A stretch of 34,744 bases of DNA from an uncultured Patescibacteria group bacterium (lineage in GTDB: Bacteria > Patescibacteriota > Minisyncoccia > Phycocordibacterales > UBA12088): contig CAMYLP010000008.1 in NCBI GenBank assembly GCA_947259245.1, forward strand, positions 1-34,744. The letters are read 5' to 3'. The notes under the pieces were generated by a model, which was given only the letters and a program-made list of their open reading frames with translations, did no database searches and had not been told where the DNA came from. Shown one piece after another: positions 1 to 34,744 of this stretch. Within the stretch, counting starts at the first letter, position 1. Each line of letters opens with the position of its first letter. The position numbers were made by a program, and so were the translations under genes.

Positions 1-53
1 GCTGTGGTACCGGCAATACCTCCACCAATGATTACGTATGTGTAGTGCTGCAT
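1..53 (-). CDS. FAD/NAD-binding oxidoreductase, N-terminal fragment
   Basis: Only the first 17 or so codons lie in the window. They start at the ATG complementary to 51-53 and read MQHYTYVIIGGGIAGTTA. This is the beta-strand plus glycine-rich loop (GGGIAG, a GxGxxG-type dinucleotide fold) that opens FAD-dependent pyridine nucleotide-disulfide oxidoreductases, including ferredoxin reductases. The start is five bases after the stop of the upstream MFS-like gene, so the two are probably co-transcribed. A ferredoxin gene lies just upstream of that, which makes a ferredoxin- or NAD-linked reductase plausible. The subfamily cannot be told from this fragment. Confidence 0.7.
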   Translation of the reverse strand, partial: MQHYTYVIIGGGIAGTT

Positions 54-58
54 GGTAC

Positions 59-616
59 TCATTGTAACCTATATCTTAGTATTCTCGCTTGATAGAACGT
101 GGAAATCATGAGTAGTGAACCCATTGCAAGAAATAGTACGTCAAACGAAAAGAGGGTGACTATATAGCCCCCTATGAGCATAGCAGTGCCGCGCAGTATG
201 TAGCCCAAGCCGCTTGCTAGTCCCCAGATGTATCCATCATGACTGCCATCACCAGAGTGACGATCGTAGAGCGCGTACCAGGTAGGCTCAGAGAGGGCAA
301 TAGCGATCCCGAGGAGCACCTGTACCACAAAGAGGCTATATACAGAGCCCACCAGCAGGTACCCATACGTGGCGAGAGCACTGAGTGCGTAGCCACCCAC
401 GAGCAACCGCTCATGCCCCACCCTATCTGCGATTCTACCTACCACAAGCACGCCAACACCGGTGACCACCAGGAACATGGCATACACCCACGAGAGCTCG
501 AGCACTGTGCCGCCCACCTGCTCTGCAAATACCGCATACAAGGGACCGAGCATACCCCAGCCGAACATCCAGATGTTGCTGGACCACAGCATGATGCTTT
601 CTGCTTTGCTGAGCAT
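59..616 (-). CDS. Half-length MFS-type membrane transporter (6 TM)
   Basis: The protein is 185 aa if it starts at the ATG complementary to 614-616. That start is preferred because a TATACT -10 box lies six bases upstream. An upstream in-frame ATG at 646 would place the promoter inside the gene. The sequence shows about six hydrophobic helices. Between helices 2 and 3 is GRIADRVGHERLLVGG, matching the MFS loop 2-3 signature (GxxaDrxGrkr). Typical MFS proteins have 12 helices and about 400 aa, so this is the N-terminal half only. It ends cleanly, with no leftover C-terminal half nearby. It may work as a homodimer, but the substrate is unknown. Confidence 0.72.
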   Translation of the reverse strand: MLSKAESIMLWSSNIWMFGWGMLGPLYAVFAEQVGGTVLELSWVYAMFLVVTGVGVLVVGRIADRVGHERLLVGGYALSALATYGYLLVGSVYSLFVVQVLLGIAIALSEPTWYALYDRHSGDGSHDGYIWGLASGLGYILRGTAMLIGGYIVTLFSFDVLFLAMGSLLMISTFYQARILRYRLQ

Positions 617-622
617 GTACTT

Positions 623-628
623 AGTATA
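623..628 (-). promoter_or_regulatory. -10 box of the MFS gene, leaderless start
   Basis: TATACT on the minus strand is separated by six bases from the ATG at 616. A transcript starting at the usual distance would begin at or next to the start codon. No Shine-Dalgarno sequence and no good -35 box are visible. Confidence 0.45.
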
Positions 629-658
629 GTGTGGTACACCCGTCACTCATACACAGAA

Positions 659-678
659 ATCCCCGCATAGGCGGGGAT
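659..678 (-). terminator. Hairpin after the ferredoxin gene
   Basis: A perfect 8-bp inverted repeat (ATCCCCGC / GCGGGGAT, loop of four) lies 21 bases past the ferredoxin stop. On the minus strand it is followed by a short T-containing tract (TTCTG). This is a plausible but weak intrinsic terminator between the NifU-ferredoxin unit and the MFS gene. Confidence 0.55.
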
Positions 679-698
679 CATCTTCTAAACGCTACAAG

Positions 699-959
699 CT
701 ATTTTGGAAACACCTGGTTTCCTTCGGTGTCGTAAAGGAATATTGCCTTTGTTGGGCACGCTTCTGCTGATGCGATGAGGGTGTCATCGTCAACCGAGTT
801 CGCATCGGTGACGACGATCTTGTTCTCATCATCGAGCTCCCACGTCTCTGCGGCGACGGCCATGCAGGAGACCGCGGCGATGCAGAGGTCGCGGTCGACC
901 ACGATCTTACTAATGTTTGAACCCTCCGCGCTGCGTGGGTATTCTCGGATGTCTGCCAT
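699..959 (-). CDS. Small ferredoxin, three-cysteine ([3Fe-4S]-like)
   Basis: The protein is 86 aa. It has DRDLCIAAVSC near residues 22-32 and EACPTKAI near 66-73, the layout of a single-cluster ferredoxin. Only three cysteines (C26, C32, C68) occupy cluster positions. The usual second cysteine, midway in the first motif, is Ala29. Single-cluster ferredoxins lacking that cysteine normally carry a [3Fe-4S] cluster or a [4Fe-4S] cluster with one non-cysteine ligand. It is a soluble electron carrier. It follows the NifU-like gene after 14 bases, probably in one transcript, and a flavoprotein gene lies downstream. Confidence 0.82.
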   Translation of the reverse strand: MADIREYPRSAEGSNISKIVVDRDLCIAAVSCMAVAAETWELDDENKIVVTDANSVDDDTLIASAEACPTKAIFLYDTEGNQVFPK

Positions 960-973
960 GCTCTATATGTTAA

Positions 974-1201
974 CTATTCAAAGATGACTTCTTCTATTTC
1001 GTCCACTTCCTTGATGAGCAGCGGACCAATTGTCTTATTATACGTGACACTCGCAAGCCCACAATCCACACATGCGCCGTAGAGCTTCAGGTATGCTTTA
1101 CCATCATCGATACGAAGCAACTGTACGTCTCCACCGTGTGTCTGTACGTAGGGTCGTACCTTGTCGAGGAGTGTATTTGCTTGTTCGGTTGCTGTTACCA
1201 T
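974..1201 (-). CDS. NifU-like Fe-S cluster scaffold (C-terminal domain only)
   Basis: This 75-aa protein is entirely a NifU C-terminal domain. It has an N-terminal helix, THGGDVQLLRIDDGKAYLKL, then the CxxC motif GACVDCG (C44, C47), and a hydrophobic helix ending in EVDEIEEV. Such domains bind a labile Fe-S cluster and pass it to client proteins. The ferredoxin encoded immediately downstream is an obvious client. The family usually has GACxxCPSS after the CxxC, and here it is GACVDCGLAS. A TATACT box seven bases before the ATG indicates a leaderless transcript for this two-gene unit. Confidence 0.85.
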   Translation of the reverse strand: MVTATEQANTLLDKVRPYVQTHGGDVQLLRIDDGKAYLKLYGACVDCGLASVTYNKTIGPLLIKEVDEIEEVIFE

Positions 1202-1208
1202 AGCACTC

Positions 1209-1214
1209 AGTATA
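1209..1214 (-). promoter_or_regulatory. -10 box of the nifU-ferredoxin unit, leaderless
   Basis: TATACT on the minus strand lies seven bases before the ATG at 1201. A weak -35 candidate, TTGGCG, sits 16 bases upstream. There is no Shine-Dalgarno sequence. Confidence 0.45.
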
Positions 1215-1314
1215 CGTGAGGAGTCAGTATCGCCAAATATTTCGCACTTGCATTGTGCCGCTCAGTAGGATAGGTTGGCAATGAATCAGGTACCCTACAC
1301 AAGAGGATACGCAA

Positions 1315-1968
1315 ATGAACATCGATCTTGAGAAGATGTGGAACAAAACGTGGGCGAGTATCGGTGCTCGTGGCGATCCACACAGCGTCTTTGAGCAGAT
1401 GTGCAGTATGTACGCAGAACCAGTGCGCAAGTACCACACGCTTGACCACATACAAGATTGTTTCGAGCAATTGTTTACCCATGCACCCATGATCGAGGAT
1501 CGTTACACGAAGGATGTATTGGTCATCAGCTTCTGGGGACATGACATAGTGTATGATCCGCGCGCAACAAACAATGAGGAAATGAGTGCAGTGTGGATGG
1601 CACACATGCTCGGTTGTGCTGGTGTGGACAATTCATTCGTTGAGACGGTCTGCAAAGAATACATCTTACCTTCGAAACACTTAGCGCATCCGGAGATAAA
1701 GCTTTCGTTTGAGACCAAGCTCTTTCTCGACATAGACCTCTCGATACTAGGCCGTGCACCCGAGGTGTTCGATAGATACGAACGGCAAATTCGAGAAGAG
1801 TACAGCCATGTGAGCGAGGCCGAATATATACTTGCTCGTTCGAATGTATTGTGCACCTTTCTGGAGCGTAAACCACTGTTCTTTACTGAGCCATTCCAGG
1901 AGTGCTATGAAGCTCAAGCCAAGACAAATCTTCAGCGTAGTCTGGAAACATTGATTAACGGCACATAA
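1315..1968 (+). CDS. HD-type metal-dependent phosphohydrolase (COG4339-like)
   Basis: The protein is 217 aa. Motifs match the predicted metal-dependent HD phosphohydrolase family typified by COG4339: YHTLDHI (residues 40-46), GHDIVYDP with the HD pair at 76-77, NNEEMSA at 86-92, and DIDLSILG at 139-146, followed by a helix of the form YxxQIRxEY. The His and Asp residues would bind a divalent metal. The physiological substrate of the family is not established. The start follows a purine-rich AGAGGA about eight bases upstream. It is a single-gene unit, divergent from the NifU gene and convergent with the HhH-GPD-like gene. Confidence 0.75.
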   Translation: MNIDLEKMWNKTWASIGARGDPHSVFEQMCSMYAEPVRKYHTLDHIQDCFEQLFTHAPMIEDRYTKDVLVISFWGHDIVYDPRATNNEEMSAVWMAHMLGCAGVDNSFVETVCKEYILPSKHLAHPEIKLSFETKLFLDIDLSILGRAPEVFDRYERQIREEYSHVSEAEYILARSNVLCTFLERKPLFFTEPFQECYEAQAKTNLQRSLETLINGT

Positions 1969-1986
1969 GATGTGCTCCAAAAACAT

Positions 1987-2010
1987 AGGCCGGTACGTAC
2001 GTACCGGCCT
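1987..2010. terminator. 24-bp perfect palindrome between convergent genes
   Basis: The arms aggccggtacgt and its exact reverse complement meet at 1998/1999 with no spacer. The palindrome starts 18 bases after the plus-strand stop and one base before the minus-strand stop codon. It can form a hairpin in both transcripts, but T-runs are poor. It is probably a shared bidirectional terminator. A protein-binding palindrome is the alternative. Confidence 0.55.
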
Positions 2011-2011
2011 G

Positions 2012-2728
2012 TTAGTCAAAAAGATCTTGCTGTGGTGAAGGATCTGTAGGTTCTGGCTCTGTAGAAACACGCCATTTGCCCCGTTCTTGATAGGTACGTG
2101 TCTCACGTGCTCCAGTACACATTGTCAGCATGGGACAAAATGCAAGCTTGCTTTCACGTCCCTGCTCCATCAATGACCGGCACTGGTAACACAGCTTGTT
2201 GCCCAGAAACCACATTGCGTGCGCAAGATTGAACACTGAAACATTTTGCTGTTCACAGAGTGTAATCAGTTTCGGTCGTATAGACTCTGCTATCGCACGC
2301 GCGGCATCTACCTCTTCTTCCTCTGCAGACAACTCAACAACACCACATCCCAAGAGCTGCCTTTGGATATGACGATCCACTGGAAATGCTCCGGGAAACA
2401 TTGTCGCATGAACTCCGAAGTCGTAGAAGTGTATCGCCAGAAGGCTAAGTATCTTTGGTCCGTACCCTGGCAGGAACTTCCGCTTGTGCTTTCGTTCATA
2501 CCGTCTGCAGTACGTCACTATCTCTTCAATCGAGTCACCGAGAGTCGTACCAAACAAGTATCGCCTATGATGCAGTGATCCCTGTCGTACACCATCTGGA
2601 ATGAAGCGCCGCTGTGGTGCATCATCGCGTTCGTGGTGCGTGTGTGCGTACAAGTGCGTCTGCTCATCGTACGCGTGCATGATCTGCCGTATGAAGGCAG
2701 ATGCGCGGTCGTTGTGAAAAACCAGCAT
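2012..2728 (-). CDS. HhH-GPD-like DNA glycosylase-type Fe-S protein
   Basis: The protein is 238 aa. GYGPK (88-92) followed by FPVDRHIQRQLLGCGVV (115-131) resembles the hairpin and catalytic-aspartate region of HhH-GPD glycosylases (G-x-GPK ... VDxHVxR), with Asp118 as the candidate catalytic residue. Near the C-terminus four cysteines (180, 183, 198, 204) could bind an Fe-S cluster, as in endonuclease III and MutY. The spacing CxxC-14-C-5-C differs from the classical C-6-C-2-C-5-C. A clear hairpin lysine for lyase activity was not identified. A strong SD (GGAGG) lies six bases before the ATG, inside the end of the preceding small ORF. It is the last gene of a minus-strand unit. Confidence 0.6.
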   Translation of the reverse strand: MLVFHNDRASAFIRQIMHAYDEQTHLYAHTHHERDDAPQRRFIPDGVRQGSLHHRRYLFGTTLGDSIEEIVTYCRRYERKHKRKFLPGYGPKILSLLAIHFYDFGVHATMFPGAFPVDRHIQRQLLGCGVVELSAEEEEVDAARAIAESIRPKLITLCEQQNVSVFNLAHAMWFLGNKLCYQCRSLMEQGRESKLAFCPMLTMCTGARETRTYQERGKWRVSTEPEPTDPSPQQDLFD

Positions 2729-2730
2729 AT

Positions 2731-2925
2731 CTATCCTCCATAGTCAGGTACAATGTCAAAGACAATGAACTCCTGGGTCGGTCGCTTTCGATGCAGTACG
2801 CGCAGATGTGCCTCAGGACCAAAGTGATCGCCAGCATAGTGCGCGTCATACATGACTGCAAGCGCTTCTGTATCGTGCAGGTCGCACGCCTCCACAAGCT
2901 GTGTGAGCAATGCTCGAGCCCGCAA
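2731..2925 (-). CDS. Small ORF, possible reinitiated protein (64 aa)
   Basis: The frame is open from a TTG at 2925, one base past the stop of the upstream 260-codon gene, to a TAG at 2731. The last codons (GAC TAT GGA GGA TAG) contain the SD of the next gene, a coupling typical of real operon genes. The protein would contain HFGPEAHLRVLHRKRP and end EFIVFDIVPDYGG. No family is recognised. There is no SD before the TTG, so translation would need reinitiation or a frameshift from the upstream gene. A second TTG at 2910 is possible. Confidence 0.4.
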   Translation of the reverse strand: MRARALLTQLVEACDLHDTEALAVMYDAHYAGDHFGPEAHLRVLHRKRPTQEFIVFDIVPDYGG

Positions 2926-2926
2926 A

Positions 2927-3709
2927 CTAAGAAATAAGAAAGCGTTCGCTAAATAAGACAGCAGCAAGACGATGTGGCGGGAGACGTGGATCAGACAAGC
3001 GATCCACGATGCTAGCCAATCCTCCAGACGACTGCCGCACATGCGCACGTAGTTGCCTTTCTGTGTAGTACGACATCTTCAATCCTTTAAGCCCCATCCT
3101 CAAAGAGCGTGCAAGACCCTGCAGTGCCAGGTAATTTTTATCGACGTCTGTTGCAAACACCATGTGGCGAAGCACTGGGTCTTTATCCGAAACCGAAAAG
3201 TACACACCGCGAGGAACATCTCTCATCGTAGTACCTACGGTGTATCTGCGTGCCGACCGCCGAAGAAAACGTCTCGGCATCTTTACGCACCAGGTTGCAC
3301 CTGACGTCCAGGTCGCAATCTGTTCGGACGATACTCTCACAAGCTGATCGATGACCGTTGGAAAAACACGGGCGATGTGTAGATACGATGGCTTGACCGG
3401 ATTGTTGCGCCTACGTATACACTTGCGCTCTCCTGGCGTCTGACGTACGCGTGGCACCTCTGCGAGATGGTAGGGACGAGCTCTTCCCATGCCGACCTCA
3501 AACCAAACAGCGTGGGGTAACCGTGTACCCTCGTGTGTGAGTGGACCAACCACCGCAAGGATGTTCATTCCCCACGTTGGATTCTTTCCACGTAGCTTAC
3601 GCTCAATCATGTTGAGCGGGTTGCCACGGTCGTCGACGTTAATGATGATGCGTGCATGTTCTTCAACAAGCGCCGCATCCTGTGCGATTTTTCGCCTGTT
3701 GAGTCTCAT
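2927..3709 (-). CDS. Hypothetical basic protein (260 aa)
   Basis: This is an Arg-rich protein with no recognised domain. The start is supported by AAGGAGA six bases before the ATG, and a -10 TATAAT lies about 32 bases further upstream. The first third has mixed strand-like segments (ARIIINVDDRGNP, WGMNILAVVGPL). The middle contains clusters of Arg (PRRFLRRSARR) that could bind nucleic acid. The C-terminus (RQLRAHVRQSSGGLASIVD) looks helical. It leads the unit that ends in the HhH-GPD-like gene, so a DNA-related role is a guess from context only. Confidence 0.6.
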   Translation of the reverse strand: MRLNRRKIAQDAALVEEHARIIINVDDRGNPLNMIERKLRGKNPTWGMNILAVVGPLTHEGTRLPHAVWFEVGMGRARPYHLAEVPRVRQTPGERKCIRRRNNPVKPSYLHIARVFPTVIDQLVRVSSEQIATWTSGATWCVKMPRRFLRRSARRYTVGTTMRDVPRGVYFSVSDKDPVLRHMVFATDVDKNYLALQGLARSLRMGLKGLKMSYYTERQLRAHVRQSSGGLASIVDRLSDPRLPPHRLAAVLFSERFLIS

Positions 3710-3741
3710 GTTCTATCTCCTTCTCTCTATAGTCTTGGGTG

Positions 3742-3769
3742 ATTATACAGGCACGTGAGGTGTGCACAA
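3742..3769 (-). promoter_or_regulatory. Promoter of the orphan / HhH-GPD unit
   Basis: On the minus strand, TTGTGC (3764-3769), 16 bases, then a consensus TATAAT (3742-3747). It lies 32 bases upstream of the ATG at 3709, which also has a strong SD. Confidence 0.6.
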
Positions 3770-3820
3770 TATTGACAGTAAAATACCCAGGTCTCCCCGG
3801 ATAGCGTTGCAGTAAAAAAT

Positions 3821-3850
3821 AACAGCGAACACATCCCTGTGTTCGCTGTT
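3821..3850 (-). terminator. Strong intrinsic terminator
   Basis: A perfect 12-bp stem (AACAGCGAACAC / GTGTTCGCTGTT, loop of six) is followed on the minus strand by ATTTTTTA. It starts four bases after the stop of the 347-aa orphan gene. Confidence 0.88.
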
Positions 3851-3854
3851 CGTG

Positions 3855-4898
3855 TTACAAAGCGGGGGGTTTCATACCACCTTCCGCCATATGAGAGATC
3901 ATCAAGCCGAGTTTGCGAGCTACCGTACTCGGCCGGTACGGTACATGACGACCTAGCGCCTTTCCATACCACTGTCGCAACGATTCAAGTGCGACTTTGT
4001 GCGTTCGCGTTAGCGCCGATTGTGCTTGTAGATCCATGGCAAGAACCGACTTATCATGCTGCAGCTGAGCAAGCTTATCACGCTGCATCTTCATGTAGAC
4101 CACGAAATCCAGCACCGCAAGCTGTTCCCAGAGTTCTGGCTTCATTGGCGCCTCCCCTTCCGGCCATTCCAAGTCTACGAGGCACCTGCGCATATAGTCA
4201 AGAAGACTATCGCGGTCCTCGAAGAGCATCTTGTACTGTTCTACAATGTAGCGCAGGACGGTCGGCAATTCCTCACCAGCTGCCCAGCTTACGATATCAA
4301 GCTTGCGCACATGTTCTTCCGCCAGAGCGTGGAATGCCTCAAACATTTCACCGTATGTGGCAACGTCTTTTTCTAGGCGCTCGAGCCTGTCGGTGAGAGA
4401 CTCCCCTTCCACGACATCATGGAAACCTTCTTCCGTGATGTCGCCCGATAGCAGCTTGCAGAGACTGGTATGGTCGACCGACCGACTGTTAGGCGCATGA
4501 TTCACCGGTGACCTAAAGACCTCCTCGCCCACAGTGATTGCCATATACTCTGCACTAACAACCGATGCAGGATATCTCTCATGTACGAATGGTTCAGACA
4601 GCATGGCTTTTACCTGCTTTTTATCTCGTTCCACTCGAACGAACAAACCGGCCCTTTCATGTGCAGTAATCTTGCCTACAAACTTCTCAGACCATCTGAA
4701 CCGCAGTCCGACGACCGCAGCTTGTTGCTCGTCATCAAGATACAGTGTTACTTCCTTACATTCGGACGTCGAACCTGCAAGTGCATCCGTTTTGCAGGAT
4801 GCTCCCACAACAAACAGATGCTGGCTAACATCATCGAGATACAACCGCACAGCGTTTTCACCAACTTGTTGTTGGTTTAAATAGTTTGCTGGTTTCAT
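3855..4898 (-). CDS. Hypothetical protein (347 aa), single-gene unit
   Basis: The start chosen is MKPANYLNQQQVG at 4898, because GGGAGG lies five bases upstream. The frame is open further up but without such a signal. No family is recognised. The first ~130 residues look beta-rich (AVRLYLDD, LFVVGASC, VTLYLDDEQQAAVVGLRFRW). The rest is helical and charged, with a likely coiled-coil stretch around SLTDRLERLEKDVATYGEMF and another around MQRDKLAQLQHDKSVL near the C-terminus. There is no signal peptide or membrane segment. It has its own TTGACA promoter and a strong terminator, so it is a self-contained unit next to fusA. Confidence 0.65.
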   Translation of the reverse strand: MKPANYLNQQQVGENAVRLYLDDVSQHLFVVGASCKTDALAGSTSECKEVTLYLDDEQQAAVVGLRFRWSEKFVGKITAHERAGLFVRVERDKKQVKAMLSEPFVHERYPASVVSAEYMAITVGEEVFRSPVNHAPNSRSVDHTSLCKLLSGDITEEGFHDVVEGESLTDRLERLEKDVATYGEMFEAFHALAEEHVRKLDIVSWAAGEELPTVLRYIVEQYKMLFEDRDSLLDYMRRCLVDLEWPEGEAPMKPELWEQLAVLDFVVYMKMQRDKLAQLQHDKSVLAMDLQAQSALTRTHKVALESLRQWYGKALGRHVPYRPSTVARKLGLMISHMAEGGMKPPAL

Positions 4899-4934
4899 CA
4901 CAACCTCCCGCCCCAAGGGCCTGGAAAAGAACAC

Positions 4935-4956
4935 GGCTCCCGGCAACCGGCGAGCC
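4935..4956 (-). promoter_or_regulatory. Structured 5' leader hairpin of the 347-aa gene
   Basis: On the minus strand GGCTC (4952-4956) pairs with GAGCC (4935-4939), and inside it CCGG pairs with CCGG around a 3-base loop, with one bulged base. It lies in the roughly 110-base leader between the promoter and the SD. There is no T-run, so it is not an obvious terminator. It could affect mRNA stability or regulation. Confidence 0.4.
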
Positions 4957-5016
4957 TAGACAGATATACCCCTGTCCTATAGGTGCTATGAGAGAAACCC
5001 TCGCATAGTGGCAGCT

Positions 5017-5044
5017 ATAGTACCACGTTTTCTCTTTATGTCAA
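5017..5044 (-). promoter_or_regulatory. TTGACA promoter of the 347-aa orphan gene
   Basis: On the minus strand: consensus TTGACA (5039-5044), 16 bases, TACTAT (5017-5022). The -35 box starts inside the foot of the fusA terminator hairpin, so the orphan's promoter is tightly packed against the end of fusA. Confidence 0.6.
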
Positions 5045-5066
5045 ACCGCCTGGTTGCCCAGGCGGT
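5045..5066 (-). terminator. Hairpin after fusA
   Basis: A 9-bp stem (ACCGCCTGG / CCAGGCGGT, loop of four) lies 24 bases past the fusA stop. The following minus-strand sequence is TTGACAT, a poor T-run, so termination may be partial. Confidence 0.6.
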
Positions 5067-5090
5067 TCATGTCTAAATCAATGTTTCAGC

Positions 5091-5990
5091 TTATCCTCGC
5101 GCTGTCTTTATTTCTTCTGCGACATTTGGCGGAACGACCGCATAGTGGTCGAACTCCATCACCATTTGTCCACGACCTTCGGTCATAGAGCGGAGTGTCG
5201 TCGTGTAGCCGAACATTTCTGCAAGTGGCACCATGGCGTGGATGGTCTGCATGTCGGTACCACGCGGTTCCATACCTTCGATAGCTCCGCGCTTACTTGA
5301 GAGGTGGCCGTTGATGTCACCCATGAACTGTTCCGGCACGACAACTTCCACCTTCATGATGGGCTCAAGGAGGACTGCATTTGCTTTCTTTGCGGCATCC
5401 TGGAAGGCCTGAGAACCAGCTATCTTGTATGCGATCTCACTCGAGTCAACATCGTGGTACGAACCATCAAAGAGGTTAACCGATACATCAACGAGTTTGA
5501 AGCCTGCGACGATACCACGGTCCATGGCTTCCTTGATACCCTTCATGACAGCGGGAATGAACTCTTGCGGGATAACACCTCCCTTGATGTTGTTTATGAA
5601 TTCGAAGTGATCTTCACGTGTAGTATTTTTGGCGATCTTTTTCCCCTCTACAACCTCCTCAAGCGGCTTGATATTGATCTTCACGTGACCGTACTGACCG
5701 CGGCCACCTGTCTGCTTGATGTACTTGCACTCGGCATCCGCTGGCTTCTGGATGGTCTCACGGTACGCTACTTGTGGTCGGCCGATGTTTGCTTCTACGT
5801 TAAACTCACGCTTCATCCGGTCGACGAGAATGTCGAGATGAAGCTCACCCATACCACTGATGATCGTCTCGTTGGTTTCTTCATCACTCTCTACGCGGAA
5901 TGTTGGATCCTCGTCTGCAAGCTTCTTCAGTGCAATGCCAAGCTTTTCCTGGTCTGCTTTGGTCTTCGGCTCGATACGGACCGCAACCAC
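5091..5990 (-). CDS. fusA: Elongation factor G, C-terminal part (separated by frameshift)
   Basis: This open frame carries the end of EF-G domain II and domains III-V. Its first usable start is the GTG at 5990, but EF-G homology in this frame continues upstream to about 6107 ([16 protein letters not shown], then [18 protein letters not shown]). Conserved landmarks are [31 protein letters not shown], the domain IV stretch [11 protein letters not shown] and [11 protein letters not shown], and in domain V the run [13 protein letters not shown]. Alone it cannot bind GTP. It would need to be joined to the upstream part (6074-7189) to make EF-G, which catalyses ribosomal translocation and, with RRF, ribosome recycling. 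The frame break is described under that part and in the findings. Confidence 0.9.
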
Positions 5991-6073
5991 TGGCTCTGGG
6001 AAGTGAATCTCTTCGAGTACAAGCGGTGCCTTCTCATCACAGAGTGTATGTGATGTTTTCGTATCCTTGAGGC

Positions 6074-7189
6074 CTACAGCCGCTGCAATTTCGCCCGCGT
6101 ATACCTCTTCTTGGTGTTCGTGGTGGTGTTGTATACATAGCTCCCGGCTTTGAGGCTACCCGAGTACACACGGAAAAAGGTCAGGGTGCCTACGAATGGG
6201 TCTGTTTGGATCTTGAAAGCGAGTGCACAGAATGGTTCGTCGTCTGACGGCTTGCGCTCCTCTTCCTCCTCGGTCTTTGGATTCGTACCATGTACCGGCG
6301 GCAAGTCGACTGGACTTGGCAGGTAGTCAACGACAGCGTCGAGTACCGGCTGGACACCTTTGTTCTTTAGTGCCGAGCCGCAGTAGACGGGGAATATCTC
6401 ATTGGCGATGACGGCTTTGCGAAGCGTTTTCTGAAGGTCCTCGAGCGATGGTTCGTTACCTTCAAGGTACGCATTCATCAGCTCATCGTCATGCTCGACG
6501 ATACGCTCGATGAGCTCTCCTCGAAACTTCTCGACATCCTCTTTGAGGTTGTCGGGGACATCGTCGGTGACCTTCACATCCATACCCATCTGTCCTTCGT
6601 AGCGGTATGCTTTTCGCGTGAGGAGGTCAACCTGTCCTTCATGAGCATCTTCCTCACCGATAGGTATCTGCATGCGCACGCCTCTCTTCGAGAGTCGGTC
6701 AAGTATGGACTGGTAGCTACGCTCAAACGAAGCACCAGTACGGTCAAGTTTGTTCACAAAACATAGGCGTGGGACATTGGCATCGTCTGCGTAGCGCCAG
6801 TTGGTCTCACTCTGCGGCTCCACACCCGCGACACCGTCAAAGACCACGATAGCACCGTCCAAGACACGCATAGAACGCTGCACCTCAGCGGTGAAGTCGA
6901 TATGTCCTGGTGTGTCAATTATGTTGAAGCGGGTCTTGTTCTCGTCCTTCGTTCCATCCTCATCGATCTTTGTCCAGAAACAGGTGATAGCAGCACTTGT
7001 GATAGTAATGCCGCGTTCACGTTCTTGCTCCATCCAGTCGGTTACTGTCTCACCCTCGTGCACCTCACCGATCTTGTGACTCATGCCGGTGTAGAAAAGC
7101 ACGCGCTCTGAGACCGTGGTCTTGCCTGCATCAATGTGTGCAATAATGCCGAAGTTGCGCACCTTCTCTAGTGGATAATCTCTACTCAT
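6074..7189 (-). CDS. fusA: Elongation factor G, N-terminal GTPase part, frame broken in domain II
   Basis: The start is [14 protein letters not shown] at 7189. An in-frame upstream ATG at 7348 is rejected because the promoter and leader lie in between. All GTPase motifs are present: AHIDAGKTT (G1), RGITITSAA (G2), DTPGH (G3), NKLD (G4). Domain II begins normally ([23 protein letters not shown] spans it) but after NTKK the frame runs out of EF-G similarity and stops within about 13 codons. The continuation is in another frame from about 6107. About 17 expected residues, the ERxxRLxRMHANxREEV stretch of other EF-Gs, are missing at the junction (6104-6116). Either the gene is a pseudogene or the assembly is wrong here. 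Confidence 0.92.
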
Positions 7190-7211
7190 ACTGGATGAAA
7201 AAATGATAATA
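7134..7211. repeat. fusA 5'-end repeat, copy A
   Basis: This 78-bp block (first 18-19 codons of fusA plus 22 bases upstream) matches 8070-8147 without gaps, in the same orientation. The differences are mainly at third codon positions. A second block, 7289-7328, covering the hairpin and -10 region, matches 8144-8183. Confidence 0.88.
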
Positions 7212-7296
7212 ACAGCTGCGCTGGTATTAGCTTCTCGGCTCAGAAATATATACTCACTTTGTCTATATATCTCTCGCTCTACGTCGCTAATAAAAA

Positions 7297-7348
7297 AGCG
7301 CCCCGCGCTAATTGCGAACACTATACATTGGTTTGACAATAAACTCAA
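7297..7348 (-). promoter_or_regulatory. fusA promoter with promoter-proximal hairpin
   Basis: On the minus strand: TTGAGT (7343-7348), 17 bases, TATAGT (7320-7325). The expected start is near 7313. Almost at once comes AGCGC-GGG-GCGCT (7297-7309) followed by TTTTTT. This hairpin plus T-run looks like a terminator, but it lies only a few bases into the transcript. The same arrangement, with the same 10-base gap from -10 to hairpin, recurs at the remnant copy (8152-8180). The leader to the ATG is about 124 bases. The start codon has no SD, only CATCCAGT preceded by a T-run. Confidence 0.65.
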
Positions 7349-7391
7349 TAGGTGATTACATCGCTGCAGACATCAGAAGGAGGAGAACAGC

Positions 7392-7991
7392 ATGCCGAAG
7401 AGAACCGAAATGAACGGTGACATATCCGAAGTCTTTTCAACCGCACCGCGCAGTAAACGGAAGGAGCCCGCGGTGTTTCCACTGCTCAGTCCTCGGGCCG
7501 TGTTTCACAATGATGCAGAGTCCTACGTCGGCATCGTGGTGCATGAACAGTGTTTGAGCGACCTTGAACGTCTGGACCATGAGCACTACAGGCGTTGGCA
7601 TGAACAGTGCGACATCTACCTTGTACTCACCACACGGAGACAGCTGCAGACAGGGGAATCTCTGTTCAGAGAATTTCCACACTTCCGCGTGTCCGAAAAG
7701 AACAAGACACAGTCACTGTGTATCGAAAAGGAGTGGGAGCTCTTGCGTCGTCACCAGTCACCTCAAACTGAAGCTGACGTGCTCGTGTCTGGTTTGAACC
7801 TGCAACGAACGTTCTTTGATCCCTTTTCAAAAGCACAAAAGGAGCTGCTCCAGGTACTGAAGCTCGTTGAACTCTACGGTGAGAACCGGCAGCTGCAGAT
7901 AGCCCCGGCCTGGAGTGACGTATCGAGAGAGGACATGCTTGCACTGTTCGATGCGCTCGATCGCGCCATTCCAAGCTCATTATTGAGTTGA
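7392..7991 (+). CDS. Hypothetical protein (199 aa) between the fusA copies
   Basis: A strong SD (AAGGAGGAG) lies a few bases before the ATG. A consensus TTGACA at 7333-7338 lies within the fusA promoter on the opposite strand, so the two divergent promoters overlap, although its -10 box is poor. No family is recognised. The protein is soluble and charged. It opens with a basic segment (PRSKRKEP), then mixed alpha/beta (SYVGIVVHEQCLSDLERLD, CDIYLVLTTRRQLQ), and ends in a helical region (FSKAQKELLQVLKLVELYG). A terminator follows at 8001-8024. It sits exactly between the direct repeats of the fusA 5' end, which suggests it arrived with, or is bounded by, that duplication. Confidence 0.6.
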   Translation: MPKRTEMNGDISEVFSTAPRSKRKEPAVFPLLSPRAVFHNDAESYVGIVVHEQCLSDLERLDHEHYRRWHEQCDIYLVLTTRRQLQTGESLFREFPHFRVSEKNKTQSLCIEKEWELLRRHQSPQTEADVLVSGLNLQRTFFDPFSKAQKELLQVLKLVELYGENRQLQIAPAWSDVSREDMLALFDALDRAIPSSLLS

Positions 7992-8000
7992 AACAACCAA

Positions 8001-8024
8001 ACACCCCGGATCGAACCGGGGTGT
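8001..8024. terminator. Bidirectional terminator
   Basis: A 9-bp stem (ACACCCCGG / CCGGGGTGT, loop ATCGAA) lies 10 bases after the stop of the 199-aa gene. On the plus strand TATCAT follows. On the minus strand TTGGTTGTTT follows, which would also stop transcription coming through the fusA remnant. Confidence 0.75.
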
Positions 8025-8059
8025 TATCATAATAACGATCGCTCCTCCGGAGCGTCTTG

Positions 8060-8125
8060 TTACCAGGCGATGTGGGCAATGATGCCAAAATTACGTACCT
8101 TTTCTAGTGGAAAATCTCTACTCAT
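8060..8125 (-). pseudogene. Truncated second fusA: first 19 codons, then stop
   Basis: The frame reads [19 protein letters not shown] and then AW-stop, where intact EF-G continues into DAGKTT. It therefore ends inside the G1 P-loop region. Against fusA at 7189 it has one conservative replacement (Tyr5 to Phe) and about eight silent third-position changes in 19 codons. This pattern implies it diverged while still encoding EF-G. Its promoter, hairpin and T-run are also retained. Downstream on the minus strand are a small hairpin (CGCTCC/GGAGCG) and the terminator at 8001-8024. It could be the relic of a second fusA or of the original str-operon copy. A translated leader peptide is less likely. 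Confidence 0.8.
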
Positions 8126-8147
8126 ACCGGATGAAAAAATGATAATA
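8070..8147. repeat. fusA 5'-end repeat, copy B
   Basis: Counterpart of 7134-7211, direct orientation, offset 936 bp. Relative to copy A, the leader between the T-run and the ATG is about 80 bases shorter. The promoter-side block continues to about 8183, and a short matching stretch (ACAATAAA) follows after an indel. Confidence 0.88.
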
Positions 8148-8151
8148 AAAA

Positions 8152-8202
8152 AGCGCCCCGCGCTAAGTGGCCATACTATACATGGATTCTAGCGTTTAAC
8201 AA
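8152..8202 (-). promoter_or_regulatory. Promoter and hairpin of the fusA remnant
   Basis: On the minus strand: TTGTTA (8197-8202), 16 bases, TATAGT (8175-8180), then AGCGC-GGG-GCGCT (8152-8164) and a T-run. This duplicates the fusA leader apart from the weaker -35 region. Confidence 0.55.
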
Positions 8203-8218
8203 TAAATAGACGCGACTT

Positions 8219-8240
8219 GCCCCGGCACAAAAGCCGGGGC
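8219..8240 (-). terminator. Hairpin after the 70-aa orphan
   Basis: An 8-bp stem (GCCCCGGC / GCCGGGGC, loop of six) lies nine bases past the stop of the 70-aa gene. There is no T-run, so it is a weak terminator or 3'-end stabiliser. Confidence 0.5.
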
Positions 8241-8249
8241 ATGGATACC

Positions 8250-8462
8250 TCACGTTGCAGGTATGCGAGGGATGTCGATCGGGAGATTGAACGTATACTT
8301 CATCGTCTCGAGCGCGCGAAAGAACACTTCAGCCTCTCTCCGTGTGTAGCGTTCGGGCCAGACGCCTTGCTGGTTGTCGACGACTATGAGAAACGTCTCA
8401 ATCGGTGGATCTTCACCAAGCATTTCCCGTGTGATCTTCACGGTTGTCTCCGGACTATCCAT
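8250..8462 (-). CDS. Hypothetical small protein (70 aa)
   Basis: The start is MDSPETTVKITREMLG at 8462, set by GAGGAGGAG about six bases upstream. The frame is open further up but only as low-complexity shadow. The protein is acidic at the front and has a strand (IETFLIVVDNQQGVW) followed by a helix (RREAEVFFRALETMKYTF). It ends in a Pro/Ile-rich tail. No family is recognised. It is one of three orphan genes between rpsG and fusA and diverges from the alpha-CTD-like gene. Confidence 0.55.
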   Translation of the reverse strand: MDSPETTVKITREMLGEDPPIETFLIVVDNQQGVWPERYTRREAEVFFRALETMKYTFNLPIDIPRIPAT

Positions 8463-8549
8463 AACAACTCCTCCTCTGCTGAGCCAGTCCCACCCTACAC
8501 CTGAATGGTGCCTGTTACAACAGTGTTTTGGACGGCTTTGTTTGTCTGA

Positions 8550-8577
8550 TTGACAGAATACGCGAGATGTGTTTAAG
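8550..8577 (+). promoter_or_regulatory. Promoter of the alpha-CTD-like gene
   Basis: Consensus TTGACA (8550-8555), 16 bases, TTTAAG (8572-8577). The leader is about 38 bases and ends in a strong SD before the ATG at 8622. Confidence 0.55.
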
Positions 8578-8621
8578 TGCTCGCAGGCAAACAAACATTG
8601 CTAACTCAGGAGGATATAAGA

Positions 8622-9059
8622 ATGGTCCACGCCGACAAGTATGCAGCAATATCTCAGGTGTCTGAACTTCTTTTTGAGCAAGGAGAGCGCGGGCAACTTG
8701 CCCTGCGCGACGTACTGGAAACACTCAACCAATCCGATTTGGTTGGACTGTTGTGTGAGTCACTCGCGCAAATCCATGCCCTGCACAAACAGTATGGCCA
8801 GCACGGGATAGATCAAGAACTCTTCTCCAGGCCTTTTGAGGATGTGCTATCTGTTACCGCACGCACCGCCAACTGCCTTAAGGCAGAAGGGATTCGTTGG
8901 CTCGGCGACGTGGTGCGACAAAATCAGGTTGCATTGCTAAAGACGCCAAATCTGGGTAAAAAGAGCCTTCGCGAGCTGACGGATGAGCTCGAGAGACATG
9001 GTCTGCAGCTGGGAATGAAACTAGTGGGTTGGAAACGTCCTACAGAGGGCTCGCACTAG
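8622..9059 (+). CDS. Stand-alone RNA polymerase alpha C-terminal-domain-like protein
   Basis: The protein is 145 aa, starting at MVHADKY. CAGGAGG with seven bases to the ATG decides this start over an in-frame ATG at 8577. Residues 72-133 match the alpha-CTD: LSVTARTANCLKAEGI, then LLKTPNLGKKSLREL, then GLQLGMKL. Residues that in E. coli alpha contact the UP element or activators are kept: Arg265 (R81), Asn268 (N84), Gly296 (G112), Lys298 (K114), Ser299 (S115), Glu302 (E118). Relative to E. coli there are two extra residues before R81. The first 70 residues are helical and unlike the alpha-NTD, so it cannot assemble polymerase. It is likely a DNA-binding regulator, inferred from the domain. 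Confidence 0.78.
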   Translation: MVHADKYAAISQVSELLFEQGERGQLALRDVLETLNQSDLVGLLCESLAQIHALHKQYGQHGIDQELFSRPFEDVLSVTARTANCLKAEGIRWLGDVVRQNQVALLKTPNLGKKSLRELTDELERHGLQLGMKLVGWKRPTEGSH

Positions 9060-9096
9060 GCGCAACCACTACATCAATGAAATACTGCAGCTGAAA

Positions 9097-9116
9097 ACGG
9101 GCCCTGAGGGGCCCGT
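9097..9116. terminator. Bidirectional terminator
   Basis: An 8-bp stem (ACGGGCCC / GGGCCCGT, loop TGAG) is followed on the plus strand by TTCTCTTTAT and on the minus strand by TTTTCAGC. It sits between the convergent alpha-CTD-like gene and rpsG, and separates rpsG from fusA transcriptionally. Confidence 0.82.
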
Positions 9117-9141
9117 TTCTCTTTATACTGAAATCGGAATG

Positions 9142-9612
9142 CTACCAAGCGAAGTGCGCGAATGCTCTGTTGGCTTCTGCCATCTTGTGTGTGTCCTCCT
9201 TTTTCTTTACCGCCGCGCCTTCGTTGTTCGCTGCTGCGATGAGCTCTTCTGCATAAAACTTGTGTGCGGGGCCACCGCTTTTACCCCGTGCTGCTGCAAT
9301 GATCCACCTCATCGCGAGTGCTTGGCGGCGCTCGGGGCGCACCTCACGAGGTACCTGATAGTTTGCACCACCGACGCGTCGTGAACGTACCTCGACAGAT
9401 GGGCCGACATTGCGGATAGCCTCTTCGAAAACTTCTAGCGGGTCTTTCCCCTCCTCCTTATTCTTTATCTCGTCGAGTGCACTATACACTACCTTGCGTG
9501 CAGTCTCTTTCTTGCCATCAAGCATAACGTTGTTGATGAACTTTTCCAAACGCTCGCTCTTGTAGCGATGGTCAGGTGCAATGCGGTGCTTTTTCTTGAT
9601 CGGTCGTCGCAT
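9142..9612 (-). CDS. rpsG: 30S ribosomal protein S7
   Basis: The protein is 156 aa, full length for the family. It begins MRRPIKKKHRIAPDHRYKS and keeps the conserved FINNVMLDGKKETA, NVGPSVEVRSRRVGGANYQVP and RRQALAMRWI stretches. S7 binds the 3' major domain of 16S rRNA and nucleates head assembly. It starts eight bases after the rpsL stop with no SD, consistent with coupling. fusA does not follow directly as it does in a standard str operon. A terminator and a ~2-kb block of orphan genes intervene. Confidence 0.97.
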   Translation of the reverse strand: MRRPIKKKHRIAPDHRYKSERLEKFINNVMLDGKKETARKVVYSALDEIKNKEEGKDPLEVFEEAIRNVGPSVEVRSRRVGGANYQVPREVRPERRQALAMRWIIAAARGKSGGPAHKFYAEELIAAANNEGAAVKKKEDTHKMAEANRAFAHFAW

Positions 9613-9620
9613 AATACGTA

Positions 9621-10031
9621 CTAGTCTTTGGACTTCTTTGCACCGTACTTCGAACGGCTCTGCTTCCTATTCTCAACGCCACCGGCGTCGAGCTTGCCGC
9701 GTACGATAGTGTAGCGAATGTTCACATCCTTCACACGGCCACCGCGCACAAGGACCACTGAGTGCTCTTGCAGGTTATGTGCCACGCCGGGGATGTACGC
9801 AGACACCTCCTCGCCATTCGTGAGCCGAACGCGTGCGTACTTGCGGATAGCTGAGTTTGGCTTACGGGGTGTCTTGGTCGTTACCTTTACGCACACACCA
9901 CGCTTGAATGGAGCCGGGTAGAAGGTCGGCTTGTTCTTCAGTGTATTGAAACCCTTGCCCAGCGCAGGAACCTTGGACTTCTTGACCTTGTCCTTGCGCG
10001 GCTTCTTTATGAGTTGGTTTACTGTTGGCAT
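9621..10031 (-). CDS. rpsL: 30S ribosomal protein S12
   Basis: The protein is 136 aa, somewhat longer than the usual ~124 because of a Lys-rich N-terminal stretch and C-terminal extension. Conserved decoding-centre sequences are present: [19 protein letters not shown] (containing the streptomycin-site Lys) and [18 protein letters not shown]. The asparagine-proline region around GVCVKV is normal. First gene of the rpsL-rpsG unit, it is transcribed from a promoter at 10066-10094 whose transcript begins with a hairpin. It has no SD. Confidence 0.97.
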
Positions 10032-10041
10032 AGGAATATAA

Positions 10042-10094
10042 AACTACGCGTGGCGTAGTTGCAGTACTGTACTACATGCGCTGCGCGTATGCAA
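10042..10094 (-). promoter_or_regulatory. rpsL promoter with 5'-terminal hairpin
   Basis: On the minus strand: TTGCAT (10089-10094), 17 bases, TACAGT (10066-10071). The predicted start falls near 10059, essentially at the first base of an 8-bp stem, AACTACGC-CAC-GCGTAGTT (10042-10060), followed by TTATATT and, 10 bases later, the rpsL ATG. The hairpin may alternatively serve as the terminator of tig. Confidence 0.55.
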
Positions 10095-10106
10095 GCCCGC
10101 ATTGCA

Positions 10107-11225
10107 TCATTTTCGCTTCTGTGTGCCGCCCTCTAGGAACTCGAACACAGCTTCATTCATCATTTGTGCAGCCACAAAGTTGCGTATCGAAGACTCCTCT
10201 GCATCTGGATAGTGCTCTTTTACGTGTTGGACCTCTCGTTCAAGCTTTTCGGTATCAGGCGACAGTTTTTCTTCCTTGGCTATCTCATTGAATATTAGCT
10301 GTAACTTTGCCCGTTTCAGAGCATCGGGCTGCCACTCCTTCCGGAGATCGTCAGCGGTCTTCTTGACCTGTTCCAGGTAGTCATCAAGTTTCATGCCTGC
10401 GCGTGAGACACGGTCTTCAAAGCTCGCCATCATCTGCCCGATCTCACCATCAACGAATACTTTCGGCACCTCAAGCGTACTTTTTGCGATGACGCTGTCT
10501 GCAATGGCGATGCGTCGTTTCTCATGTGCTTTTTGCTTCTTGTCTGTCCCGAGGCCTGTGCGTATCTTGTCCTTGAGGTGGGCGAGATCCTGAAAATCGC
10601 CCAGCTGCCGTGCAAAGTCGTCATCGAGTTCCGGCAGAGTGGTCTCTTCCGTCTTATCTTCCTTCACTCCCTCCTTACTGTCTTCCTCTTTAGCGTCACC
10701 TCCTGTATGTGGCGCTCCGGCTAACATCTTCTGTAAACGCAGTAATTCAGCGTCAACATCACTTTCGGTCACTTCAACGGACTCGGGATCATCATGTTTC
10801 TTTACCTCTTCCGCAGCGATCTTTTTGTAATTTGGCAACGTAATGTGTGGGTACACAGCACTGGTTATCTTAAATCCGATCGGATTGCCTGCGGCCAATT
10901 TTGTGATCGACACTTCCGGACGTCCCACAACGTCAAGCTTCTTATCCTCGACGATCTGTGGATATGCCACCGAAAGCGCCAGCTCTGCAACCTCCTGCAT
11001 CACGGCTGCCTCACCTACATGCTCGAGTACCATTTCCTCAGGGACGTGGCCTTTTCGAAAACCAGGTAGCTCAAGATTTTTCTGTATCTTACGTACGGCC
11101 TTCATGCGGTGTTTGTGTGCAACCTCTGTAGGAATTTCACCGCTGAGCTCTACTTCAGAGCCGGGCAATTCCTTCACTTCAAGGTCCGTGTACTGTTTGC
11201 TGTTCTGTGTTTGGGGATCGTCCAT
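10107..11225 (-). CDS. tig: Trigger factor lacking the PPIase domain
   Basis: The protein is 372 aa against ~430 for classical trigger factor. Residues ~15-150 form the ribosome-binding domain, with the signature PGFRKGHVPEEMV (family GFRxGxxP) that docks on L23. After the chain reaches YPHITLPNYKKI, the FKBP-type PPIase domain is missing. In its place is a short acidic linker (GGDAKEEDSKEG). The C-terminal chaperone arms follow from DDDFARQLG. It is a cytosolic chaperone for nascent chains. Loss of the PPIase domain still allows the holdase function known for the family. The gene lies between the 136-aa membrane protein and rpsL. Confidence 0.88.
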   Translation of the reverse strand: MDDPQTQNSKQYTDLEVKELPGSEVELSGEIPTEVAHKHRMKAVRKIQKNLELPGFRKGHVPEEMVLEHVGEAAVMQEVAELALSVAYPQIVEDKKLDVVGRPEVSITKLAAGNPIGFKITSAVYPHITLPNYKKIAAEEVKKHDDPESVEVTESDVDAELLRLQKMLAGAPHTGGDAKEEDSKEGVKEDKTEETTLPELDDDFARQLGDFQDLAHLKDKIRTGLGTDKKQKAHEKRRIAIADSVIAKSTLEVPKVFVDGEIGQMMASFEDRVSRAGMKLDDYLEQVKKTADDLRKEWQPDALKRAKLQLIFNEIAKEEKLSPDTEKLEREVQHVKEHYPDAEESSIRNFVAAQMMNEAVFEFLEGGTQKRK

Positions 11226-11263
11226 ATGTGCCCGAGTCTAACGTGATATCTGCCGCAACGCAA

Positions 11264-11282
11264 ACGGCCCGGTGGGGGCCGT
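11264..11282 (-). terminator. Hairpin between the 136-aa gene and tig
   Basis: A 7-bp stem (ACGGCCC / GGGCCGT, loop of five) lies 24 bases after the stop of the 136-aa gene, followed on the minus strand by TTGCGTTG. It is a weak terminator, or another promoter-proximal hairpin in the tig leader. Confidence 0.45.
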
Positions 11283-11306
11283 CTGTTTATCGCGCACCGT
11301 AGAGTG

Positions 11307-11717
11307 CTAGAGTGCGTTCAGTTCTTCATCAAGTGCAGCTTCAAGATTCTGTAGTTCATCATCAAGCGTTTCGATCTCAGGCATGACCAACTCATTCTCC
11401 AACGTGTCAACGTCGTCACTCGTGCTCACTGGTACACTCACCGGCGCCTGCTCCACGACTGGCGTCTCGACAGGTGGAATCACTTCTGGTGCTGGTTGTT
11501 CTTCAATCCGTGTGCCCCACATGAACATGAGGGCAAGTACCACCACGATGACAGCAAGTACAGCAACAATGACAAGATTTTTTGATGAGTCAGGTTCAAC
11601 AGGTAGAGGGATCTCATCGGGCACCATGCTCGGCGTTGGCTCTTGTGGTTGCGTTTCCGGCGTACTACCGTCCTTTTGTTGATCTTCCTGTTCTCGATGT
11701 TCCTGATCTTTGTCCAT
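11307..11717 (-). CDS. Single-pass membrane protein with acidic/Pro-rich flanks (136 aa)
   Basis: The cytoplasmic-looking N-terminus (residues 1-45) is rich in Gln, Glu and Pro. One hydrophobic helix follows (about 46-67, NLVIVAVLAVIVVVLALMFM). The C-terminal part is Pro/Val-rich (PPVETPVVEQAPVSVPVST) and ends in a Glu/Leu-rich amphipathic helix. No family is recognised. It lies 23 bases downstream of the exported coiled-coil gene, so the two may form an envelope-related pair. The start has no SD. Confidence 0.6.
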   Translation of the reverse strand: MDKDQEHREQEDQQKDGSTPETQPQEPTPSMVPDEIPLPVEPDSSKNLVIVAVLAVIVVVLALMFMWGTRIEEQPAPEVIPPVETPVVEQAPVSVPVSTSDDVDTLENELVMPEIETLDDELQNLEAALDEELNAL

Positions 11718-11740
11718 AGATATGTACTTATGATTAGTAA

Positions 11741-12736
11741 CTATTCTTGTGTAGTATCATCTGTCGTCCCTTCCGCGTCACTCGTCTCACCATCTTCACC
11801 ATCATCACCATCTTCACCGTCTTCACCGTCTTCTTCACTTGTATCATCTCCGTCAGTATCGGCCGTGTCCTCATCCTCTTCTTCCTCAAGGTCGATTTCA
11901 TCCGCAAGTTCGCCGAGTTCGCGCACTGCGGCAACGAGAGCCGCATGCATAGCCTTGATGCTGTCCCGTGCGAGCGCCGCAGCTTCCCGTATTGCCTCGA
12001 GGCCCGTTTTCGGGTCATCAGATGCTAATTCTGCCTCGGCAACGGACACGAACGCCGCAATGTCTGCGCGTGCGGGCTCGGCGAGTTCAAGTGCCGCCTG
12101 CAAGAGCGCCTCCACCTCACTAACATCAATCCCGTACCCAGCAATTTTCTCGGCACGAGTGCTTACCTTAGCCTCGATGGACTCAAGGCGTTGTACAGCG
12201 GCCTCCATACGTCCCTCCAGACGTCCTACGTGTGTCAACATTCGTTCTTGTGCACGCTCCTGTAGTTTAGCTTTCTGTTCTGCCATACGCTCCTTGAGCT
12301 CCGTCTTGCGTTCCTCCATTCGTGTGCGTACCTCCTCGCGTCGCTCGTCAAGAGTTGAGTGAAGTTCCTCGCGCTGTTCTGTCCTGAGCGTGGACCATTC
12401 AGCCTGATGTTCCTGAAGCATCTCTCGACGCTCTTCCCTTTGTTGTGTTACCACATCTCGCGCTTCGTCCCGTGCTACACTTTCTTCACGCATGTCCTGT
12501 CGCTCTGTGCGTACTTCCTCACGTAACTGCACGCGTTCACCCTGTTGCTCCGTGAAAAGGTCTCGACGTTCCTGTGTATTTTCTTGCACGCGGTCACGGA
12601 TAGGCATTGGTGTCACCTCTTCATTGTCTTCTTGTGCGTGTGCGTTCAATGCAAGAACGCCAAGTACTGCAAGGAGCGCGGTCGCGAGTGCCACAGACGA
12701 GGCGCTGGCCGTACGAAAGATTTTATTTATGCTCAT
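11741..12736 (-). CDS. Exported coiled-coil protein with acidic tail (331 aa)
   Basis: The start is MSINKIFRTASASS at 12736, chosen because it yields a classic signal peptide: a basic N-terminus, a hydrophobic core ATALLAVLGVLALN, and AHA before Gln-Glu. From about residue 45 to 190 the sequence is almost uninterrupted Arg/Glu/Gln-rich helix (repeats such as ERREMLQEHQ and MEERKTELKERMAEQ), a long predicted coiled coil. A second helical bundle, with AAALARDSIKAMHAALVAAVREL, follows. The last ~55 residues are nearly all Asp, Glu, Gly and Thr, including repeated EDG units. No enzyme domain is seen. A structural or surface role is an inference. Confidence 0.68.
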   Translation of the reverse strand: MSINKIFRTASASSVALATALLAVLGVLALNAHAQEDNEEVTPMPIRDRVQENTQERRDLFTEQQGERVQLREEVRTERQDMREESVARDEARDVVTQQREERREMLQEHQAEWSTLRTEQREELHSTLDERREEVRTRMEERKTELKERMAEQKAKLQERAQERMLTHVGRLEGRMEAAVQRLESIEAKVSTRAEKIAGYGIDVSEVEALLQAALELAEPARADIAAFVSVAEAELASDDPKTGLEAIREAAALARDSIKAMHAALVAAVRELGELADEIDLEEEEDEDTADTDGDDTSEEDGEDGEDGDDGEDGETSDAEGTTDDTTQE

Positions 12737-12796
12737 AGATGTTGGTTGTCCTATTAAACGTAGCCCCTCCAGCGGAGCTGCTTTGAGTATAGCAGA

Positions 12797-12847
12797 GCAT
12801 GTCACGTTTGTGACATGCTGATGTTGATAAGGGGCGCAAAAGCCCTT
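12797..12847 (-). terminator. Two hairpins after ppa
   Basis: The first, read on the minus strand, overlaps the ppa stop (AAGGGC ... GCCCCTT, 12829-12847). The second is a perfect 9-bp stem (GCATGTCAC / GTGACATGC, 12797-12818) just upstream of a TATACT box at 12785-12790. Together they separate ppa from the coiled-coil gene. Confidence 0.55.
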
Positions 12848-13382
12848 ATTTCTTATACTTTTCGTCGTACAGCTGAATTGCCCGCTCGATTATCGTACGC
12901 GCTTCTTTTGCATCCTTATAACCATGGGTTTGCACAACGTTTTTACCACCCTTCAGTTCTTTGTATGTCTGGAAGAAATGTTCATATTCCTTCAGATTGT
13001 GTGCGTTCAGATCTTGCAGGTCTTGTACATCATCCCAACGCTTGTCGCCTGCTGGGACAGCGAGAATCTTCATATCACTCTCGCCTTCATCTATCATGTC
13101 GAGCACTGCCACCGGTCGTACTGGTACCAGTATGCCCGGACTTAGTGGAAATGTGGTCAGCACGACCACGTCGAGCGGGTCATTATCTTCCCAGTAGGTT
13201 TGTGGTACAAAACCGTAGTCGAACGGGTACGGTGCTGCACTATAGTTCGCACGGTCCAGCGCTATGAGACCGGTGTCTTTGTTGATCTCGTACTTGTTGT
13301 ACGAACCTTTAGGAATCTCTATGATCGTATTGACAATCTCAGGTGCCTTATCGCCAAGGGAAACATCATGCCACAGATTCAT
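12846..13382 (-). CDS. ppa: Inorganic pyrophosphatase (family I)
   Basis: The protein is 178 aa, normal length. It hydrolyses pyrophosphate to phosphate in the cytosol, pulling biosynthetic reactions such as nucleotide and aminoacyl-tRNA synthesis. Active-site landmarks are present: IEIPKGSYNKYEINKDTG, then PYPFDYGFVPQT, then EDNDPLDVVVL (the metal-binding DxDPxD signature), and GDKRWDD. It is downstream of nusA by about 40 bases and could share its transcript. There is no SD before the ATG. Confidence 0.96.
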   Translation of the reverse strand: MNLWHDVSLGDKAPEIVNTIIEIPKGSYNKYEINKDTGLIALDRANYSAAPYPFDYGFVPQTYWEDNDPLDVVVLTTFPLSPGILVPVRPVAVLDMIDEGESDMKILAVPAGDKRWDDVQDLQDLNAHNLKEYEHFFQTYKELKGGKNVVQTHGYKDAKEARTIIERAIQLYDEKYKK

Positions 13383-13423
13383 GTTTTGTTGAGTTACACA
13401 TTAATGCCCTAGCATACTACACG

Positions 13424-14806
13424 CTAGTCTTTTTTGTCACGCGCCTTAGTCTTTTTATCTGAAGCTTGCGCAGCAGGTTCTTTGTCATCTGTATCATCTA
13501 CTTCGGTCGCCTTCGATTCATCTTTGCCGTCTGTATCTTCATCTTTGCTAACGTTGCTTGTTTCTTCATCTTTCTCTGTCTGCTCGGTTGTCGCGTCCTC
13601 GGCTTGTTCATCGGTGTTATCGTTTATAGTGACGGCACCCTCGTCGTTGGTCTCAGCTACACTATCACCTTCGGCTGAATGGATGTCGATTCGCCAGCCA
13701 GTGAGCTTTGCGGCGAGCCGTACATTTTGACCACCGCGACCGATGGCCAGCGACTGCTGGTCCTCAGATACCTCGACCTCAGCACGATGCTCATCCTCGT
13801 CGATCTGTACGTCAAGGACCTTTGCGGGTGAGAGCGCGTCTTCAATGAAATGTGCAATCTCCTCAGACCATTCAATGATGTCGATCTTTTCGCCACCCAG
13901 CTCGCTCATGACCGTCGACACCCGTACACCGCGTTGTCCCACCAGCGCACCCACCGGGTCAGTGTGCTCATCGAGTGCATGTACTGCGACCTTCGACCGG
14001 CTTCCCGGTTCGCGCGCAACAGCACGAATCTCGATAACGCCACTTGCAAGCTCCGGTGCTTCCTGCTCAAAAAGCTTGACGAGGAAACGGGGGTGGCTTC
14101 TTGACACGCGTATCATCACGCCGCGTGGACCCTCTTCTACGGAATAGAGGTATGCACGGACACGTTCACCTTGGCGAAAACGTTCGCCTGGTATCTGTTC
14201 ATCATAGGGCATGATCGCTTGTGCCCGGCCGAGATCAAGAAATATGTTACCTCGCTCCATACGCTGCACGGTACCTGATATCACCTCGCCCTCGCGTCCC
14301 TCAAATTCGCCCAGAATACTTATCTTTTCAGCCTCGCGTATCTTCTGAATAATAACTTGTTTTGCTGTCTGTGCAGCGATACGTCCGAAGTCCTCGTGTG
14401 TTTCCAATGGGAAAATAAGCTCATCATCAACTTCGACATCCTTCTTGATGCGCCTCGCGTCCTCTACAAGTATGTGTTTTTCCGGATCAAACCGTACGCG
14501 CTCGTCGTCCTCATCCTTGGGTGCATTTGCATCTTGTTCCTGAGGGATTGGCTGGCCATTCTCATCAAGCTCAGGTTCGCTGGGAAACCACACCCGCTCC
14601 TCATCCACGACGAACTTGATCTGGAAAAACTCAGTTGTGCCTGTGTTGATGTCAAACTTCGCGCGCACAACCTGTCCACGCTTTCCGTACTCCTTTTTGT
14701 ATGCAGTGGCAAGTGCTGTGCCGATGGCTTCTATCACACTCTCACGTGAGATACCGCGTTCCTCGAACTCGCCGAGGGCTGCGTTTACTACTTTTAGATC
14801 GATCAT
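13424..14806 (-). CDS. nusA: Transcription termination/antitermination factor NusA
   Basis: The protein is 460 aa. The RNA-polymerase-binding N-terminal domain (about 1-165) carries an acidic insertion around PELDENGQPIPQEQD. The S1 domain follows (GEVISGTVQRMERGNIFLDLG). Then come two KH domains, with GQRGVRVSTVMSELGGEKID and IGRGGQNVRLAAKLTGWRI as the loop-containing segments. A ~75-residue Asp/Glu/Thr/Lys-rich tail replaces the C-terminal acidic repeats of some relatives. NusA modulates pausing, intrinsic termination and antitermination. The gene has its own strong promoter (14882-14909). Confidence 0.95.
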   Translation of the reverse strand: MIDLKVVNAALGEFEERGISRESVIEAIGTALATAYKKEYGKRGQVVRAKFDINTGTTEFFQIKFVVDEERVWFPSEPELDENGQPIPQEQDANAPKDEDDERVRFDPEKHILVEDARRIKKDVEVDDELIFPLETHEDFGRIAAQTAKQVIIQKIREAEKISILGEFEGREGEVISGTVQRMERGNIFLDLGRAQAIMPYDEQIPGERFRQGERVRAYLYSVEEGPRGVMIRVSRSHPRFLVKLFEQEAPELASGVIEIRAVAREPGSRSKVAVHALDEHTDPVGALVGQRGVRVSTVMSELGGEKIDIIEWSEEIAHFIEDALSPAKVLDVQIDEDEHRAEVEVSEDQQSLAIGRGGQNVRLAAKLTGWRIDIHSAEGDSVAETNDEGAVTINDNTDEQAEDATTEQTEKDEETSNVSKDEDTDGKDESKATEVDDTDDKEPAAQASDKKTKARDKKD

Positions 14807-14850
14807 AAGCGTCTCTGACTCGTAATGTTGTTCTTCTGATACTAAAATCG

Positions 14851-14909
14851 CCCCGCTCGGGGGACGTTACAGAGTAAGAGGAGTGTACCACGTAGAACGT
14901 GACTGTCAA
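14851..14909 (-). promoter_or_regulatory. nusA promoter and leader hairpin
   Basis: On the minus strand: consensus TTGACA (14904-14909), 16 bases, TACACT (14882-14887). The start is expected near 14875. A short GC hairpin, CCCC-GAGC-GGGG (14851-14862), then CGATTTTAG follows about 13 bases into the transcript. The stem is only four pairs, so its likeness to the rpsL and fusA leaders is tentative. Confidence 0.6.
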
Positions 14910-14928
14910 ACACATCGAACAATATAAA

Positions 14929-14950
14929 GGGCCTGACTTGCGCCAGGCCC
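14929..14950 (-). terminator. Terminator of the 33-aa gene
   Basis: A 7-bp stem (GGGCCTG / CAGGCCC, loop of eight) lies 19 bases past the small-gene stop. On the minus strand it is followed by TTTATATTGTT. No other minus-strand gene lies close upstream, which supports the reality of the 33-codon gene. Confidence 0.72.
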
Positions 14951-14969
14951 CCCTCCATCCGTGACGTGG

Positions 14970-15071
14970 TTAAACATCGGTCGGGTCGTGGGTACCGATA
15001 CCCAGACGCCCTATGCCATGGTACATCTCGCTGGTCGTCTTTTCAGGCGGACCTGTATTTCGCACCATCAT
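14970..15071 (-). CDS. Small protein of 33 aa with own promoter and terminator
   Basis: The frame begins ATG ATG at 15071/15068 (MMVRNTGPPEKTTSEMYHG) and ends GTHDPTDV before TAA at 14970. GAGGAG lies six bases before the first ATG. A -35/-10 pair is 48 bases further up, and a terminator follows the stop. This is a complete transcription unit in the otherwise empty 347-base gap between nusA and pilB. The peptide is hydrophilic with a Gly-rich patch (HGIGRLGIGTH) and has no membrane segment. No family is recognised. The alternative is a structured non-coding RNA, but the SD argues for translation. Confidence 0.6.
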   Translation of the reverse strand: MMVRNTGPPEKTTSEMYHGIGRLGIGTHDPTDV

Positions 15072-15118
15072 AGTGTGCTCCTCGTATCGGAGGTTTCAGG
15101 CGGTGTGCCTGCCTTGAT

Positions 15119-15147
15119 AGTAAAACAAACGAGTACCCGTAAGTCAA
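15119..15147 (-). promoter_or_regulatory. Promoter of the 33-aa gene
   Basis: On the minus strand: TTGACT (15142-15147), 17 bases, TTTACT (15119-15124). The leader contains a short hairpin (CAGGC ... GCCTG) before the SD. Confidence 0.55.
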
Positions 15148-15243
15148 TCTGCTGTGCGAATGTTGACAACGAGTACGTCTCTTTACCCCCGTTGTTGGTA
15201 CAATACATATACTGAGGTCTCCATCACCTCACGCTGGTACCTT

Positions 15244-16992
15244 GTGAAAACATCAAGTTTACAGTTGAAGAACGTTATTCTCGACACGGGTCTCGTGCCG
15301 AAAGGCGTTTATGAAGCAGCAGAGAAAGAGGCAGAAAAAAAGAAGACATCCCCCGAGGAGCTTCTCGTCTCACAAGGACGTTTGTCCGAAGATGACCTAC
15401 GTCGTATGCATGCGTACGTACTGGGTGTACCGTTCATAAACCTGAGCAAGGAAAAGATCCCGTACGAGGTGCTCACGCTCATACCAGAGCCGATTGCGCG
15501 CACGCACAACGTGGTCGCGTACAAGAAGACAGAGCGAGAGCTCGAGGTTGCCATGCTCGACGTAGACGACCTGCGATCTATCGAGTTCATAAAGAAAAAG
15601 GTTGGTCTTAAGATACTGCCCCGGCTCACAGACACTGAGAGCATAAAGCATGCGATTCTACAGTATCAGAAGACGCTGCGCGACGAGTTTGGAGACCTTA
15701 TCAAGCGCGAAAGTGCCGCTATAAATCTGATAACCGAGGGTGAAGATGGCGCAAGCGAAGCAGACCTGAAGAAGCTCGCGGAAGACGTCCCCGTCGTACG
15801 TGTTGTCAACGCGCTTTTAAAGCACGCTATCATACAAAATGCATCAGACATTCATATTGAGCCTATGGAGAATGAGATGTTGGTACGGTACCGCATAGAC
15901 GGTATCCTGCATGATGCGATGACATTGCCCAAGAATGCCGCAGCGTCGATAACCGCGCGCATCAAGGTTCTCTCGAGCCTGAAACTTGATGAGAAGCGGC
16001 TGCCTCAGGACGGACGCTTCAAGATAGCGGTCGACGGTGAGAAGGTGTCGTTCCGTGTGTCGCTCCTCCCAACGTACTATGGTGAAAAAACGGTCATGCG
16101 TCTCCTGCGCGAGGGCGGGGGTGGCTTTACCTTGGAGAGTCTCGGATTTCACGGTGAAGGACTTGAGCGAATACACAAAGCAATGAAACAGACGACGGGA
16201 TTGATCCTCACAACCGGTCCGACCGGTTCCGGTAAGACGACCACCCTGTATACCGTACTGGACATACTCAATACGCCTGACGTGAACATTAGCACGGTCG
16301 AAGATCCTATCGAATACCAAATGTCTCGCGTCAACCAAACACAAGTTCGTCCTGAGATCGGCTTCACGTTCGCCAGGGGTCTTCGAGCCCTCGTTCGCCA
16401 AGACCCGGACGTGATCATGGTCGGTGAGATACGTGACAACGAGACGGCGTCACTGGCAGTGAACGCGGCGTTAACGGGTCACCTGGTGCTCTCGACCTTG
16501 CACACCAACAGTTCGTCGGGTGCCGTTCCACGACTTATGGATATGGATGTAGAACCGTTCTTGCTCTCAAGTACGCTGCGCGTTGTCATTGCACAGCGTC
16601 TGGTGAGGCGGTTGTACGGCTCAAAGGATGAGTACAAACTATCCAAAGAGGAGGTAGTATCTTTGCGAGCAATGATCGATATCGACAAAGTGATGAAGGC
16701 GCTTGTGGTCGAGGGCATCATCGAGAAGGACACCTCCCCGGAGGAGCTCACGTTCTTGCGACCTGCGCCGAGTGACGAAACTACAGATGGTTACAAAGGG
16801 CGCATGGTCATAAACGAAGTTCTGAATGTCTCACCTGCGATCATTGAACTCATTCTTTCCAAGTCGTCTTCCGACAAAATTGAGCGGCAAGCACGCGACG
16901 AGGGGATGCTCACGATGGCTGAGGATGGCCTCTTTAAGGCAGCACAGGGGCTCACCACTATCGATGAGGTCTTGCGCGTCATCAATGACTAG
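15244..16992 (+). CDS. pilB: Type IV pilus assembly ATPase PilB/GspE
   Basis: The protein is 582 aa from the GTG at 15244 (VKTSSLQLKNVILDTG). An upstream ATG at 15154 is rejected because it gives a non-conserved N-terminus overlapping likely promoter sequence (TACAAT at 15199). Residues 1-150 form the MshE/T2SS N-terminal domain. The ATPase core has Walker A GPTGSGKT (325-332), the Asp box VEDPIEY (352-358), Walker B DVIMVGEIRD (389-398) and the His box TGHLVLSTLHTN (411-422). The tetracysteine zinc motif usual after RLVRRL is absent (RLVRRLYGSKDEYKL). This hexameric motor powers pilus extension. First gene of the pilus operon. Confidence 0.93.
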   Translation: MKTSSLQLKNVILDTGLVPKGVYEAAEKEAEKKKTSPEELLVSQGRLSEDDLRRMHAYVLGVPFINLSKEKIPYEVLTLIPEPIARTHNVVAYKKTERELEVAMLDVDDLRSIEFIKKKVGLKILPRLTDTESIKHAILQYQKTLRDEFGDLIKRESAAINLITEGEDGASEADLKKLAEDVPVVRVVNALLKHAIIQNASDIHIEPMENEMLVRYRIDGILHDAMTLPKNAAASITARIKVLSSLKLDEKRLPQDGRFKIAVDGEKVSFRVSLLPTYYGEKTVMRLLREGGGGFTLESLGFHGEGLERIHKAMKQTTGLILTTGPTGSGKTTTLYTVLDILNTPDVNISTVEDPIEYQMSRVNQTQVRPEIGFTFARGLRALVRQDPDVIMVGEIRDNETASLAVNAALTGHLVLSTLHTNSSSGAVPRLMDMDVEPFLLSSTLRVVIAQRLVRRLYGSKDEYKLSKEEVVSLRAMIDIDKVMKALVVEGIIEKDTSPEELTFLRPAPSDETTDGYKGRMVINEVLNVSPAIIELILSKSSSDKIERQARDEGMLTMAEDGLFKAAQGLTTIDEVLRVIND

Positions 16993-17025
16993 ACCATAAG
17001 CTCTCGCACCCTATCACACACAAAC

Positions 17026-18243
17026 ATGCCACATTTTACCTACAAGGCGCTGCGCAAGGAGGACAATACGTCATATGAAAATACAGTGGAGGCGAAAGAC
17101 CGTTTTGAAGTATATGGACTCGTGCGAAAAGAAGGTGGCCAGGTTGTGTCGGTGAACGAAGTGCGCGCGTCAAACCTTTTCAACAAGAACGTTGGTACTA
17201 TGTTCGGTCGCGTAAAAGAGTCGGACAAGATCATGCTCATGCGCAACCTTGCTGCCATGCTCAACGCCGGTCTGTCTCTCTCGCGTGCTTTGTCGGTCAT
17301 GGAGCGCCAAACAAAAAAGGAGAAGCTGAAGGCCATCTTGCATGACCTACAGAACAAGATACAGCAGGGCGGGGATCTGAACACCGCGATGGCACAGCAT
17401 AAGCGTGCCTTCTCCCCGCTTATGGTATCGATGGTAAAGGCGGGTGAGGAGTCTGGCAGCCTCGCAGACTCGCTGGTCATCATTGCAAGTCAGACTGAGC
17501 GTTCGTACGAACTGAAAAAGAAGGTGCGAGGTGCCATGATATACCCATCGGTCATCCTCACCGTGCTGCTCGGTATTGGTATTCTCATGATGCTCTACAT
17601 TGTGCCGAGTCTCGCAGAGACATTTGATGCACTTGGGACTGAGCTACCCGCATCAACACAACTGATCATGAAAATAAGCGAGCTGTTGGTTAACTATACG
17701 TTCTTGTTCCTCCTTGCACTTGCCGCGCTCGTCGCAGCGTTCATTGCCATCGTGCGCACAAACAGAGGCAAGCGTGTTGTGGAGTCAGCCGTACTATATA
17801 TACCGGTCATTGGACAGTTGGTTAAGGAGACCAACAGTGCCCGAACAGGGCGAACGCTGTCTTCGCTCCTCTCCTCTGGCGTACACGTCATACAAGCGTT
17901 CGAAATTACTGAGGAAGTGATACAAAATACGCATTTTAAAGAGATCTTGAATGTCGCCAAGACGCGTGTGCAGAAGGGTGCGCCGATTGCAGAAGTATTT
18001 ATCGAGCGCGAGAAGCTCTACCCTCCCCTCGTGGGCGAACTTATTGCTGTGGGTGAGGAAACAGGCAACCTGCCGGACATGCTGCATCAGATTGCAGAAT
18101 TTTACGAGAAGGAAGTTGACCAGAAAACAAAAAACATGAGCACGATCATCGAGCCCGTGTTGATGCTCGTAGTAGGCGGAGCTGTTGGCTACTTTGCAAT
18201 CGCAATGATACAGCCAATCTATGGAGTCGCTCAGTCATTCTAA
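17026..18243 (+). CDS. pilC: Type IV pilus platform protein PilC/GspF
   Basis: The protein is 405 aa, the family's normal length. It is two repeats of the T2SSF helical domain with inner-membrane helices: MIYPSVILTVLLGIGILMML and YTFLFLLALAALVAAFIAIV mid-protein, and IIEPVLMLVVGGAVGYFAIAM at the C-terminus. Family hallmarks include MLNAGLSLSRAL, AGEESGSLADSL and GEETGNLPDML. The platform transmits PilB motion to pilin insertion. It lies 33 bases after pilB and is followed by the first pilin gene with one base between stop and ATG. Confidence 0.94.
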   Translation: MPHFTYKALRKEDNTSYENTVEAKDRFEVYGLVRKEGGQVVSVNEVRASNLFNKNVGTMFGRVKESDKIMLMRNLAAMLNAGLSLSRALSVMERQTKKEKLKAILHDLQNKIQQGGDLNTAMAQHKRAFSPLMVSMVKAGEESGSLADSLVIIASQTERSYELKKKVRGAMIYPSVILTVLLGIGILMMLYIVPSLAETFDALGTELPASTQLIMKISELLVNYTFLFLLALAALVAAFIAIVRTNRGKRVVESAVLYIPVIGQLVKETNSARTGRTLSSLLSSGVHVIQAFEITEEVIQNTHFKEILNVAKTRVQKGAPIAEVFIEREKLYPPLVGELIAVGEETGNLPDMLHQIAEFYEKEVDQKTKNMSTIIEPVLMLVVGGAVGYFAIAMIQPIYGVAQSF

Positions 18244-18244
18244 T

Positions 18245-18712
18245 ATGAGATGTACGTTTCATCGTCCCGGCTTCACCCTCATTGAGGTACTCGTGGTCAT
18301 AGCTATCATCCTTACACTAACGGTCATGTCCGTTGAGGGTTTTCATGCATTCTCGACTCAACCCGCGACTGAGACCGGCACTCGCACTGTGCTCTCTGCG
18401 ATTGAAACTGCATATGCACGCACGCTCTCAGCAGATAACGGGACCAACTACGGTGTACACTTCGACACAAACATGGTCACGGTCTTCCCCGGCGACACTT
18501 ATACTGCAGGTGGCGCGGACAACACTGATTTCGTGCTGAAACGTGCACAGGTAAGTACGATTTCGCTCACGGGCGGCGCCAGTGATGTCGTATTTGCACG
18601 ACTGAGAGGTACTGCTTCCGCAACAGGCACGGTGACGATCACGAACAATGCTGATGTAACACAAACACGGACTGTTATCATCCATCAGTCGGGTCTGGCT
18701 GAAGTACAATAA
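18245..18712 (+). CDS. Type IV prepilin-like protein (GspH/PilA type)
   Basis: The protein is 155 aa. The start chosen, MRCTFHRPG at 18245, gives a short positively charged leader ending in Gly. The prepilin peptidase site is RPG/FTLIEVLVVIAII, with Phe+1 and Glu+5, followed by a 20-residue hydrophobic helix. The rest is a Thr/Ala-rich globular beta domain (GTRTVLSAIETAYARTLS). Length and composition suit a minor or major pilin. Which of the four pilin-like genes supplies the major subunit cannot be decided from sequence. Confidence 0.85.
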   Translation: MRCTFHRPGFTLIEVLVVIAIILTLTVMSVEGFHAFSTQPATETGTRTVLSAIETAYARTLSADNGTNYGVHFDTNMVTVFPGDTYTAGGADNTDFVLKRAQVSTISLTGGASDVVFARLRGTASATGTVTITNNADVTQTRTVIIHQSGLAEVQ

Positions 18713-18716
18713 CACT

Positions 18717-19214
18717 ATGCGGCGCATCATCGGTCATACTCGGTATACACAGGGCATAGGTCTCGTTGAGGCGGTCGTTGTCATATCAATTGCAAGCGTT
18801 GCGTTCGCAGCGGCACTGAGCGCGGTCGTGTTCTTCATGCGTGGTGGTCTGAAGAGCGTTGAGCGAACGCAAGCTATCTACCTTGTTGAAGAAAGTATTG
18901 AAGCGGTTCGATTCCTGCGTGACCAGGGTTACAGTACGAACATCACACCCCTCGTCGGAACAACATTCTACCTTGAACCGACAACCGGCGGATTTGAGGC
19001 CACCACCACGAACAATGTCATCAATGGGGCGTTCACCCGGACGGTAACTGTCGATGAGGTATATCGTCGTACAAGTGACGACGATATCGTGCCCGTCACA
19101 TCAGGAGACCCGAAAGCTGTTGATCCAGGTACCGTCCATGTGAACGTGACGGTATCATGGGCAAGTGGTTCTATTAACATGGAAACGTACGTAAGTGACC
19201 TATATGACAATTAG
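18717..19214 (+). CDS. Type IV minor pilin-like protein (PilV/GspI type)
   Basis: The protein is 165 aa. The prepilin site is TQG/IGLVEAVVVISIAS, with Glu+5 and a hydrophobic helix after it. The head domain contains VEESIEAVRFLRDQGYSTNI, a pattern common in PilV-like minor pilins, and ends in strand-like VNVTVSWASGSINMETYV. It starts four bases after the previous stop, and its last codons overlap the next gene by 11 bases. Confidence 0.82.
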   Translation: MRRIIGHTRYTQGIGLVEAVVVISIASVAFAAALSAVVFFMRGGLKSVERTQAIYLVEESIEAVRFLRDQGYSTNITPLVGTTFYLEPTTGGFEATTTNNVINGAFTRTVTVDEVYRRTSDDDIVPVTSGDPKAVDPGTVHVNVTVSWASGSINMETYVSDLYDN

Positions 19215-19731
19215 CCGCTACATCCAGAGAAATGGTCAGCGCGGCTTTTCGCTCACCGAGACGATAGTATATATCGCCATACTCGCTATCATCTCTACGG
19301 CATTTACCGTGACCTCGGTCACCCTACTGAAAACCTTTGCATACGTACGCGCGTCGAGTGACCTCGCACAAACGGCGACGTTCGCACTGGAACGTATGAC
19401 ACGTGAGATTCGATTTGCATACAACGTGGATACGGGAGGGAGCGTGTTGCTGGTACATCCCGGAACGCTTGCACTCGATACGCTCGATACCAGTGGTTCG
19501 CCGTCAACAGCCCTTTTCACACTTTCGGGCGGCCAGCTTATGCTGATAGAGGGTGGCGGTACACCCACGCCACTTACGCGTAATGGTGTCACTATCACGA
19601 ACCTGACATTCACCCACACGCTCGGTACCTTTACTGAGGCGGTGCGAATAGACCTGACACTTGAAAAACCGGTCCGGGAAGACACCATCTCTGAGACATT
19701 CCGAACGTTTGTGGTACTCGACGGCTCATAG
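19204..19731 (+). CDS. Type IV minor pilin-like protein (PilW/GspJ type)
   Basis: The protein is 175 aa from the ATG at 19204 (MTISRYIQRNG). A GTG at 19195 is possible but less likely. The prepilin site is RG/FSLTETIVYIAILA with Glu+5. The segment ATFALERMTREIRFAYNV after the helix is typical of PilW/GspJ. The C-terminal half is beta-rich. It overlaps the upstream gene by 11 bases, consistent with coupling. Confidence 0.83.
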   Translation: MTISRYIQRNGQRGFSLTETIVYIAILAIISTAFTVTSVTLLKTFAYVRASSDLAQTATFALERMTREIRFAYNVDTGGSVLLVHPGTLALDTLDTSGSPSTALFTLSGGQLMLIEGGGTPTPLTRNGVTITNLTFTHTLGTFTEAVRIDLTLEKPVREDTISETFRTFVVLDGS

Positions 19732-19734
19732 CAT

Positions 19735-21042
19735 ATGCAACAACCGAATGTACGGTCTAGACGTGATGGGGGGCAGGTAATGCTGTTGATCGTCATACTG
19801 CTACTTGCAGGGACACTTTTGGTCGTGAGTGGCATCATGGCAGTAACACGTGGCCAAGTGCGCGTCCTTACCGAACTTTCTTTCGCAAAGAGCGCGTACC
19901 AGGCTGCCGAGGGAGCACTTGAGGAGGTGGTATACCGGCACCACAAAGCACTTCAGGTCTCGGGCACAGAAAATCTTACTCTCTCCGGAACTCCTGTCAC
20001 CGTGGTCACAAGCAACATATCTGGTGGTATCGAGGTGACGGCAACTGGAGATGTAAGCGGGCGGACACGTAACGTACAGGCAATTTTGCTTGAGGGCGAC
20101 GGAGCGAGTTTTAGTTTTGGAGTTCAAACTGACAACGGCGGTATCATTCTCGAAAATAATTCCTCAATAAATGGCAATGTCTATAGCAACGGGACCGTAG
20201 TCGGTCAAAATCTAAATATAGTGCGAGGAACTGTAATCAGCGCTGGACCAAATGGTTTCGTCGATGACATTCATGCAACAGGCAGTGCATATGCGCATGA
20301 AATCGAGGATTCGTATGTGGAGGATGACGCGTACTACCAAGTCATTGATCTGGGTACGACGGTGGACGGGACAAAGTATCCAGGTTCACCTGACTTGGCA
20401 ACTTCGACTCTGCCTATTACGGACAACCTGCTTGATTCTTGGTCAGCGTTTGCCGCAAGTTCCGGCGACATGACTGCAGAATGTACCGCAGCGGGGGGTA
20501 CGCTGGTGTTTGATGCCGATGTTACGTTGGGTCCTATCATGATACCGTGTGACGTCGAGTTCGAAAAAACACCCACCGTGACAGTTGCGGGTGTGATATG
20601 GATACAGGGTGACCTCTCGTTTAGGCAGGGACCCGAGTTCGAGATAGATACGGCCATAGGTAACAAGAGCGTACCTATCATTGTCGACGATCCTGCAAAT
20701 CGACTCACATCCGGTCGCGTCGTCATGAGCAACAGCGGTTCTTGGACCGGGAATGGCAATCGCTCATACTTGATGATCGTGAGCAGAAATGAAAGCGCTG
20801 AACAGGGTGGTGGAGAACAGGCAATACTTTTACAGCAGAGCACCGGGGGAGCGTTGCTCGTGTACGCGGGTCATGGCGAGATCGCTCTCGAGAACAATAC
20901 TGATCTCACTGAAATTACCGCATACCGCGTGCGGTTGAGCAACAATACGGAAGTGAACTACGATTCCGGGCTAGCAAGTGCGATCTTCGTCACTGGACCA
21001 AGTGGTGGATACGTTGTCGATTCTTGGGAAGAGGTCGAGTGA
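19735..21042 (+). CDS. PilX-like pilus assembly protein (435 aa)
   Basis: The N-terminus has GGQVMLLIVILLLAGTLLVV after a short charged leader, a pilin-like helix. It lacks the Glu+5 of the other three pilins, as GspK and PilX-type proteins often vary there. A helix with YQAAEGALEEVVYRH follows, a PilX hallmark. A large beta-rich, Asn/Gly/Ser-rich domain contains a polymer-like run of short strands (ILENNSSINGNVYSNGTVVG) and two cysteines (TAECTAAGG, IPCDVEF) that could form a disulfide. It is probably a pilus-tip or minor component. Last gene of the operon. Confidence 0.78.
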   Translation: MQQPNVRSRRDGGQVMLLIVILLLAGTLLVVSGIMAVTRGQVRVLTELSFAKSAYQAAEGALEEVVYRHHKALQVSGTENLTLSGTPVTVVTSNISGGIEVTATGDVSGRTRNVQAILLEGDGASFSFGVQTDNGGIILENNSSINGNVYSNGTVVGQNLNIVRGTVISAGPNGFVDDIHATGSAYAHEIEDSYVEDDAYYQVIDLGTTVDGTKYPGSPDLATSTLPITDNLLDSWSAFAASSGDMTAECTAAGGTLVFDADVTLGPIMIPCDVEFEKTPTVTVAGVIWIQGDLSFRQGPEFEIDTAIGNKSVPIIVDDPANRLTSGRVVMSNSGSWTGNGNRSYLMIVSRNESAEQGGGEQAILLQQSTGGALLVYAGHGEIALENNTDLTEITAYRVRLSNNTEVNYDSGLASAIFVTGPSGGYVVDSWEEVE

Positions 21043-21059
21043 TGATGCACTACGTATTA

Positions 21060-21578
21060 TCACGATGCATCAATCACGTTTACAATGTGTTCTTTTACGT
21101 CCTCAGGAAAGGGTACCTGTTTCATAATAAGATCGTCAGAAATGCTTGCGGTCTGCAGACGAATGTCACCAAAATGCAGCCACATGGCAATGATGCCTGA
21201 TATGTTGAACGTTACATCTTGGATGCGGTCTATGGGAAAGCTCGAAACCTGACGCACGAAGAAACCGTGCTGCTCAATATCGATAATGCGAGTGTTCGTT
21301 ATGACCCATGCGTCAAGCCAGTGGTCAGACCACGAAGAAAAGAAATGCATCCACAATAGGAGTGCTACGAGTGCCAGAATGAAGACGCTGAGAGAGAAGA
21401 TCTGTTGTGTGCCAAGACCTGCGTTTGCAAGAAATATGTTTGCCGCACCAACGCTGATCAATACCGTCACAAAAATCATGATGTCAATGAAACCGACAAT
21501 GGCAAGGTGGAACCAGTGTCGTCGGATGACCGCGACAACTTCTTCACCCTCTGAAAGCTGTATTGCCTTTCCTATCAT
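21060..21578 (-). CDS. Membrane protein with bacterial PH domain (YdbS/bPH2-like)
   Basis: The protein is 172 aa from MIGKAIQLSEGEEV at 21578. That start is chosen because its ATG overlaps the stop of the upstream gene as ATGA. Two hydrophobic helices (around residues 23-45 and 57-75) are followed by a bPH2 domain: WVITNTRIIDIEQHGFFVRQ, then FPIDRIQDVTFNISGI and FGDIRLQTAS. Such proteins sit in the cytoplasmic membrane. Their ligand is unknown. It is convergent with the pilus operon, with only 17 bases between stops and no clear terminator. Confidence 0.8.
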   Translation of the reverse strand: MIGKAIQLSEGEEVVAVIRRHWFHLAIVGFIDIMIFVTVLISVGAANIFLANAGLGTQQIFSLSVFILALVALLLWMHFFSSWSDHWLDAWVITNTRIIDIEQHGFFVRQVSSFPIDRIQDVTFNISGIIAMWLHFGDIRLQTASISDDLIMKQVPFPEDVKEHIVNVIDAS

Positions 21579-21841
21579 ATGAATGAGTACCACGTGGCAC
21601 CTAGTACCATCAATACAAGACAGCCGCCAGATACTCCAAGGTAGATGAACATGTTTGCAAGTGTGGTGAACTTCCCGGTACCGTACTCTTTCCAATGCCA
21701 TAGCAGAATGAAACTATATACAGCAAAAACGATGAGCGTGAGGCCAAGCGTCGCCCACAAGATGGTATCGATGGGCAAGTCGGCTAGTGCTGCATCCGAA
21801 ATGCGTGTAATCGTTGTTGACTCGGCGAGGTTTGGTTCCAT
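21575..21841 (-). CDS. Small two-helix membrane protein (88 aa)
   Basis: The start MEPNLAESTT at 21841 is preferred over an upstream frame extension with no family-like sequence. Two transmembrane helices, about 30-48 (LWATLGLTLIVFAVYSFILL) and 65-85 (IYLGVSGGCLVLMVLGATW), are joined by a short basic loop (HWKEYGTGKFTT). It is coupled to the PH-domain gene by an ATGA overlap, so the two products probably act together. No family name can be given. Confidence 0.65.
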   Translation of the reverse strand: MEPNLAESTTITRISDAALADLPIDTILWATLGLTLIVFAVYSFILLWHWKEYGTGKFTTLANMFIYLGVSGGCLVLMVLGATWYSFI

Positions 21842-21928
21842 TGACCTAGTATAAATGAGTACGTACCATGGAGGAAGTGTGTACCGTTCGCAGAACATTA
21901 ACAACTACTGCACAGTGCACCAGTACGG

Positions 21929-21934
21929 TATACT
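21929..21934 (+). promoter_or_regulatory. -10 box of the SPFH gene, leaderless
   Basis: TATACT is followed after six bases (CACCCT) by the ATG at 21941. There is no SD and no clear -35 element. Confidence 0.5.
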
Positions 21935-21940
21935 CACCCT

Positions 21941-22876
21941 ATGGAAATACCACAAAATGAGGATGAGTTGAAACGCATGGTGGAGCGTATGCAAAAACAG
22001 CGTAAGCAGGTCGGAAATTCTATCACGCCATTTCTAAAACTCATCATTGTCGGGGTTCTCATTATTAACTTCGCACCAGTATTATTTAGTAACATACCAT
22101 TATCTATGATAGGTCCATGGCTCTTTTTGGGCATCCTACTTGCGCTTGCCATTATCCTCATACGGCAGATAGACCAGTATGAACGGGGTGTGATGCTCAC
22201 ACTCGGTCGCTATAGCGGCACGAAACAACCCGGTTGGCGTATTGTTGTCCCTATATTTCAAAGACTCATTAAAATAGACATGCGCGTGATGGTCATCGAT
22301 GTACCCGACCAAGACGCAATAACACGCGACAACATCTCGGTGAATGTTAATGCCGTCGTATACTACCGTGTGAAAAGCGCTGAAACCGCAGTGCTTGAGA
22401 TCGAAGACTTTCGCTTCGCTATCAGTCAGCTTGCACAGACGACCATGCGTGATGTTGTGGGAGAAATGGAGCTCGATGAACTTTTGGCAAACCGTGATCA
22501 GGTCAGCCAGAAGATCAAGATCATTGTTGACGAGGCGAGTGACCCGTGGGGCATTTCTGTCACCGGCGTAGAGCTCAAGCACGTAGAGCTCCCACAAGAC
22601 CTCAAGCGTACCATTGGTAAGCAAGCAGAGGCAGAACGTGAGCGCCGCGCGGTGGTCATCAAGGCAGAAGGTGAAGTACAGGCGGCAGCCAACATGGCAG
22701 AGGCCGCCCGCATACTCGGTGGGCAGGCAGGCGCACTCCACCTGCGTACGCTTCAGAGCTTGAACGATCTTTCTTCAGACCAGTCCAATACGGTCGTGTT
22801 TGCCGTACCGCTTGAGATACTTCGTGCTTTTGAACGTGCTGGTATCAACATACCCGACATGCAGAAGCACGATTAG
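21941..22876 (+). CDS. SPFH/stomatin-like membrane protein (slipin)
   Basis: The protein is 311 aa. A charged N-terminal helix is followed by two hydrophobic helices (about 30-50 and 55-75). The SPFH domain then begins at QYERGVMLTLGRYSG and continues through VPIFQRLIKIDMRV and QDAITRDNISVNVNAVVYYRV. A C-terminal coiled coil, rich in Ala and Glu (KQAEAERERRAVVIKAEGE), is typical of slipins and drives oligomerisation. These proteins organise membrane microdomains and often scaffold proteases. No NfeD partner gene is adjacent. Single gene with its own terminator. Confidence 0.92.
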   Translation: MEIPQNEDELKRMVERMQKQRKQVGNSITPFLKLIIVGVLIINFAPVLFSNIPLSMIGPWLFLGILLALAIILIRQIDQYERGVMLTLGRYSGTKQPGWRIVVPIFQRLIKIDMRVMVIDVPDQDAITRDNISVNVNAVVYYRVKSAETAVLEIEDFRFAISQLAQTTMRDVVGEMELDELLANRDQVSQKIKIIVDEASDPWGISVTGVELKHVELPQDLKRTIGKQAEAERERRAVVIKAEGEVQAAANMAEAARILGGQAGALHLRTLQSLNDLSSDQSNTVVFAVPLEILRAFERAGINIPDMQKHD

Positions 22877-22895
22877 TGAAGTGATGCATGAGAAA

Positions 22896-22923
22896 ACAGC
22901 AGTCGTGCGACTGCTGTTTTTTT
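22896..22923 (+). terminator. Strong intrinsic terminator
   Basis: A 10-bp stem (ACAGCAGTCG / CGACTGCTGT, loop TG) is followed by seven Ts counting the last stem base, about 20 bases after the SPFH gene stop. Nothing recognisable lies between this and the MBL gene end at 23053. Confidence 0.9.
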
Positions 22924-23052
22924 GTTGCGCCTGTTTGCACCAAGTGTTTCCGATCTGTTTCGCACAGGCACGAGTGGTGTGCATTGTTCATGCGTTACGG
23001 TGAACCTTGTGTCTGCGCCATTCATGCTCTCATAAAGATACTACGCTCTGGG

Positions 23053-23913
23053 CTACCGTATTCTTTTTACGAACTCGCCGTCAGATTGAAATATCACCGT
23101 TCCGTGCTCACACGTCTCAAGAACTTGAATGTCAAAACGGCTCAGTGCCTCAAGCACCTCGCGGTGTGGGTGTCCGTACGTATTGTCACACCCTGCAGAG
23201 ACGACAGCATGCGTAGGCGACAGAAATCCTAAGAACAAATCCGATGTACTCGTGCGTGAGCCATGGTGTCCAACCTTTAGCACGTTGCTAGAGAGTGCGT
23301 CGCCATATCTCTGTGCGACGAATGTCTCAATACCCCTTGGCGAGTCTCCGGTGAAAAAGAAAGACGTTTCACCGAACGTCAAACGAGACACGATTGAGGC
23401 AGTGTTTGCTTCAAATGCACTCACATCAGTGTGTGGGAACAGGAACGTGAGATAGATATCCTCCTCGAGCATTAGTGACATGCCTTCACGCGCATATATG
23501 GGTGTGATGCCCTCGTCGCTGACCGCTTGCAGCAGAGTCTGTTGGTCAGCATCGTCATCGTGTACACCGGACTCGATGTACGTCGCAATATCGTATCGCG
23601 CAAACACCCGCGGTAAACCTCCGATATGGTCGTTGTCTGGATGCGTTGCCACCACCACATCAATAGAACGGTCGAACCATGGCATGATCTGACCAAGTCC
23701 ACGCAACACGTGGCTCCCGTTACCCCCATCTATGAGCACTTGTACGCCGCTCGGTGTCTCAATGTATGTAGCATCACCTTGTCCAACATCAAGAAATGCT
23801 ACTGTCAGAGTACTGCTCTCCATTTCGGCAAGGACCTTTGTCCAAAGAACAACTGTACCTAGTGCAAGCAGGAGAATTGTCACAATAGCTACGGCAAGTC
23901 CGTGTACTTTCAT
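23053..23913 (-). CDS. ComEC-type metallo-beta-lactamase-fold hydrolase, separately encoded
   Basis: The protein is 286 aa from MKVHGLAVA at 23913. An N-terminal hydrophobic anchor (AIVTILLLALGTVVLW) is followed by FLDVGQGDATYI, the hallmark opening of the ComEC C-terminal MBL domain. Then come IDGG, the metal motif THPDNDHIGG, a later FTGDSP, and KVGHHGS with YGHPH near the C-terminus. In full-length ComEC this domain follows the membrane channel and is thought to degrade the non-transported DNA strand. Here the channel part is a separate gene at 27304. An independent anchored phosphodiesterase is the alternative. Confidence 0.87.
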   Translation of the reverse strand: MKVHGLAVAIVTILLLALGTVVLWTKVLAEMESSTLTVAFLDVGQGDATYIETPSGVQVLIDGGNGSHVLRGLGQIMPWFDRSIDVVVATHPDNDHIGGLPRVFARYDIATYIESGVHDDDADQQTLLQAVSDEGITPIYAREGMSLMLEEDIYLTFLFPHTDVSAFEANTASIVSRLTFGETSFFFTGDSPRGIETFVAQRYGDALSSNVLKVGHHGSRTSTSDLFLGFLSPTHAVVSAGCDNTYGHPHREVLEALSRFDIQVLETCEHGTVIFQSDGEFVKRIR

Positions 23914-24015
23914 TGGGATAGTATACGCCATACCCAAATATATTGACATACTATTACTTATGTTTCATAATCATATTTCTATTGTGTTCCTGCGACAAGC
24001 GCATATTTTGTGATT

Positions 24016-25293
24016 ATGAGATATATCTTGGTAGTTTCTGTTTTGATAACGGGCGTACTCTATGCTCGCATCACGCTCGCAGCGCCTGACCCGCTGGCGG
24101 GTGACGACGGCGTCGTGCCAGATACGGTGGTTAGTCATAGTGGACACGGAACGTTAGTTTCTGCGGGCGAGTACTCGGGACCTGGCACGTACGTAATGTC
24201 AGCGCGGGAGAAGCTAGAGGTTGCTGAATCGAATGAAACCGTCGACCATGCAGGCGTTGTGAATATGGGCAGTTCTGAGAAGACTAACGCAGCAGGTGAT
24301 CCGCCGATTGCACCCATCCAGCCGCATGTACCTATTGAAGATGAGGACGCTGTCGTTTCAACCGAAACCTTAGGGCCACCCAAACAATTTGATCAAATGC
24401 TACGCACTGGACAAACAACATCCGCGGGGGCTTCTGGAGATGACCCGGAGGATCCTGACACGGTCACTACGGCACACTTTTGGTACGAATCTTTCGACAG
24501 TGGGATGACATACTATGGTGGAGAGACATTTGATAATGGCATGACTTTTTTTAACGGGCAGACGTTTTACAACGGGGTGACGTACGATAACGGGCAAACA
24601 TTTGATAACGGTGTGACGTTCGACAATGGAGTGACGTTTGATAATGGGCAAACTTTTAACAACGGGGTGACGTTTGATAATGGTCAGACCTTTGACAATG
24701 GGGAAACGTTTGACAACGGTGTGACGTTTGACAACGGGCAGACGTTTAACAATGGAGTGACGTTCGACAACGGGCAGACGTTTAACAACGGTGTGACGTT
24801 CGACAACGGGCAGACGTTTAACAACGGTGTGACATTCGACAACGGGCAAACTTTTGACAACGGGGTGACGTTCGACAATGGACAGACCTTTGACAATGGT
24901 GTGACGGTCGATAACGGGCAAACGTTTGACAATGGAGTGACAGTCGACAATGGGGTAACGTTTGATAACGGACAAATGTTCGACAATGTTCAAAGTTCAA
25001 ATATGGATGAAGGTATTGCCGATGATACCACCGTGGATCTGTTTGACACAGAGACGTCCTCAGATGGTACAGGGAGTGGTACAAACGTTGATGATACCGT
25101 ATCGTCAGATGCGTTACCTGCCGGCGAAAGTGTTGGGGTAAACACATCGAGCGGGGGGTCGTATACGACGGACAACGTGTTGCCCGCAGTGAACAATACT
25201 TGGACGATACCCGCCGAAAGTAGTGATCCATACGTATTTATACACTCTATGCGTGTACGTGAAGACATCGATACTACTGGTACGGAGGGGTAG
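24016..25293 (+). CDS. Secreted hexapeptide-repeat protein (425 aa)
   Basis: The start is MRYILVVSVLITGVLY at 24016. A GTG two codons earlier is possible. The N-terminus is a signal peptide with cleavage likely after LAA (ITLAA/PDP). A 130-residue low-complexity acidic region follows. Then 28 tandem hexapeptides of consensus F-D-N-G-[V/Q]-T run from about residue 160 to 327, and a Ser/Thr/Asp-rich C-terminal tail follows. Variation is mainly Asp/Asn at position 2 and Val/Gln at position 5, often alternating so the higher-order period is 12 residues. The regular hydrophobic residue every six positions suggests a beta-solenoid, by analogy with left-handed beta-helices. It has no cysteine-based anchor or sortase motif. 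Function unknown, but cell-surface exposure is likely. Confidence 0.8.
   Translation: MRYILVVSVLITGVLYARITLAAPDPLAGDDGVVPDTVVSHSGHGTLVSAGEYSGPGTYVMSAREKLEVAESNETVDHAGVVNMGSSEKTNAAGDPPIAPIQPHVPIEDEDAVVSTETLGPPKQFDQMLRTGQTTSAGASGDDPEDPDTVTTAHFWYESFDSGMTYYGGETFDNGMTFFNGQTFYNGVTYDNGQTFDNGVTFDNGVTFDNGQTFNNGVTFDNGQTFDNGETFDNGVTFDNGQTFNNGVTFDNGQTFNNGVTFDNGQTFNNGVTFDNGQTFDNGVTFDNGQTFDNGVTVDNGQTFDNGVTVDNGVTFDNGQMFDNVQSSNMDEGIADDTTVDLFDTETSSDGTGSGTNVDDTVSSDALPAGESVGVNTSSGGSYTTDNVLPAVNNTWTIPAESSDPYVFIHSMRVREDIDTTGTEG
24493..24996 (+). repeat. 28 tandem 18-bp repeats coding FDNG(V/Q)T
   Basis: The array is exactly in frame, 18 bp per unit, with no indels. Units differ mostly by synonymous changes (gataacggg, gacaatgga, gacaacggt). 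The first six and last four units are the most degenerate (FDSGMT, YYGGET, FFNGQT at the start; VDNGVT, FDNGQM, FDNVQS at the end). Confidence 0.93.
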
Positions 25294-25335
25294 TACGTCC
25301 TAGCAAACAGTGTGCACTATATCTGGAACTGCTCG

Positions 25336-26565
25336 TTAGCGGTGTACCGCCTGTGCCACTGTGCGCACAATGCGTTTGTCAAAAATGGACGGTAGTATTT
25401 TCTTTGCTGTTGGTCGACTGACAAGGTTGGCAAGTGCGAGGGCGGCGTCGAGTTTCATTGTGTCGGTAAACCGTTGCACCTTATTACGCAGCGCACCCTT
25501 AAACATGCCGGGGAAAACAAGGGCGTTGTTCACTTGATTCGGAAAATCTGATCGTCCAGTGGCGACAACAGCCGCACCGGCACTCAGTGCGTCAGACGGA
25601 TAGATTTCCGGTTCAGGGTTGGCAAGCGCAAAGACAATAGGCCGCTGCGCCATCATACGCACATGTTCTGATGTCACAGTGCCGGCTCGTGACACCCCAA
25701 TAACAACATCAGATCCTGCAAGCGCCTCCATCGTTCCACCGAACCGTTGCTCTGTATTTGTTAGAGAAGCAAGATGTTGCTTTGTTGGTGTGAGGTCAGT
25801 GCGCATGGTACTTACTATTCCATGACGATCAATCAGCACTATGTCGCCAACACCATATTGTAATAGGAGTCTCGTGATGCCCGTCCCCGCTGCGCCTGCA
25901 CCGACAATGGCGATGCGTGATCGCGCGAGATCCTTGTGCACAACCCTGTGCGCGTTTATTAATGCAGCAAGGACCACGATCGCGGTACCATGCTGGTCGT
26001 CGTGCATGACTGGAATATCAAGTTCGTCCATTAAACGCTCTTCTATATAAAAACACTCCGGTGCCGCGATGTCCTCCAGATTAATGGCAGCAAAACCTGG
26101 TGCGATATCTTTTATGGTCTCTACAAGGCGGTCTGGCTCCGAGGAGTCCAAAACCAATGGAATAGCGTCGATGCCCGCTAGTTCTTTCATGAGAACCGCT
26201 TTCCCTTCCATCACAGGCAGTGCTGCTTTTGGACCGACGTTTCCGAGACCAAGCAGCGCACTGCCGTTCGATACTACGGCAACCGTCCGCCCCTGCATGG
26301 TGTACGTTCGTGCCTGACTTGCTTGTCGTTCGATAAGTTTTGACACTGCGGCAACACCCGGAGTATATATTTCTTCAAGTGTTGTCCTGGTGAGTGGTAC
26401 AGTGGAACTTACTTCAAGTTTGCCTTGGTACTTCTTATGGAGTAAGAGCGAGCGCTGGTCGCACGATAGAGCTGTCGTCTTCGCGCCGGCGCGCGTTCGT
26501 GTTGCCTTGTGTGAGGATTTACGTGGCGTCTTCCTTACTCGTTTCTTGGTAACTCGTTTGGGCAT
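25336..26565 (-). CDS. NAD(P)-dependent malic enzyme with basic N-terminal extension
   Basis: The protein is 409 aa from MPKRVTKKRV at 26565. Residues 1-31 are almost all Lys, Arg, Thr and Ser, unlike known malic enzymes. The enzyme proper starts near SLLLHKKYQGKLEV and has the catalytic-tyrosine motif YTPGVA (67-72), SNGSALLGLGNVGPKAALPV, a lysine in MEGKA, the metal-binding MHDDQHGTAIV, and the Rossmann motif GAGAAGTG. It decarboxylates malate to pyruvate with reduction of NAD(P)+. It is of the short bacterial type without a phosphotransacetylase domain. Divergent from SOD. Confidence 0.93.
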   Translation of the reverse strand: MPKRVTKKRVRKTPRKSSHKATRTRAGAKTTALSCDQRSLLLHKKYQGKLEVSSTVPLTRTTLEEIYTPGVAAVSKLIERQASQARTYTMQGRTVAVVSNGSALLGLGNVGPKAALPVMEGKAVLMKELAGIDAIPLVLDSSEPDRLVETIKDIAPGFAAINLEDIAAPECFYIEERLMDELDIPVMHDDQHGTAIVVLAALINAHRVVHKDLARSRIAIVGAGAAGTGITRLLLQYGVGDIVLIDRHGIVSTMRTDLTPTKQHLASLTNTEQRFGGTMEALAGSDVVIGVSRAGTVTSEHVRMMAQRPIVFALANPEPEIYPSDALSAGAAVVATGRSDFPNQVNNALVFPGMFKGALRNKVQRFTDTMKLDAALALANLVSRPTAKKILPSIFDKRIVRTVAQAVHR

Positions 26566-26566
26566 A

Positions 26567-26580
26567 GTGATAATTATCAC
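26567..26580. promoter_or_regulatory. 14-bp palindrome at the malic enzyme start
   Basis: GTGATAATTATCAC, perfectly palindromic, ends one base before the malic enzyme ATG. Read on the minus strand it contains TGTGATAAT (with one upstream base), an extended -10, with seven bases to the ATG, so the transcript would be leaderless. The same palindrome could be an operator shared with the divergent SOD gene. Confidence 0.4.
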
Positions 26581-26670
26581 ATGGAGTTTAGCACGGGAAA
26601 CATGTCCTGTGCGAATTATGCCACGACTGTGGTACAGTATGACAACACTAGTAAGGTCAATTTAACGCCT

Positions 26671-27258
26671 ATGGAATACACAGCGAAACAATTTAACCTA
26701 CCCGAAGTAAAAGGGCTTTCCAAGGCCCAACTACAGTTACACCTTGGCCTCTACGAGGGATACGTGAAGCACGTGAATCACCTCATGAGCCAAATGCAAA
26801 GTCTCGCTAAGCATGGCGACGAATATACGTACAGTATCACCGAGCTTAGGCGGCGTCTTGGTTTTGAGTGGAACGGGATGCACCTGCACGAGCTGTACTT
26901 CGAAGCACTCACAGGGGGGAGAAAAGACCTTGGTGCCACGACAGGTCTCTACAAGGCGCTTACCAGCCAGTACGGCGGCTTCACGCACTGGCTTGAAATA
27001 TACAAAAAAGTCTCAGCGCGTGGTCCGGGCTGGGCGCTGTTGAACTACGACCCTGAGGCGAAGCATTTCTTCCACACCTGGGTAGCCGACCATGAAGTAG
27101 GGCAGCTCGCTACCCTTCCCTGCATCATCGCACTCGACCACTGGGAGCATGCTTTCATGGTGGACTACAAACCCGCAGAGAAAGGTGAGTATGTCGAGGC
27201 ATACTTACACGCACTAAACTGGGAAACCATCTCCGACCGCTTCGACAAGGTCGCGTAA
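26671..27258 (+). CDS. Superoxide dismutase (Fe/Mn family)
   Basis: The protein is 195 aa from the ATG at 26671. Upstream in-frame codons are not family-like. The likely metal ligands are His24 (LQLHLGLYEGYV), His73 (NGMHLHELYF), Asp156 and His160 (LDHWEHAF). The second-sphere Tyr of LYEGYV is kept, but the usual paired His of the HxxxHHxxYV signature is not. It converts superoxide to oxygen and peroxide. Metal choice cannot be predicted safely. There is no signal peptide, so it is cytosolic. It ends at a strong shared terminator. Confidence 0.93.
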   Translation: MEYTAKQFNLPEVKGLSKAQLQLHLGLYEGYVKHVNHLMSQMQSLAKHGDEYTYSITELRRRLGFEWNGMHLHELYFEALTGGRKDLGATTGLYKALTSQYGGFTHWLEIYKKVSARGPGWALLNYDPEAKHFFHTWVADHEVGQLATLPCIIALDHWEHAFMVDYKPAEKGEYVEAYLHALNWETISDRFDKVA

Positions 27259-27264
27259 AGAAAG

Positions 27265-27288
27265 ACACCGTGCAACAATGCACGGTGT
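27265..27288. terminator. Bidirectional terminator
   Basis: A perfect 10-bp stem (ACACCGTGCA / TGCACGGTGT, loop ACAA) is followed by TTTGTT on the plus strand and CTTTCTTT on the minus strand. It sits between convergent SOD and comEC. Confidence 0.88.
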
Positions 27289-27303
27289 TTTGTTATGACT
27301 ACG

Positions 27304-28761
27304 TTACGGACGTATCTGTGTCACTCGCACAATGCCAAACAGTGCAGCATAGAGAATCATAACAACTAGGATCGACACCGATGGGAGCAACACCGTCGTC
27401 CACGACAAGTCCGCAAAGAGATCAACGACCCAAAAGACATATGCAAGGAGTGCATGTGTAAGTGCTGCAAGCGGAAGAGCGAGTGTGGTACTCGCCATAC
27501 CAACCACACCTGCAGCAAAACCGACTGCCATCAAAAGTGGCACGAGTGGAAGGACGAGCAGGTTCACGACTGGTGCCACCAGCGACACCTCCCCTATCTG
27601 ATACAAGAGCATCGGGAGCACGGCTATTTGAGTCGCGAGTGTTGCCGCAACGATGGTGCGCAGACCAAAGAACTTCGGCACGAGCGTGAGGCGCGGCTCC
27701 AAAACAGGTGAGCCGAGTACAAGTCCCAGTGTTGCGATGAAAGAAAGTTGGAAGCCCGGGTCAAAGGCAAGGACGTATGGGTTCCAGAGCACCATACAGA
27801 AACCAGCGAGTGCGAGTCCACGCAAGACCACATACGGGCGAGTGAGCACCTGAGCAAGGAGTGCGAAGATGGCCATGATACTCGCACGTACCACAGTAGG
27901 TCCCGCACCGGTCATGAGTGCAAAGCACACGATGCCGAGTGTGCCGAGTATGAAACGAGCACCTCGCGACAGTCGGCTCGCCATCCATACGATGAAGACG
28001 GCAACGATGGTGAGATTGTACCCAGAGAGCACCACGATGTGCACGAGGCCTGTGTCTCGAAACTTCTCCAACCACGCAGCCCCGAGTGACTGCTTGGCGC
28101 CCACCACTACCCCACCGAGGAGTGAGGCGGATGGTTCGGGGATGATGCGAGCTACAGCATTGAGCCATTGTGCCTTGATGCCCAAGAGCATCTGCACGAG
28201 TTTGTTGCCCGCACCACGCTCGAGCAGTGTAACCTCGGCAAAATGCATCTCGTACTGTATGTGATCTTTCTGTAGGTATGTGCGGTAGTCGAAGACGCGA
28301 CCGGTCTCTGTTTCGAAAGGCGCGGGCCGCTTGATGGTACCAGTGACACGTACACGGTCGCCGTAGGTAAGTGCTGGGTAGTGCGGCACATGTACACGCA
28401 CACGCGTGTGAGCTTCACTGCGCTCAAGTTGCAGGGTGATGATGGTATGCACGTCGCGTACATCCGCCTCAGTAACCACCTGTGCTGTCGTGTCTACTCG
28501 CTCTTCTTCCGCATACACCAAACCCCGTTCAAAACTTCTATCGGCAAGTTCCGTGCGTGCGACACCTAGCACTAAAGCAAGGAGGGTAAGTGCTACGTAC
28601 AGTGTGACGTGCTTCATCCCGGGCGTCACTCGCGCAAGAGCAAGGAGGGACGTCGTGGAGATGGTGAGTGCAAGAACAGCGTAGAGGTCGGGTATAAAAA
28701 AGGAGCGCCAGAGCACTCCAAGCAGATATCCACCAATGAGAAACCATAGCCACGTGTGCAT
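27304..28761 (-). CDS. comEC: ComEC/Rec2 DNA-uptake channel (without MBL domain)
   Basis: The protein is 485 aa. Two to three N-terminal helices are followed by an OB-fold-like DUF4131 region (residues ~75-175, with YGDRVRVTGTIKRPAP). The Competence domain then begins, with LLGGVVVGAKQSLG, FRDTGLVHIVVLSGYNLTIV and about eight helices. Family signature positions such as GxxxG-x-R/K...TGLxHxxxxSG are kept. It stops where ComEC normally continues into the MBL domain. Role: passage of single-stranded DNA across the inner membrane. Last gene of the S11 peptidase-recJ-rnhA-comEC unit, seven bases after rnhA. Confidence 0.92.
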   Translation of the reverse strand: MHTWLWFLIGGYLLGVLWRSFFIPDLYAVLALTISTTSLLALARVTPGMKHVTLYVALTLLALVLGVARTELADRSFERGLVYAEEERVDTTAQVVTEADVRDVHTIITLQLERSEAHTRVRVHVPHYPALTYGDRVRVTGTIKRPAPFETETGRVFDYRTYLQKDHIQYEMHFAEVTLLERGAGNKLVQMLLGIKAQWLNAVARIIPEPSASLLGGVVVGAKQSLGAAWLEKFRDTGLVHIVVLSGYNLTIVAVFIVWMASRLSRGARFILGTLGIVCFALMTGAGPTVVRASIMAIFALLAQVLTRPYVVLRGLALAGFCMVLWNPYVLAFDPGFQLSFIATLGLVLGSPVLEPRLTLVPKFFGLRTIVAATLATQIAVLPMLLYQIGEVSLVAPVVNLLVLPLVPLLMAVGFAAGVVGMASTTLALPLAALTHALLAYVFWVVDLFADLSWTTVLLPSVSILVVMILYAALFGIVRVTQIRP

Positions 28762-28768
28762 GCTCTAC

Positions 28769-29194
28769 CTATGCCTTGTCCATTGCCTCGTTCGCAAGTG
28801 CATCGGCCCGCTTGTTCTCCGCACGTGGGACGTGTGCGAATGAAACATGTGGGAAGGTCGATACTTGGAGGTTGTGTACACGAATGTAGAGGGGGAATAA
28901 CGTCTCTTCCTTCACTTGGTACTCATTGTTGAGCTGCTTGCAGATAAGCTCTGAGTCCATTTTGACGCTCACGTCCAGCCCCTTGCATTGGTTCTTGCCA
29001 AAATGCTTGGCTATCATTTCGAGTCCCATTGCGACTGCGTAGTACTCTGCATAGTTGTTCGTGCGCTCACCCAAGTACTCGGAGGCCTCCTTCACAGTGC
29101 CGCCTTTTTCGTCATATGCAACAGCGCCCGCTCCTGCTGGTCCCGGGTTGCCACGTGCGCCGCCGTCGGTATGCAATGTGATGTGTTTTTTCAT
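28769..29194 (-). CDS. rnhA: Ribonuclease HI
   Basis: The protein is 141 aa from MKKHITLHTDGGARG at 29194. MSAMKKH, three codons earlier, is the alternative. Catalytic residues are in place: Asp in HTDGGARGNPG, Glu in NNYAEYYAV, Asp in VKMDSELICKQL, and Asp in NKRADALANEA. It degrades RNA in RNA-DNA hybrids. The length is slightly short of E. coli RNase HI (155 aa), with a reduced basic protrusion, as in many archaeal-like and reduced-genome forms. Sandwiched between recJ and comEC. Confidence 0.93.
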   Translation of the reverse strand: MKKHITLHTDGGARGNPGPAGAGAVAYDEKGGTVKEASEYLGERTNNYAEYYAVAMGLEMIAKHFGKNQCKGLDVSVKMDSELICKQLNNEYQVKEETLFPLYIRVHNLQVSTFPHVSFAHVPRAENKRADALANEAMDKA

Positions 29195-29312
29195 GGCACT
29201 CATACTACCACAGCACCCCACGTGTGCTACAGCTCTCACACGCATACCCCCTTCGTACTCCCCGCACCCCTGCCGGGGAAGTAGGGTGCTCGAGGTGTCT
29301 TTCGGGTATTCC

Positions 29313-31022
29313 TTATATAACGTCCACCAGCCGAAGTCGCAGCTCCGGTGAGTACCGGAAGTAGCTTGCCTCAAGGTGCACCACAAAGGTGGCACGTGCA
29401 CCCTCCTCGAGCGTCTTGGTATATGAGTCCGGCTTGCTGAAGAAAGCAATGGCTTTTGTCGAATGGCCCTCATCATTAGTAAGTGAGACCTCGAGGTGTT
29501 CACCGCCCTTGCCGAATTGCTTCATACTCTCTACCTGTACATCTTGTATGAGAAACGTCGGTTTCTTGTTCCCCTCACCGAAAGGTGCGAGCTTGTTCAC
29601 CTCCCGATACGTGCTCCACGTCACCTCACCCAGCGTCAGCTCTGCATCCACGTATCGCTCTGTATCAGCACCCTCACCGGCCACTTTTTTGTGTGCCTCG
29701 ATGAGTGCTTCTTCGAGTGCGTGAACCTCTTCCTGTTCAAGCGAAAAGCCGCCCGACCCTGCGTGCCCGCCATACTCGATAAAGACATGTTTTGCATGTT
29801 GCATAACCTCGAAGACGTTCGTATTCCCCTCGGAGCGGCAGGAACCCTTAATCGTCGTGCCCTCCTCACGTCCCCACAAGAACACTGGTCGCTCGAACTC
29901 CTCCGCGAGACCGCCTGCGACAAGACCCAGGAGGGAGGGCTTCCATTCCGGGTTGCCAAGCACGATGACACTCTTTGGTTCGCCAAGCTTCGCAAGTCGT
30001 CGTTTGATCTCCCGTTTCATGGTGGCGACAACCGTCTTGCGTTCATTGTTTATTGAGTCGAGTTCATGTGCCAGTGTTCCTGCCTCAGCAAGGTCCACTG
30101 TCGTAAGAAGTCGATACGCCAGTGATGCATGTCCCATTCTGCTTGCTGCGTTCACTCGAGGAGCTATTGTGAAACCCACATCATCTTCCGTGAGCTGCCG
30201 TTGGTTGGCTCGTGCCTTCTTTAGCAATGCTTGTAAACCGGGTCGTTTACTCTTTCGAAGGACCAGGAGACCGAAGTATGCAAGCGCCCTGTTCTCACCC
30301 GTAAGTGGCACCATGTCAGCGATGGTACTCATGCCCGCCATATCGAGGAGCCACTTCTCCCAGCCCTCCTTCGGCGTATTGTCCATTGTCTCCGTACGCA
30401 TGTCGGTAAGAAGCGCCTGTACAAGCTTAAACGCAACGCCTGCCCCACACAGCATTGGCTCTGGGTATTCACAGTCCTTCTGCTTTGGGTTGAGTATGGC
30501 AAAAGCTTTTGGCAGTGTTTCATGGGGTAAGTGGTGATCGGTCACGATGACCTCAATGCCGAGCTTGTTTGCATAGGCGACCTGCTCAATGTCGCCGATA
30601 CCGCAGTCGATGGTGATGACGAGGTCAGCACCAGCATCCTTGAGCTCGTCGAGGCCCGTTTGGTTCAGGCCGAAGCCGTCCTTGTTGCGGTGCGGTGTGT
30701 GGTGCACCAGCTTGTCATATCCGACAGCACGGAAGAAGTCCGTGAGGAGTGCCGCGCCAGGTATGCCGTCCATGTCGTAGTCACTCCACACGGCGATGGT
30801 CTCGCCGCCCTCCATCGCAGTGCGGAGACGCGTGACCACCCGCTTCATGTCCTTCATGAGGAAGGGATCGTGTGTGTCCCGTTCCCAGTCGGGCGAGAGA
30901 AAGAGGTCCGCTTGTTCGTCGGTTTTAACATGACGCAAGAGCAACAGCCGGCGCAGCAAGGGTGCGTGCGATGCAAGTGTCGCATCGTCAACAGGAGGAA
31001 GTGGGTGAAGTGTGTACGACAT
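29313..31022 (-). CDS. recJ: Single-stranded-DNA-specific exonuclease RecJ
   Basis: The protein is 569 aa, the normal length. DHH phosphoesterase motifs: DYDMDGIPGA (81-90, usually DYDADG), ITIDCGIGD, VTDHH (161-164 region), and the DHHA1 signature EYGGHAGSGGF. An OB-like C-terminal domain begins around YVDAELTLGEVTW. It is a 5'-3' exonuclease acting in recombination and base-excision repair, and here it could process imported DNA. It starts eight bases after the S11 peptidase gene. Confidence 0.95.
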   Translation of the reverse strand: MSYTLHPLPPVDDATLASHAPLLRRLLLLRHVKTDEQADLFLSPDWERDTHDPFLMKDMKRVVTRLRTAMEGGETIAVWSDYDMDGIPGAALLTDFFRAVGYDKLVHHTPHRNKDGFGLNQTGLDELKDAGADLVITIDCGIGDIEQVAYANKLGIEVIVTDHHLPHETLPKAFAILNPKQKDCEYPEPMLCGAGVAFKLVQALLTDMRTETMDNTPKEGWEKWLLDMAGMSTIADMVPLTGENRALAYFGLLVLRKSKRPGLQALLKKARANQRQLTEDDVGFTIAPRVNAASRMGHASLAYRLLTTVDLAEAGTLAHELDSINNERKTVVATMKREIKRRLAKLGEPKSVIVLGNPEWKPSLLGLVAGGLAEEFERPVFLWGREEGTTIKGSCRSEGNTNVFEVMQHAKHVFIEYGGHAGSGGFSLEQEEVHALEEALIEAHKKVAGEGADTERYVDAELTLGEVTWSTYREVNKLAPFGEGNKKPTFLIQDVQVESMKQFGKGGEHLEVSLTNDEGHSTKAIAFFSKPDSYTKTLEEGARATFVVHLEASYFRYSPELRLRLVDVI

Positions 31023-31030
31023 GTTGTGCG

Positions 31031-32386
31031 CTATCGGCCAACATTATCGACAAGCCACTGGAGGAGTGTGCGTGTGTCCTGCTTCCAGTCCTTGGAGTTC
31101 AAAATGATGACCGCGACCGGACGCGTCTCTCCCGCAAGCGGCACATTGAAGACCGCGAGTGACGTCTGCCCTGCCTCGTCCGTGTAGCCGAGCTTACCTC
31201 CCCTGAAGTGCGGATCTTTTGCAAGCTTGTTCTGATTGGCTACGTTCCATGCACTGCCGTTGACGCTCGTGATGGTCATGTCGGCCTCACTCGTCATGGC
31301 GAGGATATACTCTTTATCCTTTGAGAGGTGCTGCGCGAGCGTTACGAGGTCGTTTGCGGATGAGAGGTTCGCCGGCGAGAGACCTGAGCTGTCACTAAAG
31401 CTACTTGCGCCCATGCCATGTGCGTGCACGTACGCATTCATGTGTGCGAGAAACACGTTCTTACCCACGTGCATGGCTATCCGCTCTGCAACTCCATTGT
31501 CACTTCTGAGCAGTAGCGGGTAGAAAAGGTCACCCAGCAGGTATCGCTCACCGTTTGGTGCACGCACCTCTTCACCGTGTCCGACGACTTCGCCAGCAAC
31601 CGCTGCAGTGACAAGCTTGGTGATACTTGCTATGGGGTATCGTGCATCACCGTTTTTTACGATGAACGTCTGACCACTGTATAGGTCTGTCAGTGCGTAC
31701 GCTGCGGCGGACGTAGCGGGCATCTCTTCTTCGCCAACAGTGAGCTCCCCTTCTCTGTCACCTTGCTCCTGCACGTCGGAACCCTCAACGTAGACCATGG
31801 TTCCCTGTTCGACAAAGTCTGCAACGAGAGCCGCGTCTTGCGTGGCGAGCTCAACAGATGTTCCTGCGAATGTTTCCTCAAGCTCTTCTCCTTGCGCTTG
31901 CGTGGGTATGCCGTGGAGTGCGAACCTGTCACCAAACGTAACGTACGAGGGGAATCGTACTTTTGTCACGGTTGAGACCAGCACCTCCTCGATCTCGTCT
32001 ACGGTGTACGCACCAGGTACAAGCGCGTCCGGGGACTCGCGTGGGGGTACACTCACAATCGGAATCACGTTCACTTCATGCTCACCATCAAAAAGAGAGA
32101 TGGTCATGTTTTCAGTGTCGATCCACACATACGTACTGTTCCCCAACGGCTGTAGTGTCGCAGCCGCGACGGGTGATGTTCCTTCGAGTTCTTGTATAGC
32201 GGCAATGCGTGCTTGTGGGTCTTCCTGTGACACGTTGGCAAGCGCGCTTGTTTCCGTCTGGGTGGTGATAGCGCTCAACTGTTCAAACCACATCCATACG
32301 TACCAGACACCCACGACCATCATCATCGTCATGACGATCTTAATGGCAAACGTAAATCCTCTCGTGTCTACAGTGACAGTCAGCAT
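31031..32386 (-). CDS. D-Ala-D-Ala carboxypeptidase (S11) fused to a degenerate YkuD-like domain
   Basis: The protein is 451 aa. An N-terminal anchor (residues ~13-35) precedes a region (84-201) with the outline of an L,D-transpeptidase: VWIDTENMTISLFDG, PGAYTVDEIEE, then FALHGI (H158-G159) and a final GTMVYVEG strand. Where YkuD enzymes have SHGCVR, this reads AGTSVEL (174-180), so the catalytic Cys is Ser177 and the Arg is Glu179. The C-terminal half is a penicillin-binding S11 peptidase: SITK (254-257), SDN (295-297) and GGKLGYT (K398, in place of the KTG box). It would trim peptidoglycan stem peptides outside the membrane. Confidence 0.82.
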   Translation of the reverse strand: MLTVTVDTRGFTFAIKIVMTMMMVVGVWYVWMWFEQLSAITTQTETSALANVSQEDPQARIAAIQELEGTSPVAAATLQPLGNSTYVWIDTENMTISLFDGEHEVNVIPIVSVPPRESPDALVPGAYTVDEIEEVLVSTVTKVRFPSYVTFGDRFALHGIPTQAQGEELEETFAGTSVELATQDAALVADFVEQGTMVYVEGSDVQEQGDREGELTVGEEEMPATSAAAYALTDLYSGQTFIVKNGDARYPIASITKLVTAAVAGEVVGHGEEVRAPNGERYLLGDLFYPLLLRSDNGVAERIAMHVGKNVFLAHMNAYVHAHGMGASSFSDSSGLSPANLSSANDLVTLAQHLSKDKEYILAMTSEADMTITSVNGSAWNVANQNKLAKDPHFRGGKLGYTDEAGQTSLAVFNVPLAGETRPVAVIILNSKDWKQDTRTLLQWLVDNVGR

Positions 32387-32430
32387 ACAGTGCTATAGTA
32401 GTGATATTCTATCATATAGTGGAAGGATCT

Positions 32431-32838
32431 ATGGAAGATACTATTTTCAGCAAGATCATACGGCGTGAAATCCCCGCCGAAATAATTTACGAGGATGATG
32501 ATGTGCTCGCCTTTCTCGATATTAGTCCAAACAACCCGGGTCACACGTTAGTAATACCAAAAGATCTGAGCACCAATATTTTCGACATATCGCAAGACTC
32601 CTGGCGCAAGGTCATGGACGTGGTTCGTATGCTCGCCCCAAAGGTACGAGAAGGTGCCGGGGCAGATGCTATCAACATTCAGATGAACAACGGTGAGATT
32701 GCCGGTCAGTTAGTCTATCATACACACGTACATATAATTCCACGAATTAAAGGCGACGGCTTCAAACACTGGGCGGGCACACCGTATGCACAAGGCGAAA
32801 TGCGAGCGGTTGCTGACGCCATACGCGCCACCTTATAA
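32431..32838 (+). CDS. HIT-family nucleotide hydrolase/transferase
   Basis: The protein is 135 aa from the ATG at 32431, with GGAAGGA a few bases upstream. An upstream in-frame start gives non-family residues. The histidine triad is HTHVHIIPR, with conserved FSKIIRREIPAEIIYEDD at the N-terminus and SPNNPGHTLVIPK mid-protein, the HINT/HIT layout. Members hydrolyse phosphoramidate or dinucleotide substrates such as AMP-lysine. Single gene, divergent from the S11 peptidase. Confidence 0.94.
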   Translation: MEDTIFSKIIRREIPAEIIYEDDDVLAFLDISPNNPGHTLVIPKDLSTNIFDISQDSWRKVMDVVRMLAPKVREGAGADAINIQMNNGEIAGQLVYHTHVHIIPRIKGDGFKHWAGTPYAQGEMRAVADAIRATL

Positions 32839-32842
32839 AAAA

Positions 32843-32861
32843 CCGGCCACTCTGTGGCCGG
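32843..32861. terminator. Terminator between convergent genes
   Basis: An 8-bp stem (CCGGCCAC / GTGGCCGG, loop TCT) is followed on the minus strand by TTTTTTAT, a strong terminator for the 174-aa orphan. On the plus strand the T-run is missing. Confidence 0.82.
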
Positions 32862-32894
32862 GGTGTAATTATCGCGTGTGTGCGTGGTCGTGCG

Positions 32895-33419
32895 TTACTG
32901 CACTGCGCTTGACTCCACGTTTCTCTTCGCCGTAAAGTACACTTCCCTCGAAAGGGGACAGCGGTCGCCGTGCGCGATCTTCTGTGCGCGGACTATCCCT
33001 TGTCTCGTAAGATACAGTGGCGTCTGATGCAGTATGTTCGCTCCGCGCACGCTTTCTGTACCCTCTCTCTTGCAGATGATGGCGGCCTTGGTGGTCTCCC
33101 GCGATGTGTCGAATATGCCCTTAGGAGCACAGAATACACGGCGTCCGATGTACGTTTTATAGTCGTCATCGGTGTTGATAACGGTGAGATCGCGATTGGT
33201 AAGCAATCCTGCTCGGTGGAGGATACTCAATATATTTTGCACCTTGAAGTTCTGGCTGGTCATATGCGGAACGAACGGTACGTTGGTCCATGAATCGCCG
33301 TACTTCTTCTTCGACGCACGTTCTATTTCCCCATACTCCTCTTCCATTGAAGAGATCTCCCAGTACATTGCTGAGAGTATGCAATGCCACAAGTACTCAC
33401 AGGTGAGTCTATGTCCCAT
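32895..33419 (-). CDS. Hypothetical protein (174 aa)
   Basis: GAGGAG lies five bases before the ATG at 33419. The N-terminal third is helical (CEYLWHCILSAMYWEISSMEEEYGEIERA). The centre has NFKVQNILSILHRAGLLTNRD, which could be part of a winged-helix fold, followed by strand-like segments. The C-terminus contains YLTRQGIVRAQKIAHGDR and is basic. No family is confirmed. It forms a single transcription unit with a strong terminator, like the other orphans in the window. Confidence 0.6.
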   Translation of the reverse strand: MGHRLTCEYLWHCILSAMYWEISSMEEEYGEIERASKKKYGDSWTNVPFVPHMTSQNFKVQNILSILHRAGLLTNRDLTVINTDDDYKTYIGRRVFCAPKGIFDTSRETTKAAIICKREGTESVRGANILHQTPLYLTRQGIVRAQKIAHGDRCPLSREVYFTAKRNVESSAVQ

Positions 33420-33551
33420 GCTGTCTCCTCACGGCTTGAGCCGCATCTAGTACATGATTACACCGTACGCTTCCATTGAAGAGAGTTCCACATACTGTGT
33501 CCGATGTCAACCGGAACATATACGCTGTGCTGTGCTGTGTGTGCGCTGCTC

Positions 33552-34181
33552 TCAAGCTCGCACACTGTGCGGAACCTCGTGCAGGCTCCGTCGCATGGAG
33601 CCATACGTAATGATAAGTGCAGCAAGTATCGCACCAACCCCGTTTGCAACAAGGTCTATCGCTGTGTTGAAGTATCCGCCTACACCATTGTCCGGTACCA
33701 GCAGCACCGCTACAAACTCGATTATTTCGTTCACGGCACCAAGGCCCATACTCGCTGCAGCAGCGATGAAGGCAATAATTCCCACCCGGAACCCCGGTTT
33801 GAGCTGCGGTAGCAGGAGCCAGTAGGCGACGAACGTCGTGGTGAAGAAGCCATAGAAGTGCACGATCTGATCATACCGCAGTACATAGCTGTCCCCTTCA
33901 CCGACAATGTGAAAGAAACGGTACGCGTAGAGCACGCTGTCGCCAACAAGTAATGCACCACCCGCCATGTGGAGTGCTGCCCACCCTGACAATAGAGTAA
34001 GGAGCCATACGGGAAAATGTGTCTTGTGTATCGTTGCCATGAGAACTATGAGCAACGCGATGACCTGCGCTACATAGGCAAAAAACTCCCAGTTGCCTTC
34101 TATGAGAAACTTGATGGCAAGCGGCCCGAGGTAGAGGGCGTTTACAATAATGAGTATGTAGTGTGCTCGTCTGAAATGCAT
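33552..34181 (-). CDS. YjdF-like (DUF2238) integral membrane protein
   Basis: The protein is 209 aa with six hydrophobic helices. Signature segments of the family are present: RYDQIVHFYGFF in the middle, and MGLGAVNEIIEFVAV followed by GVGGYFNTAIDLVANGVGAI near the C-terminus. Function is not established. A -10 box seven bases before the ATG points to a leaderless message, and there is no SD. The 132 bases between this gene and the 174-aa gene show no further feature. Confidence 0.85.
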   Translation of the reverse strand: MHFRRAHYILIIVNALYLGPLAIKFLIEGNWEFFAYVAQVIALLIVLMATIHKTHFPVWLLTLLSGWAALHMAGGALLVGDSVLYAYRFFHIVGEGDSYVLRYDQIVHFYGFFTTTFVAYWLLLPQLKPGFRVGIIAFIAAAASMGLGAVNEIIEFVAVLLVPDNGVGGYFNTAIDLVANGVGAILAALIITYGSMRRSLHEVPHSVRA

Positions 34182-34188
34182 ATGAAAA

Positions 34189-34194
34189 ACTATA
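34189..34194 (-). promoter_or_regulatory. Extended -10 of the YjdF-like gene, leaderless
   Basis: TGCTATAGT (TGn extended -10) on the minus strand is separated by seven bases from the ATG at 34181. Confidence 0.55.
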
Positions 34195-34225
34195 GCATGA
34201 GTCAGCGGTCACAAACGACGAAGTA

Positions 34226-34247
34226 ATGCCCGCCGGATGGCGGGCAT
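34226..34247 (-). terminator. Hairpin after the 118-aa orphan
   Basis: A 9-bp stem (ATGCCCGCC / GGCGGGCAT, loop of four) lies six bases past the stop. TACTT follows on the minus strand. Probable terminator, weak T-run. Confidence 0.6.
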
Positions 34248-34253
34248 AGCGTA

Positions 34254-34610
34254 CTACATGGTTGGACGGGCGCGTACCGTGACCTTAGCCCGCATTGGAA
34301 ACGCGACGATATTATTGTCTCGACGTACCTGACGCAAACAAAGCCGTGACGCTCGAAAACCTTCCCGAAATGACCTGCGCATGTGACGCCGATGTGTCAG
34401 CTGACCGCCACGCAGACCGTGCCGCCAACCTGCAGCGAAGAGACGTGCCTCGACCCTCGGCGGTATTTGCATCGTATAGATACGTGATTGTTCAAACTGG
34501 TCGTTGCTGTTACCTTTTGCTGTAGCTGACTTCAGCGTGCCAGCTTCCGCCCACACCGCGCCATCTCTGACAGGATCATCTGGAACAAACACTTGAAGGG
34601 GCCCCGACAT
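34254..34610 (-). CDS. Hypothetical basic protein (118 aa)
   Basis: AGGAGG lies six bases before the ATG at 34610. The N-terminal 45 residues are mixed and acidic (FVPDDPVRDGAVWAEAG). The C-terminal part is strongly Arg-rich (HRRHMRRSFREGFRASR) and ends in KVTVRARPTM. Nucleic-acid binding is possible but unproven. It has its own promoter and terminator hairpin. Confidence 0.55.
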   Translation of the reverse strand: MSGPLQVFVPDDPVRDGAVWAEAGTLKSATAKGNSNDQFEQSRIYTMQIPPRVEARLFAAGWRHGLRGGQLTHRRHMRRSFREGFRASRLCLRQVRRDNNIVAFPMRAKVTVRARPTM

Positions 34611-34643
34611 GTCACACCTCCTCTTACTGTGTGCCTGTTTTTA

Positions 34644-34671
34644 GTCTTACGAAATGCTCGCTCTATGTCAA
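34644..34671 (-). promoter_or_regulatory. Promoter of the 118-aa orphan
   Basis: On the minus strand: TTGACA (34666-34671), 16 bases, TAAGAC (34644-34649). The -10 is weak. The leader is about 25-30 bases and ends in the SD. Confidence 0.5.
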
Positions 34672-34692
34672 CGAGTGTGGGTGCACAAGGTT

Positions 34693-34744
34693 TTACTTAT
34701 GCTTTGAGGCGATGAGTGCATCGACACCGGGAAGCTGTCCGTCG
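34693..34744 (-). CDS. C-terminal end of a gene, probably phosphoglycerate kinase
   Basis: The last 16 codons of a minus-strand gene read DGQLPGVDALIASKHK before TAA. Phosphoglycerate kinases end with a similar stretch (EGKxLPGxxAL), so pgk is the best guess, but the fragment is short and the identification is tentative. Confidence 0.45.
   Translation of the reverse strand, partial: DGQLPGVDALIASKHK

Follow-up and report, generated by a model that had tools for sequence, protein, structure and literature searches.

In the window, the whole stretch of DNA analysed here (an entire contig of 34,744 bases), a short open reading frame between rpsG and fusA is a hybrid in which the first 19 codons of fusA run in frame into the 3' end of rpsG. 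Judging from its sequence, this stub is probably a hybrid scar left where the rpsG-fusA intervals of two diverged alleles, carrying different cargo genes, were joined. The contig belongs to a 0.95-Mb, 37-contig genome that is 97% complete. On the minus strand of the window the order is rpsL, rpsG, a first interval (interval A), the stub, a second interval (interval B), and the main fusA from 7189 (Table 1). The cargo genes of intervals A and B are unrelated, the intervals of congeners likewise differ in cargo, and across the order the rpsG-fusA interval ranges in length from 5 to more than 4,700 nt. In interval A, ORF160 encodes a small protein with an RNA polymerase alpha C-terminal domain; for ORF199 in interval B, no Pfam family scored above the cut-off and no homologue was found among 60 relatives.

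Table 1. Features of the rpsG-fusA region, in window coordinates.
Feature	Position	Strand	Basis or remark
rpsL	10031-9621	minus	
rpsG (S7), intact	9142-9612	minus	Ends GCGCACTTCGCTTGGTAG; ORF of 156 aa; compared with congeners
ORF160, RNA polymerase alpha C-terminal-domain-like; interval A cargo	8577-9059	plus	Pfam RNA_pol_A_CTD, E=3.9e-14
ORF76, no assigned function; interval A cargo	8250-8480	minus	ORF list, Pfam search
Promoter-like site, stub copy (TTGTTA-16-TATAGT)	8175-8202	minus	Arranged as 7320-7348
Leader hairpin, copy 1 (AGCGCGGGGCGCT then TTTTTATT)	8152-8164	minus	Second copy at 7297-7309
Hybrid ORF fusA'::rpsG', 21 codons	8060-8125	minus	ATG at 8125, stop at 8062-8060
fusA codons 1-19 of the stub, silently diverged from main fusA	8069-8125	minus	8 silent changes, 1 replacement
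rpsG-like 3' end with flank (ATCGCCTGGTAACAA)	8057-8071	minus	Best match among 105 rpsG tails, 14/15 nt
Pair of hairpins downstream of the hybrid stop codon; the second resembles a terminator (AACACCCCGGTTCGATCCGGGGTGTT TGGTTGTTT)	8000-8054	minus	
ORF199, orphan gene; interval B cargo	7392-7991	plus	Pfam search and search of relatives
Promoter-like site, main fusA copy (TTGAGT-17-TATAGT)	7320-7348	minus	
Extra leader segment, main fusA copy only	7213-7287 (boundaries approximate)	minus	About 75-85 nt
Main fusA, frameshifted near 6110 (52-nt deletion)	5091-7189	minus	Alignment with five congeners

The stub's first 19 codons (8125-8069) give an ungapped alignment with the corresponding codons of fusA (from 7189), in which 48 of 57 nucleotides are identical, and the codons differ by eight silent changes and a single replacement (Y5F). 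This bears out the preliminary description, which had noted a second, silently diverged fusA start at this site. Its further statement that the start is truncated after 19 codons holds for the fusA part, but the ORF itself has 21 codons and closes with an rpsG-like 3' end rather than a random truncation. The repeat also exceeds the coding part noted earlier, with one block of 79 nt at 89% identity (7134-7212 and 8070-8148) and another of 46 nt at 85% (7288-7333 and 8143-8188), and promoter, leader hairpin, and start region are each present twice in the same arrangement. The two units are not alike along their whole length, as those of a recent tandem duplication would be, and the repeat is limited to promoter, leader, and start. 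In this genus, fusA leaders (8152-8164 and 7297-7309 in the window, and those of several congeners) carry a short GC hairpin and a T-run (..GCGC..TTTTTTATT) just past the -10 box. Among 126 fusA loci, a set enriched for double-start loci through the choice of genomes, an upstream copy of the fusA start peptide was present in 8, the window included, with scores of 50-55. The remaining loci stayed at background (23 or less) and the opposite-strand control at 27 or less, and because the upstream copies form a score class of their own, they are not chance matches.

Past codon 19, the stub reads GCC TGG TAA CAA in frame with the rpsG 3' end, and its protein ends in ..AHIAW and a stop where that of rpsG ends in ..AHFAW and a stop. 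The typical rpsG end in these bacteria is GCN CAY TTY GCN TGG TAR, and that of one congener (G003), GCCCACTTCGCCTGGTAACAA, is near-identical to the stub's GCCCACATCGCCTGGTAACAA. Compared with the best of 105 rpsG tails, the stub end matched at 14 of 15 nt and, over a longer stretch, at 15 of 18 nt; none of 20,000 random window positions equalled this match. From the genome's own rpsG end it differs by silent changes only (TAG/TAA, GCT/GCC, GCG/GCC). Because the rpsG-tail match follows codon 19 and is itself followed by hairpins, the stub reads as fusA' fused in frame to rpsG', and since rpsG normally stands before fusA, a joint in this orientation is the mark of two interval copies having been unequally joined. 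The sequence GCCCAC[A/T]TCG occurs both around codons 17-19 of fusA and at the rpsG end, giving a microhomology of 9/10 nt at the joint (fusA GCCCACATCG, rpsG GCCCACTTCG). The congener G002 (L053) has a palindrome of a different, REP-like kind downstream of rpsG, beyond which the rpsG tail occurs a second time (GCGCATTTTGCCTGGTAA..GCGCATTTCGCTTGGTAA), and a similar REP-like palindrome lies within the fusA leader hairpin of both G002 and G005 (L056).

The fusion was absent from 5 congeners and, in a two-mismatch search of 397 genomes of the order (own genome included), from all 396 others, save one unrelated chance match in G049. Comparison of the rpsG-fusA interval in relatives, proposed as a check in the preliminary description, likewise gave no orthologous conserved leader ORF with the fusion. 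This lack of conservation speaks against the stub being an old in-lineage duplicate retained to regulate fusA, either as a functional leader ORF or as a small RNA, which we regard as very improbable even though the divergence is silent only, promoter, leader, and terminator are all there, and the truncated starts of other species have frames open as far as the fusA start, the arrangement seen in translational coupling. In the window, coupling would be impossible, as the stub's stop lies 870 nt upstream of fusA behind a terminator-like hairpin, with ORF199 on the opposite strand between them. A general nucleotide-level constraint on fusA start codons, which could have kept such a leader similar, was rejected: over 42 independent congener pairs, codon identity was 0.52 at the start and 0.51 further on, and only in genus g121 were the start codons more conserved than expected. 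Given its promoter-like site and terminator-like hairpin, the stub may still be transcribed into a short RNA (about 165 nt); most likely, however, it is a scar without function.

The truncated and full starts of the window share 9 of 18 codons, and the fusA genes of different congeneric species agree at about 50% of codons; divergence at this species level means that the stub is not a recent copying error. When a neutral copy was simulated against a selected one, none of 10,124 runs gave one replacement or fewer among 9 changed codons, and neutral decay of one of the copies is rejected. Two claims of the preliminary description, that the protein was under selection before truncation and that no recent copying error is involved, therefore stand, and its proposal of recombination between two fusA versions fits the divergence of the copies. 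Less can be kept of its suggestion that a whole second EF-G gene stood here, as the stub ends in an rpsG 3' end and terminator-like hairpins and one joint suffices to make it. The EF-G sequence stops at 19 codons (the N-terminal strand only) with the rpsG-like end next, which makes the stub neither a second EF-G gene nor a pseudogene of one. Nor could we uphold the connection drawn between the stub and the broken main fusA, since the deletion is located about 1.1 kb from the gene's start and is possibly an assembly error.

The stub does not require that a complete second EF-G gene once stood here, though one may have. One route through such a gene, a complete tandem copy of rpsG-fusA (or of the str operon) from which everything between fusA codon 19 and the next rpsG end was deleted, would give exactly the same product as the joining of two alleles, and duplicate EF-G genes do exist in the group: G124, of the same order, holds two complete, different fusA genes on separate contigs (C10:1045 and C37:13049). 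We consider this route unlikely, as it takes one step more than a direct joint and the assembly, with a single match to EF-G domain IV (EFG_IV), holds no further trace of a second EF-G. The main fusA lacks 52 nt near 6110 relative to five congeners, resulting in a frameshift, and because a cell without EF-G is not expected to live, this deletion is likely an assembly or strain error. Such an implausible frameshift in the same gene, together with the multi-contig state of the genome and its contamination estimate of 1.4%, also raises the question of whether the intervals of two strains were chained in one contig, and allele-level divergence is what strain mixing would produce. An artefact of this kind is nevertheless quite unlikely, because the overlap at the joint is imperfect and only about 10 nt, too short for usual k-mer assembly, and because genomes from several unrelated projects contain start pairs with similar silent divergence.

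We therefore return to the joining of two alleles. The silent divergence, the outcome of the neutral-copy simulation, and the unrelated cargo suggest that both halves of the stub were functional gene ends until they were joined. The first allele, comprising rpsG, ORF160 and ORF76, a promoter, a leader, and the fusA start, would have been kept as far as fusA codon 19, and this end would have been joined, at the microhomology of about 9/10 nt, to the last rpsG codons of a second allele that runs on through a terminator of its own, ORF199, a promoter, a leader, and the complete fusA. We infer that the second allele was foreign DNA from a related species and that it entered either by unequal crossover or through homology at one end combined with illegitimate joining at the opposite end. 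The collections searched contained no donor genome with the second allele, the nearest genome having about 86% amino acid identity in fusA. Other genomes of the order speak for a joint of this type, as they hold pairs of truncated and full starts with allele-level silent divergence that are absent from their congeners. Against it stand the shortness of the rpsG match (15 nt) and the leader copies, which are closer to each other (95-100% in the core) than third codon positions are and would require constraint on the leader. The window also lacks the palindromic element of most other cases, making the analogy with them partial.

A truncated fusA start of 12-18 codons precedes the full gene in 7 other species at a spacing of 101-195 nt, and was not found in the congeners examined. 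Most of these cases have a hairpin, ACCCC..GGGGC, in the space between the starts, and two (G195; L134=G190) have other hairpins there. The same arrangement of truncated start, element, and full start was found at tkt (L210), mraZ (L211), rpsL (L063), clpP (L246), dnaJ (L213 and L244, the latter a DnaJ without J domain), clpB (L241), glyS (L229), and an unnamed gene (L235). In the J-domain-less DnaJ (L244 1564-2457), the profile match begins at position 68, after MNKDYY. Under an 11-residue criterion applied to 1,226 ORFs in the fetched loci, repeated starts occurred at fusA only; a shorter criterion, whose shuffled control was inflated by homologous starts, added tkt, mraZ, dnaJ, and rpsL. 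Across 17 pairs of truncated and full starts, the window included, 73 codons were identical, 86 differed silently, and 12 carried replacements. The shortest pairs (5-6 codons) are individually weak, and they are credible because of the element beside them. In the other orders of the class, no double starts were found except for a chance match (spacings 99-129 nt).

The stop of the truncated ORF fell within -24 to +22 nt of the full start in all of the first 11 cases with an element or hairpin, compared with 7 of 22 in the other frames (p=1.7e-4), and in three of five later cases compared with 2 of 10 (combined p=1.5e-4); the stop of the window stub, far upstream of fusA, does not share this geometry. 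Relative to two congeners, G195 carries an insert consisting of the hairpin, the leader, and codons 1-13 between native codons 13 and 14. Its truncated copy matches the native start. In its full copy, codons 1-13 are anomalous, with 1 of 12 codons identical where 7.6 would be expected, and the rest is native. A wholesale foreign fusA was considered for the other double-start genomes and rejected, the G195 fusA being native at 92.6-92.8% amino acid identity to congeners. In L137, it is the full copy that looks native, resembling the nearest relative, and the truncated copy resembles a more distant one. Since these two cases are opposite, there is no fixed direction, and a putative one-ended illegitimate joining at a hairpin, aided by homology on the opposite side, could account for either pattern.

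A strict pattern for the element, ACCCC[AG]GTA-N12..45-TACGGGGC[AG], was present in 63 of 397 genomes with up to 20 copies (G055), and its reversed control gave a single match in all 397. A looser pattern with more background detected 3-13 copies in several double-start genomes. Examples of the element (L137 5932-5970, L159, L185, L133, L210, L211, L213, and L246) often lie directly past a truncated gene start, and copies also occur at gene 3' ends and in frame within long ORFs. In L201, L212, and L222 (G195), palindromic elements lie in frame within long ORFs, the same 35-nt sequence appearing in two different genes. In G041 (L248 1420-1640), a tkt (transketolase) start of 17 codons and an element stand ahead of a GAPDH-like gene, whose product we take to be GAPDH, and represent an orphan scar; a second, slightly different element (CTACAGGGCG) lies just upstream. 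At the patterns used, the element was found neither at the stub joint nor elsewhere in the window's own genome, although the congeners G002 and G005 carry 4 and 10 copies. Rfam searches gave no match above the gathering threshold and one match below it, and in the PMC literature, we found no published description of the element or of split gene starts beside it.

As a tentative proposal, this element family may settle just inside the 5' ends of fusA, rpsL, tkt, dnaJ, clpP, clpB, mraZ, and glyS, leaving behind a truncated start (5-18 codons) and a full gene whose own start specifies the same peptide with other codons and is often coupled in translation to the truncated ORF. This would reveal a recurrent, undescribed joining of two alleles of essential genes without harm to the protein, of which the window stub would be an element-free example. 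The window shares the silently diverged truncated and full starts with these loci but not the hairpin between the starts.

In homology-facilitated illegitimate recombination, which can follow natural transformation or conjugation, foreign DNA is taken in through homology at one end and a microhomology or illegitimate joint at the other (PMC3240628). Such an event would leave a resident gene end beside a donor copy, as seems to be the case here; a difference is that the event is inferred here from one genome and that the joint in relatives is usually at a palindromic element. An unequal crossover or tandem duplication scar would similarly join the start of a downstream gene to the end of an upstream one, but the different cargo and species-level divergence indicate that the partners were two alleles rather than sister chromosomes. 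Integrative elements such as SXT/R391 enter the 5' end of a gene, in their case prfC, and supply a replacement start. Like them, the loci described here have a truncated native start on one side and a full gene with a silently different start on the other; unlike them, they have no integrase and no constant crossover site (the breaks follow codons 5-19), and the inserts are about 45-150 nt in relatives and about 0.9 kb in the window. The element of the relatives resembles Rickettsia palindromic elements and REP/MITE repeats in being a short dispersed hairpin that also occurs in frame within coding genes, yet it differs in lying often just past a truncated start, with the full start regenerated downstream.

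Taken alone, the window stub is of moderate interest, and the recurrent split gene starts with a palindrome are the more novel lead, at lower certainty. They would, if rightly read, raise the question of how an insertion can restore a gene start with its amino acids preserved and its codons changed. If the joining of two alleles is the correct reading, the stub would record, in readable form, an allele replacement that affected a core translation gene in a bacterium with a reduced genome. Gene exchange in Patescibacteria is hard to observe directly, and split gene starts together with a dispersed hairpin would, if our reading is true, provide a sequence signature by which such events could be counted across the group.
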